Source of the DNA: Psococerastis gibbosa
Taxonomy: Eukaryota > Arthropoda > Insecta > Psocodea > Psocidae
Direction: 5' to 3'
Length of the DNA stretch: 64,000 bases
NCBI GenBank assembly: GCA_963971405.1
Contig: OZ020489.1
Location: forward strand, 23,648,290 to 23,712,289
Below the pieces are notes generated by a model. It saw only the letters and a list, made by a program, of their open reading frames with translations, made no database searches and was not told where the DNA came from. A program made the translations under genes and the position numbers. Positions 1-64,000 of this stretch are shown here, in pieces. Numbering within the stretch: position 1 is the first letter of the stretch; each line of letters begins with the position of its first letter.

Positions 1-141
1 GAAAAAAATGTCTAGCTACGGCCATGGGGATATCGAGGGATCCGAGATTTAACCATGGGAAAATTATTTACTACATGAAATTACTCATATTATCTATCTA
101 CTACTTGATCAATTGGAAAGCATGTTCGAGTAAACTCTTTC
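1..141 (-). repeat. Terminal fragment of the CAGA repeat family
   Basis: The stretch from agggatccgaga through tactacttgatcaattgg to atgttcgagtaaactc matches the end of the copy at 55485-55594 and, reversed, 28130-28240 and 59540-59650. The rest of the element lies outside the window. Confidence 0.75.
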
Positions 142-142
142 T

Positions 143-236
143 TATTATGGGTTAATTGTAAGAGTGGGCCAAAAGACCCAAATTTCGTATACATGGAAAA
201 TAAATGAAATTTTCTTCCTATTGTTTCTTAAATAAA
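143..236 (+). repeat. SINE/LINE 3' end with TGGGCC hairpin
   Basis: The segment gtaagagtgggccaaaagac, then an A/T-rich tail with ttcttcctattgtttctt. Similar ends occur at 25319-25406 (plus), 12603-12672 and 31523-31585 (minus) and 21905-21935. A short stem (gggc...gccc) precedes the tail. Confidence 0.55.
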
Positions 237-648
237 TGACTTTTTGTTCTGTTTCTACAAGATTAAACTAATTTGTATTCTAGTGTGAATCCATTTTTCC
301 GCATCCACCTTGTAGACATAGGATGCCCCACTCAATTGGACGATATTAATTTAATTCCTGGTTCCATAGCCACAAAGAGGTGAAGTTAGTCACATGAAAA
401 ATTAATTAAAAAGTTTGTTTTCAAAAAGCTGACATCGACAAAAAGGCACATCGCCTAGGCGTGCCAAATAGGACAAAAAAATTTCAACATGTAAATTATA
501 TGAAAAACCAATTACGGTATAAAACTACTGAAACATTTAAAAATGAAGATACCAAAATGTACTGTAATTATTTGGATTTCATTGTGGAATTGGGGCTGAT
601 AAAGGACAGCAACCCACCTGCAATAACGTCGGCTTGTAAACCTTTTGA

Positions 649-1467
649 CAATATCTCTATCGTTGCCACATGTATAGGTACATGTTTTATCAGTACAGTA
701 CTGATTTAAGATGACTGTGTAATGACTAATGATACTGATTTGATTTGTCCAAAATACCAAAATGTACTGATTTGTTTTATGAACGGAACATCTATTTCCA
801 ATTTTAATCAGTGCCTATCTCCCAGTCTGCAATATTATTTTCAAATTTAGTGGCAAAATTATGGTAGCCATAACGTACAGAAAGTAATTCCTCACAGCAG
901 AAGTTATTTACGCCAGCCTCCTCTAACTTATATTCATAATTCATATTTATCACATATCGTTATAGATTGATATAGATTTTGCGTTTAGTCACGCGTGTGG
1001 TTGTGGTACAGTCACACAGTGCCATACATAATACAGTATATGTTACAATTTTAAACAATTTCTCTGTCGTTGCCACATGTATAGGTACTGGTTTTATCCG
1101 TACAGTACTGATTTAAGATGACTGTGTAATGACTAATGATACTGATTTGATTTGTCCAAAATACCAAAATGTACTGATTTGTTTTATGAACGGAACATCT
1201 ATTTCCAATTTTAATCAGTGCCTATCTCCCAGTCTGCAATATTATTTTCAAATTTAGTGGCAAAATTTTGGTAGCCATAACGTACAGAAAGTAATTCCTC
1301 ACAGCAGAAGTTATTTACGCCAGCTTCCTCTAACTTATATTCATAATTCATATTTATCACATATCGTTATAGATTGATATAGGTTTTGCGTTTAGTCACG
1401 CGTGTGGTTGTGGTACAGTCACACAGTGCCATACATAATACATTATAGCATATGTTACAATTTTAAA
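649..1467. repeat. Recent tandem duplication, two units of about 407 bp
   Basis: Unit 649-1055 and unit 1056-1467 are nearly identical from the gttgccacatgtataggta segment to gttacaattttaaa, with only scattered substitutions and one 5-base insertion (cattatagc against cagtat). No gene was recognised in it. Confidence 0.92.
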
Positions 1468-2207
1468 AAGGTATAAAAGTCATATATGTAGTATATAATA
1501 TAGGCTTACAATACCGTAATTGAGTAAGTAAAGGCTATTTTCAATGGCATATTTTATGTACAATATCCGCAATATACATATGTTATATATACATAATACC
1601 TAGGTATATTGCCCTGAGGTTGCTCAATAAAACAGGTTACAATGTTAGTACGAGGATAATATTTAAGAAGTTAGGAATTTTGTCATTTGAGCTATTATAC
1701 AAGAAAATTTTACTGACAATGGTTGTAAGTAACTTGAGTAACTTCCAAGTTGACACAATTTCTGCTAATAACATAAGCACTAGGCAAATAGGACGTGGAT
1801 TCCTCACGGTTCCTAATTACAAATTAACACACAGCAGAAATTCTGTCACCTATAGAGGTTTGAGTTGCTACAATGAAATGAGGGCCGGATACAATGAAAA
1901 TATTACCATGTCTATCATTAAGAACTATATTGTAAGTCTACTCACAGGTACAGTAAAAAAAAATTTTGTTAGTGTGACAAACTAGTATATATGTAAGTAT
2001 AATAACCTACTACAGTAAATTGTGTGGTGATCCCAACGCGCCTTTTTGGCTTTGTGACACCGGTTCAGTAAAATTTCTTATGTTTTTTTGATAAATACAC
2101 GCATTGTTATTATTATTTAATGATATATTATATACAATGCATTAACTGAACGCTTAAACCTTTCTCTGAAAGTAAGAAATTGCAAGGGAATTCTTTACCT
2201 GACCGTC

Positions 2208-2451
2208 AGCCGGCCGCCATACCAAGTTGAATCCAGCGGACCAGAGCAGGTTCAAAGCTGCAGATAAATTGGTCGTGTGCACAGTGCCGGTAGGGAAACA
2301 TGGTAGGACTTGTCCTGGTCACCTCCGAACTAATCGTGTGACTTCACTGTGTTTCCCAAGTGGTTCGGAATCCATTATAATCAGGAGGTCCACTGGAGTC
2401 CTATGGACCCACACCGTGGCCTGGGACTGTGTCAAACCATACTACTACTAC
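2208..2451 (+). mobile_element. 244-bp SINE, copy 1, with target duplication
   Basis: Begins AGCCGGCCGCCATACC and ends in a (TAC)n tail. It is flanked by CTGACCGTC at 2199-2207 and 2452-2460. It differs from copy 2 (17342-17585) at only three positions seen by eye. The open frame across it is incidental. An internal aggttcaaagc could be a weak B box, so a tRNA origin is possible but unproven. Confidence 0.9.
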
Positions 2452-2751
2452 CTGACCGTCGCTTTCAGCCAACCCATTAAAATGCGAAATTAAAAAAAAT
2501 CAACTGCAGGAAAATGATGATTTTCCCTTATTTGGTTAAAGCCAATAGGCCAGTCGTCAGATAGGTACTAAGCTTATTAGTAAATTTGGCAAAGTCCCAG
2601 GCCACGGTTAGGGCCCACAGGACACTTGGGACACCGGGTACTACACAATGCATTTCAGAGAAAAATTCTGAAAAACGTGGAAGAAAATAATTATGTTATC
2701 TTCAAATTGAAGCTAAGGACAAACATTCAAAGAATCAACACTACTATGAAG

Positions 2752-3497
2752 AAAGCCCGTAGTCAGGTTTTTTTCGGGGGGTGCTGTGCCAACTGAGATC
2801 CTATCTAGTGTAAATTTATTTCTTGAGAATTCAATTGTATCTAGTGTATTCCTTAGAGGTTATGGTGTTATACTCGTATATATACTATGATAGCATAGGT
2901 ACATCAAAATTGGAGGGTTTAGCTTCGGTGCGAACACAGGTTTATAACATATTGCGGATATGCGGACTAAAATGCGATAAAATCATTACGACGGTGTAGA
3001 AAGTATAGAAATAATATTACATTTAACCCGAAGAGAGGGGTCTCCCCCAGGGGAAAAAATTGAAAATATAAACGCAAAATAGTGGGGTTTTAGGCCTACG
3101 CATTTTAACAGCAGTAAAGTATGGATTTGAAAAAGTCTACAAAAGAATGCTTATTCATAAAAATTATATTGCATTTAACCGAAAGAGGGGGGCCCGGGGG
3201 TCTCCCCCGGTGAAAATGTTTGCAAATGTAACTGCAAAACAGTGGGGTTGGGGTTTTACAGCAGGAAAGCTTGCAAAGGGATGCATATTCATATTGCTTC
3301 AAACAGGGGGACCGGGGGTTTCCCCGGGGGAAAATTTAAAAAAAAATAGATGCGAAATAGTGAGGTTTTAAGATTTTAAGAGCAGTAATGTTTATAATTT
3401 ACTTAGGAAGACATATTCATGTTACCGAACGAAGATTTATTTCCTATTATATATCCTCAATTTTTCTTTTTCATTAGCCCCCTTGGCTACGGCCATG
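2752..3497. mobile_element. 746-bp hAT-type MITE with internal GC-rich tandem units
   Basis: Flanked by CTATGAAG at 2744-2751 and 3498-3505 (8-bp target duplication). The ends are related inverted repeats: CCCGTAGTCAGG on the left, CCTTGGCTACGG on the right. Inside are three units of about 135-150 bases (near 3010, 3165 and 3300), each starting with a G-run/C-run palindrome (gggggtctccccc). No transposase frame. Confidence 0.85.
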
Positions 3498-4072
3498 CTA
3501 TGAAGTGAGTTCCAGTGCTGTATTAATCCCTGTGGGGGCCGTGGGCCCAAGATATGTGGGTGCAAACGTTGTATTCAACTTTTAATTTTTTATTTATTGA
3601 AAAACACAAAACAAAGAACTCGTTTGGGGGGGCCAGTGTCCTAAGTGCCCATTGGTCAATCCGGCACAGGGGAGCTCCCGCTAGCCGCAAAAAGACGTGG
3701 TTTTCGTTTTTGCAATATTCTTGGAAACAGTGTGTCAAACGAAAAAAAATATATAAATGAATTTTTGTTGATCATTTAATTGCGTACAAGACTGGAGTTA
3801 TATTTTTTAACCATCCTTTATGGTTTACGAGTTTATGGCCCGTCAGTATAATAAAAGAAACTTAGAAAATCCATTGTCTTTATCATCGTAGTATAGTGTA
3901 TACCTAGGTTATAGGTCAATTTAATGATGGATAGTCGATTAATTATGTAAAAAAGGCCGCACCTGGCTTGTTTTACATTTTGTCTACAATTTGTATATTT
4001 GCATATTGTTGTCATATTGTGGCTTCTGAGCTGTATTTGAAAAATTGACAATTTTAACAGTAAACCCCCGCC

Positions 4073-4150
4073 AAGACATGTAGAGTAGTGGTACCGTACA
4101 GACTCCAACTTTCACCCGAAAGGTTGTTGGTTCGAGTCCCACACTAAGTA
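4073..4150 (+). mobile_element. tRNA-derived SINE head
   Basis: catgtagagtagtgg (box A) to ggttcgagtcccacacta (box B). The body is absent and replaced by AT-rich sequence. Confidence 0.65.
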
Positions 4151-4559
4151 AGAGATTTTATTTTATTATTCTTCTTAATTCCGTCATTATGAATATATTT
4201 TCAGTTTAAAGCAGCTCATTAAATATTAATAAAACTTAATTGAAATAAATCAATGAGTATTAAGAATAAGTATAAGAATTTTTTTTAAATAAAAACAATA
4301 TACAATAAATAAAACAGTTTTGCCCTATGGGTTAGGCCCGTTTTATACTTGAATATATGATTATCATTGAGTCTTAAATCCACTTTTAGGCCCTGACGCA
4401 AAAATAAATCTTCTTGCATCCTAAATAAAGAAACAAACAAAATCGACTTGAGCAATTTACCAAAGAAAATAATTTTTACATGTATGTACTTGTACAATAT
4501 TGCTTGTTGTTTTTGTTTCCAACGCCTGCTTTCAGCTTTTCTGCTTTAAGTAACCCTGT

Positions 4560-4960
4560 CAGTCTGTCGGGGGGAGTGAGTCTGTTTGTTAACTTGTGGC
4601 ACCCTAAGGGCAGACTCCTTCACCTCGGGGAAAGGGGAGTTGACTGACAGGGTGAACCTCCTGATTATAGTGGATTCCGAACCACTTGGGAAACATGGCA
4701 AAGGCACACGATTAAATCGGAGCGGAGGTGACCAGGACTCAACACGCAAGTAGACTGACTGGTATAGTCTGAGCGCGTTATCATGTCCCAGAGTCCCACC
4801 ATGTTCCCCTGCCAGCGCTGTGCACAGTACCATGCAAGTTTTGCGGGAGTTTGAAACATGTTCTGCTCTCATGGAATCAACATGGTAAGGCCGTTGGCTG
4901 TACAATATTGTGATTCTGCAGATAAATTGCCAGGTATTAAGTTCCGAATAACTTACCGTT
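4560..4960 (-). repeat. Diverged relative of the 244-bp SINE
   Basis: The minus strand shares cctggtcacctccg, then ccaagtggttcggaatccac and tataatcaggagg with the two 244-bp SINEs. Its 5' and 3' parts differ, so it is another subfamily or a composite. Confidence 0.6.
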
Positions 4961-5614
4961 ACTAATGAGACCACGAGACTCCGTGATTGGTCGTGTCACG
5001 CTCGCACACGTTTCGTTTCACACTATTCACAAGAATCCACTGAATCCATTAATATTTCAACTTGTAAGTATATAAAATTAAAACAATGATTGGATAGACG
5101 CCTTCGGGAAGGATATGGGGTACAAGATTATATGGTTAAATGAATTACAGTTCATTCACTCTTAGGCGGAAAAATCGCACACGTCCGAAACAGCCACACC
5201 GGAGCACTAAATTTTACTGTGAAGAGAATATACACCATAGAAAATTGTTGGAATAAAAAAAAACAGACATGGACAAATGAAAGAGTAACATATCCCTTCC
5301 ACCAGTGTTTGGTGTGGGTATACCTGATTCCACATAAACTGGCACCCTACCGCGAGGGCTCCACCACAAAAAGCATAGACAGGTACGACTCTACGAGAAC
5401 AAGAGGGGCACACAACAACATTTGGGGCTGGGTACACAGAATTTGGCCTTACGCCACGGCATGGCGTCGGCCCATCGCCAGCTCTTGGACTTATTTGGTT
5501 TTATAACTTGGCTGGTTTTTTACTTAATAGATTAAATACTGAAGGTTATTTGTACAACTAGGTAGTTAAGCTCCTAAAAAAGCGATAACTATTAAAATTG
5601 AAACAACTACTGTT

Positions 5615-5807
5615 CAGGGACGGATCCTTGGGGGGCGGTGGGGGCAGTCGCCTCCCCCCCCCCCCCCGAGAAAAATAGCTTTATACTAGATAGAATGGAC
5701 TTTTGAAGGAAATGAAGAGAAATTATTGTTACTCAAGTAAGGGAAACGCGATATTTTTCAGGTCACCGCCCCCCCCCCCCCGAAAACTTTTTCTGAAACC
5801 GTCCCTG
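5615..5807. mobile_element. 193-bp hAT MITE with C homopolymers
   Basis: Perfect target duplication CTACTGTT (5607-5614 and 5808-5815). Inverted ends CAGGGACGG / CCGTCCCTG. C runs of 12 or more lie at about 5654-5667 and 5767-5781. Confidence 0.93.
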
Positions 5808-5815
5808 CTACTGTT

Positions 5816-7621
5816 CTAAACATATTTTTCACCTTTAGCTGGCGTTACACAAAAAAAAAAAAAAATGTGTGCTTATGACCGCACGGCAGAAGTACAACTT
5901 CACTGGCAATCCCAATCAATTTATAACTTATGTAAGTAGTAAGTAATACAATATTGTGTAATATACAGTATCAATTTCTGACTTGTTTCTCATTCAATCT
6001 ACGAACACAATCTCTACATTATACGATATAATGCATAACATTATTTACTACATATACGTACTAAAATTGTACTAAATTGATTTGGAATGCTAATGAAGTT
6101 TTCACTTCTGCCGTGCGGTCTTAAGCACACGCTCGGTTTTTTTCAATGTGTATTGTTTTTCAATATATATTATTTTTTTAAATATGTATTATTTTTCAAT
6201 ATTACCAAACCGCTAAATACACAAACTAGCCTCACAATGTAAAACAAATAATAGTTTTAAGTAGTTAAGTTAACCCGCCCATGCAGTTCAAATTCAGTTT
6301 ACTAATTTTGTGTTCCGCTCGTGTTTAAGGGGCATAGGCTAGCTGCTCGAAGGGTGACCCTTCCAATTCAATACCACGGGGGGTCCCCTCCTTCAGTATG
6401 CCCAATAGTTCAGACTACAACCCAACATATTTTTTGCTGGTTGTCGCGCCACAGGGAGGCCAGCCCAACTCATAGCTCTGCTAAAATCTGTGGTGCTCGT
6501 ATAGATGTTTCACTTCAAAAAAAAAAATATTCCTTTAACTTAGTTCAGGCCCGCACCCAGAAGCTTTTTAGGGCGGCCAAGAATGGAAATTTTTAGGCTA
6601 ACCGGAGAAATGAGGAATCCATAGTAATTTACAATTAAGTACAAAAGCAACCCGATCCTGGATTTTTTCTACTAGGTTCAAGGTCCCGGACAAAAGAGAA
6701 AATGGTCCGTCTCCCCCAAGTAGTCTATGCAGTCAATTTATATTAAGAACTTCGGCACCCGTCGGGGAGGGGAGTCCGGGGTCTGCTTGATTTTGATTCT
6801 AACATAAGCTACTTATGGTTATACCAATTAAGCAAGCTGATCAGGCTACTGGGCTCTGGCACACAAGGAATGTACATTTTTTACTTAATGTTTTCAGTAT
6901 TTAGTTCTTGTGGAAAGTGGGATACTGTTGTGTGTCTGTCTATATATGCAATATTTGGCTTCTCTGATAGAAAATAATGTACAATGCATAGTCAAATGAT
7001 AATTTGAGACAACATAGAAAATAATTAGGAACACGTCTTGAACTCAGCAATAAGCGAAGGACTAACAAACTATACCAAGATATATATATTAACATATATA
7101 TATTAATTACAAAGGCTTTCACGGCCGAATTCTACTGATTCATCATATACCAAGATCCGCGTTAAGGATAATAATTATTCCTTATGTTGTATAGACTCTA
7201 GAAAACTGTGTAAAATATTAAATATTGGTGGCTATATAGGGATATTAATTTATGAACTCCTGTTTCTGTTTACTAAATCATTCTAATATTGATTATTTTC
7301 TGGTGCCATTTCCAAGCGAACGATCACATCTATTCTAATAGTTGGTAGTCCAAGAATTGCACTTATCAGAAGTCTCAGGCGGGGAGGCTCCGCCTCATGC
7401 TCTGCCCACCGGGCCCCTGTTGCCTGAACGTCTGCTTCGACTTCAATGTTCGCAGGGCCGTAAATAAGTAAACATTCCTTGTGGAGCAGTGCGACATTTT
7501 CAAGGTAGCTTGGCCTCTAATTCATTGGCGGAAAAAAAGTCTGGGGGGGGGGGGGTGCTAACTGCTGAATAAAAAATTTAAAAAAACAGTAAATATCCCG
7601 GAAGCCGCCTCGCCTTTCTCA
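5816..7621. other. No gene recognised
   Basis: AT-rich sequence with two mirror stretches (accgcacggcagaagt... at 5878 and acttctgccgtgcggtc at 6103) that bound a possible 240-bp inverted-end element (5860-6135). The rest shows nothing I can name. Confidence 0.5.
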
Positions 7622-7965
7622 TTAAGAGTGTACAGCCCGTAGGAAATTGGCAGCCCGAAATTTAATACTTTTAATTTTATTAACTAAGTATGTTATTAAA
7701 AATTTGGCTCATCAGAGTTGTAGAAGACTACTTCATGCATCATATTATAAGATATTTTTAATTTTCGAAATTGTAGTTTTTTCAGAAACATGCAAATATT
7801 TTATAAACAGTAACTTTTCACGCATTATCGATTTTACAAAAAAAACTACAATTTCGATAACTAAAAATCCCTTATTATATGATGCATGAAGTAGTCTTCT
7901 ACAACTTTGATGAGCCAAATCTTTAATAACATGCTTAGTTAATTAAAGTAAAAATTTAAGTAGTT
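7622..7965. mobile_element. Fold-back MITE, TTAA-flanked family, copy 1
   Basis: Starts at TTAA then GAGTGTACAGCCCG. The two halves pair over most of their length (ttcatgcatcatataataag against its complement). The right terminus is eroded. Confidence 0.8.
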
Positions 7966-8691
7966 GGCGCTTTCATTGGTTAATGTTTAATTGTTCAATT
8001 TAAATTGTTTACTTTATGCGATGCTGTGTGTTATCCTGACAATGAGTTTTGTTTTGTTTTAGCTTGCATACCTTTTTGTTGTATCTGTTTTCAATCGCAC
8101 TTGACGATGGCGTGAGCCGAAACCGGTTGTGTATGTTTTAATTTTATTTTATTACGTAAAACTATACAAAGTTATTATTTTTAACAATGAGTGACAGCAA
8201 GTTTTTCAAAGTTACTAAGGAGACTATTATGTTTAAGCATTAATAATTGTTTGTTTTACCCAATGTTGTATACGTAGCTTTTAGCTTTTTTTGGCTCTAC
8301 AGCTCTACCTTACTCTACCTCAATGCAAGGGGAAATTTTATGTTGTTGTTGTGAGTTTTATGGTGGATTTTTTTCTGTCACCAACACCAAAAAAATCAAA
8401 CCAATTAAAGCCGTTAAGCCGTTGTAGACGCTATCACCCCCGAAAGAAAAATCGACACACCGATAGGATGCATTTAAGTTACTGTAAGATATGTTTAATT
8501 TGTTTATATCCGGGAAAAAAGCCAATATGCCAAGGCCTAATTAATTGGAGGTTTCATAATGCAAATTAAAAAAAAAAATTAAGTAAATAATTCTTTAAGC
8601 GCGAGCAACAGGCCCAAAGTGGTATATTGTAGTTTTATTGTCTCTGGACATGCTATATTGGCATATAAAACATGAAATAGAGGAAGAACAA

Positions 8692-8956
8692 CAAGCACGT
8701 AGCCAGGATTTTCAGGATTTTATTTCGGGGGGGGGGGGGCTAACTACCAGGGTATGGTATGGGTATGGAATACTCCCCCCCCCCCCCGGAAATTTTTAAG
8801 AATTTACATGCAGAAACACGCTGTTTTAGTGTTTTTAGAGGGAGAAAAAAATTACAGGTGAAACATCAAACTGAACAATGCAAGGATTTTTTCTTTTTTT
8901 TTCTTTTCGGGAGGGGGGCTTCAGCCCCCAAAGCCCCCACCCTGGCTACGTGCCTG
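8692..8956. mobile_element. 265-bp hAT MITE with G/C homopolymers
   Basis: Perfect target duplication AAGAACAA (8684-8691 and 8957-8964). Inverted ends CARGCACGTAGCCAGG, 15 of 16 bases matching. G run near 8728, C run near 8775. Confidence 0.93.
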
Positions 8957-8959
8957 AAG

Positions 8960-10590
8960 AACAACATATAGCAGCAGGATATCGTATAAAATAAGTTGCT
9001 TTACAGAGGAAAACTGGGTGTCATTTCCATTAATGGCTGGTGGAGCAGTAGGCTGCTGTACGGCTTGAATTATATATAGATATATACTATACGATTTGTT
9101 GAGTAGATGCAGATCTATACGATGTAAGAGCAAGGGTGGCCCACTTAGTAAGGTAGATGTGTATTGTGTATACACTTCGTGTGTTGATTGTAGATGTTCA
9201 TTAAATTACAAATGTGCTTATACTATATATGATGAGCGATACGATAATACGAAATTGGTTCTGACATGTAATTATTCTACTAATTTGAAAATTCGGGAAA
9301 TTTCAGCCCTATTAGTTTCACGAAGAAACCAATGCGGCACTACAAAAAAACTGAAAAATTCTTTGTACTATAAATCAAATCAATGATCCTCTACCACTAG
9401 AACCAATCACGGATCCATGATTTAATTATTTGGGGCAGGCGCAACCATTAATGGGGGGGGGGGTGAAAATTGAAATATTTGCTTTCGTATGACCCCTACA
9501 TCCCCACTTATAAATGCTCTTTTACGACCTCTCCAATTATGGATGGTAATTAAAAATCTGAATGTTTTTAGATTAAATTAATGTAACGCTATGAAATTTG
9601 ACGCAAAACTCATATTTTCAAACTGTTTTCCCAAGATTTCGAGGTCTTGAATGTCCAAATCGTTTATGGGAGAGTTATATTTTATATATTGCAAGCTATA
9701 TTATTGTAAGCTACACTACCCTCCCTAATCTGGACCGCCCGCCCAAAGTTCAGTTCCTTCGATATGCTCTGTAATCAATTCTATAATACAAAACGGCATG
9801 TTCACAGTCGCTTCGTTTAAAATACAATAAACAATCTTTACGTGTCTTTCATTCAGTAAGTACTGCCTTAAAATCGCATGACATAATCTTATAGTTTGTT
9901 CAGCAAATCTAAAAAAGTTAAAAAAAATAAGTCTATACCGCAAATTATTTAGTAGGCTAATAGTGTCTTTTCTAACACTGGACACTGCCTATCTACCCAA
10001 AAATCCTGCCTTTAGCAATAAACAAAAATGGATTGCTGGAACATTTGGTTAACTCTTCAACATGCATCCCAAAATCATCATTATCATATTACTCCATCTT
10101 CAAATTGATGACACCAATAATGCGTATTATGATAATAAGACAGGGAGACTTAAATTCATTTATTTACTGGCAATGGAACTGTGTTGTACAATAGAAGTCT
10201 ATTTTCATGCTCATTTCTCATCTGAAATTAGTTTAGAACCCCTTAATTTTAGTTATCAAAAACTCCCCTTTTTAACGCCTACCGATCTATGCCATATGGC
10301 CTATGGGGAAGTTCATTTGGTGCAAGTCATCTTAATGCACCATACCAAACGTCAATACGTGTAGTCTGAACAGTTCAGTGCACAATTTTATTTTATTTTT
10401 CTGAGGATGGATAATTTACTGTTTAAAAGATAGAAAAATTATGAACAAATTATTTGGAATTCGAACAACAGCATCTGCACTGAACAACTACACAGCTGCA
10501 GACAATAGTAGTGTATCAATGGAAGAGAATACCTTACCTGGGAATTATTTTATTTCACTGTATATACAGTATATTGTAAATGTATTGTAC
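8960..10590. other. No gene recognised
   Basis: AT-rich. One G run at about 9452. Open frames here have no family signature. Confidence 0.5.
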
Positions 10591-10592
10591 AA

Positions 10593-10824
10593 TTATTCTT
10601 TAATGGTTTGGCGCGATGGCGAGGGTCTTAGAAAGTTCCCTTCTTCTTCTTTAAATGTCTGTCGAAGATTGGCGATCATCATGGCAATTTGGACCTTGGA
10701 GCTGCTGCTCTGCATGAACAGGGAAGTCGTGCTCTGGCCAAACCACCACCTCAGGTTTTTCAACCAGGATGTTCTTCTTCCGCCGGGAGCCCTCTGGAAT
10801 TTTATATACAGAAGGGCTGAACTG
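10593..10824 (-). pseudogene. LINE C-terminal fragment (GRRxTSWLKNLR)
   Basis: Minus-strand translation gives RAPGGRRTSWLKNLRWWFG, then a segment ending MIANLR. This is the usual C-terminal tail of non-LTR retrotransposon reverse transcriptases seen across invertebrates. Only the last 60-70 residues remain and the frame breaks. A tRNA-type SINE of opposite orientation abuts it at 10825. Confidence 0.65.
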
Positions 10825-10987
10825 GCTACATTTTCTGGCCATGCTTCGGAGGGCATGTAAAGCAGGCGGTCCCGGGTCATCCTAGTTGAGTGTAAGAGAG
10901 GGCTTTATAGCCCTGACTCCGCTAGGTTGGCTTAGTAATAGAAACAATAAAAAGTCCTTATTTATTTATTTATTTATTTATTTATTA
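10825..10987 (+). mobile_element. tRNA-derived SINE, 5'-truncated
   Basis: Starts at ctacattttctggccatgct, so it lacks the tRNA head. It has the family body and a (TTTA)n tail at 10960-10987. It abuts an opposite-strand LINE remnant. Confidence 0.8.
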
Positions 10988-11105
10988 GAAGGTGATACTT
11001 TTCGTTCGTCATCATCACATGAGAAAGAAGCCACCTCTTGCTTAAGCCTGTTTTTATTCAGTTAAAAATTATATTCCTTCCAATTACTTTAGTGAGTTCC
11101 TCATT

Positions 11106-12563
11106 TAGTAGAGTGCAATTAGACAAAAAAAATGGCAAAACCTCGGAATACAGGGTCAGTCCATGAATATTCATTTTTTTTTTTTTTTTTTGGTGCATAG
11201 AAAAAAAATAAAAAATAAATGTTCACCGCTCTCAATTTTTAGCTACAGGGTGTGGCCGCATAACTTCCTCTTTTTGTAATGCGCGCCATTCGGTCGGTGG
11301 ATGTCGTAGCGAAGTGTTTATTGTCTCGTTCGAGAGGTGGGACTGCACTTTTGTCTTAAGCGTACATAGTTCAAAACATTTAGATCACGTCTTCCCATCT
11401 CGATACAATGAGTGTTAGTGGAGCGCCATAAGTCAAAAAAATGGAAAAGCCTCGGAATTCAGGGACAGTCAATGAATATTTATAAAAACTTCTAAAATGT
11501 GTTTTGAATAGTATATAGAGAAATGTTAAAAAAAATGTTTTGCCGCTCACAATTTTTATCTACAGGGTGTGGCAGCTCGTAACTAACTACCTGTTTTGTA
11601 ATGCGCGCCATTCGGTCGGTTTATGTCGTAACGGAGTGTTAGTGGTCTCGTTCGAAAGGCGGGACTATAAAGTTCTGTGTTACATAGTTTTGAAGATCAA
11701 AACGTTAAGATCCCATCTTCCAATCTCGATACAATGAGTGTTAGTGGAGCGCCGTGAGTAAAAAAAAAATGGTTATGCCTCGGAATTCAGTCAATGCGTA
11801 TTTATAAAAACTTCAAAAATGTGTTTTTAATAGTATATAGAAAAATGTTAAAAGAAAATTTTTGCCCCCTCTCAATTTTAAACTACAGGGTTACCAATTC
11901 TTTTTTTACTCACGGCGCTCCACCAATACTCATGTATCGAGATTGGAAAACGTGATCTTAATGTTTTGATCTTCGAAACTATGTAAGACAGAACTTTATA
12001 GTCCCGCCTCTCGAACGAGACCACTAACACTCGTTACGACAAAAACCGACCGAATGGCGCGCATTACAAAACAGGTAGTTACGAGCTGCCACACCCTGTA
12101 GATAAAAATTGTGAGCGGCAAAACATTTTTTTTAACATTTTTCTATATTCTAATAAAAACACATTTTCAACGTTTTTATAAATATTTATTGACTTGCCCT
12201 GAATTCCGAGGCTTTTTCATTTTTTCGACTTACGGCGCTGCACTAATACTCAATGTATCGATATTGGGAGACGTGATCTAAATGTATTGATCTTCGGAAC
12301 TATGTACGCCTAAGACAGAAGTGTCTAGTCCCACCTCTCGAACGAGACCATAAACACTTCGCTACGACATCCACCGACCGAATGGCGCGCATTACAAAAA
12401 GAGGAAGTTATGCGGCCACACCCTGTAGCTAAAAATTGAGAGCGGTGAAATTTTTTTTTTAACTTTTTTCTATATACCACCATCAACACATTTTTAAAAT
12501 TTTTATAAATATTCATGCACTGTCCCTGGATTCCAAGGTTTTTGTCTAATTGCTCTCCACTAT
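11106..12563. repeat. 1.46-kb inverted repeat built of tandem units (fold-back)
   Basis: The left arm 11106-11770 holds two units of about 310-330 bases, each containing ctacagggtgtggc, gcgcgccattcggtcggt and ctcgatacaatgagtgtta. The right arm 11905-12563 is its reverse complement. The loop (11771-11904) is the first part of a third unit. The outer ends are mirror images (gcaattagac / gtctaattgc). No protein is encoded. It could be a fold-back transposon or a hairpin-RNA source. Confidence 0.9.
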
Positions 12564-12602
12564 AATTACAGTTACTATATTTTGTGAAAGTTTAATGAAA
12601 TA

Positions 12603-12672
12603 AGAAAGAAAGAATTTATTTCTACATTGGATGAGTTTTTGCCCTTTGGCCCACACTTACTATTAACCCATA
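12603..12672 (-). repeat. SINE/LINE 3' end with TGGGCC hairpin
   Basis: Reverse complement of the 143-236 family: tttgccctttggcccacact, then ttaaccca. Confidence 0.5.
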
Positions 12673-13130
12673 ATATATTTTTTTCAATAAAAGATACATA
12701 AAATAAACACTATTGAATTACCATCTGCATCACCAAGCGCAGCTGGTAAAGAGTACATACAGTATGTATATACAATATACTGTATATACAACACGGCATT
12801 TGCATTTAGTATTCTTAGTACTAGTGACATAGAGACCATTTGTAGCGCCTAGAGGCCAAGTGACATTTTTTGCGATTTGGAGTTTAAGTGGAGTGCACTA
12901 TGTTTATATTGTCACTCATGATGTTCTTTAACTTAGAAGCTAACAGGAACATCTCTATCACTCCGTGACCATGCTAGAATACATGGAAAATGGGTATATC
13001 TGCACATTTTCACTTGACTTTTCAATCATTTTTTCAAATTTCAATCTTGTCCCTTGCACCAGTTGCAGCACCAATTGGCCTTCATAATAGGCGCTTCATA
13101 TTAGAAGTAAAAAATGTCATAAGCTACTAA

Positions 13131-13300
13131 GGGGGGTATTCCATATACGTCAATCGTCAACGAAAAATTGAAAAATGACGTTTTAGCAGACATTAAAGAC
13201 ATACTAAAAATTCTGCTACCACGTCAATTTACGTCATTTTGACGTCATTTTTCAATTTTTCGTTGACGTTGTACGTATGTGGAATGGGCACCTTATTAGT
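13131..13300. mobile_element. Palindromic MITE B (TTA-target guild)
   Basis: gggtattccatatacgtcaa to tacgtatgtggaatgggcacc, with core tagcagacattaaagacata. The arms pair (gacgtcatttttcaattt). Confidence 0.85.
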
Positions 13301-13512
13301 ACATAATTATTATAATTCAACAAAATCATTCAACAATATTTAACTACTAGTACATTATAACTACGCCATTGGCCCGAATTCACACTCTAATAGTTATTCG
13401 ATCCAATATGTATTCGTTCTATGTTCAATATAATTCTCTTTAATAATTTTACAAAATTCCCGAATTGGGTAGAAAAGCGTTTAGAGAATTCATATTGAAA
13501 TATTGTTATCAG

Positions 13513-13700
13513 CATGGCCGTGCCCAGGGGGTGGTCCATGGGGTCTGGACCCCCCCCCCCCCCCGAAATAAATTTTTGTATGTAAACCTGTATGGTTTGA
13601 AGAATTTATCCATTAATTCATTAATAAATTATTGAATTACGTTTTAAACAAAATTGGACCCCCCCCCCCCCGAAATCATCAAAACCTGGGCACGGTCTTG
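13513..13700. mobile_element. 188-bp hAT MITE
   Basis: Perfect target duplication GTTATCAG (13505-13512 and 13701-13708). Ends CATGGCCGTGCCCAGG and CCTGGGCACGGTCTTG. C runs at about 13550-13564 and 13660-13671. Confidence 0.93.
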
Positions 13701-13971
13701 GTTATCAGGTATCCCACTGTGCGGTACCTTCCCCTAATTTTGAAAATTAGTGGAATTTTATACAAAACTAAGCTGTAAAATGTATATGTAGAAGTACAAT
13801 ACCTATATCATTGAATATATAACACTAGTGTTACATATATGCATATTCAATGCCTATATATACGATTTGAATCAGAATTTAGACATTATATACTATCCAA
13901 TTTTTCTTAGACCCATAATATTGGTTTTTTGAAATTTGTCCAATATTCGAGTGTGTAATAGCCAAATAGCC

Positions 13972-14115
13972 AAGGGCGGATCCAGCGGGGGGGGGGGGGG
14001 GGGCAAGTTGTTTGTATAAGTTTAAAAGGTAACTTTTTTGTGGTAAAGTTGAGTTTTATTCCTTTTTTTTTACTAGGTATCTTATGAATTTACTCATTTG
14101 GGGGGGGGGGTGTCA
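13972..14115. mobile_element. hAT MITE of the 41797 family, right end lost
   Basis: caagggcggatccagc, a long G run at 13986-14004, the shared ttactaggtatctta core, then a second G run at 14101. No terminal repeat on the right. Confidence 0.65.
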
Positions 14116-14559
14116 TGACCGAGTAATAAGGAAGGAACTGGGAAGGGAGTTTAGTTTTCTCTCACATGTTTCAATATTTTCAGAACTGTCATGACTAGAA
14201 GTTAGTGTTATGGAGTTATGGCAATTTACAGGATGTAGAAACCGTGGGAATATCTACGTGAACAATACAGTAGCTTTCATAGCAAATACATTGAAACGGA
14301 TGTGGAAAATCAGTCGAGCGCTCATTGGTCGGTAGCACACTAATCGTACCGCCTACCTCTTTATTGACCGATATTGGTAATTATTAGACGTGATGGTTTC
14401 CCACAGCACTGTGGGTAGTCTCATTTCCTCTCCATTATGATCTAGGTATTAAATGATCATGTAAGGAATTTGAACAAATTTAGCCGTCAATAATAATACG
14501 AGTATGTTTTATCAATAAAACTCGACTAGGACAAAAATAAATTTCCTAGTACCTACAAG

Positions 14560-14758
14560 CATGGCCGTGCCCAGGGGGGAGGTCGAAGGCCCCCCCCCCC
14601 CAAAAAAAAATATATATTTGAAGAATTGATTGGAATAAATTTATTTGATTTATTTGAGTTTGAACACTGGATAGAATGGACTTTCATTAATAAATTATGT
14701 AAAAAAAAAAAGTTTTGGACCCCCCCCCCCTTGAAATCAAAACCTGGATACGGCCTGG
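14560..14758. mobile_element. 199-bp hAT MITE, same family as 13513
   Basis: Perfect target duplication CCTACAAG (14552-14559 and 14759-14766). Left end CATGGCCGTGCCCAGG; right end CCTGGATACGGCC. Two C runs near the ends. Confidence 0.92.
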
Positions 14759-14869
14759 CCTACAAGTCAACTGGAGGGACCCCATAAAGAATGAAATTGT
14801 GCTAGAGGCGGTGGAAGACAGCTGCCACCTCATATAAAAGTAAAAGAGCGAAATAGGTACTTGGTAGGA

Positions 14870-15207
14870 TTTTTTTTTTTTTTCTAGCGTCGGCGATGGG
14901 GAGCCATTCAGCCACTAATGTGCGACATTAATCAATTCTTAAATAGCTTTTTTATTGTTTTTTAAAAAATTATGTAACGCAAAATATATCGTAGGGCTGC
15001 ATGTTTGTAGGATTGAAAGGAGATTGAAAGGCCTGACTATGGACTTTGGGAGGCTAGTTAGGAGGACTGTTCGCTGTGCTGAGTATGATGGGCATTCTAA
15101 TATGATATGTTGTAGGGTTTCAGTTGACCCCGGACAAGTGTCGCACATGCCACTGGGGTCCCTACCTATCTTCCACAAGTACCTCTTCGTGACCCCGTGG
15201 CCGTGGT
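14870..15207 (-). mobile_element. 5'-truncated LINE with zinc knuckle and poly(A)
   Basis: Minus strand: frame 14939-15178 encodes MCDTCPGSTETLQHIILECP, the C-terminal CCHC knuckle (CxxC...H...C) typical of LINE ORF2, and ends with a stop. About 55 bases of 3' untranslated sequence and a poly(A) tail follow (poly-T at 14870-14883 on the plus strand). TAGGAT just outside both ends may be the target duplication. This is a classic 5'-truncated, target-primed insertion. Confidence 0.75.
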
Positions 15208-15244
15208 GATAGGATATAATATAATAATAATATAATATTATTTA

Positions 15245-15430
15245 AGACACGAAAATTTGGTACACACCATCATTGAGGGCATAGTGGAAGGAACCAATAA
15301 AAGCGGACGGCCGAAGAAAGAATTCATGGATCAACTGAAGCAGGACGCAGGAGCTCGAAGGTATCAAAACCGAAGCGGAAGGCGCTGGATCGAGACCGCT
15401 GGAGGATCATATGCCGGGAATTGCTGCCAA
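15245..15430 (+). pseudogene. LINE reverse transcriptase C-terminal remnant
   Basis: Plus-strand frame reads HTIIEGIVEGTNKSGRPKKE, then MDQLKQDAGA and a tryptophan-rich end. This has the GRPRxx pattern of the last residues of LINE ORF2 proteins. It lies just past the opposite-strand LINE at 14870-15207 and is a separate fragment. Confidence 0.6.
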
Positions 15431-15715
15431 CCAATCGTTGAGAATTCCAACTTATGCGTTTTCCCTCTATGCTTGCTTTACTAAACTGAGAGCAACTGCC
15501 GATTGCTAATGCCTTGTTGCATTGTGACAAAGCCCGGATTAAGTTAAAAATATATGAGTTGCTTGTCATTGTCTATGACCTTCCCCAGTTGTTTTAGTCG
15601 TGACAAACTGTCATATTGCTGTCTAAATGTGACATGTCACCTTTATCCTTCACCGCCGTTTGCCCTCTACTCTACTCAAACCTATACTTAAGGTTGCCCA
15701 AACAATATTTCACTA

Positions 15716-15944
15716 TTACATGTAGCGTAGTGGTACGGACTCTGACTTTCACCCGAAAGGTTGTTGGTTCGAGTCCCACACTGGATACATTTTCTGGCCA
15801 CGCTGGGCATTAAATGCAGGCGGTCCCGGGCCTTCCTAGTTTGAATGTAAGAGAGGGCTTTATAGCCCTAACTCCGCTAGGTTGGCTTAGAAATATAAAC
15901 AATAAAAGTCCTTATTTATTTATTTATTTATTTATTTATTACAG
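15716..15944 (+). mobile_element. tRNA-derived SINE, full length
   Basis: The head has pol III box A (tagcgtagtggt) and box B (ggttcgagtccc). The body has cattttctggccacgc, ggtcccgggccttcctag and a hairpin gagggctttatagccct; the tail is (TTTA/TATT)n. ATTACA on both sides (15715-15720 and about 15938-15943) is the likely target duplication. It has no proper acceptor stem, so it is not a working tRNA gene. Confidence 0.85.
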
Positions 15945-16065
15945 ACGAAGTTTAGACGCTTGTGCCCCTAAATCCAATTGCATTTGTTGATCATCTTAGG
16001 GATTCTTCACTTCTATGTGGCAGTCTTGTAAATTTGTTAAATAGGCACATATTACACATTCCTTA

Positions 16066-16244
16066 GGTGGCTATTCCACTTGTCAATATTCCGTCATTTA
16101 TGCATCAATAATAAGTCTCTACTATATTATAACTTAATTTAAATAAATAAGTTAAGTATCTAAATAATATAGTCTCCTTAAAACAAACATTTCATCAATT
16201 TTTGATGCACAAATGGCGGAATATTGACAAGTGGAATAGCCGCC
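16066..16244. mobile_element. Palindromic MITE K (TTA-target guild)
   Basis: 179 bp flanked by TTA (16063-16065 and 16245-16247). Ends GGTGGCTATTCCACTTGTCA and complement. Confidence 0.9.
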
Positions 16245-16313
16245 TTAAACAGACTGTCTCAGTAATGCAGCTAGTATGGCAAGACTTCCCCCATAAATTA
16301 ATATCCCCGTAAT

Positions 16314-16418
16314 TTATTAATGGATGAATTCTTCAAACAATACAGGTTTACATTTTAAAAAAATATTTCGGGGAGGGGGGTCCGGACCCCATGGACCACC
16401 CCCCTGGGCACGGCCATG
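16314..16418. mobile_element. hAT MITE of the 13513 family, one end
   Basis: Inverted copy of the left half of 13513-13700 ending CCTGGGCACGGCCATG. The other end is missing. Confidence 0.7.
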
Positions 16419-16942
16419 GCAATAGCCCCCCCCCCCCCCCCATTAATACGAATCCTGTAGTTATTGCCTTACTATTTACCTAATACTTAGCTTATTACAC
16501 TATTATTATTGTTAACCTTACCGCACATTTACCTCTATCCAATTTGTCCGACTCCTTATGAAGTTTGTATACTAACCTCAGTAAACTATATTTCGGAATC
16601 GGATAATAATTATGATAACGGGGGAAAAAAGCAATTTATCATAGTCGCGGGGCAGGAAATACGTGGCGGGGTCGCTATCATTTGTCTTGCGCATTTAATT
16701 TGATTTCGTAATTCAGAGCCCAAAGTGCTAGAAACCAGGTGGCAGGCCACCTCATCCTTGCACCCCTACCCTGCAACATAATGGCCCTCAAACTGGGGAG
16801 TGACGGTAGTGGGGTGTCCCCCAACTTTGTCTATAATAAATTTTTATTGCTTTCCCATGCATGTCATTAATTGGTGAATTCACTGCTGTGTGTTTTTAAT
16901 TCGGTTTTGCAGCCGATCATCATCCCGCTGTATTTTGCCACT

Positions 16943-16972
16943 CACAAGTAAGTAAGTAAGTAAGTAATATAT
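16943..16972. repeat. (GTAA)n microsatellite
   Basis: Five gtaa units at 16948-16967. May be a LINE tail as at 60656. Confidence 0.85.
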
Positions 16973-17341
16973 TTATCCCAATTTTAAAGTTTACGTTTTT
17001 TTCTTTTTCTTTAGCCACAGGCAGTGCCGTGTGTGGCTTAAATACAGGGAATCGTTATTAGAATAAATAGGTTAGTCTGTAAGTGACAGGTTAATGTTAG
17101 TTAGGATAGGGTACGATAAAGGTTAGTGATGTTGTGTTTCAGAGTGCGCGTTTTTAGTTAAAGTTTTTATATTATTTACGTTTACTTGTTTAGATGCCTT
17201 TTAATTTTTTTCATAAATATTTTTAAGTTTACAGTACATTGGTGACATCTTGGCAAAAATTTTGGAAGTGTTCAGACATTAAACTACTTTAATGTAGCCC
17301 GCTAGAATCTGTCCTATTATAATAGGGTATCTTCTTTTAAT

Positions 17342-17585
17342 AGCCGGCCGCCATACCAAGTTGAATCCAGCGGACCAGAGCAGGTTCAAAGCTGCAGATA
17401 AATTGGTCGTGTGCACAGTGCCGGTTGGGAAACATGGTAGGACTTGTCCTGGTCACCTCCGAACTAATCGTGTGACTTCACTGTGTTTCCCAAGTGGTTC
17501 GGAATCCACTATAATCAGGAGGTCCACTGGAGTCCTATGGGCCCACACCGTGGCCTGGGACTGTGTCAAACCATACTACTACTAC
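17342..17585 (+). mobile_element. 244-bp SINE, copy 2, with target duplication
   Basis: Same start, length and (TAC)n tail as copy 1. It is flanked by ATCTTCTTTTAAT at 17329-17341 and 17586-17598, a 13-base perfect target duplication. This shows insertion by target-primed reverse transcription and fixes the element ends. Confidence 0.93.
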
Positions 17586-17599
17586 ATCTTCTTTTAATG

Positions 17600-18795
17600 A
17601 ATCTGTTAAGTTGGGTTGATTAGTTGCTAAAATTTTCGTATGCCGTTTCTGTGGGGAAACTTTGGAGCACTACAGTATTATGCTGTCGTCGTATTCATTT
17701 GAAAATTATTTAGGGCTGATATTTATGTCAATATATCTGCCCATATTACCCTATAGTTTGCACGGCAGTATGATATTTAAAAAAATGATATGCCGTAAAG
17801 AAAAACTATAGAAGGAGTGAAACTTTTGTATGATATTTTCCTTAATCATCTATAGCCTTTAAATAGCAGCCAATAAGATAGAAAAAAGGCGAGAAGGCAA
17901 GCGAGACTAGAGACATCTTGCGGACAACTGCAAAACTAAGTGGCCTCCCGACAAACAAGATAGTGACGGTGCTTTTCGTCACACAAAAAGGTTGCGCATC
18001 AGTATCTCAAAGCATCCCATATTTTTTTTTTTTTTTTTTATTGGCTTAAGGGTATACAGCCAAATCCAACCAGGCAAAAGACTGCTATCGGGAGCTCACT
18101 GGACAACGAGGTTGCCCAGGGACCGTCTAAAACAGCTTGCCCAACGTTCTACCACTTTTGTCCGATACACCCCATATAAGGTGTTACAATTAAAAATAAA
18201 AAAAATAAAAATTAGGGTCCTGAGATTTACTACATCTATTGGAGGCCCTAAAACCTGCCGCTGTGCTGGTAAGACATGACGAGCCAATATTAATTGGCTT
18301 GTCTAGCAGAACCTGATAGGCCGTGAATAGATCCTTTATTTAGGCCTAGTGGCTGTTAGCGACATGATAGCTGCCCTTGGCTGTGACATCAGCAGCCTTG
18401 GATGCTGTACCTGCACCTGTACTTGGCTAGTCAACCGCGTCTGACCACACTGACACTCCTGCCGTCTCTTGTCCTTCTTAAAAACCCACAAATCAAATCA
18501 CATCGGCGCGGCACCTCATTTTGGAGTGTCACTATTTTTTAGATCACCATTCATTATTTTCTCTCCAGCTATAACAGATCTTGTACTAGTATAGACATTC
18601 TAGGACTCTCCACTGTATGTATGTTCAAGTGTTCAAAAGGGTGAGGGGGGGGGGGGGGTGTTTGGATTATTTGTTTTCCTTGAATGGGCAATGCTATATT
18701 GCATGTATATTCATTAGGCTACGGTACCTACTGTAGGTACCTTTTTGTAAGTTGTAAGCTATAAACATATTCATACCTGACTTACTTCTTACTTA
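17600..18795. other. No gene recognised
   Basis: Poly-T at 18021-18040 and a G run at 18645. No repeats with visible ends. Confidence 0.5.
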
Positions 18796-18799
18796 CTTT

Positions 18800-19035
18800 A
18801 CTTTATCGGCGCATTATCACTCCCTTGGAGTCAGCGGCACGGATCTTCATCTTTCAGGTGTTTCGGTCTTGGGTATCATCCGGCGGGTCCTGAGGTCCTC
18901 CCTCACTTTCATTTCAAGGGACATCCTCGGTCGTCCTATAGGTCTTGTGCCCTCCACACGTTTTAGCAGGTGCCCATCTTCTCTTCTTATCGCATGGTCC
19001 CACCACTCCAGTCTTCGTTCCCTGACTCATAAGTT
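18800..19035 (-). pseudogene. LINE reverse transcriptase C-terminal remnant (RPIGRPR)
   Basis: Minus-strand translation gives LEWWDHAIRREDGHLLKR, then VEGTRPIGRPRMSLEMKVRE and DLRTRRM. The W-D-H/GH...RPIGRPR order is characteristic of LINE ORF2 tails. No long frame remains. Confidence 0.6.
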
Positions 19036-19894
19036 ACATAGCGTGGTGGATAAAAAACGCCGTGGTACGACCTAATAAGGGTCTGAGCCATGGCTGAGCC
19101 GCATGACCACTGCTCTATTTGAGGTGATGGCAGAACTGCACGTAATTTTCGTGCTGTATTTTGATTTGACTGCAGAATTCTGTTGAATTCTTCGGGTTGT
19201 AGGTGAAGGTAAGACCTGTATAGGACGTCGTAAATTCACTGTAGGAATTCTTTTGGCCATAATAGTTTTTAGACGTCAGTAACTATAACTATAGTTGTGA
19301 TCATCCAAGGTAAATCAATGTCCAATTGCTTTATTTCCTGCTGTCACGATTTTCCCATCACCTAGTCCAGGCTTCTCTGTAGATGTTTGATTATACTATA
19401 AAACGACGTGAAATAAGTTCGAGGGTTGCAGGAGGCCAATGTAACCTAAGTAGAAAGACTGGATTTTTTTGCCAAATTGTAACCTATCGAACTCCCTTCC
19501 TGGGCGGTACTCTTTGCCTAAGCTCGAGTTTGTGTAACCTGAGCCCCATGACTTATGACTTGCTACCGGAAGTCAAAATTTGAAAAGGTATAAACTGTTA
19601 TTTTTCTTACACTCTCATTTCATTTTTAGTTCTGGAGAGCACTATAATTGCTACGATAGCAAAAATATTTTTAAGAGTTTTATTATAATTTCAATATCTA
19701 TATTCTATAGACTATTAACTGATGTTGATTTTTTTCGATCGCCACATTAACATATTGTACCTTACTCCGGGTCAATAATGATAGCTACATTTTATTTATT
19801 ATTAACTTGAAACTTTTTAAATTTAAATAAACTTTACACTCTAATAAACTTGAAAACTTGATGCCTTTGATTTGAACTGTGCATGTACCCCGTG

Positions 19895-20032
19895 CAGGCC
19901 CGTACCCAGGATCTTTTTTTTTGGGGGGGGGGGGACAAGACCAATTTTTTTTTATATAAATGATATATCCGTAGTAATTCACCTGTGAGACTGTCAATCC
20001 AATGACCATCTGACCAAATTTTTTGGGGCGTG
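19895..20032. mobile_element. 138-bp hAT MITE, right end eroded
   Basis: Target duplication ACCCCGTG (19887-19894 and 20033-20040). The left end CAGGCCCGTACCCAGG is followed by T and G runs. The right inverted end is lost. Confidence 0.75.
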
Positions 20033-20435
20033 ACCCCGTGTACAGTAGTAAGTAGTGTACTACATTTTTAAATTAGCTTTCATTGAAGGTAGCCTATCAT
20101 AATCCATAATTACACAAAGTCACAATAATTTGGAATTTTAATTTTTCCAATGTACCTTAAGCCTCAGGCACACAAATGATATGCCAAACTAAATAGCTTT
20201 TATTTGTTGACTAACGCGACTTATGCTTACATTTGAAATTTTCGAGATACCGCCAAAGCCCCACAAAAAGTGGAACTTTGAGTGCGCCTATGTAGACCTA
20301 TGTACGACCATTTGACCCAGCTATTTTACAATCAGTTTTTTTTTATCTCACCTCAATATCCCCCATTATAACGGAGTTAATGAGGTGGTGAGGTGGATCA
20401 CCTTGTATATTGTGCTTACAAAAAGTTAAAAAATT

Positions 20436-20788
20436 ATATTTACAAAAACGGTGACGTGGTACCAGACATTCAAGACTTAGGTGGCGTTTCCATCGACCTC
20501 GCATTGCAGAATGCAAATGACATTGACGGAAATTAGAATTTTTCTTTTTATAGAAATCTATTAAAATGTTTGTACTTAACATATCCCATGACGCCATTTT
20601 ATAATTTTAGTTTGTTTGTGATTTTACTGTATGATCATTGATCAATTTTAACTATGGCATGGAGGAAAATAAACATTTCCGTCAATTTTGTAATGCGAGG
20701 TCGGTGGAAACCCCGCCTAAGTCTTGAATGTCTGCTACCGCGTCACTGTTTTTGTAAATAGCCCTAGCCGGTCGGTGGAATGGGCGCC
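20436..20788. mobile_element. Nested palindromic MITE C, left outer arm short
   Basis: Outer arms carry gtgacgtggtaccagacatt and cctagccggtcggtgg. The inner element runs from gtggcgtttccatcgacctc to gaggtcggtggaaaccccgc. Confidence 0.85.
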
Positions 20789-21307
20789 CTAGATAATAAA
20801 AATTTCAGTACTTAACCAAAAGTCTTGCACACGCAGACATGTGGCATCATGAATTCATGAATGAAGGGTTATAGCACGGATGGCCTGTACCGAGACCAAA
20901 TGGATGCGGATAACTTGCCCCTGAGACATCTGTCTTGACAAATTAAATGGCCCGTTAAAGCACTTCGCCTCCTGGGTGGCCCCGAAGACAATCGCCAAAA
21001 ATTAATTTTAACCAGCGTCTTCGTCATCTTGATTAATGGATCATATGAGTTATGACAAGTTTCTTCTGCTTCTATATTATTGCACAGTAACACGAAAAGT
21101 CCGTGCGAATAATTCGCACGAATGACGCTGGATTTACAGTATATATCCTACAAGAATTTTAAAGTAGATTAAAGTACCTATATGCATACCTAGTAAAATA
21201 TGCAATGTTTTGATGCTTAGGTTTTGTAGTGCTAATTCATTCAAAATTCTGATAATAGTCTAACTTATTCGGATTTCATGTGTAATGCATCAGGGTCATC
21301 ATTGGCA

Positions 21308-21423
21308 TAGGAGGGGTTTCCACATACGTCAATGGTAAATGTGGTATTGACGTTTTAGCAGACATTAAAGACATACTAAAAATGTTTGCTATACCACGTC
21401 AAAACCATATTTACCCCGCCATA
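21308..21423. mobile_element. Palindromic MITE B, partial
   Basis: gaggggtttccacatacgtc and the tagcagacattaaagacata core. The right arm is shortened and ends in accccgcc. Confidence 0.7.
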
Positions 21424-21429
21424 GGCGCA

Positions 21430-22250
21430 GACTTGGCAACAATTTTGGGGGTGCTCGGACATTACGCTAATAATAACTAAGGGAACTGTGCTCTGATATT
21501 TTTTTATGTCGTATTTGAATGAGTGTTTGGAGTTTGGTAGATCGTAACTTAACACTAGTGCTTACCCAAGTTACTTATATTAGTTTGTATACATTTATTT
21601 ATAGTTATGTAGTTTATAATAGTGAGGCGACTGAAGAGGTATGCGATTAACCTTTTATTAATGATAGAAAGACGTTGATTTGATAAGCATACCATTTGCC
21701 ATGTAGCCTAAATCTGTTTGATATAGTGGTAATCGTACGAAATTTAAACGAAGCCTATAGATGCAGTAAATTTAGCCTACATTATGTTAAAATGTTTAAT
21801 TTTTACTTCAGTTAATTTACAATAGGCTTATGATATTATGCAAAAAATTGAGCCCATATACAGTTGCTGTTTTGGTATGAATTTTATTGAATGTTGCCTG
21901 CAAAATAAATAGAGGGCCGAAAGACCCAAAATGAGCTCTGGTCATAAAGTCTCAGTCAGCTCTAAATATAATTAAGGAGCGCTCAGTAAAGCATAAAGTT
22001 AAAGAACATGTAAAGGCCGTAAAAAGAATTGCAGTTCTATTCGGGAACAATATGCTGTAGGTAGTTATTCCTATGTTGACAAAGCGAGCCGCCCTCGCTT
22101 GGCTTTAACTCATAACTTTGCTACCATTCATTCGTAATTTTAGAGACAGCCGTGGAACAGGGTGATTTTATTAAATATTCTCAATTTTAATGAAGGGTTA
22201 TTTCCTATGAAAATTATTCATAAAAAATACAGGTAATTACATATGAGTTA
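21430..22250. other. No gene recognised
   Basis: AT-rich. A weak TGGGC-type tail similar to 143-236 lies near 21905-21935. Confidence 0.45.
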
Positions 22251-22255
22251 ATTTT

Positions 22256-22337
22256 TTTCACAAACTCAAGTTTCACATGAAATTAAACAATTAATTATAT
22301 AAAATTAAATTTCAAGCGAAATTTGAGTTTGTGAAGT
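22256..22337. repeat. Short inverted repeat
   Basis: ttcacaaactcaagttt and aaatttgagtttgtgaa form a hairpin of about 17 bp with further A/T pairing inside. Confidence 0.6.
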
Positions 22338-22529
22338 GCTAAAAAACCAACTATTTCAAGCCTGTATTTCAAGAAAAATTCTCCGAGGTAGTACCTATTT
22401 TCCAACATTTCCCCCCCGAAGGGAGACCCCGGACGGATAGCTCCAGCTCCTAATTTATAATTTATCAACAGCTTGGTGGAGAGGAACCCATTTTTTCTTT
22501 CCCTGGATCCGGCTGCAAGTATCATGGTT

Positions 22530-22640
22530 CGGAAGGCATGTAAAGCAGGTGGCCCCGGGCCTTCATAGTTGAGTGTAAGAGAGGGCTTTATAGCCCTAAC
22601 TCCGCTAGGTTTGTTTAGTAATAGAACCAACAGAAATTAC
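22530..22640 (+). mobile_element. tRNA-derived SINE, 5'-truncated
   Basis: Body only, from ggttcggaaggcatgtaaag to agtaatagaacc, including the gagggctttatagccct hairpin. Confidence 0.7.
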
Positions 22641-22946
22641 TAATTTATTGTATTATAAATCTAATGTAAACTACAATACGATGTGTAATCATTCAATATT
22701 GCCCGTGAAGGCTGTTGGGGGCCCTGATTGAAGGGACAATGAAATTTTAATTGTGTAAAACTGTAAATGTGGTACGAGCATACACGAAGGCTACCCTGTC
22801 TACCCACTTGGTATCATACTACACTAGCGTAAGAGAATAAATTCCTTTTACCCCAGTTATTGAAATTTTTAAACATGACTGTGTCGCAGGCTCCAACTCC
22901 AAGTACTTCATTTACAGACAAACTTCAGCAAATCTGTAATTAATTT

Positions 22947-23272
22947 TTACAATGTAGACCTTATCATGAACATTATCATGCTGAGAGAGAGAATGACAAA
23001 GGCTGTTGTCGGAGTTGCACAAGTTTCACTTGTGATAATGGGTGCGCTTTTCCTCGAAAGCCGACAAAGCGAGTGCACCGAGCAACTGCTATCATCAGCT
23101 GGTAATGATCCTTGAGCAAGCCAATTTCGCCATGGTATATCATCCCGAGTGTCTTGTGTGGCAACCACTTTTCATAGTGCAGTGGTGTTACGTATGGTAA
23201 CATACCTAATCCATCACTAACGATGTACAAATTACAGTTTCTTTGTTTTGGTTTAAAATAGTTGTCGTTCAA
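22947..23272 (-). other. Unrecognised open stretch
   Basis: A 98-codon minus-strand frame with NLYIVSDGLGMLPYVTPLHY and KTLGMIYHGEIGLLKDHY. It looks more protein-like than its surroundings, but I cannot name a family, and it could be a transposon remnant. Confidence 0.3.
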
Positions 23273-23294
23273 ATCAACTCAAAATCGAATGACC

Positions 23295-23430
23295 CAGTGG
23301 CGGCCCCAAGGCACCATTGCACATTGCAGACTAGATAAAATGCACTTGCCACGTAAAACAAATGTAAATAGTTACCATAGTATGGAACCGTCCCCCCCCC
23401 CCCCACGAGAAATATTTCAGTCCGCCCTTG
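23295..23430. mobile_element. 136-bp hAT MITE
   Basis: Ends CAGTGGCGG / CCGCCCTTG. Flanks GAATGACC and GAATGACT (7 of 8). C run at 23391-23404. Confidence 0.8.
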
Positions 23431-23544
23431 GAATGACTGGAGGGCAACTATATGATTTCTAGCAATTTTTTAGTTGGATTGACACTCAAAACGAAATGAA
23501 ACCGTGCCGGTATCTACTCATGGAAAATTCCATTAATGTTCGTA

Positions 23545-23856
23545 TATGTACCACCGACCTCGCATTGAAGAATGCAAATGACATTGACGGAAATGTTTGT
23601 TTTCCTCTATGCCATAGTTAAAATTGATCAATGATCATACAGTAAAATCACGAACAAACAAACTAAAATTAAAAAAATGGGATATGTTAAGTACAAACAT
23701 TTTAATAGATTTCTATAAAAGAAAAATTCTAATTTCGGTCAATGTCACTTGCATTCTGCAATGCGAGGTCGGTGGAAACCCCGCCTAAGTCTTGAATGTC
23801 TGCTACCACGTCACCGTATTTGTATTTAGCCCTAGCCGGTCGGTGGAAACCGCGCC
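23545..23856. mobile_element. Nested palindromic MITE C, left outer arm missing
   Basis: The inner element (ccaccgacctcgcattg...) is followed by the right outer arm tagccctagccggtcggtgg and cgcgcc. The inner core is inverted relative to 34357-34740. Confidence 0.85.
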
Positions 23857-23875
23857 TTAGAGACTGCTACTCTGA

Positions 23876-23942
23876 AAAGAGAAGTCGTGCTCTTGCCGCA
23901 GGTTTTTTTTAACCAGAATGTTTTTCTTCTGCTGGGAGCCAT
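23876..23942 (-). pseudogene. Short LINE C-terminal remnant
   Basis: About 65 bases clearly similar to the LINE tail at 10700-10800 (shared caggttttt, aaccaggatgtt and ttcttc...ggagcc segments), on the same strand. It is frameshifted and abuts the palindromic MITE ending at 23856. Confidence 0.5.
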
Positions 23943-24030
23943 CAATCTTCCTATCTTTGTTTGGATTGTAACAAGCGGACAGTGGCGTAGGGGTCCGGTT
24001 TGCAACTAGCAGCAATTTGCCCACGTCTTA

Positions 24031-24192
24031 GGCGGGTATTCCACATACGTCAATCGTCAATGAAAAATTGAAAAATGACGTAACAATGACGTAAATTGAC
24101 GTGGTAGCAGAATTTTTAGTATGTCTTTAATGTCTGCTAAAACGTCATTTTTCAATTTTTCATTGACGATTGACATATGTGGAATACCCGCC
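24031..24192. mobile_element. Palindromic MITE B
   Basis: Ends GGCGGGTATTCCACATACG and its complement, flanked by TTA and TAA. The core is inverted relative to 34978-35129. Confidence 0.9.
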
Positions 24193-24477
24193 TAATACAA
24201 GTATACCTCAGAAAGACACGAATTGCCTATATAAATCTTATTGAATGAAACCTTGTCCCAGGTGTGCAATGCAATTATATATATTAAAATTAAAAGAACC
24301 TTTTAACAGTAAAAAAAAAAATGCTACAAAATGGGGTATCTACTACTTTTGGCCATTCCATTCAGTATTTCGTGGCTAGTGCGGTAATGAGCTGACATCA
24401 GAGCAATACCAGTCAGTCGCTCATTTTCCATCAAGTTTCTAAAACATGACTTAAATGAACAATTATCTATTTTGCTA

Positions 24478-24532
24478 AATTTGGGGGTCCAAACCTAGCG
24501 GACCGCCCCCCCCCCCTTGGCCATGCCACTAA
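24478..24532. mobile_element. hAT MITE end fragment
   Basis: gggggtccaaacc, C run and ccttggccatgcc, an end of the same class. Confidence 0.45.
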
Positions 24533-24947
24533 TTGCAGACATAGTCCTTAAAGCCTATGCTCACAGTCCTTCATTGGATCCTTTGTATAGCTTGTCGCCG
24601 GATCATCGATTGGACGGTTGGTTGTGAGTGGACTCGTGATGAATGACCATATATTTTAGGCTGATTTGAGGTTGACGAAAGACAGAGGGGTTTAAAGTGG
24701 TGGCATAAGCACAGTATACCAAGGTCACTGACTTTATCATACCACCGTGTGAAGGCTTCAGCCATCAGCGCGATGATGGACAGACCTAGCTGGAACACCT
24801 GTTTCAATTGAAATTAGTTTTATCACTATATGTTAACTTACAATACAGTAGCAATCTAATCAAACCGTGCAACAAATAACTTGCCTTTATATCTTACCGC
24901 TCATTACCAAAGCAGCACCTCTGCATCTTGTGCTACTACCTAGGTAG

Positions 24948-25180
24948 GCCGTAGCCAGGATTTTTTTCGGGGGTGGGAAGCTCTAGCGTCTGTGATCCTA
25001 TATAGTGTAAATTGTTGTTGGGGGAGATTTTTTCATAAATAGGGCAGAAATAGTGGGGCTTAACGATTCTAACCGCAATAAAGTTTATTATTTCCCTAGA
25101 AAACATATTCATGCAGATTCATTTGATCCACAACTTTTCATTTCGGGGGGGGGGGGCTGCAGCCTAAAAAGCCCTCCCGC
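24948..25180. mobile_element. hAT MITE, left end only
   Basis: GGCCGTAGCCAGGA followed by a T/G run. Its middle resembles 2752-3497 (cagaaatagtggggct). It ends near a second G run at 25145, without a recognisable right terminus. Confidence 0.6.
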
Positions 25181-25318
25181 CCGTTGTGAGACTCTACAAT
25201 TGTCCCATTCGCTGAACAATAGCTAGGGAAAAACTATAAGCAGCCGATATTTAATTATGGGACAATAATTTGCCATGGAACTATTACAGTACTTATACTA
25301 ATTAATAATTAATTAATT

Positions 25319-25406
25319 AATTTGTAAGAGTGGGCAGAAAGGCCCAAAATTCGCTCACATGAAAAATAAAGACAATTTTCTTTCTTTGTTTCTTTCATGT
25401 ACGGGC
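25319..25406 (+). repeat. SINE/LINE 3' end with TGGGC hairpin
   Basis: gtaagagtgggcagaaaggc followed by an A-rich part and a (TTTC)-rich tail, as at 143-236. Confidence 0.55.
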
Positions 25407-25944
25407 TCACTCGTACCGGCTCCTATAGTTGATGTAGCCTACTGTTTTTTCGTCTCTTGGAAGTTTGTTAGAGTGCGTTAGTCCTACGTCTATCTAATAT
25501 ATTCGACTACATAGTACATGTACTTATGTATTCATGAAATAACTATGATTATTTACATTAATAGTACGCAGGCATTATGTTTAAATCTTTAAAATGAAGG
25601 AAAATAATCAAAACCAAAAGAGACATGATGATGATAACTGGAAGAGTAATATTTTCCATTTAAATTCGCATTAGGCGAAAACACCGAACTTAATGATATT
25701 TTCAAAGGTATTCATCCCAGGTGAGAACAAGAGCCTTTGGCTTATTCTCAGCATGAAATCCTAGCCTGTCCTATATAAATCTAATCATGACGATGGGATT
25801 TTAAAATGGTACCTGAAACCAACTCTAGGAGAGAATAACCACCGCCTTATAAAAAAGACGGAGAAAAAAATGTTTTTCATTATTTTGGTAAAAAAGTAAA
25901 AGTGCAGACGTCATCTTAAAATGGTTGTTACAATGGCGACCTGA

Positions 25945-26345
25945 GACTTGTTGCCCAGCCTTTCAATTACAGGCCTGGGACATGTATGCCTGACGTTTTA
26001 CTCAAGTGCCCCTTTCAACATCTCTGCAATGGCCGCCTTTAATGTCAATTTCATTCAATCGACGAGCCGGTGGGCTGGCCCATTCCCCTTGATTATATGG
26101 TTGTCTTCGAGGAAGGGGTGTGTTATTTCAATTTTTGGATCATCAGGTATACCCCAGCAATTATGTAGAAGCCCCCACTCTGATTTCTGGCCCACACATT
26201 TGCAGACTGTTGCGTTGCCATAGCTCCTGATTTGTAGGTTCCATTGTACTAATTTTGGCTATTTGTGCAATTTTTGGCATAGATTCTTTTAGAATGTCAT
26301 AGGTGTCAATGAGACTCACGTTCTCATACTTGGTTAAATTGAGTT
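25945..26345 (-). other. Unrecognised coding-like stretch
   Basis: The minus strand reads NLTKYENVSLIDTYDILKES, then MPKIAQIAKISTMEPTNQEL, then shifts frame into a cysteine/tryptophan-containing segment (VCKCVGQ, WGLLHNCWGIPDDP) and LVDWMKLTLKAAI-like residues. Codon-like composition in abutting frames suggests a decayed gene or transposon. I do not recognise the family. Confidence 0.35.
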
Positions 26346-26384
26346 AACACTTGTTACAATGTAAATGGCAAAAATCGTGAGCGT

Positions 26385-26525
26385 AGCCAGAGAAGTGCAG
26401 AGGGGACGCACCCCCCCCCTCCCACTAGAAATTTGACACTAGATAGAATTGGGGTTTCTTTAATGAATTTGCGAAATACATAAAAGCGAGGGGAATTTAA
26501 ACTAGATACAAAAAAAAATGAGATT
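26385..26525. mobile_element. hAT MITE remnant
   Basis: gcgtagccagag start, C run at about 26410, then gacactagatagaat as in the 5615 element. No right end seen. Confidence 0.5.
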
Positions 26526-26572
26526 TTAATGTTTATAGCCTATATGTTAATATTTACATGTCAAGACATATA

Positions 26573-26745
26573 TTGTAGAGTAGTGGTGCAGACTCCAACT
26601 TTCACCCGAAAGGACATCGGTTCGAGTCGCACACTTGCTACATTTTCTGGCCATGCTTCGGAGGGCATGAAAAACAGGCTACTTGAGTGTAAGAGAGTGT
26701 TTTATAGCCCTAACTCCGCTAGGTTGGCTTAGTAATGGAACAAAA
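26573..26745 (+). mobile_element. tRNA-derived SINE
   Basis: Box A tagagtagtgg and box B ggttcgagtcgc, then the family body to ggcttagtaatggaac. It has a short deletion in the ccgggccttcc part. Confidence 0.8.
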
Positions 26746-26864
26746 AGTGAATATTTTTTTTTAATATATTTTTTTTAATCGAATTAACCCGCGAAAACCA
26801 ATCGAATAAATCGAACTTTTCCACCTGTCCCCCTTCTGAATCCAGTCCTGGCTAAGCCCATGGT

Positions 26865-27039
26865 CAAGACCGTAGCCAGGATTTTTTTTCGGGGAGGGGG
26901 GTTTCAGAAATTTGATTGGATATTACATAGTAGTTTTTATTTTTCCTCTCAAAATCCGATTCTATCTTGTATCAAACCATTTCATTTGGGGGGGGGGGCG
27001 GTTTGAACCCCCATGAACCTCCCCTTGGCTACGGCCTTG
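26865..27039. mobile_element. 175-bp hAT MITE
   Basis: Perfect target duplication CCCATGGT (26857-26864 and 27040-27047). Ends CAAGACCGTAGCCAGG and CCTTGGCTACGGCCTTG. Confidence 0.93.
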
Positions 27040-27049
27040 CCCATGGTAG

Positions 27050-28125
27050 GCATGTCTGAGCTGGCCCACTTGTCGGTGCGGGGTGAGGAGTGAACCGGTT
27101 GGTCATTGGCTAGAATCTAGAAACTCATTCGGAAACAAAATAAAAATATGTCCGAAAACCGAAGGGGTTGTTGGTGGAATGGTAGAGCAAGTTTCAATAG
27201 GCCACCCTACAAGTAGACCTACGCCCTACTACCATCTATTATTAAATTATTAATAATTAATGGCGCGGATTGGCAAACATTTTGGGGATTATTGCATCGG
27301 ACAGAGTACTTGGGCATAGGGGTCTCACCTAGTATAGCTCAGTATTCTGATCACCTGTTAAATTGGTGCGATAAGCATACCATTTTCCAGACAAGCATTA
27401 GTTGTAGCCTATATTATTAGATGGGGCAAAACATAGGCTTTAAAAAAGGGTTAGTTGGACTTACATTGTCTGCTATATGCTTTATACACATACTTGCAGA
27501 TTGCCCCAATTACCAAACGACCAAACTATGACGTTGGTAATGTCGTCTGTCTCAGTGGCTGCCGTGGTCTCGCGCCCTTAAAAAAATAAATAAAATAAAA
27601 ATAAAATAAAAAAAAATTATTTGATAATGAATATATTCGTTTGCATGTAGCTCAATTAGTTTTATATGAAATAGAAATCGGCCCTAATTCTAACATACTT
27701 TATGTTCTTTAAGTTGATTGATTTAATTTAATTAGTTTATTTTGGCTTTCTTAATTCACCAAAATTTAAAGAACCATCGATTCTCTTTCCTATACCCATA
27801 CAGGATACACAGGATCTAAAATCTGATTCAAACAATGCGACGGAAACTCTTCCAACAGTTTCGAAGGAGATACTAACTTTGCCCCACCTCAGTTGCCTTG
27901 CCAGCATGTAAGATCAATAGACTTAGCCTAAAATATAGTAAACAATCGCAGGAAACTGGTGCAGTCATCCATATCAATATTCGAAAGTTTTATCATGACT
28001 GGAAAACTACATCAAGCAACACGCTGTTATATTAACTTACTTCTTTGGGTAGGCGAGGACAGCAGGAGATGCTCATAATCAGCATTTTCAGGACAGTATT
28101 GTATATACATTTTTTAATTGTTTTA
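27050..28125. other. No gene recognised
   Basis: AT-rich, with one A-rich tract at 27570. Confidence 0.5.
27570..27618. repeat. (AAAAT)n A-rich tract
   Basis: Imperfect aaaat/aaat units, possibly the tail of an old retroelement. Confidence 0.75.
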
Positions 28126-28129
28126 AAAG

Positions 28130-29328
28130 ATCCGGTTCGAAGTTACTTGAACATGCTTTCCAATTTATAAATTAGTAGATAGACATAATGTTTAATTTCA
28201 TATTAAATAATTTCCCTAAGGTTAAATTTCAGATCCCTCGGGGGGGGGGGGGGGGGGGGTGTCCACCTCAATATATTAAAAACCCCTTAAAACTCAATTG
28301 CATATTCTTGAAAGAACAGACCAATACATTGTAACAGTAGTAACAATGACATGGCACGCAATGTATTGGAGCGTGAATTTTCCATAATTTCTTCAAAAAA
28401 TAATTTTTTGCACAGAACCAAATATTTTTTTGGGAAAGCATTAACCTGTTTGGTTTTGTTACGCAATTGAACACCTAAAATATACCTGAAGGTAGAAATC
28501 ATAGATAGAAAGTTTCCACAGAAAAATTATTTTTCATGAAAATTGAGTTATTCTTATTTTTTACTCCCAGAAGCAAACTATCAAGGGGCAAGCGCCTCCC
28601 CGCATTTTGTTAACATAAATAACGACTACAATATATGTGAATTTGTGAACATGTGAACACAGCAATACTGGCAGGGCATGCAATGCATTTGAGCGTGAAT
28701 TTTTTCAAAAAAAACATTTTTTTTTACAAAACCAAGTACTTTTCTGGGAAGCAACCTGTCCGATTTCGTTACTCAATGTAACACCTAAAACATACCTGAA
28801 GGTAGAAATCATCGATAGAAAGGTTTCGCAGAAAAATTATTTTTTAGTGTTTTTAATGTTTCATTAAAATTTAGTTATTTTTATTTTTTAACCCCCAGAA
28901 GCAACCTATCAAGGGGCAAGCGACCCCCCGCATTTCGTTAACATTAATAACGACTACAATATATGTGAATTTAAAAGAAATCGTTGGAGCCGTTTTTGAG
29001 AAATAATTTTTTAGACGTTTTTTTTGGAGTTTTTTGAGAATAAAACCCCCCCAAATTGAGTTAGCCGAAAATAAATAAAAATGGTCTCGAGGTATGATTT
29101 TTGTGAAATTACATGCTTAATTTCATCAAAATCGACTGAGTATTTTGTCTGAAAATCGATGAACAGACAGACAGACAGACAGACGGACATACAGAGCGAC
29201 TGACAGACATTTCGTAGATAGCACTATTTTCGGTTCCTGGGACCGTAAATCCATTGAAATCTCGGAGTTGAAAATTTTGACCGTCACAAAGCTTTCCTTA
29301 TACTACCTATAAATTGGAAAGCAAAAAT
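28130..29328 (+). repeat. CAGA repeat element, copy 1
   Basis: Begins ccggttcgaagttac and gctttccaatttata, has a G18 run at about 28240, then two tandem versions of a 320-base block (28270-28640 and 28660-28970), the microsatellite (CAGA)n at 29162-29186, and ends tataaattggaaagc. The left and right ends are inverted copies (gctttccaatttata). No protein frame. Confidence 0.88.
29162..29190. repeat. (CAGA)n microsatellite
   Basis: Five to six caga units inside the CAGA repeat element. The equivalent run at 60255 is shorter. Confidence 0.9.
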
Positions 29329-29339
29329 AGGCTACTTAA

Positions 29340-30057
29340 AGTAATTATAGTTAATCCAAGTGTTTTGACTGATTTAAACGAGATTGTATCTCGTATTGAA
29401 CAAGCGAGGCATTGTTCTATGACAGTAATTCCACTACTGGCGATAGCCATGTAGACCAACTCAGTCTGGTTTTGCGGTATGTCAAAGGTAGCACCCCGGT
29501 CGAGCGATTCGTTACATACATGCCTAACTAAGGGTCATAATCTCATAAAGAGAAGGATATGTTCCACTGTTTAATGAATTTTTTGCATGAGAATGATTGG
29601 GACGTTTTGAACATGAACTATGTGTTGAAAAATATGAGTGGCAAATACAGGATAATGACCTGCGGAACGAAAAAGCTTAGCAATTTGGATGGTCATTCAC
29701 TGAATCTTGTAGTCCAGACTGTATCAGTTCAATAGATTTTTTTTGGCATTTTTGAAAGAGGCCTCCGTCTTCTTCACGGCATCAACTTATAGATACGAAA
29801 CATTAGTTGCCTGCTTAAAGGAGGGAAAAATGGCGAAACCCATTCTCACGCGCTGGGCCTGTCGAGCTGACGGAGCTAGAAGCTATAAGCCGATTCTGCG
29901 ATGCCTTGAAAATATTACAGAAGACGAAGAAGACAGCTCCCAATCCCGAGCAACCGGGAATATAATACAATATAAAATGCTTCCTAGGCTAACTTATATA
30001 CTCATATTATTGGAAAAATACCTCTTGAAGAACAATGAAGCATTGAAGCAATATTAG
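29340..30057 (+). pseudogene. Degraded hAT/ZMYM-type (DUF4371) transposase relative
   Basis: Pieces in shifting frames follow the order of DUF4371/hAT-dimerisation proteins such as ZMYM1-like transposases. They are a segment with SHVDQLSLVLRYVKGSTPVE and RFVTYMPN (about 29440-29535), a segment with LHENDWDVLN and NMSGKY (about 29565-29655), HSLNLVVQTV (about 29690-29735), and an open stretch (29743-30057) with FFTASTYRYETL, TRWACRADGARSY and a C-terminal helix. Stops and frameshifts separate them and the N-terminal zinc finger is not visible, so the copy is dead. Such genes move as hAT elements; I could not see its terminal repeats or target duplication. Confidence 0.72.
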
Positions 30058-30599
30058 AATTTGATTAGTTTAGGGAGTTTCTACTTAAAATAATAAAACT
30101 AGGTTTGGTGGGCCCTAACAAAATAAAATGTATGGTAACGATCAGTAGGTATTGTACGTAATAGCAAAGCTCCGAGAGCGAAGCTACCACAATTCATTAG
30201 CCTAGAGAGAATAAAAAAAAATTAATTGCACAGAAAAAAGTCCTTTTGATTCCAGTAAAAAATGAACCCAGCCGGTATGGTGAACAAAAGGATACCGCTC
30301 TCAACGGGGGTGTAGTTATAGTTCATTACCGCGGCACCTTCACATGTTGCAATAGCAGGCAGCTATTGGCGCGACTAGGGTGCCGTCGCTGCTTGCTTCT
30401 AGATGAAAATAATGAATTTTGGTAAATTAAAACGGAAATTAGATATTTTTATTTAAAAATTACTTCGCAGGATTGATTCAACGCCTAACAGGTGGATTGC
30501 CGATAGGTTGGCTTCTGCCTTCTATTCTATACTGCTGATGGTTATGTACCTCTAGCATTATGTCTTCTTCTGGAGTTTCAATCTATCGATTGGTTTGCA

Positions 30600-30698
30600 G
30601 TGGATGAATTAATGGATAAATTCTTCAAACCATACAGGTTTACATACAAAAATTTATTTCGGGGGGGGGGGGACCACCCCCCTGGGCACGGCCGTGAA
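30600..30698. mobile_element. hAT MITE of the 13513 family, one end
   Basis: ccatacaggtttacatac, then a G run and CCTGGGCACGGCCGTG. Truncated half copy. Confidence 0.7.
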
Positions 30699-31522
30699 TG
30701 GCATTATTCTACACATTTCTTAATTTTCTTTCACATGGGGCCGTGTGGGTTATTATAATGCAATATCCGGCTACGATAGGAATAAATTTGAAAAAAAAAT
30801 TTATTAGAAAACTCGCATAAGCGGAATACCGAACTTATTTGACTTTTATAAGTGTTCCAAATGTCATCCTATCGTGGTCGAGCAGTAGTTTGCCAAATTC
30901 CATTCAATTGCCTTCAATTGTTAGATGAGCAGCATTTTCGTGAGACCTTCGTACTTCTTCAGCCGTTGACGGGCTTTGACCTGCTCGACAACACTCCACC
31001 AGCTCCTCCTCCTCGGCTTTGTATGACGCACCACCGTCCTCGAACTTCCACATCACGGAGCTAGATTTCCAGTTCGTCCGTCCATTGGTTTCGTGGACGT
31101 CCCACCAGTCGTCTTCCCGTCAAGTTCGCTTTGCACCTTTTGTTCTTCTGACACTTTTACAACGTGTCCTAGGCCATCTTAGACGTTACACTTTTATAAG
31201 ACGGGCTTCATTCTCTATTCAATATTGTATGACTTATTATTGAATTATTGATAGTGAATATTGTATGACGGAGTCGTTAACTTCTCAATTTTCCTACATT
31301 ATTTCTCTTTTTTAAATTCCTTTCCAATACTGGTAGTTTCTTAGCGTCGTTGGTTGTAAGGTATCAGGTTTCTGAGCGATATATGTTGTAACCGGCCCTA
31401 TAACGGTGGGGAGACCACAAAATAAAATTTAAAACTGCACCACCTTTGATTGATTGAAAATGATACATCCACTGGAAGTTAATTTTTTCAGTCGAAAATT
31501 AGTTAAGAAAGAATGAATATTG

Positions 31523-31585
31523 TTTTTATTTTCCAATAGGTGAATTTTAGGCCATTTAGCCCGCCCTCTTACAGCTAACCCATTA
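31523..31585 (-). repeat. SINE/LINE 3' end with GGGC hairpin
   Basis: Reverse complement of the 143-236 family: ggccatttagcccgccctct, then tacagctaaccca. Confidence 0.5.
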
Positions 31586-33834
31586 AGTGTTTTTCTATGC
31601 AAAGAAAACAGGAGAAAGGTTGTTTGAAGTCTGTAAGAAGAAGCTAAGATATCCTCCTTAGCTAGGCGTGTCGTCCTTGCGCTAAATTGAGCAAAGCCCC
31701 GTGTAACAGCTTAGCGAATGCGGGTAATTTGGCTTGAACCAGCCCCAAAGTGACGGAAAATCAACGTAAAGAAACTGTCAATGTCCCGTAAAATGCTGAT
31801 TTTGCACGACAGATCTACGATCTGTTTAAAAAACTGAGCGCAGCGGATCAATTATTTCCCTGTGCTTGTGCTTTCTTAATTGATGCCTTTGTTGATAACT
31901 TCGTTCGTTGGTTCTATTTTATTCATATTACTTTGTTCATTTCGAATAGTTCAATACTTCGCATGATGGTAGCTTATTATTGTATACTTTGTAGAAAACC
32001 GCAGAAATAAGTCGTATTGTGAATTACATATTAAACGACTGAGTAGCTTTGAACAAAATACAATATAAACAATTTAAACCGTTCCCGCCATGGAGTGTAT
32101 AGAAATAATAAATAAATTGTAAAAATAACAAATAAAGTGCAGACAACTGCGTGGTAGCACGTTATTAATTTTGTGAATGAATAATTTGAAATTTTTTCGT
32201 AAGTAATAAAAAAGGCAGTAAAAATTGTTATGAAATTGCGGCTGAGACAACCGAATCTTTTTTACAAAATTAATTAGTTTTTCTTAATTAAGCTTTAGTA
32301 GTAAATTTGCAATAATACAGTTGTATTTTTTAATGAATGAACCTATTCCTATCTTCGCGGCTGTGAAATGAGAAATTAATTTATTTAGTCAGAAATTCCG
32401 AGGCCTGTTTTTTTTGCAAAACAATTGAAAATCCCCACCTTAAAGTTTTTTTTTTTTAAGACGCGGGACTCTTTCGAGTATTTGCGCCGGCCGGTGTGTG
32501 TGTGTATGTGCGGGTTTTAGAATGGTTTAGTCTATAGTCTACAGGTGGGGCATGACTCCGGTCATGCTTAGAAAGCTTAATGCTGCCGTGACCGGCCCAT
32601 GCTTGTCCCCTATTAAGTTTGGCAGGGTGTGTGCTTTCGGTAACCTTAAAGTAGTCAACTATTGGAAGGTACTGTATGTGAATAAGGAGTTGGACAAGGT
32701 TGGCAAGGTTCGAATTTTGTTGTAAATGGGAAAATGAAAGACGAAATTAATTAATATGAGTTGTTCCAATGCATAATTTGCCAGACCTAATAGATGTTCG
32801 GGGCAGCAGTGAGCGGTATTTGGTTTTGGTTGGTAGAATTCAGTGAGTTCAAATTAGTTGATAGCTGTGAAGTGATCTGGTCTTGCCCCCTTCCCCAATA
32901 TTTTATAAAAACGCCACTGCTCATGCATATTCCAAATAAGTTAGGTAGGCGGTTAACCGAGTCAAAGAAAGGGGAATTCCCGGGCTGGAAGGTAGCGACG
33001 TCCAGTCTGAGATTGAGATTCCCACCATGACTCCTTCGCTGCCACCTTGGTATGCCGCCTCTCCAGATATATACGCCAAGAATTCGTGGTAAAAAATATA
33101 ATAAGAAATACAAGATGGGAGCGAGAGAGATGGAAATAGGTAAATGCATTTTACACAGTAAGACCAGTAGCGCAGCGTCCCGCGTTACTCCTGACATGGA
33201 GTTAATATTGTATTGGCCAGGGATGGCAAAAATATACAAAAATTACATTTTAGGTTTGGCAACTAATTTTTTTTTTGGGTATGGTAGTGCTCAGAAACTC
33301 TGGCCCAGTGGAATCAATTAATTTCATCAAATTGACTCGACCAAAGAACTTACATAATATACACTAGAAGAACCATTGGCGCTATAGTGTCGCATGGTCA
33401 TTTGACTTCCGCCATTTTTGGGCTCACAGCAGGGGGTATTCTGTATTTTATTTAAAAACTAAGAGAAAATGCCTTTTTGTTGCCCTGTTATTATTGCCTA
33501 TAATTTAATTTTGTATTTGCTATATTTTAAATTTCATATGGTACAGTACAGTTGCTGTTTTCGTTGGTGTTTATTTTTAATCCATATAATTTTCAGCTAT
33601 TTTGGGAAAGCATATTAATTATAATAGTGAAGTTAGACAGCCTAAATATTTAATAAAGACAAATTTTTTTTTTAGTTTTAAAAATCTTGGGTTAGGTACC
33701 ATAAGATAACTATAGATAACTATAGTTTCATTTGGCGCGAAAATTTGAGGCCAAAAAAGAATGCGGATCTTCTATTGTTCCCCTGCTACTGCATGCCAAT
33801 CATATGGAGGTGTAGGGGCTCGGATATCTCTGCC

Positions 33835-34356
33835 TTAAGAGTGTAGGAAATTGGCAGTCCGTAATTTAATACTTTTTATTTAATTAAATAAGCATGTTTT
33901 TAAAGATTTGGCTCATCATAGTTGTAGAAGACAACTTCATGCATCCTATTATAAGATATTTTTAATTTTCGAAATTGTATTTTTTTCTTAGGCGGGGTTT
34001 CCACATACGTCAATGGTCAATGAGAAATATGAAATTTACGTTTTAGCAGACATTAAAGACATACTAAAAATTCTGCTACCACGTCAAAACCATATTTCTC
34101 ATTGACCATTGACGTATGTGGAAACCCCGCCTTAAACATGCAAATATTTTATAAACAATAACCTTTCGATTATAATCGATTTTATAAAAAAAACTACAAT
34201 TTCGAAAACTAAAAATATCTTATTATATGATGCATGAAATAGTCTTCTATACAACTTTGATGAGCCAATTCTTTAATAACATGCTTAATTAATTAAATAA
34301 AAAATAAAAAGTATTAAATTTCGGGCTGCCACTTTCCTACGGGCTGTACACTCTTA
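33835..34356. mobile_element. Fold-back MITE, TTAA family, copy 2, carrying an insertion
   Basis: TTAA then gagtgtagg on the left, cgggctgtacactc then TTA on the right. A 141-bp MITE (33991-34131) is inserted inside it, and a 384-bp MITE sits in its right TTAA. Confidence 0.88.
33991..34131. mobile_element. Palindromic MITE B, nested
   Basis: A 141-bp element with GGCGGGGTTTCCACATACG ends inside the fold-back MITE 33835-34356. Flanked by TTA (33988-33990 and 34132-34134), with the interrupted host sequence rejoining across it. Confidence 0.93.
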
Positions 34357-34740
34357 GGCGCCCATTCCACCGACCGGCTAGGGCTATTTACACAAACAGT
34401 GACGTGGTAGCAGACATTCAAGACTTAGCTGGCGTTTCAACTGACCTCGCATTGCAGAATGCAAATGACATTGACGGAAATTAGAATTTTTCTTTTTATA
34501 GAAATCTATTAAAATGTTTGTACTTAACATATCTCATGACGCCATTTTTTAATTTTAGTTTGTTTGTTTGTGATTTTACTGTATGATCATTGATCAATTT
34601 TAACTATGGCATAGAGGAAAATAAACATTTCCGTCAATTCTGCAATGCGAGGTCGGTGGAAACCCCGCCTAAGTCTTGAATGTCTGCTACCACGTCACTG
34701 TTTTTGTAAATAGCCCTAGCCGGTCGGTGGAATGGGCGCC
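34357..34740. mobile_element. Nested palindromic MITE C, complete
   Basis: 384 bp, outer ends GGCGCCCATTCCACCGACCG and complement. The inner element is flanked by ctta/taag. It sits in the right TTAA of the fold-back MITE 33835-34356. Confidence 0.9.
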
Positions 34741-34977
34741 TAAAGAGAAATTCTATTTTTTGAATGTCAATGAGCGCTGCCAATTATGGTTGAGGAACTC
34801 AAAATCCTGTAAGGGTGTATCCACATGCACCTAAGTCCTAAGTCCTACGTATACGAGTACTATATTGCAGTGAAACAGCAGTTCAGCTGGTTTTGATAAA
34901 TATTATAGCTTGACATGTCTGTTCAAGATGTGTGTTGTTTCAAGTGAGAAGCTCTTCCAGTTGATTAGGCGGGTATT

Positions 34978-35129
34978 CCACATACGTCAATCGTCAGTGA
35001 AAAATTGAAAAATGACGTTTTAGCAGACATTAAAGACATACTAAAAATTCTGCTACCACGTCAATTTACGTCATTGTTACGTCATTTTTCAATTTTTCAT
35101 TGACGATTGACGTATGTGGAATACCCGCC
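34978..35129. mobile_element. Palindromic MITE B
   Basis: A 152-bp element flanked by TTA on both sides (34975-34977 and 35130-35132). Ends GGCGGGTATTCCACATACG. Confidence 0.92.
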
Positions 35130-35604
35130 TTAACAGCTCCATTGGGACCTCCATCATGTCACTGACAATTGCGAAAATGGACGTACGATACCAGCGTTGC
35201 GTAACCAAGTACTTCTTCTGAAAGGATGGTCGCCAACTGACCGCCATAATGCTTGACAGATACTTTAGGTGGCTATGTTATCCTATGAGACTGTCAAAAA
35301 ATAGTACCGTGGCCCTGGTTTCAAATTGCCAGAAATCGTGCGATGATGAGCACAGCAGGCGGCCGTCATAGTACCTACTAATGAAAATATTGGGAAAATT
35401 CACATTGCTCACTTGGAAAACTGGCGAATTATCATAAGCAAATTATCTTATGGACTTATTACACTACCTATACATTTTTGCTATTAAATTTGAGCTATGC
35501 AAGACTGTATACATAGGCCTATATACTGTATATAATTATTTCCAAAATATTCCAGAAGCTGCGAATTGCAAAACCAGTACTAGCTGCTATTAATTAATTA
35601 CTTA

Positions 35605-35991
35605 GGCGCGGTTCCCACCGACCTATAAGTGCAAAATACACATACGGTGACGTGGTAGCAGACATTCAAGACTTAGGCGGGGTTTCTGACGACCTCTCAT
35701 TGCAGAATGCACATGACATTGACGGAAATTTGAATTTTTCTTTTTATAGAAATCTATTAAAATGTTTGTACTTAACATATCCCATTTTTTAATTTTAGTT
35801 TGTCTGTTTGTGATTTTACTCTATGATCATTGATCAATTTTAACTATGGCATAGAGTAAAACAAAAATTTCCGTCAATGTCATTTTCATTCTGCAATGGG
35901 AGGTCGGTGGAAACCCCGCCTTTATTAATGATAACTGCTACCACGTCACCGTATGTGTATTTTGCACTTTGAAGTCAGTGGAAACTGCGCC
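35605..35991. mobile_element. Nested palindromic MITE C, asymmetric arms
   Basis: 387 bp after TTA. Left inner junction aagactta/ggcggggt, right inner junction ccccgcc/tttattaatgataactg, so the two inner arms differ. Confidence 0.88.
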
Positions 35992-36559
35992 TTTACATGA
36001 CAGAAGAGTTTCCATGCACTAATAAATAGTTTAAATAGTATAAATAGTTTGAAGAAAACTATACTTTGAAAGCTATACCATAAGTTATGATATAAACTGA
36101 AGAGTCTTGTGACTCCGAAATTAAAAACAAAATTTTGGTTACCCCTGGAAATTGAGAGGAAAAAAACATTATAAAGCAACAATAGAAAACATGGTGTTAG
36201 GACCAAGACATCCGAGAGGAGATGACGGAGTGAATTCTTGTAAAAGAAGTCTTGCCGATGATGTTACAATGGTACCTCTTCGGGGGTACCAAGCGCTCCA
36301 ACGGACTGCCTAGGCAGCCCACCTGCGGTACATTCGGTAGCTCTGCCTTGGAAAATTAATGATTGCCTAATGAGAGTTAGTACCTACTTGTCGACGTCGA
36401 GACGAGAATGATAGATTTAGTGTTACACGTTTAAACACTTTGTGACGTCGATATAGTCTATTTTAGTTTATCCTAAAAAGAATATATACAAATAATAAAA
36501 ATTAATCTAAATGGAATGGAAGGGCTGCAGAATGTATGGGCATAGAATATTGGCACTCC

Positions 36560-36925
36560 AAAATTATACATTTTATTATTTTTATTACTAAGCATATTAT
36601 TAAATATTTGGTCCATCCAAGTAGTTGAAATCTATATTTCCTTACATCATACGAAATTATATGGCATTTTTAATTGTTTGTGTTATAGTTTTTCTATGAA
36701 CTTTACTAGGGGAATTTTCAGCCCCCAGTAACTTTCATGGAAAACCTACTGTATCTATACTTTTGATTAAAAATACCTTAAAATATGACGTGCCAAAAAA
36801 TCTACAACTTTTGAATTGACTAAATTTGAAATAACTTGCTTATTAAGTTGAATAAAAAATAAAAATTCAATAAACACATCAGATTTTGGGGGGCCAATTT
36901 TCTACGTTCCACATTCTCTGAAGTA
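36560..36925. mobile_element. Diverged fold-back MITE of the TTAA family
   Basis: The segments attatacattttattatt, attaaatatttggtcc, and the mirror ataacttgcttattaagttg follow the family layout. The ends are not clear. Confidence 0.55.
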
Positions 36926-36929
36926 CCTA

Positions 36930-39280
36930 CATTTGCCAGATGTTTCCAGTTATCAGCAGTCAGTTGCTTTCATCCTTGAAGTAAAACACGCCCTGTCAGT
37001 ACCGCTGTCAGGGCAGCAAATCAGAAAATAGTATCAGGTAAATTTTCTGTGGATGGGGTGTTACAACTTCTAGGCTACAGTAATCAAACTATTGCTCAAA
37101 CTCCTAGTCGGATTAACTTGAAATTTTGCAAATGTCTTCGGTTTTGATTGCTGAGTCAGGCATAAGAACAGTATTTTACGGAATTCCAAATTCGGGGTGC
37201 AATTCCAATTGCTGAGAAAGATTTTCCCCAACTATTTCACCCCTTCTCTGTTTGTTATTCCTTCACAATTTGTCTGAGTTATTTGATTCGGAGTAAATTG
37301 CTACGCCTTTCTATTAGAATAACTTATTCAGCATTGTCTACTATTAATAAGCAAGCTTTATGGTCCACTGTTCACTGTTCATCAACTTCAAAACAAAAGA
37401 ACTTTTTGATTACCTATATTTATGCGTTAAAAGCTGAGTGATGATCAAAATGATCCCATTTCAAGTTTTCAACAGATTTGATTTGGGGCCCCAGGAATCA
37501 AAAAAGTAGTTTTTACGAACTGTCTGTCCCTATTTCCTCTTTTAAAGCTGCATGGTTTTGTAAATTAAAGTCCTATAGTAAGTAGGAATCCTATTCCTAC
37601 CTACTGTACGTATTGCAAGTTTAGGTGAATGTCCTTGGCCTATGATAGGCTAATTTTATTAACGAAAGATTTTAGCAGTGCAGAGGTGAAATAGGCTATT
37701 TTGGCAAAAATTACTAAACCAGTGGTCCAGTGGTTAAGACAATGCCTCGAATAGGTATATATTGTGGGTTCGAATCCCGCCAAGTACAGAATTTTCGAAA
37801 TTCTTTAATTTCTGTTATTAGAGGTATTATAATATTATAGTATTGGAGGTTGCCTTTTCAACATAAGTTAGTTTAATATCAGTAATATGTGCCATATAAT
37901 GCTGCAATATATTTTTCTACAGTGTCTATATGAGAAATTTTGTTTTGTCTGGCCCTGGCCCGGCCTTTAGACTTTTTCCAGGTCCAGTTGTAGTTAAAAA
38001 GTATCTATAGGTAGTTACAAAATAGGATGTTTGTTATTTTATCTGTATAGTCATTTAATTTTGATAGAATGGGTCAGAATCCCCTGGAACCGCCCTTTAA
38101 ATTTTGTCGCATTCTCTATCTCTAGTAGATGGTAGCATATTGTATTTTTTTCATTCAATGGTGAAATGAATGAAAAATTGTTCAGATTTATTTTGTTATA
38201 TTGACAATTTCAATGCAATTCCATTATTGACATTATTAACCTTGTTTATAGTGCAGACAATGCGTATTACGGAATTTTTCTTCACAAGTGAAGTTCAACA
38301 ACAGTGCTCTCAACAGACGACTTACAGTTAATATTAATTTTATATCGTATTTTGCCGCCCTGCATTTCGCAGTACTTAAATTATTACAATTAATATTCGT
38401 CTAGTTTATTATGTAATGTACAAGGAAATAACAATTCTTATGTCCATCATTAACGTATTTGGCATCGTAAATTAATGTAACTATAAAATCATGTTTATTA
38501 AATTAAAAAACTTAAGATAATGTCCTATAATATACTGTACAAGTAATTGCCAATGCCGTCGGTACCTAAGCCAGAAAAAAAATGGGCGTACGGCGCTATG
38601 CATGTTTGTAATTTCCACGTACGGTAGGTATTGAAGGTGAATTTTTGAAAAGAGATGCGTACTGCATTTAATCGTACAATATGAGTTATTTTATAAATTT
38701 TTGTTAATGGTTTGGCAATCTAATCTGGTAGTAGAATGGTCCAAATGACTCCATTTATCACACTAGACCCCCATTAGACTATTAATACGGTATTTGAAAA
38801 TTTAAAAAAAGGTTCTGAATTTCAGGTCTAGGTTTTGAAAGCATAAGGCTTACGGATCATCCATGTAAAAAGAGAGTCTCCGGTGAATCCGTGGAAGCGA
38901 TACATTACAAATCCAAATTTCCAAAAAAGGGAAAAACAATAATTTAGTCGCTTCAATATTAAAATAAGCATTCATAAAATTGAAAATTTAAGGCAGAAAT
39001 TTCAAAATATGTTGTAAACACAATAACACATGATGACCGAGTCTTTTAGATGATATTAATTAATTCCTTTTTATGCAGCCACCAGCGCCAGTTGGAATTC
39101 TTAAAAAAGAACAATAAAAAAAAAACAAGCTTTCGCAGTAAATTTAAATATTTCTACACAAGCTGAAATATTGTATTATTATCCTAGCAAACCAGGATAA
39201 AGTGCTCTATACAGAGTTTATACTATAGTTGTAATTCAGTCGGAAAATACTCTTAGTCATAGTCAAGACATGTAGCCGCT
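36930..39280. other. No gene recognised
   Basis: AT-rich. A faint relative of the CAGA element end (ggccccaggaatcaaaaaag) lies near 37485-37560, and a tRNA-like head at 37723. Confidence 0.45.
37723..37792 (+). repeat. tRNA-like SINE head, second type
   Basis: tggtccagtggttaagac (box A) and gggttcgaatcccgcc (box B) at tRNA spacing, but no acceptor-stem pairing is visible. More likely a SINE head than a tRNA gene. Confidence 0.5.
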
Positions 39281-39285
39281 ACATT

Positions 39286-39482
39286 GTAGCGTAGTGGTAC
39301 GTACTCTGACTTTCACCCGAAAGGCTGTTGGTCCCACACTGGCTAAATTTTCTGGCCATGCTTCGGAGGGCATGTAAAGCAGGCGGCCCCGGGCCTTCCT
39401 AGTTGAGTGTAAGAGAGGGCTTTATGGCCCCAACTCCGCTAGGTTGGCTTAGTAATAGAAACCATAAAAAGTCCTTATTTTC
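39286..39482 (+). mobile_element. tRNA-derived SINE, box B damaged
   Basis: Head tgtagcgtagtggtac and the full body to aaaaagtccttatttt. A deletion removes most of box B (gttggtcccacact). Confidence 0.8.
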
Positions 39483-39548
39483 TTTGTTTGAGAAAGTTTG
39501 TATTTTTGATAGATTTGTCATCTGACCATGTTCATTGCTTACTGTCTC

Positions 39549-39980
39549 AGTGGCGGATACAAAGGGGGGCAGGGGGTCATGACCCCCTGCCGGCAAACTG
39601 ACGATGAAAAATATTTATTAACTTTTAAATTAAAAAAAAAAAAACATTCAATAATAACAATGTTTTGTAGGTTGAAACAGGCATAAAATAAAATCTTCCT
39701 TTCATAATTACATTTAACTTTGTATTGCTTACAACTGATCAATTAAAAATTATTTTAAATGATTTGGATGTCTAAGTCTACTTAAGGAAGTAAAGAAATT
39801 TTTCAACCTGCAGCTGTATCAATTTTTCTGTAGGAAGTAGGTAACTACTTAAACAGCTACATGTTGTCGTACATAGTAGGATACCAATGGTCCACATCAA
39901 AGAGCACTAGAGACAATACTAGGGGGGGGGTGGGCGGCAAATTTGACCGTGACCCCCCTTAAAAAACTCTGTATCCGCGT
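39549..39980. mobile_element. hAT-type MITE with GC-rich ends
   Basis: Ends CAGTGGCGGATAC and GTATCCGCGTC. Inside each end is a palindromic ggggtcatgacccc / gtgacccccctt block. The flanks are only partly alike (TTACT). Confidence 0.65.
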
Positions 39981-40225
39981 CTTTACTTATCTTTAACGGC
40001 GCCTTGTCCCTCCCAAGATCAGCGACAGTGATCTTTAACTGCCTTGCGGCTGAAGAATTAATTAATTTTAAAGTCAAAAGTGATAAGGCATTGCTTCACA
40101 ATGTTTAAATCTCTGCCTTAAAAGGGGAAGAAGAAGCATGTACCAATATGTGGTCCCAGTTCACTGTAAGAGAAGACACACTTTACTAATCTGACCTTAC
40201 ATAATGGCTTTTTGTTCTACTAATT

Positions 40226-40350
40226 ACTAGTCCAGTTAGGGCTATAAGGTCTTACACTCAACTAAGAAGACCCTGGACCGTCTGCTTTACATGCCCTCCG
40301 AAGCATGGCCAGAAAATCTAGTACGTGTGGGACTCTGACAACTTTTCAGG
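40226..40350 (-). mobile_element. tRNA-derived SINE, degraded
   Basis: Reverse complement of the family body (gccctccgaagcatggccag), with a damaged head. Confidence 0.7.
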
Positions 40351-40354
40351 TGAA

Positions 40355-41690
40355 ATTCAGAGCCCGTATCATGTCCTGATGTGTACTTTAAATTCTTTGT
40401 GCAATATTCTTTCTTATTGGCGTGCATTTGAATTCCGTATGATAAATTGATTGTGAGACAAGAATGTGTGATGACGTCATGGTTTACCGAAATTTGGAAA
40501 TAAACAGCTAGCCTAGTTTGCAGCTTATCGTACCAAAATAATGCAACTTATCGACAATAATGTACGGTAATGACACTGCAGGTGAAGACACAATAGTCAT
40601 AATTTTTTTGTTCTTCGTGGCCAGATTATTCGTTTGCTATTCGACATTCGTACACATGGTACCTAATCATCAACATTCAAAATTCTTACCGGTATTGGTA
40701 CATGATGTCCATCCAATGTTCGATCAATGGATTTTTCCTGTTTACTAAAATTTGTTATGAACTTTATAAACTGCCTACAGTATATTAAAATAAAAATTAT
40801 TAAAAAATCGCGAAAAAAGGTATTAGCCTACGTTTTAATTCTGTATACAATTTTTCAGTTAAATAAGTATTTTATGCAACGATATGTTATATAGGTTTGC
40901 GTACGTGAAAAGCTGAATGCTGAAATTCGTTAACTTATTTTAATACAATGGAAAAAATTTGTAACAATATTTGTGAGCCTATACTTGACCCAACAAATTC
41001 ATTAGGTATATACTTTTCAAAATTATTAATAATAACGATAAAGGATTGGTCCATTAATAAACACGAATTATACAGAAAACCGTAACCATATTATAACAGT
41101 TATAGAGTTGGAATTAAATCAACAATGCAATATAATTTTCATCAAGAGTCATGTGTTGTATTTAGCTAGTCGTGAGCATTTAAAGCAAGCTATTTTTCAC
41201 CTCAAGTAAATAAAAATCATAACATTGCACAATAATTAACTATTTTTCATTAAACAGTGAAAAATAGCATGTTTTCTTTAGATATGACAATATGAAAGTC
41301 ATAAGTCATACTATTTAATACTAATATTTACTGTATTTTAAATTTTATACTGCCTTATAAAAAGACATATTTTACAGAGTTTAAACTTTAATGAACCTGT
41401 TAACATTCATAGTTAGATTTTATACTCTCTTAATGTTAATAAATACACTGACAATGGCAGGAACAATAACAAGAAAGTGTATAGCAGAAAAATATTCATT
41501 ATGCAATAAGAGAGGAACAAATAAATGTAGGCCTAGTGTCAATTCCAACATTGGCTATCATAATTCCTTAATAATTACAATATATTTAACGCAAATATTA
41601 CACATAAATGAAAAAAAAAATGTTTATTTTTTAATAATATAGGTAACTATTGTATCATTATTGTACAAATATGTTTTTCAGTAATTGGCT
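40355..41690. other. No gene recognised
   Basis: AT-rich. Nothing with visible structure. Confidence 0.5.
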
Positions 41691-41692
41691 GA

Positions 41693-42075
41693 TAGCCGGG
41701 TATTCCACTTTCCAATATTCCGTCATTTATGCATCAATATATATTATATTCATGTTATAACTTAATTTATAATAGATAAGTTAAGTAGGCATATCTCAAG
41801 GGCGGATCCAGCCGAAAATTTAGGGGGGGGGGTCACAAGTTTTTTGTAAGTTTAAAAGGTAATTTTTTGTTGTTGAAAAGCTGAGTTTTATTCATTTTTT
41901 TTTTACTAGGTATCTTAAAAATTTACTATGAATTTACTCATTTATAGGGGGCCTTGACCCCCCCCCCCCCCCCGTGGATCCGCCATTGCTATCTACATAA
42001 TAACCTCCTTAAAACAAAAATCTCATCAATTATTAATGCACAAATGACGGAATATTGACAAGTGGAATAGCTGCC
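41693..42075. mobile_element. Palindromic MITE K, split by a hAT MITE
   Basis: The left part ends at 41796 and the right part resumes at 41989. Together they match 16066-16244 (atattccgtcatttatgca to tgcacaaatgacggaata). Confidence 0.87.
41797..41988. mobile_element. 192-bp hAT MITE nested in a palindromic MITE
   Basis: Ends CAAGGGCGGATCC / GGATCCGCCATTG, with a G run and a C run inside. It splits the MITE 41693-42075. TATCT next to both ends is all that remains of a target duplication. Confidence 0.82.
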
Positions 42076-42301
42076 TTAGGAAATAATAATCGAGAATAAT
42101 TCCTTAAAAGTACTATTACTGTATTTTATATATAGGTATAGATGCTGATGCATATTTTAATACCGTCACGTGACACCTTACTAATGTGGTATTAGAAAAT
42201 AAACCCCGGTATTATGTTAATACCAAATCAGCAGAATAGGGCTGCTGGAGGGGATCCGCCTTTCATTGCTCAGATATTAGTTGTAGCTCCTGAACAAGCC
42301 A

Positions 42302-42302
<1 letters not shown>

Positions 42303-42332
<30 letters not shown>

Positions 42333-42338
42333 TAGAGA
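42303..42338. repeat. (ATT)n microsatellite
   Basis: About eleven uninterrupted att units. Confidence 0.95.
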
Positions 42339-42473
42339 GTTGAAGCTGACATAGGTCTTTGAACAGCATGAAAAAGCCATAACTCAAATTTTTACTTTAC
42401 CATGGTTTGGGTATCCCAGTATAGTACTCAAGAAAAGCCCCACGTACTTGCTAACTTCCAACATCACCAGCAG

Positions 42474-42635
42474 CCTGATCGAGGCGTTTATAATACCGGT
42501 ATTTATTTAATCCCTGGTAGTAAAAATGTAAACAAGATAATTTTGTAATGGAAAGTGCTATTCAAAATTTGTTTGTTTACAGTTATAATCCTAGGGTATT
42601 TATTTAACCCCGGTATTATAATCGCCTCGATCAGG
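42474..42635. mobile_element. MITE P with CTGATCGAGGCG ends
   Basis: Ends cctgatcgaggcg / cgcctcgatcagg, then tataataccgg inside each. The interior has gtaaacaaacaaattttgaa and its partial complement. Confidence 0.85.
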
Positions 42636-42639
42636 CTGC

Positions 42640-44060
42640 AGTAGGTGTTTGCGCTTTCTGGCAGGTTTTTGGGAATCTCTATTTCTTCACGAGCTTCAAC
42701 ATGCAATGTGTTTTCACAAGCTTGGTGGACTTTGGAGATAAGTTGTCGTACTGGTATTTTTCAGTTTCATTGTTTGCCATTGGCCTGGCCCATTAGGTAC
42801 TGTATCTTAACTTGATACTTTTTCAGTACCTATATTCAGTAAATAACACATGATTATACAATTTTTGGCTGCTAAAGTGTCTCGATTATTTATTATGTTA
42901 TATTGTACGCTTTGTAGGTATGTACAATATACATATATACGAGTATGCTGTAGGTAGGTACGGCACTAACGCAGTTTTGATAACGGTATACTGTATTTAA
43001 GTTAAACTAATTTTTTTAACTGCGCATCTAAATAGTAGTAGACTACGCTTACAGATTTCGCCTGACGAAAAAGTGTTTTCTTTTCATTAATATGAGCATA
43101 TAACAATACTAAAACTGCTCAACTGTGCAAGTGACTTCGGTGGCAAGGTGGCAGCGTGGTTGTACTTGTGCGAGTCTCAACACACCTTGCGATTGGAGAC
43201 GTGTCGTAACTTGACACAAGTACCTAATAGGTTACTTAATCAGATACATTCATTAAATTGATTTTAAGCGATTAACCTTTTTTAAATATATAAATAAAAA
43301 GTACAGTAGTATAGTAGACTATAAATAGATGGGTACATCCAGCTGAGACTTTTAATACCGAAATTGAGTCTTCGAGGTTCATGGGAAATTTTTAGGGGTA
43401 AAAAGCAAACAATATCGTTATTTAAATCAACGAGAAAATGTACACCGAACCTCACCAAAATTTTGGTTTCTTGATTGCCGTGGACATTGGGCAACCACGT
43501 CAAAGTAAGTCCATTTTGGTGGGATCGGATGTTTTTTTCATTCATATCACGTATGCTCTTGAGCACATTCTACAATATATAGGGTAATAATACCTATTAT
43601 AGCTAAAGATCTAGGTGTAATTAAATTAGGTTTAGGCATCAAAACTACTAAATCTACGAAATAATGGAAAGTATCGAAACCAATGTCAATCTATCCCCGA
43701 TTCTGATCTTCTGAGATTTTTGATTGGGGTATTGGCTAAGAAGAGATTTTACAATGTTTGTTAGGTACATACCTACAATAGGGGTATTCTTTACCCTACG
43801 CTACAGTTCAAATGCTAAATTGGGAGAGAAGTCTTCCCCAATTTATGTTTTCCTAATTTAGCATTTCACCTGAGCTGAGGGCTTACGTAAGGGATTATGA
43901 CGCCCCCATTAATAAACATACGGTGTATTGCGGGCAGTGGGCGAGTAGGCCCAGGTCAAGAATTAGAATTTGTTGGATTCATGTTTGACATGCCTTATCC
44001 AGTTGTCTTTCTATTAATACATTATTGCTTGTTCCCTATTTTAAAAAGTGAATCAATAGC
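42640..44060. other. No gene recognised
   Basis: AT-rich. Short frames only. Confidence 0.5.
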
Positions 44061-44061
44061 T

Positions 44062-44570
44062 GGGTCTTCACAGTGTTGGTGTTATCGAGTTCGATGTGCT
44101 ATCCAAGTTAACACTCAATCGTGAGCGTACCTCGGGAGTGTGTTATCATGCTATATTTAACAGGGTGAACAACGTGGTAGTAGTCAGACGTTCGTGGCAC
44201 GGTTTTAAAGAATTAAAGTGGCAGAACTCTATTCTAGTGCCACATTTGTTTACATTTTTTTGTTCATTTTGGTTATTATAATTTTCAGTATTTACGGTAA
44301 TTGCTTGTAATAATAGATTATACAAATAAATTTAAATACTACAAAATTTTAAACGCGTGTTTCAAATCACTCAACATAAACAAAGATGGCGGCGGTCAAA
44401 CCTGAGCTATCGATCGCAGCGCAAGTTAAATAGCACACTTAACTAACTTGGAAGTGCGTTTAGGATAGCACGCTGGTTAGCTTGGTTATCGGGTTATCGG
44501 TGTGTTAACTTAACTTGATATAACACACTTTACTAGGTATAACTCGATAGCATGAACACTGTGAAGACCC
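44062..44570. mobile_element. 509-bp element with GGGTCTTCACAGTG ends
   Basis: Perfect 14-bp inverted ends, with further partial pairing inside (gctatcgagtt). The interior is not coding. No clear target duplication. Confidence 0.75.
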
Positions 44571-45491
44571 CTAATCACTCGGCTTTGGTATAGCATAATT
44601 TTTCTAAGTTTATGAACAAACAGAAACTTACATCTCTGATATTCTCTAGCATATTTATTTTGAAACCTTAAACAGAGATCAAAGACGCCAAATAACAGTA
44701 GGCTAGCTTTAATAAAACTTTAAAAGTAACAGTTGCAATTGATCCGGAGTGAGCACAGGAGTAGCGAAAGGTATTTTATCACATGCAGTTAATTGTAATA
44801 AATTAACCTAGATGGCAAATTCTCTGGCTGGCTACTTTTTAGCCCAAATTCTGAAAATATGTACAGTACATACTGTAGTCTGAGTCTAATTGTTCACCAT
44901 GACGTAAAAGTAACTAATAAACAGTATAAAATAATGTTTATTTTGCAAATAATTTAAATAGCCTATCAGTAACGGACTAACGGTTAAGATACGATAGAAT
45001 GCACTTTAAAATTTAGGTATTGCAAGTGTTTTCACACAATTATGTGGAACAATGTTCACCATATATTTAAAAATTGCACCAAAAAAGAACTGCCGGTGCA
45101 GGCCTACTAGTAACCATAGGACGAACGGAAAATATTAACTTAGCCCAAGAGTTATTAAACCATATTAATTCGGCGTTATAACTAGCCCGCACAACTAAAA
45201 AATAGAAATTCCCCTCGCTATTTGTTTCTAACTCTATACTGGCTTTTAGTACCGTATAACTCATAACATTTACTGGGTTATTTAGTATTATTTAATCTTA
45301 TTCCAGGATAAGTTATTCTATTACGTTGGTGCTACAGCTCCTTCTCATCAACTGCCACGTGAAGCTTATGCAATAACCATAACAATGTTTCGCTTATCAG
45401 ATTGACACAAGGTACTAATAAGTTATTTACCCTATTATATTACTATTATCCAAGAAAAATTTAGATAAGAAGAGTCTTAAAAAAGTTAGGG

Positions 45492-45710
45492 CTAAAGAAG
45501 TGAGAGGGTGCACTGAGCCAAAAGTAGAAGGGGAAGAGTCGGGTAGAAATTTGGCCACGAACTCCTGAGAAGCTTGTTCTTTTCGACACGGTCCATGTAA
45601 GAGTCCAAGAGCTTCTGTCTCTGAGTTTTGCTGTTTCGGAAAGTTGCATTTTTCTTTTTCGTTGGCACGTCCTTGTTACAGTAGTCTTCATCACAACATG
45701 AAATGCAGAT
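45492..45710 (-). CDS. LYPD6-like gene, last coding exon (CC motif and GPI signal)
   Basis: Starts after the acceptor ttgttgacag, enters in phase 0 with ICISCCDEDYCN, and ends at TAG (45492-45494). After the CCxxxxCN motif comes a lysine/arginine-rich linker of about 40 residues, then a proline-leucine hydrophobic tail with no residues beyond it, as expected for a GPI-anchored product. A fold-back MITE begins 41 bases upstream of the acceptor. Confidence 0.9.
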   Translation of the reverse strand: MCISCCDEDYCNKDVPTKKKNATFRNSKTQRQKLLDSYMDRVEKNKLLRSSWPNFYPTLPLLLLAQCTLSLL

Positions 45711-48700
45711 CTGTCAACAAACAACAAATTGAATTCAGAACAGAGTTCTATTAAGAGTGTACAGCCCGTAGAAAATTTGCAGCCCGAAATGTAATACTTT
45801 TTTATTTTTTATTTAATTAACTAAGCAAGTTATTAAAGATTTGGCTCATTTATGATTTAAGTTGCAGAAGACTACTTCATGCTTAATATAATAAGGTATT
45901 TTTAATTTTCGAAATGGTAGTTTTTTCATAAACACGATAATAATTTATATACAATAACTTTTTGCGTATAATAGATAGCCTACTGTGAATAAGCTACAAT
46001 TTCGAAAATTAATTAGGCCTATACCTTATTATATGATGCACGAAGTATTGTTTTACAACTTAAATTAGCCAAATCTTTAATAACTTGCTTAGTTAATTAA
46101 ATATAAAATAAAAAGTATTAAATTTCGGGCTGCCAATTTCCGGCTGTACACTCTTAAGTGGAGGTGGTAGCTACACAAAATTTAAGTATATGTACACACC
46201 AAAAATCCGATATGTTTAATTTCTGTCTGATTTTTCTTTAAATTAGCTAAAGTTCCAGAAATTTTGATAATTCAGCCACTCATTTTTCATAATTCTCCCC
46301 ATAATTTACTTGTTTTGTGATATTTATTCGATGCTTTCTTTGTAGTAATACCAAAAATTTCATATTATTGTTATTTCATTTACAATCGGTACAAAAATAC
46401 TATGCAGTATAATTATATGAGAATAATATGGATAACATTCCAATTTCTAGGCATAAATGAGATGATATGTTGTGAATTTCTGTAATTTCAAAGTTATGCA
46501 ACCGTCTGTCGATGGTATTGCTAGACCATTCCTGCAGTAATGGATTGCTGAGAAATTAATTAGCATGGACCCCCCTCGACGTCTCAATATGTGGTGTGCA
46601 ATATTGTGGCAACACCTTGACTCAGTGCTACGATATCAACGGCAATAATTATTATGCATTTACATGGAGATTGGCACGTCATTGACGTTACGAACTCCCA
46701 GTTTCCCGAAGGCCACCACACTACACGGTGCTTGTAAATAAATAACATTGGTAAGTTTTAATTTATAAACAATTAATTATTGATACTAGGCTATATCGTA
46801 TTTTTGAGGTACCATAGCTGCTGGAAGTCGTGAGAATGGCAGTATTTTTGTGCAGCTTCCAGAAATGATGTGGCCACTTTGTTCTTGACAGCCACATATA
46901 CTATGCCATCAAAATGTAGAGGGATATTTTCTTTAATTAATGACATCTCAGTGGTGGTTCTGCTATCAATATTTCTTGTGGACTATGACAGTTTGCATTT
47001 TTTTTTTTTTTTGAAAACTATTCATCAGGACATGCTACGTAGAAAATGAGCACCCCAAAATTTGTTGTTCTTATTGACTTTTTATTTTTTTTTTATTTAA
47101 TTAACAAAGCAAGTCATTAAAGATTGGGCTCATGGAAATTGCAGAAGACTAATTCATGCATCAGATAATAGGAAATAATAAATTTTTGGTAGGCTACCTT
47201 AGTTCTTTCATAAATACCAGACCAGATAGGACAGGACTAAAATTTGGCGTATTCTGGAATTTATAGTAGCCTAGAGCTACAAAACCGAAAAGTGAAAATA
47301 CCCAATTATATGATGCACGAAGTAAATTTAGTCTTCTACAACTTAGAGGAGCCAAATTTTTAAAAACTTGCTGAGTTAATTAAATAAAAAATGAAAAGTA
47401 ATTAATTTTGGGGTGCCCATTTTCTACGTGACATATCCTCTTAACAGTTTATTTAAAAACGTATTGAAAAACAAATAATCGGACAACCCCGCTACAAGTT
47501 TTTAGCGGAGTTAGGGATATAAAGCCCTCTCTTACACTCAAATAGGAAGGCCCGGGACCGCCTGCTTTACATGCCCTCCGAAGCATGGCCAGAAAATGTA
47601 GCCAGTGTGGGACTCGAACCAACCACCTTTCGGGTGAAAGTCAGGGTACCACTACGCTACATGTCTTGACTTGTCTTGAATTATAGTGAATGCTATTGAG
47701 AAATGTGGCCTCCAAATGAAGAACTGTATGGAGTTCTTTATCAGACGTATTGTAGAATCCGCCCTTAGTATTATATTTATATACTAGGTATGGTATTGTA
47801 TATGGGGAGCTAGTGTTCCAGTTGTTGAGCGGACACCTGAATTGTAATTATTACGCATGTGAGTTGTTTACCTTTTGATTGTCAATATTGTAACAGCCTA
47901 TTGAATGGGGCGTACATTCTGTCTCGTTCCCGCACTTTTTGTTGACCAACACGGTCCCGCCGTGAGGATCCATAATGTGCAGAGTGTGACAGAAGTTGTT
48001 ACCTGCAAGCAACGAGCAAATTAAAATGCATACAGGTCACTCCAAGGGCGGATTTTATAATATTATGTTATTATATTATAAATTAAATAATTAATTGTCT
48101 ACATTACGTTTTCTTTTGAATTCAAGTGACAAACGCTCCAAGTAATAGTAAAGAAAAAATTATTACTAAGGAATACCGGGCATCACCAATGCATGGTGAT
48201 ATTTTTCAAGCCGCGACTTTTTTGGCGATGGTGGGAACCGCACTAAGTGGGTACCCCTACCTTTGGCAATTCCGCAATTCATTGTACTTCATTAGAATTA
48301 TTTTCTTATTTTTCTTGGTAACCAATTTATATGGGCCCATACATAAGAAAATATTATACTTTTTTGGTACGATATATTCTTATTAGTATTAGCCTACGCG
48401 TCACATTTCATATTTCTTGAAATGTGGCTTGCGTCCACATACATCACTATGCATTAATGTAGGCCTACTACATTTCGGCAATGCCACAAAGCTTATTGGA
48501 TGGCGTAGATGCTAAAGCCGTACATTGCGTTAATGAACAAAACATAGATTTGCCGTGTTTTTTTACATTACTTTTACGTCTCCTTCGTCTTCAAAGGGGG
48601 TCGGCGGCACGGCAGCGGCGTTTCCAGACAACTGTATTGAGCATCTTTTCTGCTTAGCTCCTCAAGTCCTGTTCGATTTTTCTGGGGAGTGTCATCTTCA

Positions 48701-51700
48701 CTTTCCCCCGGGGGTGATGTCCTGAGAGTAAAATGTTTTGATACGCTTTAATAAGAGCTTTGCATCTCTCCTCTGAACGTGCCCCACCAGCCTGAGCCGA
48801 GTCTTTTTCTCTAATTTTCAGAGTAACATGAGCAGTCTTCATCTTCATACTTACAGGTATGTCTTCATTTTGGTGGCGATCTTGTGGGGTGCTGCACCCA
48901 CACGATCGCATTTGCATCGCATTGCAACATGGATCTTGTTTTCATCTCGCTTCCTACCCGGCCAACACTCGGCACCGAACAGGGTCTGACCACGTCTTGT
49001 TTTGGCATTTTTTCTGTCCCAACGTGATTATAGTATTGGTGTCTTCTACATCTAACCATTGGCATTATCAGTGATCAGTCAGAACGACTTAAGCGCAAAC
49101 CTTATCTCGGGAAAATTTGGATCAAATTTAAGAGTACAATCTAACAACGTTTGTGACAAACGTTTAAAGATAAAGAAATATATTTAAGGAGAAAAGAGAA
49201 AGTTTGCCGAAATTTGAGGGAGCGAAAAGATACTTAAGGATGGAACTCATGCCTTGGCCCTATACTTTTATTTTCCCTGAGAAATTTTGTCACCCTTCGC
49301 CGAGCTCCACTCTTTTACTTTTTCATTCTGTTAAACATGCTGTCCCGCGGGAAATTGTGGAAAATTTCTGGGAAAACATTATCCATCTTTCTTTGCGGAA
49401 AGTTTTTCATAACATGTGTTGCTCTCTGAGTGATTTCTCTGTCACTGTAATTTCCATACGATATTCTCTTTAAACTTGCATTTTTAACTTCTTCCAAATA
49501 TGACGCGTGGCGGTACATCCCATTTTTATTCAAAGCAAACATTGAGCATGAGCACATTGTTGGTATTATTGTACTGCGGATTCCATAGAGAGAAGAAGAA
49601 GCAGCTGCAATGGTTCGGCCACGTCCAAAGGATCATGGACGAGAATAGGACCACCCGGAGACTGTCGGACGCAAGGCCACAAGGAGGAAGACCCATTGGC
49701 AGACCAAGAATAACCCTCGAGAAAAGGATTGAACAACTCGCCGGAACAAGAGGGAAAACAATGGCCGAGCTCAAGGCTTTAGCGTCCGGCCGGGGTGAGC
49801 TCAGGTAATGGGTTTGGGGCAACCCCCACGCTGCGCACGCGGCACTAAGGGGAAAGATGAAGAAGAAGAAGGTAATCGGTATAGTCTGTGGCTGTTTCTG
49901 ATGTTATCCTTTGGATGTAACTAAAATATTTTATGCATGATTTGATATACGAGGATATGGAAAGATTCAACTGAGTGGGTGATATTGTGTGAAGTAGCCA
50001 CCAGTTGCATACTTTTCTATTCAGGAAGTGTCATTTTGCATTTCCCCGAGCCGTTCCTCTAATTATCTCCGTTTCCCAAGTCGTTCGCTTGGGTTGCCTA
50101 TTACCATAATGGGGACGGCACAATGCCCCATCAACAAATAAACATTAAGAAAGCACGTCATTTGCATTCCATTTTCGAAAATCAAAATTTAATTTAGTTG
50201 GCAAATGAACACACATACTATTTCCAATTTTCAAGCACCGTTTGATATCTTTTCTGCGATACTGGCGGGAAATTGGCCATTTTTGGTGAATAAAATATTT
50301 CGGTGAATGTTTTCTGTAGGAAAGCCGTAAAAACTAAGGGAATATTTATTGAGTACAACCATCTGTGCTGGTAAAGTTACTTTCGGTTGCCAGTAATTCC
50401 CCCGTATAAGGGGTAATTTAGAGATGATTTGACCAATACATGTTCTGAGGTAAATACCGTACACTGTCCGGCGGATTTTGGGAAATTGTTATTATTTTTC
50501 ATAGCCCAACCATGAGTGTGATAGGTGAAAATTAAAATCACCCAATCACTCACTAATATCAGGGGTGGACAATCCAGTGATATTTCAAGATTTCCCAACT
50601 TCGAGATGTGACTATACCTATAAATTGCAAGATGACGAAGGACAACATTTTTTCGGAACTTAGGTTTCCACCGACCTCTCATTGCAGAATGCACATACGT
50701 TGACGTGGTAACAGATATCATTAATAAAGGCGGGGTTTCCACCGACCTCTCATTGCAGAATGCAAATGACATTGACGGAAATTTTTGTTTTACTCTATGC
50801 CATAGTTAAAATTGATCAATGATCACAGAGTAAAACCACAAACAAACAATCTAAAATTAAAAAATGGCGTCATGGGATATGTTAAGTACAAACATTTTAA
50901 TAGATTTCTATAAAAAGAAAAATTCAAATTTCCGTCAATGTCATTTGTATTCTGCAATGAGAGGTCGGTGGAGACCCCGCCTAAGTCTTGAATGTCTGCT
51001 ACCACGTCAACGTATGTGCATTCTGCAATGAGAGGTCGGTGGATACCCCGCCTCAATGGAATCTTGCGTGCCGGTTTTTTGTCTTCATATTTAATGTATG
51101 GGGTTTATATCATTATCATCATATCATCAAAATGAAGCATGCATACCCATACCGACATACCGTATACAGTACAATGAAAGTTCGAAGTAACTTACCCAAT
51201 TTGCAAGGTCGATCGATTGCGAACTGGTTGCAAATGTGATTATTGGAGACGTTGACGCACGTATAGCAGGTGACACCGTCTAAAAAAATAATAAAACATG
51301 GCCAAGTTTGGAAAATGCTGTTGCAAACGAGGGACGAAGAGTAATGAGACTAGGTCGTGTCAAACGAGATCCAAAACTCTTCCCTTTCATCCCCCCCTCC
51401 CACCTCCAGCCATGCTATCTTTTTACATTGTCGCTGTTGCTGCCCGCCACCGGCGGGGTATCTGGGCAACGCAACGTGTTTGAAATACTAAGTTTACCTA
51501 TCAGCAACAATGGGGTTGATAACTGAAAACCCGATCCGATAGCTTACCAATAGTGACTGTATTCTCTGTACCAATAAAAAATTGGGCTATCTAGCTTTTC
51601 GCATGTAATATGTATCTAGGAGAAAGGCGCCCTGGCAGGTGGTGATAGAAATAAATCAGTAATTTCAGTAATATTTTTGCATTCACTTAACTTGGCTGCT

Positions 51701-52279
51701 ACGATGGCCTAGTACTGAAACCGGTCACTTTTCTACATATTTTTATTAATGCCTGATGGAGTTATGTATATATATCAGGTATGTAATCAGTAATGACTTT
51801 TGTTATAATTATTAATGGCCAATCTGGTACAGTCACTCATCTAGGTATGCCTGGGACCAAAGCATGGCTTAGTAAGTATGGGACTCGAACCTATAACTTC
51901 TAGGTAGGTTGGCACTCCTACACTACAAGTAACATACGTCAGAGATGTCGTGTCGGCTGAAATCGGACAGTTTGAAATGAACGTTTTAGAGTACTTCGGA
52001 CAGTTTGAAATGAACATTTTAGAGTAGGTACTTACGTTCTCCATCTCCTGACTCAAAGTCGGACCGTTGTGCCATGGCCGAGTAGTTGGTGAGGGACATA
52101 ATGTCTTCAATGCTTCGAGTGGTGTTGCTTCCGTCAAGAATCAGTTCCTTATTAGAATTGTGCATTTTTTGTTTACTACTCTTAACTTTTTCACAATTAA
52201 TTATATTTTTATTATCTATGAATGAAAGAACAATATATAGAATGAGATATTTATATAAATAGTAGTAGCCAGTTCGCAT
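45492..52279 (-). CDS. LYPD6-like Ly6/three-finger protein, four coding exons, 225 aa
   Basis: Join of 52036-52279, 51196-51279, 47872-48002 and 45492-45710 on the minus strand gives 678 bases: 225 codons plus TAG, with no internal stop and correct phases (1, 1, 0). All introns are GT-AG. Seen in the protein: a hydrophobic N-terminal signal (about residues 6-20); a polar linker to residue 82; a Ly6 domain (residues 86-164) with cysteines at 86, 89, 98, 107, 114, 133, 139, 146, 155, 158, 159 and 164, ending in the diagnostic CCxxxxCN; a basic linker; and a hydrophobic C-terminus (residues 212-225) typical of a GPI-attachment signal. N-glycosylation motifs lie at 52, 65, 91, 135 and 174. The twelve-cysteine spacing and the VPT...NATF stretch after the last cysteine resemble vertebrate LYPD6/LYPD6B, which modulate Wnt/LRP6 and nicotinic receptors; function in this organism is inferred only. 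The start is supported by an in-frame TAA directly before the ATG. A variant poly(A) signal ATTAAA lies at 45291-45296. Confidence 0.9.
45755..46153. mobile_element. Fold-back MITE, TTAA family, copy 3, in Ly6 intron 3
   Basis: A 399-bp element flanked by TTAA at 45751-45754 and 46154-46157, ends GAGTGTACAGCCCG / cggctgtacactc. It begins 41 bases upstream of the splice acceptor of Ly6 exon 4, so intron 3 recognition must work in a very short native stretch. Confidence 0.9.
47055..47450. mobile_element. Diverged fold-back MITE of the TTAA family, Ly6 intron 3
   Basis: Shares attaaagattgggctcat, then cttcatgcatcagataatag and the mirrored second half with the family. The termini are diverged. 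Confidence 0.65.
47506..47675 (-). mobile_element. tRNA-derived SINE in Ly6 intron 3
   Basis: Full family order on the minus strand: head gtagcgtagtggtacc, box B region ggttcgagtcccacac, body and hairpin. It has the same orientation as the Ly6 gene and lies about 200 bases after exon 3. Confidence 0.82.
47872..48002 (-). CDS. LYPD6-like gene, coding exon 3 (central Ly6 domain)
   Basis: A 131-base exon with acceptor gcttgcag and donor gtaaac after CAAAAG. It encodes NNFCHTLHIMDPHGG and then the KKC...EC...GC cysteines. It is flanked by about 3.2 kb of intron on the 5' side and 2.2 kb on the 3' side, both full of repeats. Confidence 0.92.
48654..49557 (-). other. Unrecognised broken coding-like region in Ly6 intron 2
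   Basis: Three minus-strand frames in succession (49315-49557, 48865-49065, 48654-48917) have non-random amino-acid content, for example HVTLKIREKDSAQAGG and SEERCKALIKAYQN. No family recognised; probably remains of a mobile element. Confidence 0.3.
49575..49870 (+). pseudogene. LINE reverse transcriptase C-terminal remnant in Ly6 intron 2
   Basis: Frame 49500-49808 contains KKQLQWFGHVQRIMDENR, then RPQGGRPIGRPRITLEKR and a basic end before a stop. WFGHVxRM followed by RPIGRPR is the usual LINE ORF2 C-terminus. It ends in an A/G-rich tail (gaagaagaagaag) near 49860. It sits antisense within the second intron of the Ly6 gene. Confidence 0.75.
50663..51052. mobile_element. Nested palindromic MITE C in Ly6 intron 2
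   Basis: 390 bp after TTA. Outer and inner ends both read tttccaccgacctctcattg. The arm pair is the same as at 35605 but reversed. It lies 138 bases after the exon 2 donor. Confidence 0.88.
51196..51279 (-). CDS. LYPD6-like gene, coding exon 2 (first half of finger 1)
   Basis: An 84-base exon with acceptor ttattttttag before 51279 and donor gtaagtt after 51196. It encodes GVTCYTC, an NVS glycosylation motif, CNQFA and RPCKL, that is the first four cysteines of the Ly6 domain. It enters in phase 1 and leaves in phase 1. Confidence 0.92.
51860..51937 (-). repeat. tRNA-like SINE head, diverged
   Basis: Minus strand has box A tgtagtgtaggagtg and box B aggttcgagtccc, as in the tRNA-type SINE, but a different body. 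It lies in Ly6 intron 1. Confidence 0.5.
52036..52279 (-). CDS. LYPD6-like gene, coding exon 1 (signal peptide and linker)
   Basis: Encodes residues 1-81 plus one base of codon 82. It ends GAGAAC followed by the donor gtaagt at 52030-52035. The first 20 residues are tyrosine- and leucine-rich and hydrophobic, as in a signal peptide. The following 60 residues are polar, with two N-glycosylation motifs. The exon may begin upstream at 52445, after the acceptor-like tttctatgtttcag, which would make 52280-52445 5' untranslated sequence; that boundary is inferred. Confidence 0.85.
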
Positions 52280-52449
52280 TTAGGACAGTTTGTACGACAC
52301 TCAGTCGGGTCCGTATTGCCTTTCTGCATGCCACTCAATTTTATTTGCCTTTTCCCTCTTGGTAGTGTTGCTATGACATCGTTACGGGGATCGGGAAGCG
52401 TCCTAGCGGCGACTCACTGGAAGCGTTCTTTGATATGTACTGACCCTGA

Positions 52450-53870
52450 AACATAGAAAAGCCATCTTTTAGTCTTAGTTCCCAGTGCCGCTTGAGAAGC
52501 AAATAAAGGGGACAACACTGCGAGAAAAAAACTCATGAAACCTGTTGACTAGGGCGGTTATGTCTCGTTGTATAGGACAGCATCAAAGTCTTGAATTACT
52601 AATTCTTGTTCCTTTTTGGCTTGACCAAAGACAATTGCCACTAAGGCACATTTTGTTTTACCAGCACCAGGAAATTAAGTATTTGATAACGCAAACAAGA
52701 CATCGGTTGATTAAAAAAAAATCAAATGCCATTGTGTCTTGTGGCTTGTCACTTCGGGAGACATTGTCTTGTTGTGCCGTTGTGGCATGCCATTACTCTG
52801 TCTTTGCGAGGGGTGCAAGACGTTTGGGAATGGGGACACTCGTAATGTGCGGTTAGTGCACACCGGTATTGTAGGTAAGTAAGTAAGTAGGTATTGTAAT
52901 ACATTACATTTGAGATATTTTACGTTTAAAATTTCAATCCCAGCACTAAGTAAGTTCATAATCAAATATTTAAGTCCAATGAAATACAATACAACGAAGT
53001 ATGGCTTTGTCTAGTTTTTAATTCAAGAAAGCTTCCTCGACCAGACCACTGATGACTCAGCAAACTGGACTAGATGATAAAACTGCAGAATCCGGGCTAA
53101 TGGGCTCAGGAAGACGGCGACAAAAAGCTTTTTAGTAGGCTTTCAAATTGACCGCGGCCCATCAGTCCTGTTTCATCATCTAGTCGGGTTGATTTGCAAA
53201 GGAAAGAGATTCTAAGAATTGTATTTTAAGCATTGGGCCACTGTCCATAGGCTTACTGAATTCAGTAGCATTAATGTTGTTTTAATTCTTTTATCAACTT
53301 CTATGTACTTTTTCTTCCTTAATTAACGTTTTCTTCCTTAATGAACTTTTTCTTCCTGAATGAACTTTTCCTTACTGATTATTAATTACATTGCACCTGC
53401 TCACCTTGCGCGCTATAACCGCACGCCAAGGGAAATGATAATAACCGCAACTAGTCGCACCCCACCGGGACATTTTGGTAATAATATTTGCAGATAGCAA
53501 CGTACTCAATGGAGATTAAAAGTTTTTTTGAAAATTTATAAAAGACTACATTTTTCAAAAATGAGTTGGAGCTTTTTGCGTCATTGAATGTTTTATGTAA
53601 TGAGGTTCATTTGTGAGGTCATTTTGTAGATGGCAGCGCCAGTTGCTAAGATATCAAAGCCTTGATTTTTCCATAAGCCTCAATGATATTTTGAAATTAT
53701 TTTATTGGTGTATTATTTTAAAGTGATATTTTTCTATAAATCATGGGGAATATATAGGCCATATTAAATTATATGCAGCGGAATAAGGTCCAGGCATAGT
53801 AAATTTATTGTAAAAAATATTAAAAGAATTAATTAGATGCTAAAAACTGAGTTTTCACATGCAAACGGAG
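52450..53870. other. Upstream of the Ly6 coding exons; no further exon recognised
   Basis: If the acceptor at 52446 is real, an untranslated first exon and promoter should lie here or beyond the window. A GTAA run at 52874 and the short tandem repeat at 53300 are the only structures seen. Confidence 0.4.
53300..53385. repeat. Short tandem repeat, about 20 bp by 3-4
   Basis: Imperfect repeats of tttcttccttaatgaact. Confidence 0.75.
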
Positions 53871-53877
53871 ACCATTT

Positions 53878-54015
53878 TGACATACGTCAATGGTCAATGA
53901 GAAATGTGAAATTGACGTTTTAGAAGACATTAAAGACATACCATACTAAAAATTCTGCTACCACGTCAAAACCATATTTCCCATTGACCATTGACGTATG
54001 TGGAAACCCCACCTC
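53878..54015. mobile_element. Palindromic MITE B
   Basis: gacatacgtcaatggtcaat to its complement and ggaaaccccacct. The left terminal 12 bases are lost, and a 4-base duplication (ccatac) lies in the core. Confidence 0.85.
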
Positions 54016-54482
54016 AGCGAACCTAGTGACCAAAACTCTCCCTACAGAACCCTATAGCCTAGCCCTAGATTTTGTACTGGGGTCATTCTTCTCCATATAC
54101 TAAAGCTACTCAATAACGCCATCAGAGTAGCAAGCGTACAATCGTGGTCAAGACACTCAAGAGCTTACAGCAAAAGTGAGAATTAAATTCCTTAGCCTAC
54201 AAACTTCGTCTCAGATTAACGAACAAGGTACTTTAATGAACCCATGTGTCACAGAATTGCGACCAACAAGATTATTTTCTATGGTCTGGAACTGTGCCCG
54301 AGAATCAGTTTTCACTTTTCACCATTTCCCAACTGTGGGAATTCCCCCTTCACCTATATTGGTTCCAGGCCTCTATTGAAAATTTTATCAAACCCCTTCC
54401 CAGCGCTAGTCTGTCTTTCTCCCTCTCACACACCTGCTCCTGTTCCTGGTTTCCTCACAAAAATTCTCTTGTTTGGTCGATT

Positions 54483-55596
54483 TTTTTGCTTTCCAATTTA
54501 TACGTAGTGTAAGGAAAGCTTTGTGATGGTCCAAATTTTCGATTCCGAGATTTCAACGGATTTACACGTTTTGAGGTCCCAGGAACTAAAAAAAGTGGTT
54601 TTTACGAAATGTCTGTCTGTCTGCGAGTAGATTTTCGGGCAAACTACTTGGTGGATTTGGCTGAAATTAGGCATGTAGGTTAAAAAAATCAAACCTCGGA
54701 ATTTTTTATTGCTTTCCAATTTATAGTTATAGTTAAGTTATAAGAAAAGCTTTGTGACGGTCGAAATTTTCGATTCCGAGATTTCAAGGGATTTACACGT
54801 TTTAAGGTCCCAGGAACCCAAAAAAGTGTTTTTACGAAATGTCTGTCTGTCATTCTGTCTGTCTGTGCGTCGATTTCCGGGCAAACCACTCTGTCGATTT
54901 TGATGAAATTCGGCATGTAGGTTCACAAAAATCATACCTCGGGACCATTTTTTCTTATTTGGGGCTAACTCAATTTGGGGGGTTTTATTCTCAAAAAACT
55001 CCCAAAAATCGTCTAAAAAAATGATTTCTAAAAAAAGGCTCCAATGATTTCTTTTAAATTCTCATATATTGTAGTCGTTATTAATGTTAACGAAATGCGG
55101 GGGCTCACTTGCCCCTTGATAGTTTGCTTCTGGGGGTAGAAATATAAAAATAACTCGATTTTCATGAAAATTACTAAAAAATAATTTTTCTGCGGTACCT
55201 TTCTATTGATGATTTCTACTTTCAGGCATTTTTAGGTGTTAAGTTGAGTAACAAAACCAGACAGGTTGCTTTCCCAAAAAAGTATTTGGTTTTGCGCAAA
55301 AATTTATTTTTTGAAAAAATGCTAGAAAATTCACGCCAAATGCATTTCGTGCCCAGCCCTTATTACTGTGTGGTAATGTATTGGTCTGCCCCATCTGCTA
55401 GAATAAGCAATGCCATCGATTAATTCAGTGCTTCGGGATGGGGAAATCCTAGGCTGTTGCCAGACGGGGTCCCCCCCCCCCCCCAAGGGATCCGAAATAT
55501 GACCATAGGAAAATTATTTACTATGAAACTACTCATTTTCTCTACCTACTAATTGATAAATTGGAATGCATGTTCGAGTTAACCCGGGCCGGTTCT
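54483..55596 (-). repeat. CAGA repeat element, copy 2, end duplicated
   Basis: Reverse orientation of copy 1. The terminal 220 bases occur twice in tandem (54483-54707 and 54708-54945). C run at about 55471. Ends in atgttcgagttaacccggg. Confidence 0.86.
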
Positions 55597-55599
55597 TAC

Positions 55600-56925
55600 A
55601 ATAGTGTAGACTGTACAGCAACACGGATGTTGAATACATAAAGGTTACTTCTAAACGTACAGTATATCAGGATATATCATAATAATTAATTGTTGGTTTA
55701 GACGGAACACTCATTGATAACTAAAACCCAATAATATGATTTAATTTAACGAACTTTCCTAAATACTGGTTTGATATTTGTTTTGTTTTTTTTTGGGGGG
55801 GGGGGGAGGTCGGAGCTGCATAATTTAAGCCATGCTGCATAATTTATATATATGTTATTATAGGTACTATATCCAGCCTATCTAAGATCTATCTACGTGT
55901 ATATAATACTAAAGATAAATGTTTGTGAAACAAGAGGTTACCGACGAATAATGGCTTGCCTTGTTTGTTATTCTATGCTTTGTAAGTCAAAAGCCATCTT
56001 ATTCGAAAGTATCTCTTCTCCCCTGAAGGAATGGTATAGAGATACGGGGTTTGTAGCCTACTGTTTCTAAGTCATGGCGGTATCCTGGGATTCGGGACGT
56101 AAAGAAACAGCCTTTTGCTTTTAGTGTTTTTGTGTACCATTATACAATACATTACAGAGTTTTATAAATAGATCTTCACGTGTACAAAGATAAATACCCT
56201 CCGGGTTGCGTGTATTACATCCAATAACTCGCCAGCCGAAAAATAGTAAGTATTGTATATGAAAGTCGTTTATCCTAGCAAATTGATGGATGGATGATGT
56301 TAACAACATTAATTTTGATAGGATCATTTGCAACGAACGCTATACTCAACATGTAAGTACAATAGGGAAGGATCCAGCCTATTTGGCATTTTGGGGGAGG
56401 GGGGGGGGGTAGTTGTATGTCAAAATAGGAAAAAACATGTGTATAGGATCGCGTAATAAATTAATTTACAATAGATTTACTAATTTACTAAACTGTATCC
56501 GTCCTTGATATATACTGTATATATATTTTATACAAGGTATATTAAGTTAGTCTTTCCTCCTAATGTTATGTTTAAGAAATGCCATTAGTGGAGTAGGTCA
56601 AAAGTTTTTTTAAATATAGCGCCTGGCCTACTATAATAGAAATGTGGAATATCAGGAAAATGTTTTTTTTCGGTTGAAACATCTGGACCTGGTTACATCC
56701 CTTTCTAAAGTTCACTTGTTCGTTTCAAAAGCAATAGCAATAGTTTTGTTGACAGGGTAACTTGAACAATTTTAACTTTTACCTCAATCTGAGTACTGAA
56801 ACAACCTTTGACTGGTGTAGAACTTTCCATTTATAGCCGATAACTTCAAAAACATCCAATCAGTATAAAAATGACTTAAAATATTTTAGACTTTACTTAA
56901 GTTGCGTGGGTTTGGTGCTTAGACT
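55600..56925. other. No gene recognised
   Basis: G runs at 55795 and 56398. Otherwise AT-rich. Confidence 0.5.
56370..56412. mobile_element. End fragment of the 41797 hAT MITE family
   Basis: aggatccagcctatttgg, then a G run of about 12. Confidence 0.4.
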
Positions 56926-56929
56926 ATTT

Positions 56930-57136
56930 CAGTGGTATCCCCACACTGTGCTGTGTGTCCCCAACAATGGTCATGGGGGTCATGCCCCCTAAATGAGTAC
57001 TAAATGAGTGAACTCATAATAAATTAATAAGATAGTAAAAAAAAAATGAATATAACTCTTAACTTTTTAAGAAAAAAATTACCTTTTAAATTTTAAAAAA
57101 AACATGTGACCCCCCCCCCCCTAAATTTTCGGCTGG
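56930..57136. mobile_element. hAT MITE of the 41797 family, reversed
   Basis: The core attaccttttaaattttaa and C run at 57110-57121 precede ggctggatccgcccttg. The opposite end is uncertain (a cagtggtatcc near 56930). Confidence 0.6.
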
Positions 57137-57148
57137 ATCCGCCCTTGC

Positions 57149-57394
57149 TCGCGCCAAGCCAAATGGCGCGTCCCGTTCCATTTGGCGTTAGCGCCATTTA
57201 GAGGGGTCATCACAACTACGCTGAACCAGTCGCTCCAAATCATTCAAATTGTACAGTGTGACGATATAGAAGAGGTACTTTAACACCGTACAATTTGAAA
57301 GATTTGGAGCGACTGGTTCAACGTAGTCGTGATGACCCTTCTAAATGGCCCTAACGCCAAATGGAACAGGACGCGCCATTTGGCGTGGCGCGAG
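57149..57394. repeat. Near-perfect 246-bp palindrome with nested palindromes
   Basis: Arms 57149-57253 and 57290-57394 are almost exact complements (ctggttcaacgtagt..., then agcgactggtt), around a 36-base loop. Each arm contains smaller inverted motifs of gcgccatttgg type. No coding capacity. Confidence 0.88.
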
Positions 57395-57956
57395 TCTGTT
57401 TGGAGCCCTTGTGAATGGCCAGCTTTATCCAGTATTTTGTCTGTGCTTTGACAATTGTAGGTAGCATACTCGTACATAAAACCGATTGTCTTTAGTTAGG
57501 CGGTACAACTTTTTGTTTGAAACTTCAAAGTAGGCTAATTACGTCGTGTACTTCAGCGGCATTCTTATCGCTTTCAAGACTTATCCCCCCCCCCCCTCGT
57601 CGTCTTGCTGCTTCCACCAAACAACCACCGTCGCTCTAATTTACTTGTGTCATTACTGGTGTAAAGTTGTCACTTGTTACCACATCGTTAAAACTTTTAG
57701 CTTTTACATTGCACATGTCACTTGTTTCCTTTGATTTAATCTGTTGTACGAGTCGACGGTATAGCGTTGCATGTTGCATCTTCAGTTCTATTCAAATGGG
57801 ACATTCACTACCGATATTTTTTGAATTTCTGGTGCTGCAAGCCCCTTCTTCTTTAATCAATCAGAGCACGCCTTGAATACATCCAAACAGCACCAAACCC
57901 CATCGTGGGCTGCAGCCTGCAGGAAGTGGTCTGGTTTGTCAAGCCGCAGCTGCAGG

Positions 57957-58116
57957 CTGATCGAGGCGATTATAATATCGGAGTTAAATAAATACCCTAG
58001 GATTATAACTGTAAACAAACAAATTTTGAATAACACTTTCCATTATAGAATTATCTTGTTTACATTTTTATTACCAGGGGATTAAATAAATACCGGTATT
58101 TTGTCGCCTCGATCAG
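57957..58116. mobile_element. MITE P
   Basis: Same family as 42474-42635: ctgatcgaggcgattataat to gcctcgatcag. Confidence 0.85.
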
Positions 58117-58139
58117 CAGGCTCGTCGAAGAGGACCAGT

Positions 58140-58296
58140 GGGCCGATTATGGTGATTGGTATTAACTTACTCCTGGGGTTAAAACTGAAAATAAACAAAT
58201 TTTGAATAGCACTTTCCATTGTAATATTATCTTGTTTACATTTTTAATACCAGGGCATTATATTAACCCCGGTATTATAATCGCCATGATCGGCCC
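58140..58296. mobile_element. MITE P, diverged ends
   Basis: Same interior (aacaaattttgaatagcact) with changed ends gggccgattatgg / ccatgatcggccc. It lies 23 bases from the previous copy. Confidence 0.8.
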
Positions 58297-58751
58297 GATA
58301 GTGGCACCAGAAATTAAAAATATCTTTCACGGGAGCGAGTGTACTATCTCTCCTACATAGAACTTTCGTTACTTTGAAATAGTTTCCACAGTGATGCTGA
58401 CGTCACAAATTATTGTACATTATAAATTAAAAATGTTAATTTGTTTTAGTTTATTTTTTTAGTTTTTTAGTTTTTTTTTGTTTTTTTTTTAAGTTTATTT
58501 TAGTCTATTTTTCAGTATATTGAGACAATCCAAAAACAATACAAATTCTGTGGATCAGCAGACCTATCAACAACGAAAAAGAACAACTAATCCGAGAATA
58601 AGAGGTTAATTATTATAAATAAACCCCAAGCGTCTAAATTGACTAACAAGAAGGACAGCCAATTCAAAATTAAAATCACAAATTGTTTAACTAATGGAAA
58701 ATAACTTTTAATGAATCCAATTCAGCCTAGTTACGGCAGTACCATCAGCCA

Positions 58752-58858
58752 TGCCTGCTTTGCATGCCCTCCGAAGCATAGCCTGAAAATGTAGCTAGTA
58801 TGGGACTTGAACCAACAACCTTTCGGGTGAAAGTCAATGTATTTACCACTACTCGACA
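58752..58858 (-). mobile_element. tRNA-derived SINE, 5' part
   Basis: Reverse complement of head and body start (gccctccgaagcat, then caacctttcgggtgaaagtc). The 3' tail is not seen. Confidence 0.7.
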
Positions 58859-59539
58859 ATTTGTTTGTCAACACAGAGATTAATTGCTAGTCGTTGTTGG
58901 ATGCAAATGCTTAACAAATGAATGCCAAAACAGATGAATGGCATCTGCTTTAGAGCGGGTCAGCTTCAATACCGTGTTTAAATCATTTTACGGTTACGTT
59001 ATTTTTGTTCGTTGTGGTGCTTAACCTAAAAGTCTTAATTTTTAAGACTTAATTATATAAACCGCTCACAAGATAACGCTATGGAAATACGTAAGATGGA
59101 AACTGAGAAGTGTTATAACACTATGGTAGTCGCCGTCTCGACACCTACAGTCGCAATATTTCCCACAGTAATGCCATTTTTGTGGCACAGCTAGAATGAG
59201 AAAGTGGGAAACACGGCATTATAAACAGCAGTGGCATGCAGGAAACTAGATATTCTCTAAAGTTTTTTCCTTTTTCTTTTAGAATATCATTTTACTTACA
59301 GGATCTGCCATTCATACAATATTGTTATTTTTCCTTCTTTTTAATGAGTCCAAACTTTTAAAGGGTGGTTTATTTACCGCTACTTAACATTTGTAAAATG
59401 TTCTCATAAGGCGCGATTCTCATAGACAATGTTTTTAATTAATGTTCCTAGCGTAGGTATTATTCATGTTTAATGTGGCGGGAACAACCAGCGCAAATCG
59501 AACCGACCGGTGGAAGAACCTAACACCAAACATCCAAGA

Positions 59540-60389
59540 AAGAACCGGTCCGAGTTTACTCGAACATGCTTTCCAATTTATCGATTAGTAAAGAGAGAAA
59601 ATGATTAATTTCATGGTAAATAATTTTCCTATGCTTAAATTTCGGATATCACGGGGGGGGGGGGGGGGGGGGGTCGTCCACCTGACGTCACTGGAGGTGA
59701 TTTTAATTCTAGATAGGTCAGACCTACACATTACCACAACACAGCAATAATGCCAAGGCACGCAATGCATTTGAGCGTAAATTTGCTTTCATTTTTTCAA
59801 AAAAAAATTTTTTTGCACAAAATCCAATAGTTTTTTGGAAAACCAAACTATCGGGTTTCATTACTCAATTGAACATCTAAAACATGCTTGAAGTTAGAAG
59901 TCATCGATAGAAAGATTTCGCAGAAAAATTATTTTTTAGTCATTTTTAATTAAAATTTAGTTATTTTTATTTTTTTACCCCTAGAAGCAAACTATAAAGG
60001 GGCAAGCTACCCCCACGCATTTTATTAACATTAATAACGACTACAATATAGGCCTATGTGAATTTAAAAGAAATCGTTGGAGCCGTTTTTGAGAAATAAT
60101 TTTTTTAGACGTTTTTTGGAGTTTTTTGAGAATAAAACCCCCCCAAATTGAGTTAGTCCAAAATAAAAAAAATGGTCTGGAGGTATGATTTTTATTAACC
60201 TACATGCCAAATTTCATTTAAATCGACCGAGTAGTTTGCCCGGAAATCGATGAACAGACAGACAGACATTTCGTAAAAACCACTTTTTTTGGTTCCTGGG
60301 ACGTGTAAATCCATTGAAATCTCGGAATCGAAAATTTCGACCGTCACAAAGCTTTCCTTATACTACGTATAAATTGGAAAGCAAAAATT
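59540..60389 (+). repeat. CAGA repeat element, copy 3
   Basis: Same order as copy 1 but with a single internal block. G run of about 18 at 59654-59672. Ends tataaattggaaagc at 60382, directly followed by a LINE fragment. Confidence 0.86.
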
Positions 60390-60674
60390 GCGCCCGGAGC
60401 CCAACTGTCGTACCCTACATGGCGGAGCCTGAATAGACTAAGAGTGGGGGTCACAAGATGTCGTGCGAACTTGTGTAGGTGGGGACTGACGGAGGTCTCA
60501 ACTTGCGAATGCGGGCAAGTGCAGGACGACGGACACCTTCTGGTCTGCCCGAGGCTGAGAGAAGCCGTGTCCCAGAGGGATCTCTTGGACGCCAATGACA
60601 AGGCCATCCAGGCCGCAACGTTTTGGATCAACGTGTCTTAGGCCCGGACACGTTAAGTAAGTAAGTATGTTTAA
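60390..60674 (+). mobile_element. 5'-truncated LINE with CxCG knuckle and GTAA tail
   Basis: Frame to the stop at 60641 reads WRSLNRLRVGVTRCRAN, then a knuckle CECGQVQDDGHLLVCPRL (CxCG...HLLxCP), and ends WINVS. After about 15 bases comes a short (GTAA)n tail at 60656-60670. The 5' truncation point coincides with the end of the CAGA repeat element at about 60389. Similar GTAA runs at 16948 and 52874 may mark other ends of this LINE. Confidence 0.75.
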
Positions 60675-60679
60675 TTTGC

Positions 60680-62400
60680 CTGCCCACCTGGGGAATTGAA
60701 AACCAGCATTACCTTGGAATTAAGTTATGTATCAATATTCATTTTAGGGAGATTCATCTACCTATTGAGATGGCGACCAATGTTCGTCTTTCGGAAAATT
60801 TCTTCACAACTTTTCATTTCATGACCCCCTGAGCCTGAAACCACCCTCCGTTCAAAATGTTATATATATAGATTTTAGGAAACACTCTAACTTCCGTAAA
60901 TATTATCCGATTTGGATGAAGCTTGGCACAAAAATTGATCACACAAATGCCTTGATCGAGTTCGTTAACCAGCTAGATCCGCTATTTAGTTATAAGATGG
61001 CGGCCGATTGAAAACTTATATAATTCATATCTCAGTCAATATTGGTCGCAGAGGAATGAATTAAAATCTGACTGAAAGATCGTATTATTATCTACGATAA
61101 TGGTAATCTACACTTTTTACGACAAATTAACGATTTCAAGATGACGTCCAGTCAAAGTAAAAGTTCATAGTCGTCATAGTTTGGAACACAAGAGTGTTTT
61201 GTGTGTTGATGTTGTGATCGGGAAAACAACGAAGTTTTTTTTATTTTCTATTACACATAGCGTCAGAGGCGTAAAGTTGGGCGGGGGGGGGGGGGGGGCA
61301 CGGTCCAACTTGCCCCCCTGCTCCTTTTGGCTTTACCCCCCCCCCCCCCCCCGCCCCAGCTTCGAGCATTGTAAGACGTGGTTCTTACTTCATAGTCCCG
61401 TTTGCAGCAATATGAATATAAGCATTCTTTTTTTAGCTTTGTAAAATCTACAGCTATACTTTACAACTATTAAAAAATACGTAAAACTCTACAATTTTTC
61501 TATTATATTATCAATTTTTTCTTCAATCCTGCCTGATGACGTCATAAGGTCTACTTAGTTTTGCTCCCGCCATCATTCTAAAACTTTACGCCTCCGGGTA
61601 GCGTAGAGGAAAAGCAGGGTCTGCGGAATCTCCTACACCTGATCGGCCATAGCCGAAACGGATTTTTTTATTTATATTTTACCTATATTTTTTTAAATAA
61701 ATAAGTTTTCAATATACATTTTAAATTTTAATATTCGACTATAAATCATCCATAAAGATAAGATGTAGGTTAGAGGCAGTTAGTGCATACGTTCAGTTAG
61801 ATAAATCGGACATCAACTATAGGTGTCCATCGTAGGCTACTTATCTTCCTGCCATGAGAATAATTTTGTGTATATGTGAGGAAAGGAGGGGGGGGGGGGG
61901 TATGCGATAGGTCTTCATAAATTCACTAATCTTAAATAACATAAATAATTGGATTACTCGTGACTTCGTGGTATTTCATTTTAATAAACAAAAAATAACA
62001 AAAACTTAGAGTTTTAGAAAAACTTGTTATAACAACCCGAATTAGTAAAACCCAAATAATCGTTAAGAAATTAACTTTGTCTAAGAAACCCACTTGTGTT
62101 AGTATAAAACCCTGAGCGCTTTCGGCAAGAACTGCCATCTACTGAGGGAAACCCACTAGCACAGTTACACCTTATCTGCTATTTGAGACTTGCTCAACTC
62201 GAGGAGAAGATGCAAATGTGACTAGGGAGAGGAAACCTTGGTTTATATAGGAATGGGAGCGGGGGGAGGAGGGAGTGGGAGGGGGCGTGGCTGGTTACCT
62301 ATTCCTAACCTACTAGCTAGATCTATTAGAGGGGATGATTGTGTGAATGTTATGTCGTTTGGTAATTTTTCCCTATTGTGTAAAGCTCTTTTGATTTCAA
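60680..62400. other. No gene recognised outside the hAT MITE
   Basis: Holds the MITE 61264-61596, a ribozyme-like motif at 61636-61662, a G run at 61890 and, at 62230-62290, a G-rich stretch that reads C-rich downstream of the Penelope-like frame. Confidence 0.45.
61264..61596. mobile_element. 333-bp hAT-type MITE with G16 and C15 runs
   Basis: Inverted ends CAGAGGCGTAAAGT / ACTTTACGCCTCCG. Flanks CATAGCGT and GGTAGCGT match at 6 of 8. G run at 61284-61298 and C run at 61337-61351. Confidence 0.78.
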
Positions 62401-62404
62401 CATT

Positions 62405-63775
62405 TTAAAAAAAATTTAAAGTGTAACTTTTCTTTATTTTGTGTAGGGCTGTCCAATGGTGAGGATCGAATGTGTGATTTTCCGAGTTAAGGTGTTTCGC
62501 GAAGGTGCTGTTGGTGTTGGTGTCTCCTATACCTGTTATATGTTCTCGGACCCTAGTTTTAAGGCTTCTGCCTGTTTGGCCTATGTAAATTGCGTTACAA
62601 TCGTTACAATTTAGACGATAAACTCCATTGCCTTTTACCTTTTCTGGTTTGGTTTTGCAGTTCATGAGTTTATTGGCCAAATTGTTGCGGTTGTACGGGG
62701 CTGGTGTTTTGTCTGTTGTAGTAGAAATGAGGTTACAAATTTTTTCTGTAATTTTTTCTATGTATTGTATCCTGAAATATGATTTATTGGTTTCCGGGTT
62801 TAAGCTCTCTGGGGGGTAAATTAGTTTGAGGTTATGTTTGATTTTGTGATGTCGTAAGATTCTGTCTATTAGATTGAGATTGAAATTGTTATTTTGGCCA
62901 ATTTGTTTTATTGTATTTAATTCATTATTATAGTTGGTTTCATTCATAGGGATGTTAAGGAGTCGAAAAATCATACTATGGAATGCTGCGTGTTTGTGCT
63001 GGAATGGGTGAGAAGAATCAACAGGGATTATATTATCGCTATGGGTTTCTTTACGAAATATCTTGAAGTCTAGGGTACTATTATTTTTGGTGATGGTGAG
63101 GTCTAAGAAGTTCAGGGAGTTGTTTTCTTCTACTTCCATGGTAAATTGGATTTTTGGGTGAATTGTGTTGATAAAACTTAAGAAAGTGTCTAGTTGTCTG
63201 TTACTTCCTGTCCAAATGCAGAAGATATCATCCACACACCTTGTCCAGAAAGATATACATTTAACTAGGGGATTTTTATTGAGTAGAAGTTTGTGTTCGA
63301 AGTTATTCATAAAAATTTCAGCAAGAAGGGGAGAAAGGGAAGAACCCATAGGTAGGCCTATTTTTTGTTGGTAGTAGTCAGATTCGAAACGGAAATAGTT
63401 TTGATGAGTGCATGTGTCTAACAGAAGGAGGGTCTCAGAAATAAGGCTGTTCGAGGTATTATTATTGTGATAGAGTGACTGGGCAACTAATTTACGTACT
63501 TCGGGTACGGGAATATTAGTAAACAGATTTTTGACATCGAAAGAGACGAGTTTGGCATTGCTGGATAAGGAAAGGTGCTTAAGGCGGGAAACCAACTCGA
63601 ATGAGTTTTTGACGCTGTGGCGGGGTATGAAGTTTGATAGCTCGCGAATGTGTTTGTTGAGAAAACTAGCTACTTTGCTGGCTGGGGCACTGTTATACGA
63701 AACTACTGGGCGGATAGGTTGATTGGGATTATGAAGTTTAACCAGACCAAAAAATGAAGGAGCTACGGGGTTCAT
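62405..63775 (-). CDS. PLE reverse transcriptase with C-terminal GIY-YIG endonuclease
   Basis: A 456-codon intact frame, part of a longer polyprotein. The reverse transcriptase copies element RNA at a nick and the GIY-YIG domain makes that nick. Visible motifs: FFGLVKLH with RPVVS (residues 8-26); palm motif A FDVKNLFTNIP (79-89); motif B GLPMGSSLSP (140-149); motif C RCVDD (179-183) with both catalytic aspartates but Cys in place of the usual Tyr; a thumb region to about 370; then the GIY-YIG domain, GVYRLNC (384-390) and IYIGQTGRSLKTRVREH (396-412), with the catalytic tyrosine and arginines and the CxxC before it. The domain order matches the Penelope group. The annotated Met is only the first Met after the frameshift; the real frame is open upstream. 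Confidence 0.92.
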   Translation of the reverse strand: MNPVAPSFFGLVKLHNPNQPIRPVVSYNSAPASKVASFLNKHIRELSNFIPRHSVKNSFELVSRLKHLSLSSNAKLVSFDVKNLFTNIPVPEVRKLVAQSLYHNNNTSNSLISETLLLLDTCTHQNYFRFESDYYQQKIGLPMGSSLSPLLAEIFMNNFEHKLLLNKNPLVKCISFWTRCVDDIFCIWTGSNRQLDTFLSFINTIHPKIQFTMEVEENNSLNFLDLTITKNNSTLDFKIFRKETHSDNIIPVDSSHPFQHKHAAFHSMIFRLLNIPMNETNYNNELNTIKQIGQNNNFNLNLIDRILRHHKIKHNLKLIYPPESLNPETNKSYFRIQYIEKITEKICNLISTTTDKTPAPYNRNNLANKLMNCKTKPEKVKGNGVYRLNCNDCNAIYIGQTGRSLKTRVREHITGIGDTNTNSTFAKHLNSENHTFDPHHWTALHKIKKSYTLNFF

Positions 63776-63792
63776 GTTGGTAAATTTATAGG

Positions 63793-63999
63793 CTATATCT
63801 TGAGGTATCGTATTAGAGCTTTGTTTAATGGCTTTTTGGTTGCTTTTTGGAATTTGTTTGTGGGGTCATCTTTATGTTTTACGAATGTGGATTCATCAGA
63901 AATGAGGTCTAAGACTTTAGAAACATAATCATGGGTAGGTAAAATGACAATAGAATTTCCTTTATCCGCCTTGGTGACTGTAAGGTTATCTTGGGAGTT
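63793..63999 (-). pseudogene. PLE reverse transcriptase N-terminal segment, out of frame
   Basis: 69 codons ending in TAG, carrying NLTVTKADKGNSIVILPTHD, the conserved PLE segment just before the polymerase fingers. It continues directly into the 456-aa frame once a single-base shift near 63844-63848 is allowed for. It is open at the window edge. Confidence 0.8.
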
Positions 64000-64000
64000 C

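Follow-up and report, generated by a model that had tools for sequence, protein, structure and literature searches.

Human LYPD6 and LYPD6B, which form a branch of the Ly6/uPAR (LU-domain) proteins, act on nicotinic acetylcholine receptors (nAChRs). The starfish proteins LyAr4 and LyAp4 cluster with LYPD6/LYPD6B at 52-67% similarity, according to the excerpts of two reports (PMC9410279, PMC11595613), so that vertebrates are not the only animals in which this branch has been described. LYPD1 (Lynx2) is described in part of another report as a twelve-cysteine protein whose loops I and III carry extra disulfides (PMC7582953). As far as the excerpts of two further papers go, insect Ly6 work concerns sleepless and the septate-junction genes (PMC8914287, PMC6600238), and Drosophila sleepless is given there as GPI-anchored and acting on an nAChR (PMC6600238). 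A search of open-licence literature turned up no work on the function of a LYPD6 from an arthropod.

We analyzed a gene on the reverse strand of a 64,000-nt stretch of the genome of the psocid Psococerastis gibbosa (contig OZ020489.1, positions 23,648,290 to 23,712,289; hereafter the window, with positions counted from its first nucleotide). In this genome, TTAGG arrays and the arrangement of the mitochondrial genes point to an arthropod, probably an insect. We are close to certain that this gene is a member of the LYPD6 family. It is a functional-looking and apparently single-copy arthropod member of the LYPD6/LYPD6B branch. The spliced LU domain matched PF16975 (Pfam "Lypd6", UPAR_LY6_2) with an E value of 7.9e-19 and 68.3 bits, over the curated cut-off of 31.5, and the broader families PF00021 (1.2e-6) and PF00087 (7e-5) also passed their cut-offs, more weakly than PF16975. 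Single exons stayed under the PF16975 cut-off of 31.5 (19.3 bits; at most 24.9 bits in a genome scan). A search of the PDB with the spliced domain at E ≤ 10 returned four sequences: LYPD6 twice (5.6e-15 and 1.2e-13), LYPD6B (7.6e-15), and then LYPD1 (E 1.6). The original prediction had placed the gene in the LYPD6 branch and proposed a protein search with the joined product; the searches with the spliced domain put LYPD6/LYPD6B on top in the PDB and PF16975 in Pfam. The profile and the closest PDB relatives uphold the placement, and the cysteine spacing supports it more weakly.

The LU domain was also found without reference to the gene model. A blind six-frame scan of the 409-Mb genome with PF16975 at E ≤ 10 listed five matches, three of which are the LU exons of this gene, on the same strand and in order. 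Another match (C1:1463326) was rejected; it contains two stops, and its DNA resembles a transposon fragment. The fifth, at C12:3878896, is weak (E 4.81). Gene order supports nothing here, because MMADHC, which adjoins LYPD6 in the human genome, has its one match in this genome on C12 and not on C14, where the gene lies.

All 12 of the 12 cysteines of the LU domain are present, and 9 of the 11 intervals between them equal those of LYPD6/LYPD6B (PDB 6gbi, 6ib6, 6zso), which likewise have a single LU domain. The two unequal intervals differ by +2 and -2, both in finger III (7 and 9 in the gene, 5 and 11 in LYPD6/LYPD6B). Residue identity is 36% to LYPD6 and to LYPD6B (33/92 each), and 20/81 to LYPD1. 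LYPD1 also has twelve cysteines and shares 8 of the 11 spacings, differing in three (8, 17 and 11, against 7, 19 and 7 in the gene); intervals 4-5 and 5-6, 7 and 19 in the gene, match LYPD6 and not the 8 and 17 of LYPD1. Because LYPD1 too has twelve cysteines, this number alone cannot single out LYPD6, and the argument made from it at first, correct as to the count, is weaker than stated. Past the LU domain, the protein shares with LYPD6/LYPD6B an A-x-F end, and its own C-terminus is hydrophobic. Its LU domain carries two N-glycosylation sequons that have no counterpart in human LYPD6 or LYPD6B. The comparison with LyAr4/LyAp4 is made through their published description and is between an arthropod gene and echinoderm proteins.

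The gene is real and is spread over short exons. The first coding stretch with a composition like that of the remaining exons runs from an ATG at 52165 to a donor at 52036 (AAC followed by GTAAGT), precedes the LU domain as a linker and ends in a phase 1 intron. It has a GC content of 47%, its GC by codon position resembles that of the remaining exons, and the region 52036-52290 has one genome match. Two exons with GT-AG borders follow, encoding cysteines 1-4 (51196..51279; PF16975 positions 4-32 in the blind scan) and cysteines 5-8 (47872..48002; PF16975 positions 35-78). The last exon (45492..45710; PF16975 positions 77-103) begins at an acceptor and encodes, in order, cysteines 9-12, a VPT...NATF end, a spacer, a hydrophobic GPI-type tail and the stop. 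The six predicted GT-AG borders are all in the sequence, and the intron phases are 1, 1 and 0. When the segments 52279-52036, 51279-51196, 48002-47872 and 45710-45492 are joined, the frame is 678 nt long and encodes the predicted 225 residues, followed by a stop.

Splice sites were ranked, starting at 1, with a generic matrix. On the gene strand of the window, the donors at 52036, 51196 and 47872 rank 60th, 18th and 92nd among 3344 GT, and the acceptors rank 47th, 10th and 76th among 3259 AG. All four coding stretches have their highest GC at the third codon position; overall exon GC is 44-48%, and exon GC at position 3 is 0.53-0.63. The gene looks like an ordinary animal gene. The frames open around the three LU exons are just 76, 61 and 73 aa, bearing out the observation that only short frames mark the gene. 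A frame of 131 codons within the gene span sits in intron 2 and matched no Pfam family at E ≤ 0.1.

The gene had also been described as lying between transposons. For introns 2 and 3 this is a fair description, as both contain a palindromic transposon-like repeat with inverted repeats. The repeat in intron 2 (50663..51053) had 3786 first-look genome candidates; among the best 40, which were scored, the 39 besides itself are 95-97% identical. For the repeat in intron 3 (45773..46139), which stops 62 nt short of exon 4, there were 2598 first-look candidates, and the 39 besides itself among the best 40 scored are 84-86% identical.

The original prediction called the gene complete, with translation from 52279 and a signal peptide within the same exon. 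The exon borders, the phases and the intact frame are shown; completeness at the 5' end is not established, and we regard translation from 52279 as doubtful. The frame from 52279 is open and includes a hydrophobic stretch that has a possible cleavage site, and no other of the 156 ATG frames on the gene strand of the window scores as high in a crude signal test. However, 10 of 296 other ATG frames in the whole window score at least as well, some of them sharing a frame, and all 10 are on the plus strand (10/141). The composition also argues against this start: GC is 27% in the claimed signal peptide (52279-52216) and 14% in the next 50 nt, against 44-48% in the exons, and the third codon positions of these two stretches, upstream of ATG 52165, have GC fractions of 0.29 and 0.06. 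In the background, GC is 27% or less in 17% of 64-nt windows and 14% or less in 1.4% of 50-nt windows. The DNA that encodes the hydrophobic stretch can also be read as an acceptor-like pyrimidine tract, and the AG before 52215 ranks 71st of 3259. Eight-residue peptides translated from the three supported intron ends had hydrophobicities of 3.1 (at 48002), 2.3 and 2.1, against 2.8 for the claimed stretch, so that one of the three is as hydrophobic and two are not. A TATA/Inr-like pair also overlaps the claimed signal peptide (+1 at 52223, TATA at -32, TCATTC), one of three such pairs on the gene strand, with three per strand in the window. With its low GC and these overlaps, the signal peptide is not established, and 52166..52279 is doubtful as coding sequence.

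A core promoter at 52223 would fit a translation start at ATG 52165 (context AAACAAAAAATG). The protein starting there has no signal peptide on the crude test. A search for an upstream signal-peptide exon with strict thresholds found none on the gene strand and none on the control strand. With loosened thresholds, 2 of 894 gene-strand ATGs and 3 of 928 control-strand ATGs came up as candidates over about 52 kb; these were rejected because they are no better than chance, so that this upstream sequence offers no better exon than the one at 52279. On balance, a signal-peptide exon is more likely upstream than at 52279, and the 5' start of the gene and any signal peptide are provisional.

The last 16 residues are hydrophobic (mean Kyte-Doolittle 1.6) and follow a polar spacer, in agreement with the predicted tail. 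The spacer is presumably longer than that of human LYPD6. The protein would be secreted by way of a putative signal peptide, anchored by GPI through its hydrophobic tail, and would serve as a three-finger modulator on the cell surface, with nAChRs as the most likely target. Human LYPD6 acts on nAChRs, according to part of one report (PMC8494132), and by analogy we give a cholinergic mechanism for this protein an even chance. The combined explanation, a gene of the LYPD6 branch with a secreted, GPI-anchored, receptor-modulating product, is probable.

The same gene could instead enhance Wnt/beta-catenin signalling through Arrow, the homologue of LRP6, since vertebrate Lypd6 binds LRP6 and boosts Wnt signalling in the accounts excerpted from PMC8494132 and PMC6600238. 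We consider this unlikely. Finger II has G-T-V at its tip where human LYPD6 has N-S-I, and the LU domain has a single N-x-I, the N-H-I of finger I; no N-x-I occurs in LYPD6B. Work by Zhao from 2018 is said to have established NxI as the LRP6-binding motif of LYPD6, and its replacement in finger II makes the Wnt co-receptor route less likely.

An ordinary insect Ly6 gene of the quiver/sleepless type that merely resembles LYPD6 is highly improbable. Such proteins also have a single LU domain, and a table in the excerpted part of PMC10179490 sets human LYPD6 beside a honeybee protein that it lists as qvr. However, PF17064 (QVR) had no match to the spliced LU domain at E ≤ 1. The QVR loci are separate; 9 of 19 listed genome matches are over the cut-off and none is in the window, 9 of the 19 lie at C13:45.13-45.42 Mb, and the two loci checked match QVR and not PF16975. 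The contrast first drawn with "single-domain" insect Ly6 proteins fails, because this protein too has a single LU domain. A decayed pseudogene, which the uncertain signal peptide and the repeats inside introns 2 and 3 might suggest, is least credible given exons without stop or frameshift, highly ranked splice sites, all 12 cysteines and the excess of GC at codon position 3 in all four coding stretches.

As a gene annotation, this LYPD6 gene is useful and ordinary. Together with the described starfish proteins, an arthropod LYPD6 would take the branch back to the common bilaterian ancestor. Tentatively, that ancestral protein may have lacked NxI, a state retained here, such that acetylcholine receptor modulation would be old and the vertebrate LYPD6 copy would have gained Wnt co-receptor binding later. 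An arthropod counterpart of LYPD6 could give an insect model in which the cholinergic role is separated from the Wnt role.

We spliced the four segments of the original prediction, which run from 52279 to 45492 on the minus strand of the window, and obtained 678 nt encoding 225 residues and a stop. There was a GT at all three predicted donors (52036, 51196 and 47872) and an AG before each predicted acceptor (51279, 48002 and 45710). The exons are, in order, 244, 84, 131 and 219 nt long, and these lengths give intron phases of 1, 1 and 0. Scored with a generic weight matrix (ranks start at 1), the donors ranked 60th, 18th and 92nd among the 3344 GT sites on the gene's strand of the window, and the acceptors 47th, 10th and 76th among its 3259 AG sites.

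From the linker onward, the spliced protein matched PF16975 (Ly6/PLAUR domain-containing protein 6) with an E value of 7.9e-19 and 68.3 bits (cut-off, 31.5 bits). It also passed the cut-offs of PF00021 (1.2e-6) and PF00087 (7e-5), broader families that have the three-finger fold in common with PF16975, with lower scores. Among all PDB sequences, four had E <= 10, every one of them LYPD6 (6gbi, 5.6e-15; 6ib6, 1.2e-13), LYPD6B (6zso, 7.6e-15) or LYPD1 (6zss, 1.6). The best matches of the joined product, by profile and PDB, were to LYPD6 and LYPD6B.

The twelve-cysteine pattern had been taken to point to the LYPD6 branch. That identity held, through the sequence matches, but the number of cysteines does not tell LYPD6 from LYPD1, because LYPD1/Lynx2 is also described as having six disulfides (PMC7582953). 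Spacing separates the two only narrowly: the intervals in the window gene (12 cysteines; 3,9,9,7,19,6,7,9,3,1,5) are the same as those of LYPD6 and LYPD6B (3,9,9,7,19,6,5,11,3,1,5) at 9 of 11 places and as those of LYPD1 (3,9,9,8,17,6,11,9,3,1,5) at 8 of 11. LYPD6 and LYPD6B each share 33 of 92 residues with the window gene, and LYPD1 shares 20 of 81. The sequence matches are the main evidence for an LYPD6-type identity, and membership of the window gene in this known family, as a new member, is well supported. Outside vertebrates, two papers already report LYPD6-type proteins from starfish (PMC9410279, PMC11595613).

When the genome that the window comes from (68 contigs, 409 Mb) was scanned blind in six frames with PF16975, six candidates were scored and five matches listed at E <= 10. 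Three were the LU (Ly6/uPAR) exons of the window gene, on one strand, in order, at profile positions 4-32, 35-78 and 77-103; singly, each fell below the cut-off, as can be expected for split exons. One further match has internal stops and, in our impression, resembles transposon DNA; the fifth lies outside the three exons. All three matches listed in a genome search with the window gene's protein were the LU exons, and the last exon and the stretch 52036-52290 each had a single match. These searches and the scan thus point to a single-copy gene.

Quiver-type (QVR) Ly6 genes are distinct loci from the LYPD6 type in this genome. There were 19 listed PF17064 (QVR) matches at E <= 1, none inside the window; nine passed the cut-off, and nine lie in a cluster at 45.13-45.42 Mb of contig C13. 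Two QVR loci that we checked both matched QVR and neither matched PF16975; for the first, a search of the PDB at E <= 10 gave no LU relative. QVR was not listed for the window gene in the Pfam profile search. A honeybee protein given as qvr is paired with human LYPD6 in one paper (PMC10179490).

The palindromes in introns 2 and 3 both behave as dispersed transposon-like repeats. That in intron 2 (391 bp, 50663-51053) had 3786 first-look candidates in the genome; of the best 40, which were scored, the 39 besides itself were 95-97% identical, and this may be a family of short transposons that was active recently. That in intron 3 (367 bp, 45773-46139), which ends 62 nt before exon 4, had 2598, and the corresponding 39 of the best 40 were 84-86% identical; a related palindromic repeat lies at 47027-47439 in the same intron. 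Two related stretches, each 35 nt long and carrying a B-box-like sequence (47599-47633 and 51870-51904), and a tRNA-like match at 37722-37781 (29.5 bits against a gathering cut-off of 29; no ARAGORN call) are possibly tRNA-derived SINEs. Two 31-nt direct repeats, 33 nt start to start, lie just downstream of donor 52036 (51963-52026). A 456-codon open reading frame at 62405-63775 has reverse transcriptase and GIY-YIG domains, a pairing that we take to be a Penelope-like element.

Elsewhere in the genome there are TTAGG arrays: the motif matched 13642 times in the forward and 7517 times in the reverse orientation, overlaps included, and every place shown lay close to the end of contig C1; the pattern read backwards had no genomic matches. 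A 17-kb contig has what we recognized as nad2, cox1, cox2 and atp6, in the same direction and open under the invertebrate mitochondrial code. Together with the TTAGG arrays, this contig suggests an arthropod genome, probably that of an insect. COX1 had 43 listed matches over the genome, one being the mitochondrial contig C68, and most of the gene is apparently present in the nucleus in two pieces (contig C14, 11085363-11086704).

The gene had also been called complete, with a signal peptide at 52279-52216. The first exon-like stretch, from ATG 52165 to 52036 on the minus strand, looks coding, with 46.9% GC (exons 2 to 4: 47.6%, 45.8% and 44.3%) and a codon position 3 GC of 0.53 (exons 2 to 4: 0.55-0.63). 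Upstream of this ATG, on the same strand, GC was 26.6% in the claimed signal peptide and 14.0% in the stretch after it (52215-52166), with 0.29 and 0.06 at codon position 3; overall GC as low as 26.6% occurs in 17% of 64-nt windows of the 64 kb, and as low as 14% in 1.4% of 50-nt windows. The AG before 52215 scored like the supported acceptors (71st of 3259), with incoming phase 1; phase-1 introns are described as general in LU genes, and a separate signal exon as usual, in PMC6600238. The roughly 52 kb upstream held two candidate signal exons on the gene's strand against three on the control strand, and at stricter thresholds none on either. Alternatively, transcription may start at a core promoter at 52223, where a TCATTC initiator is paired with a TATA at -32, one of three such pairs on the gene's strand. 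We doubt the signal peptide itself: of the 156 ATG frames on the gene's strand, no other attained its crude signal-test score, but composition stands against it and 10 of 141 opposite-strand frames reached the same score. A hydrophobic peptide can also arise from a pyrimidine tract alone, and one of three supported intron ends yields one equally hydrophobic (3.1, the others 2.3 and 2.1, against 2.8). With the evidence on the start in conflict, "complete" is therefore not justified.

The LYPD6-type protein would pass through the secretory pathway, forming six disulfides in its LU domain; the hydrophobic tail would direct GPI anchoring, and the three fingers may modulate a surface receptor. Human LYPD6 is reported to inhibit nAChRs and to bind LRP6 (Kd ~1 uM; PMC8494132), and zebrafish Lypd6 to enhance Wnt signalling (PMC6600238). 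The LRP6 and zebrafish results would favor a Wnt role for the window gene. An NxI tripeptide is said to mediate the LRP6 binding of LYPD6; human LYPD6 has N-S-I there, whereas the window gene has G-T-V, and LYPD6B is without the tripeptide. Because of this replacement we consider a Wnt role unlikely and prefer nAChR modulation, which we give about an even chance of being what this gene does in Psococerastis gibbosa.
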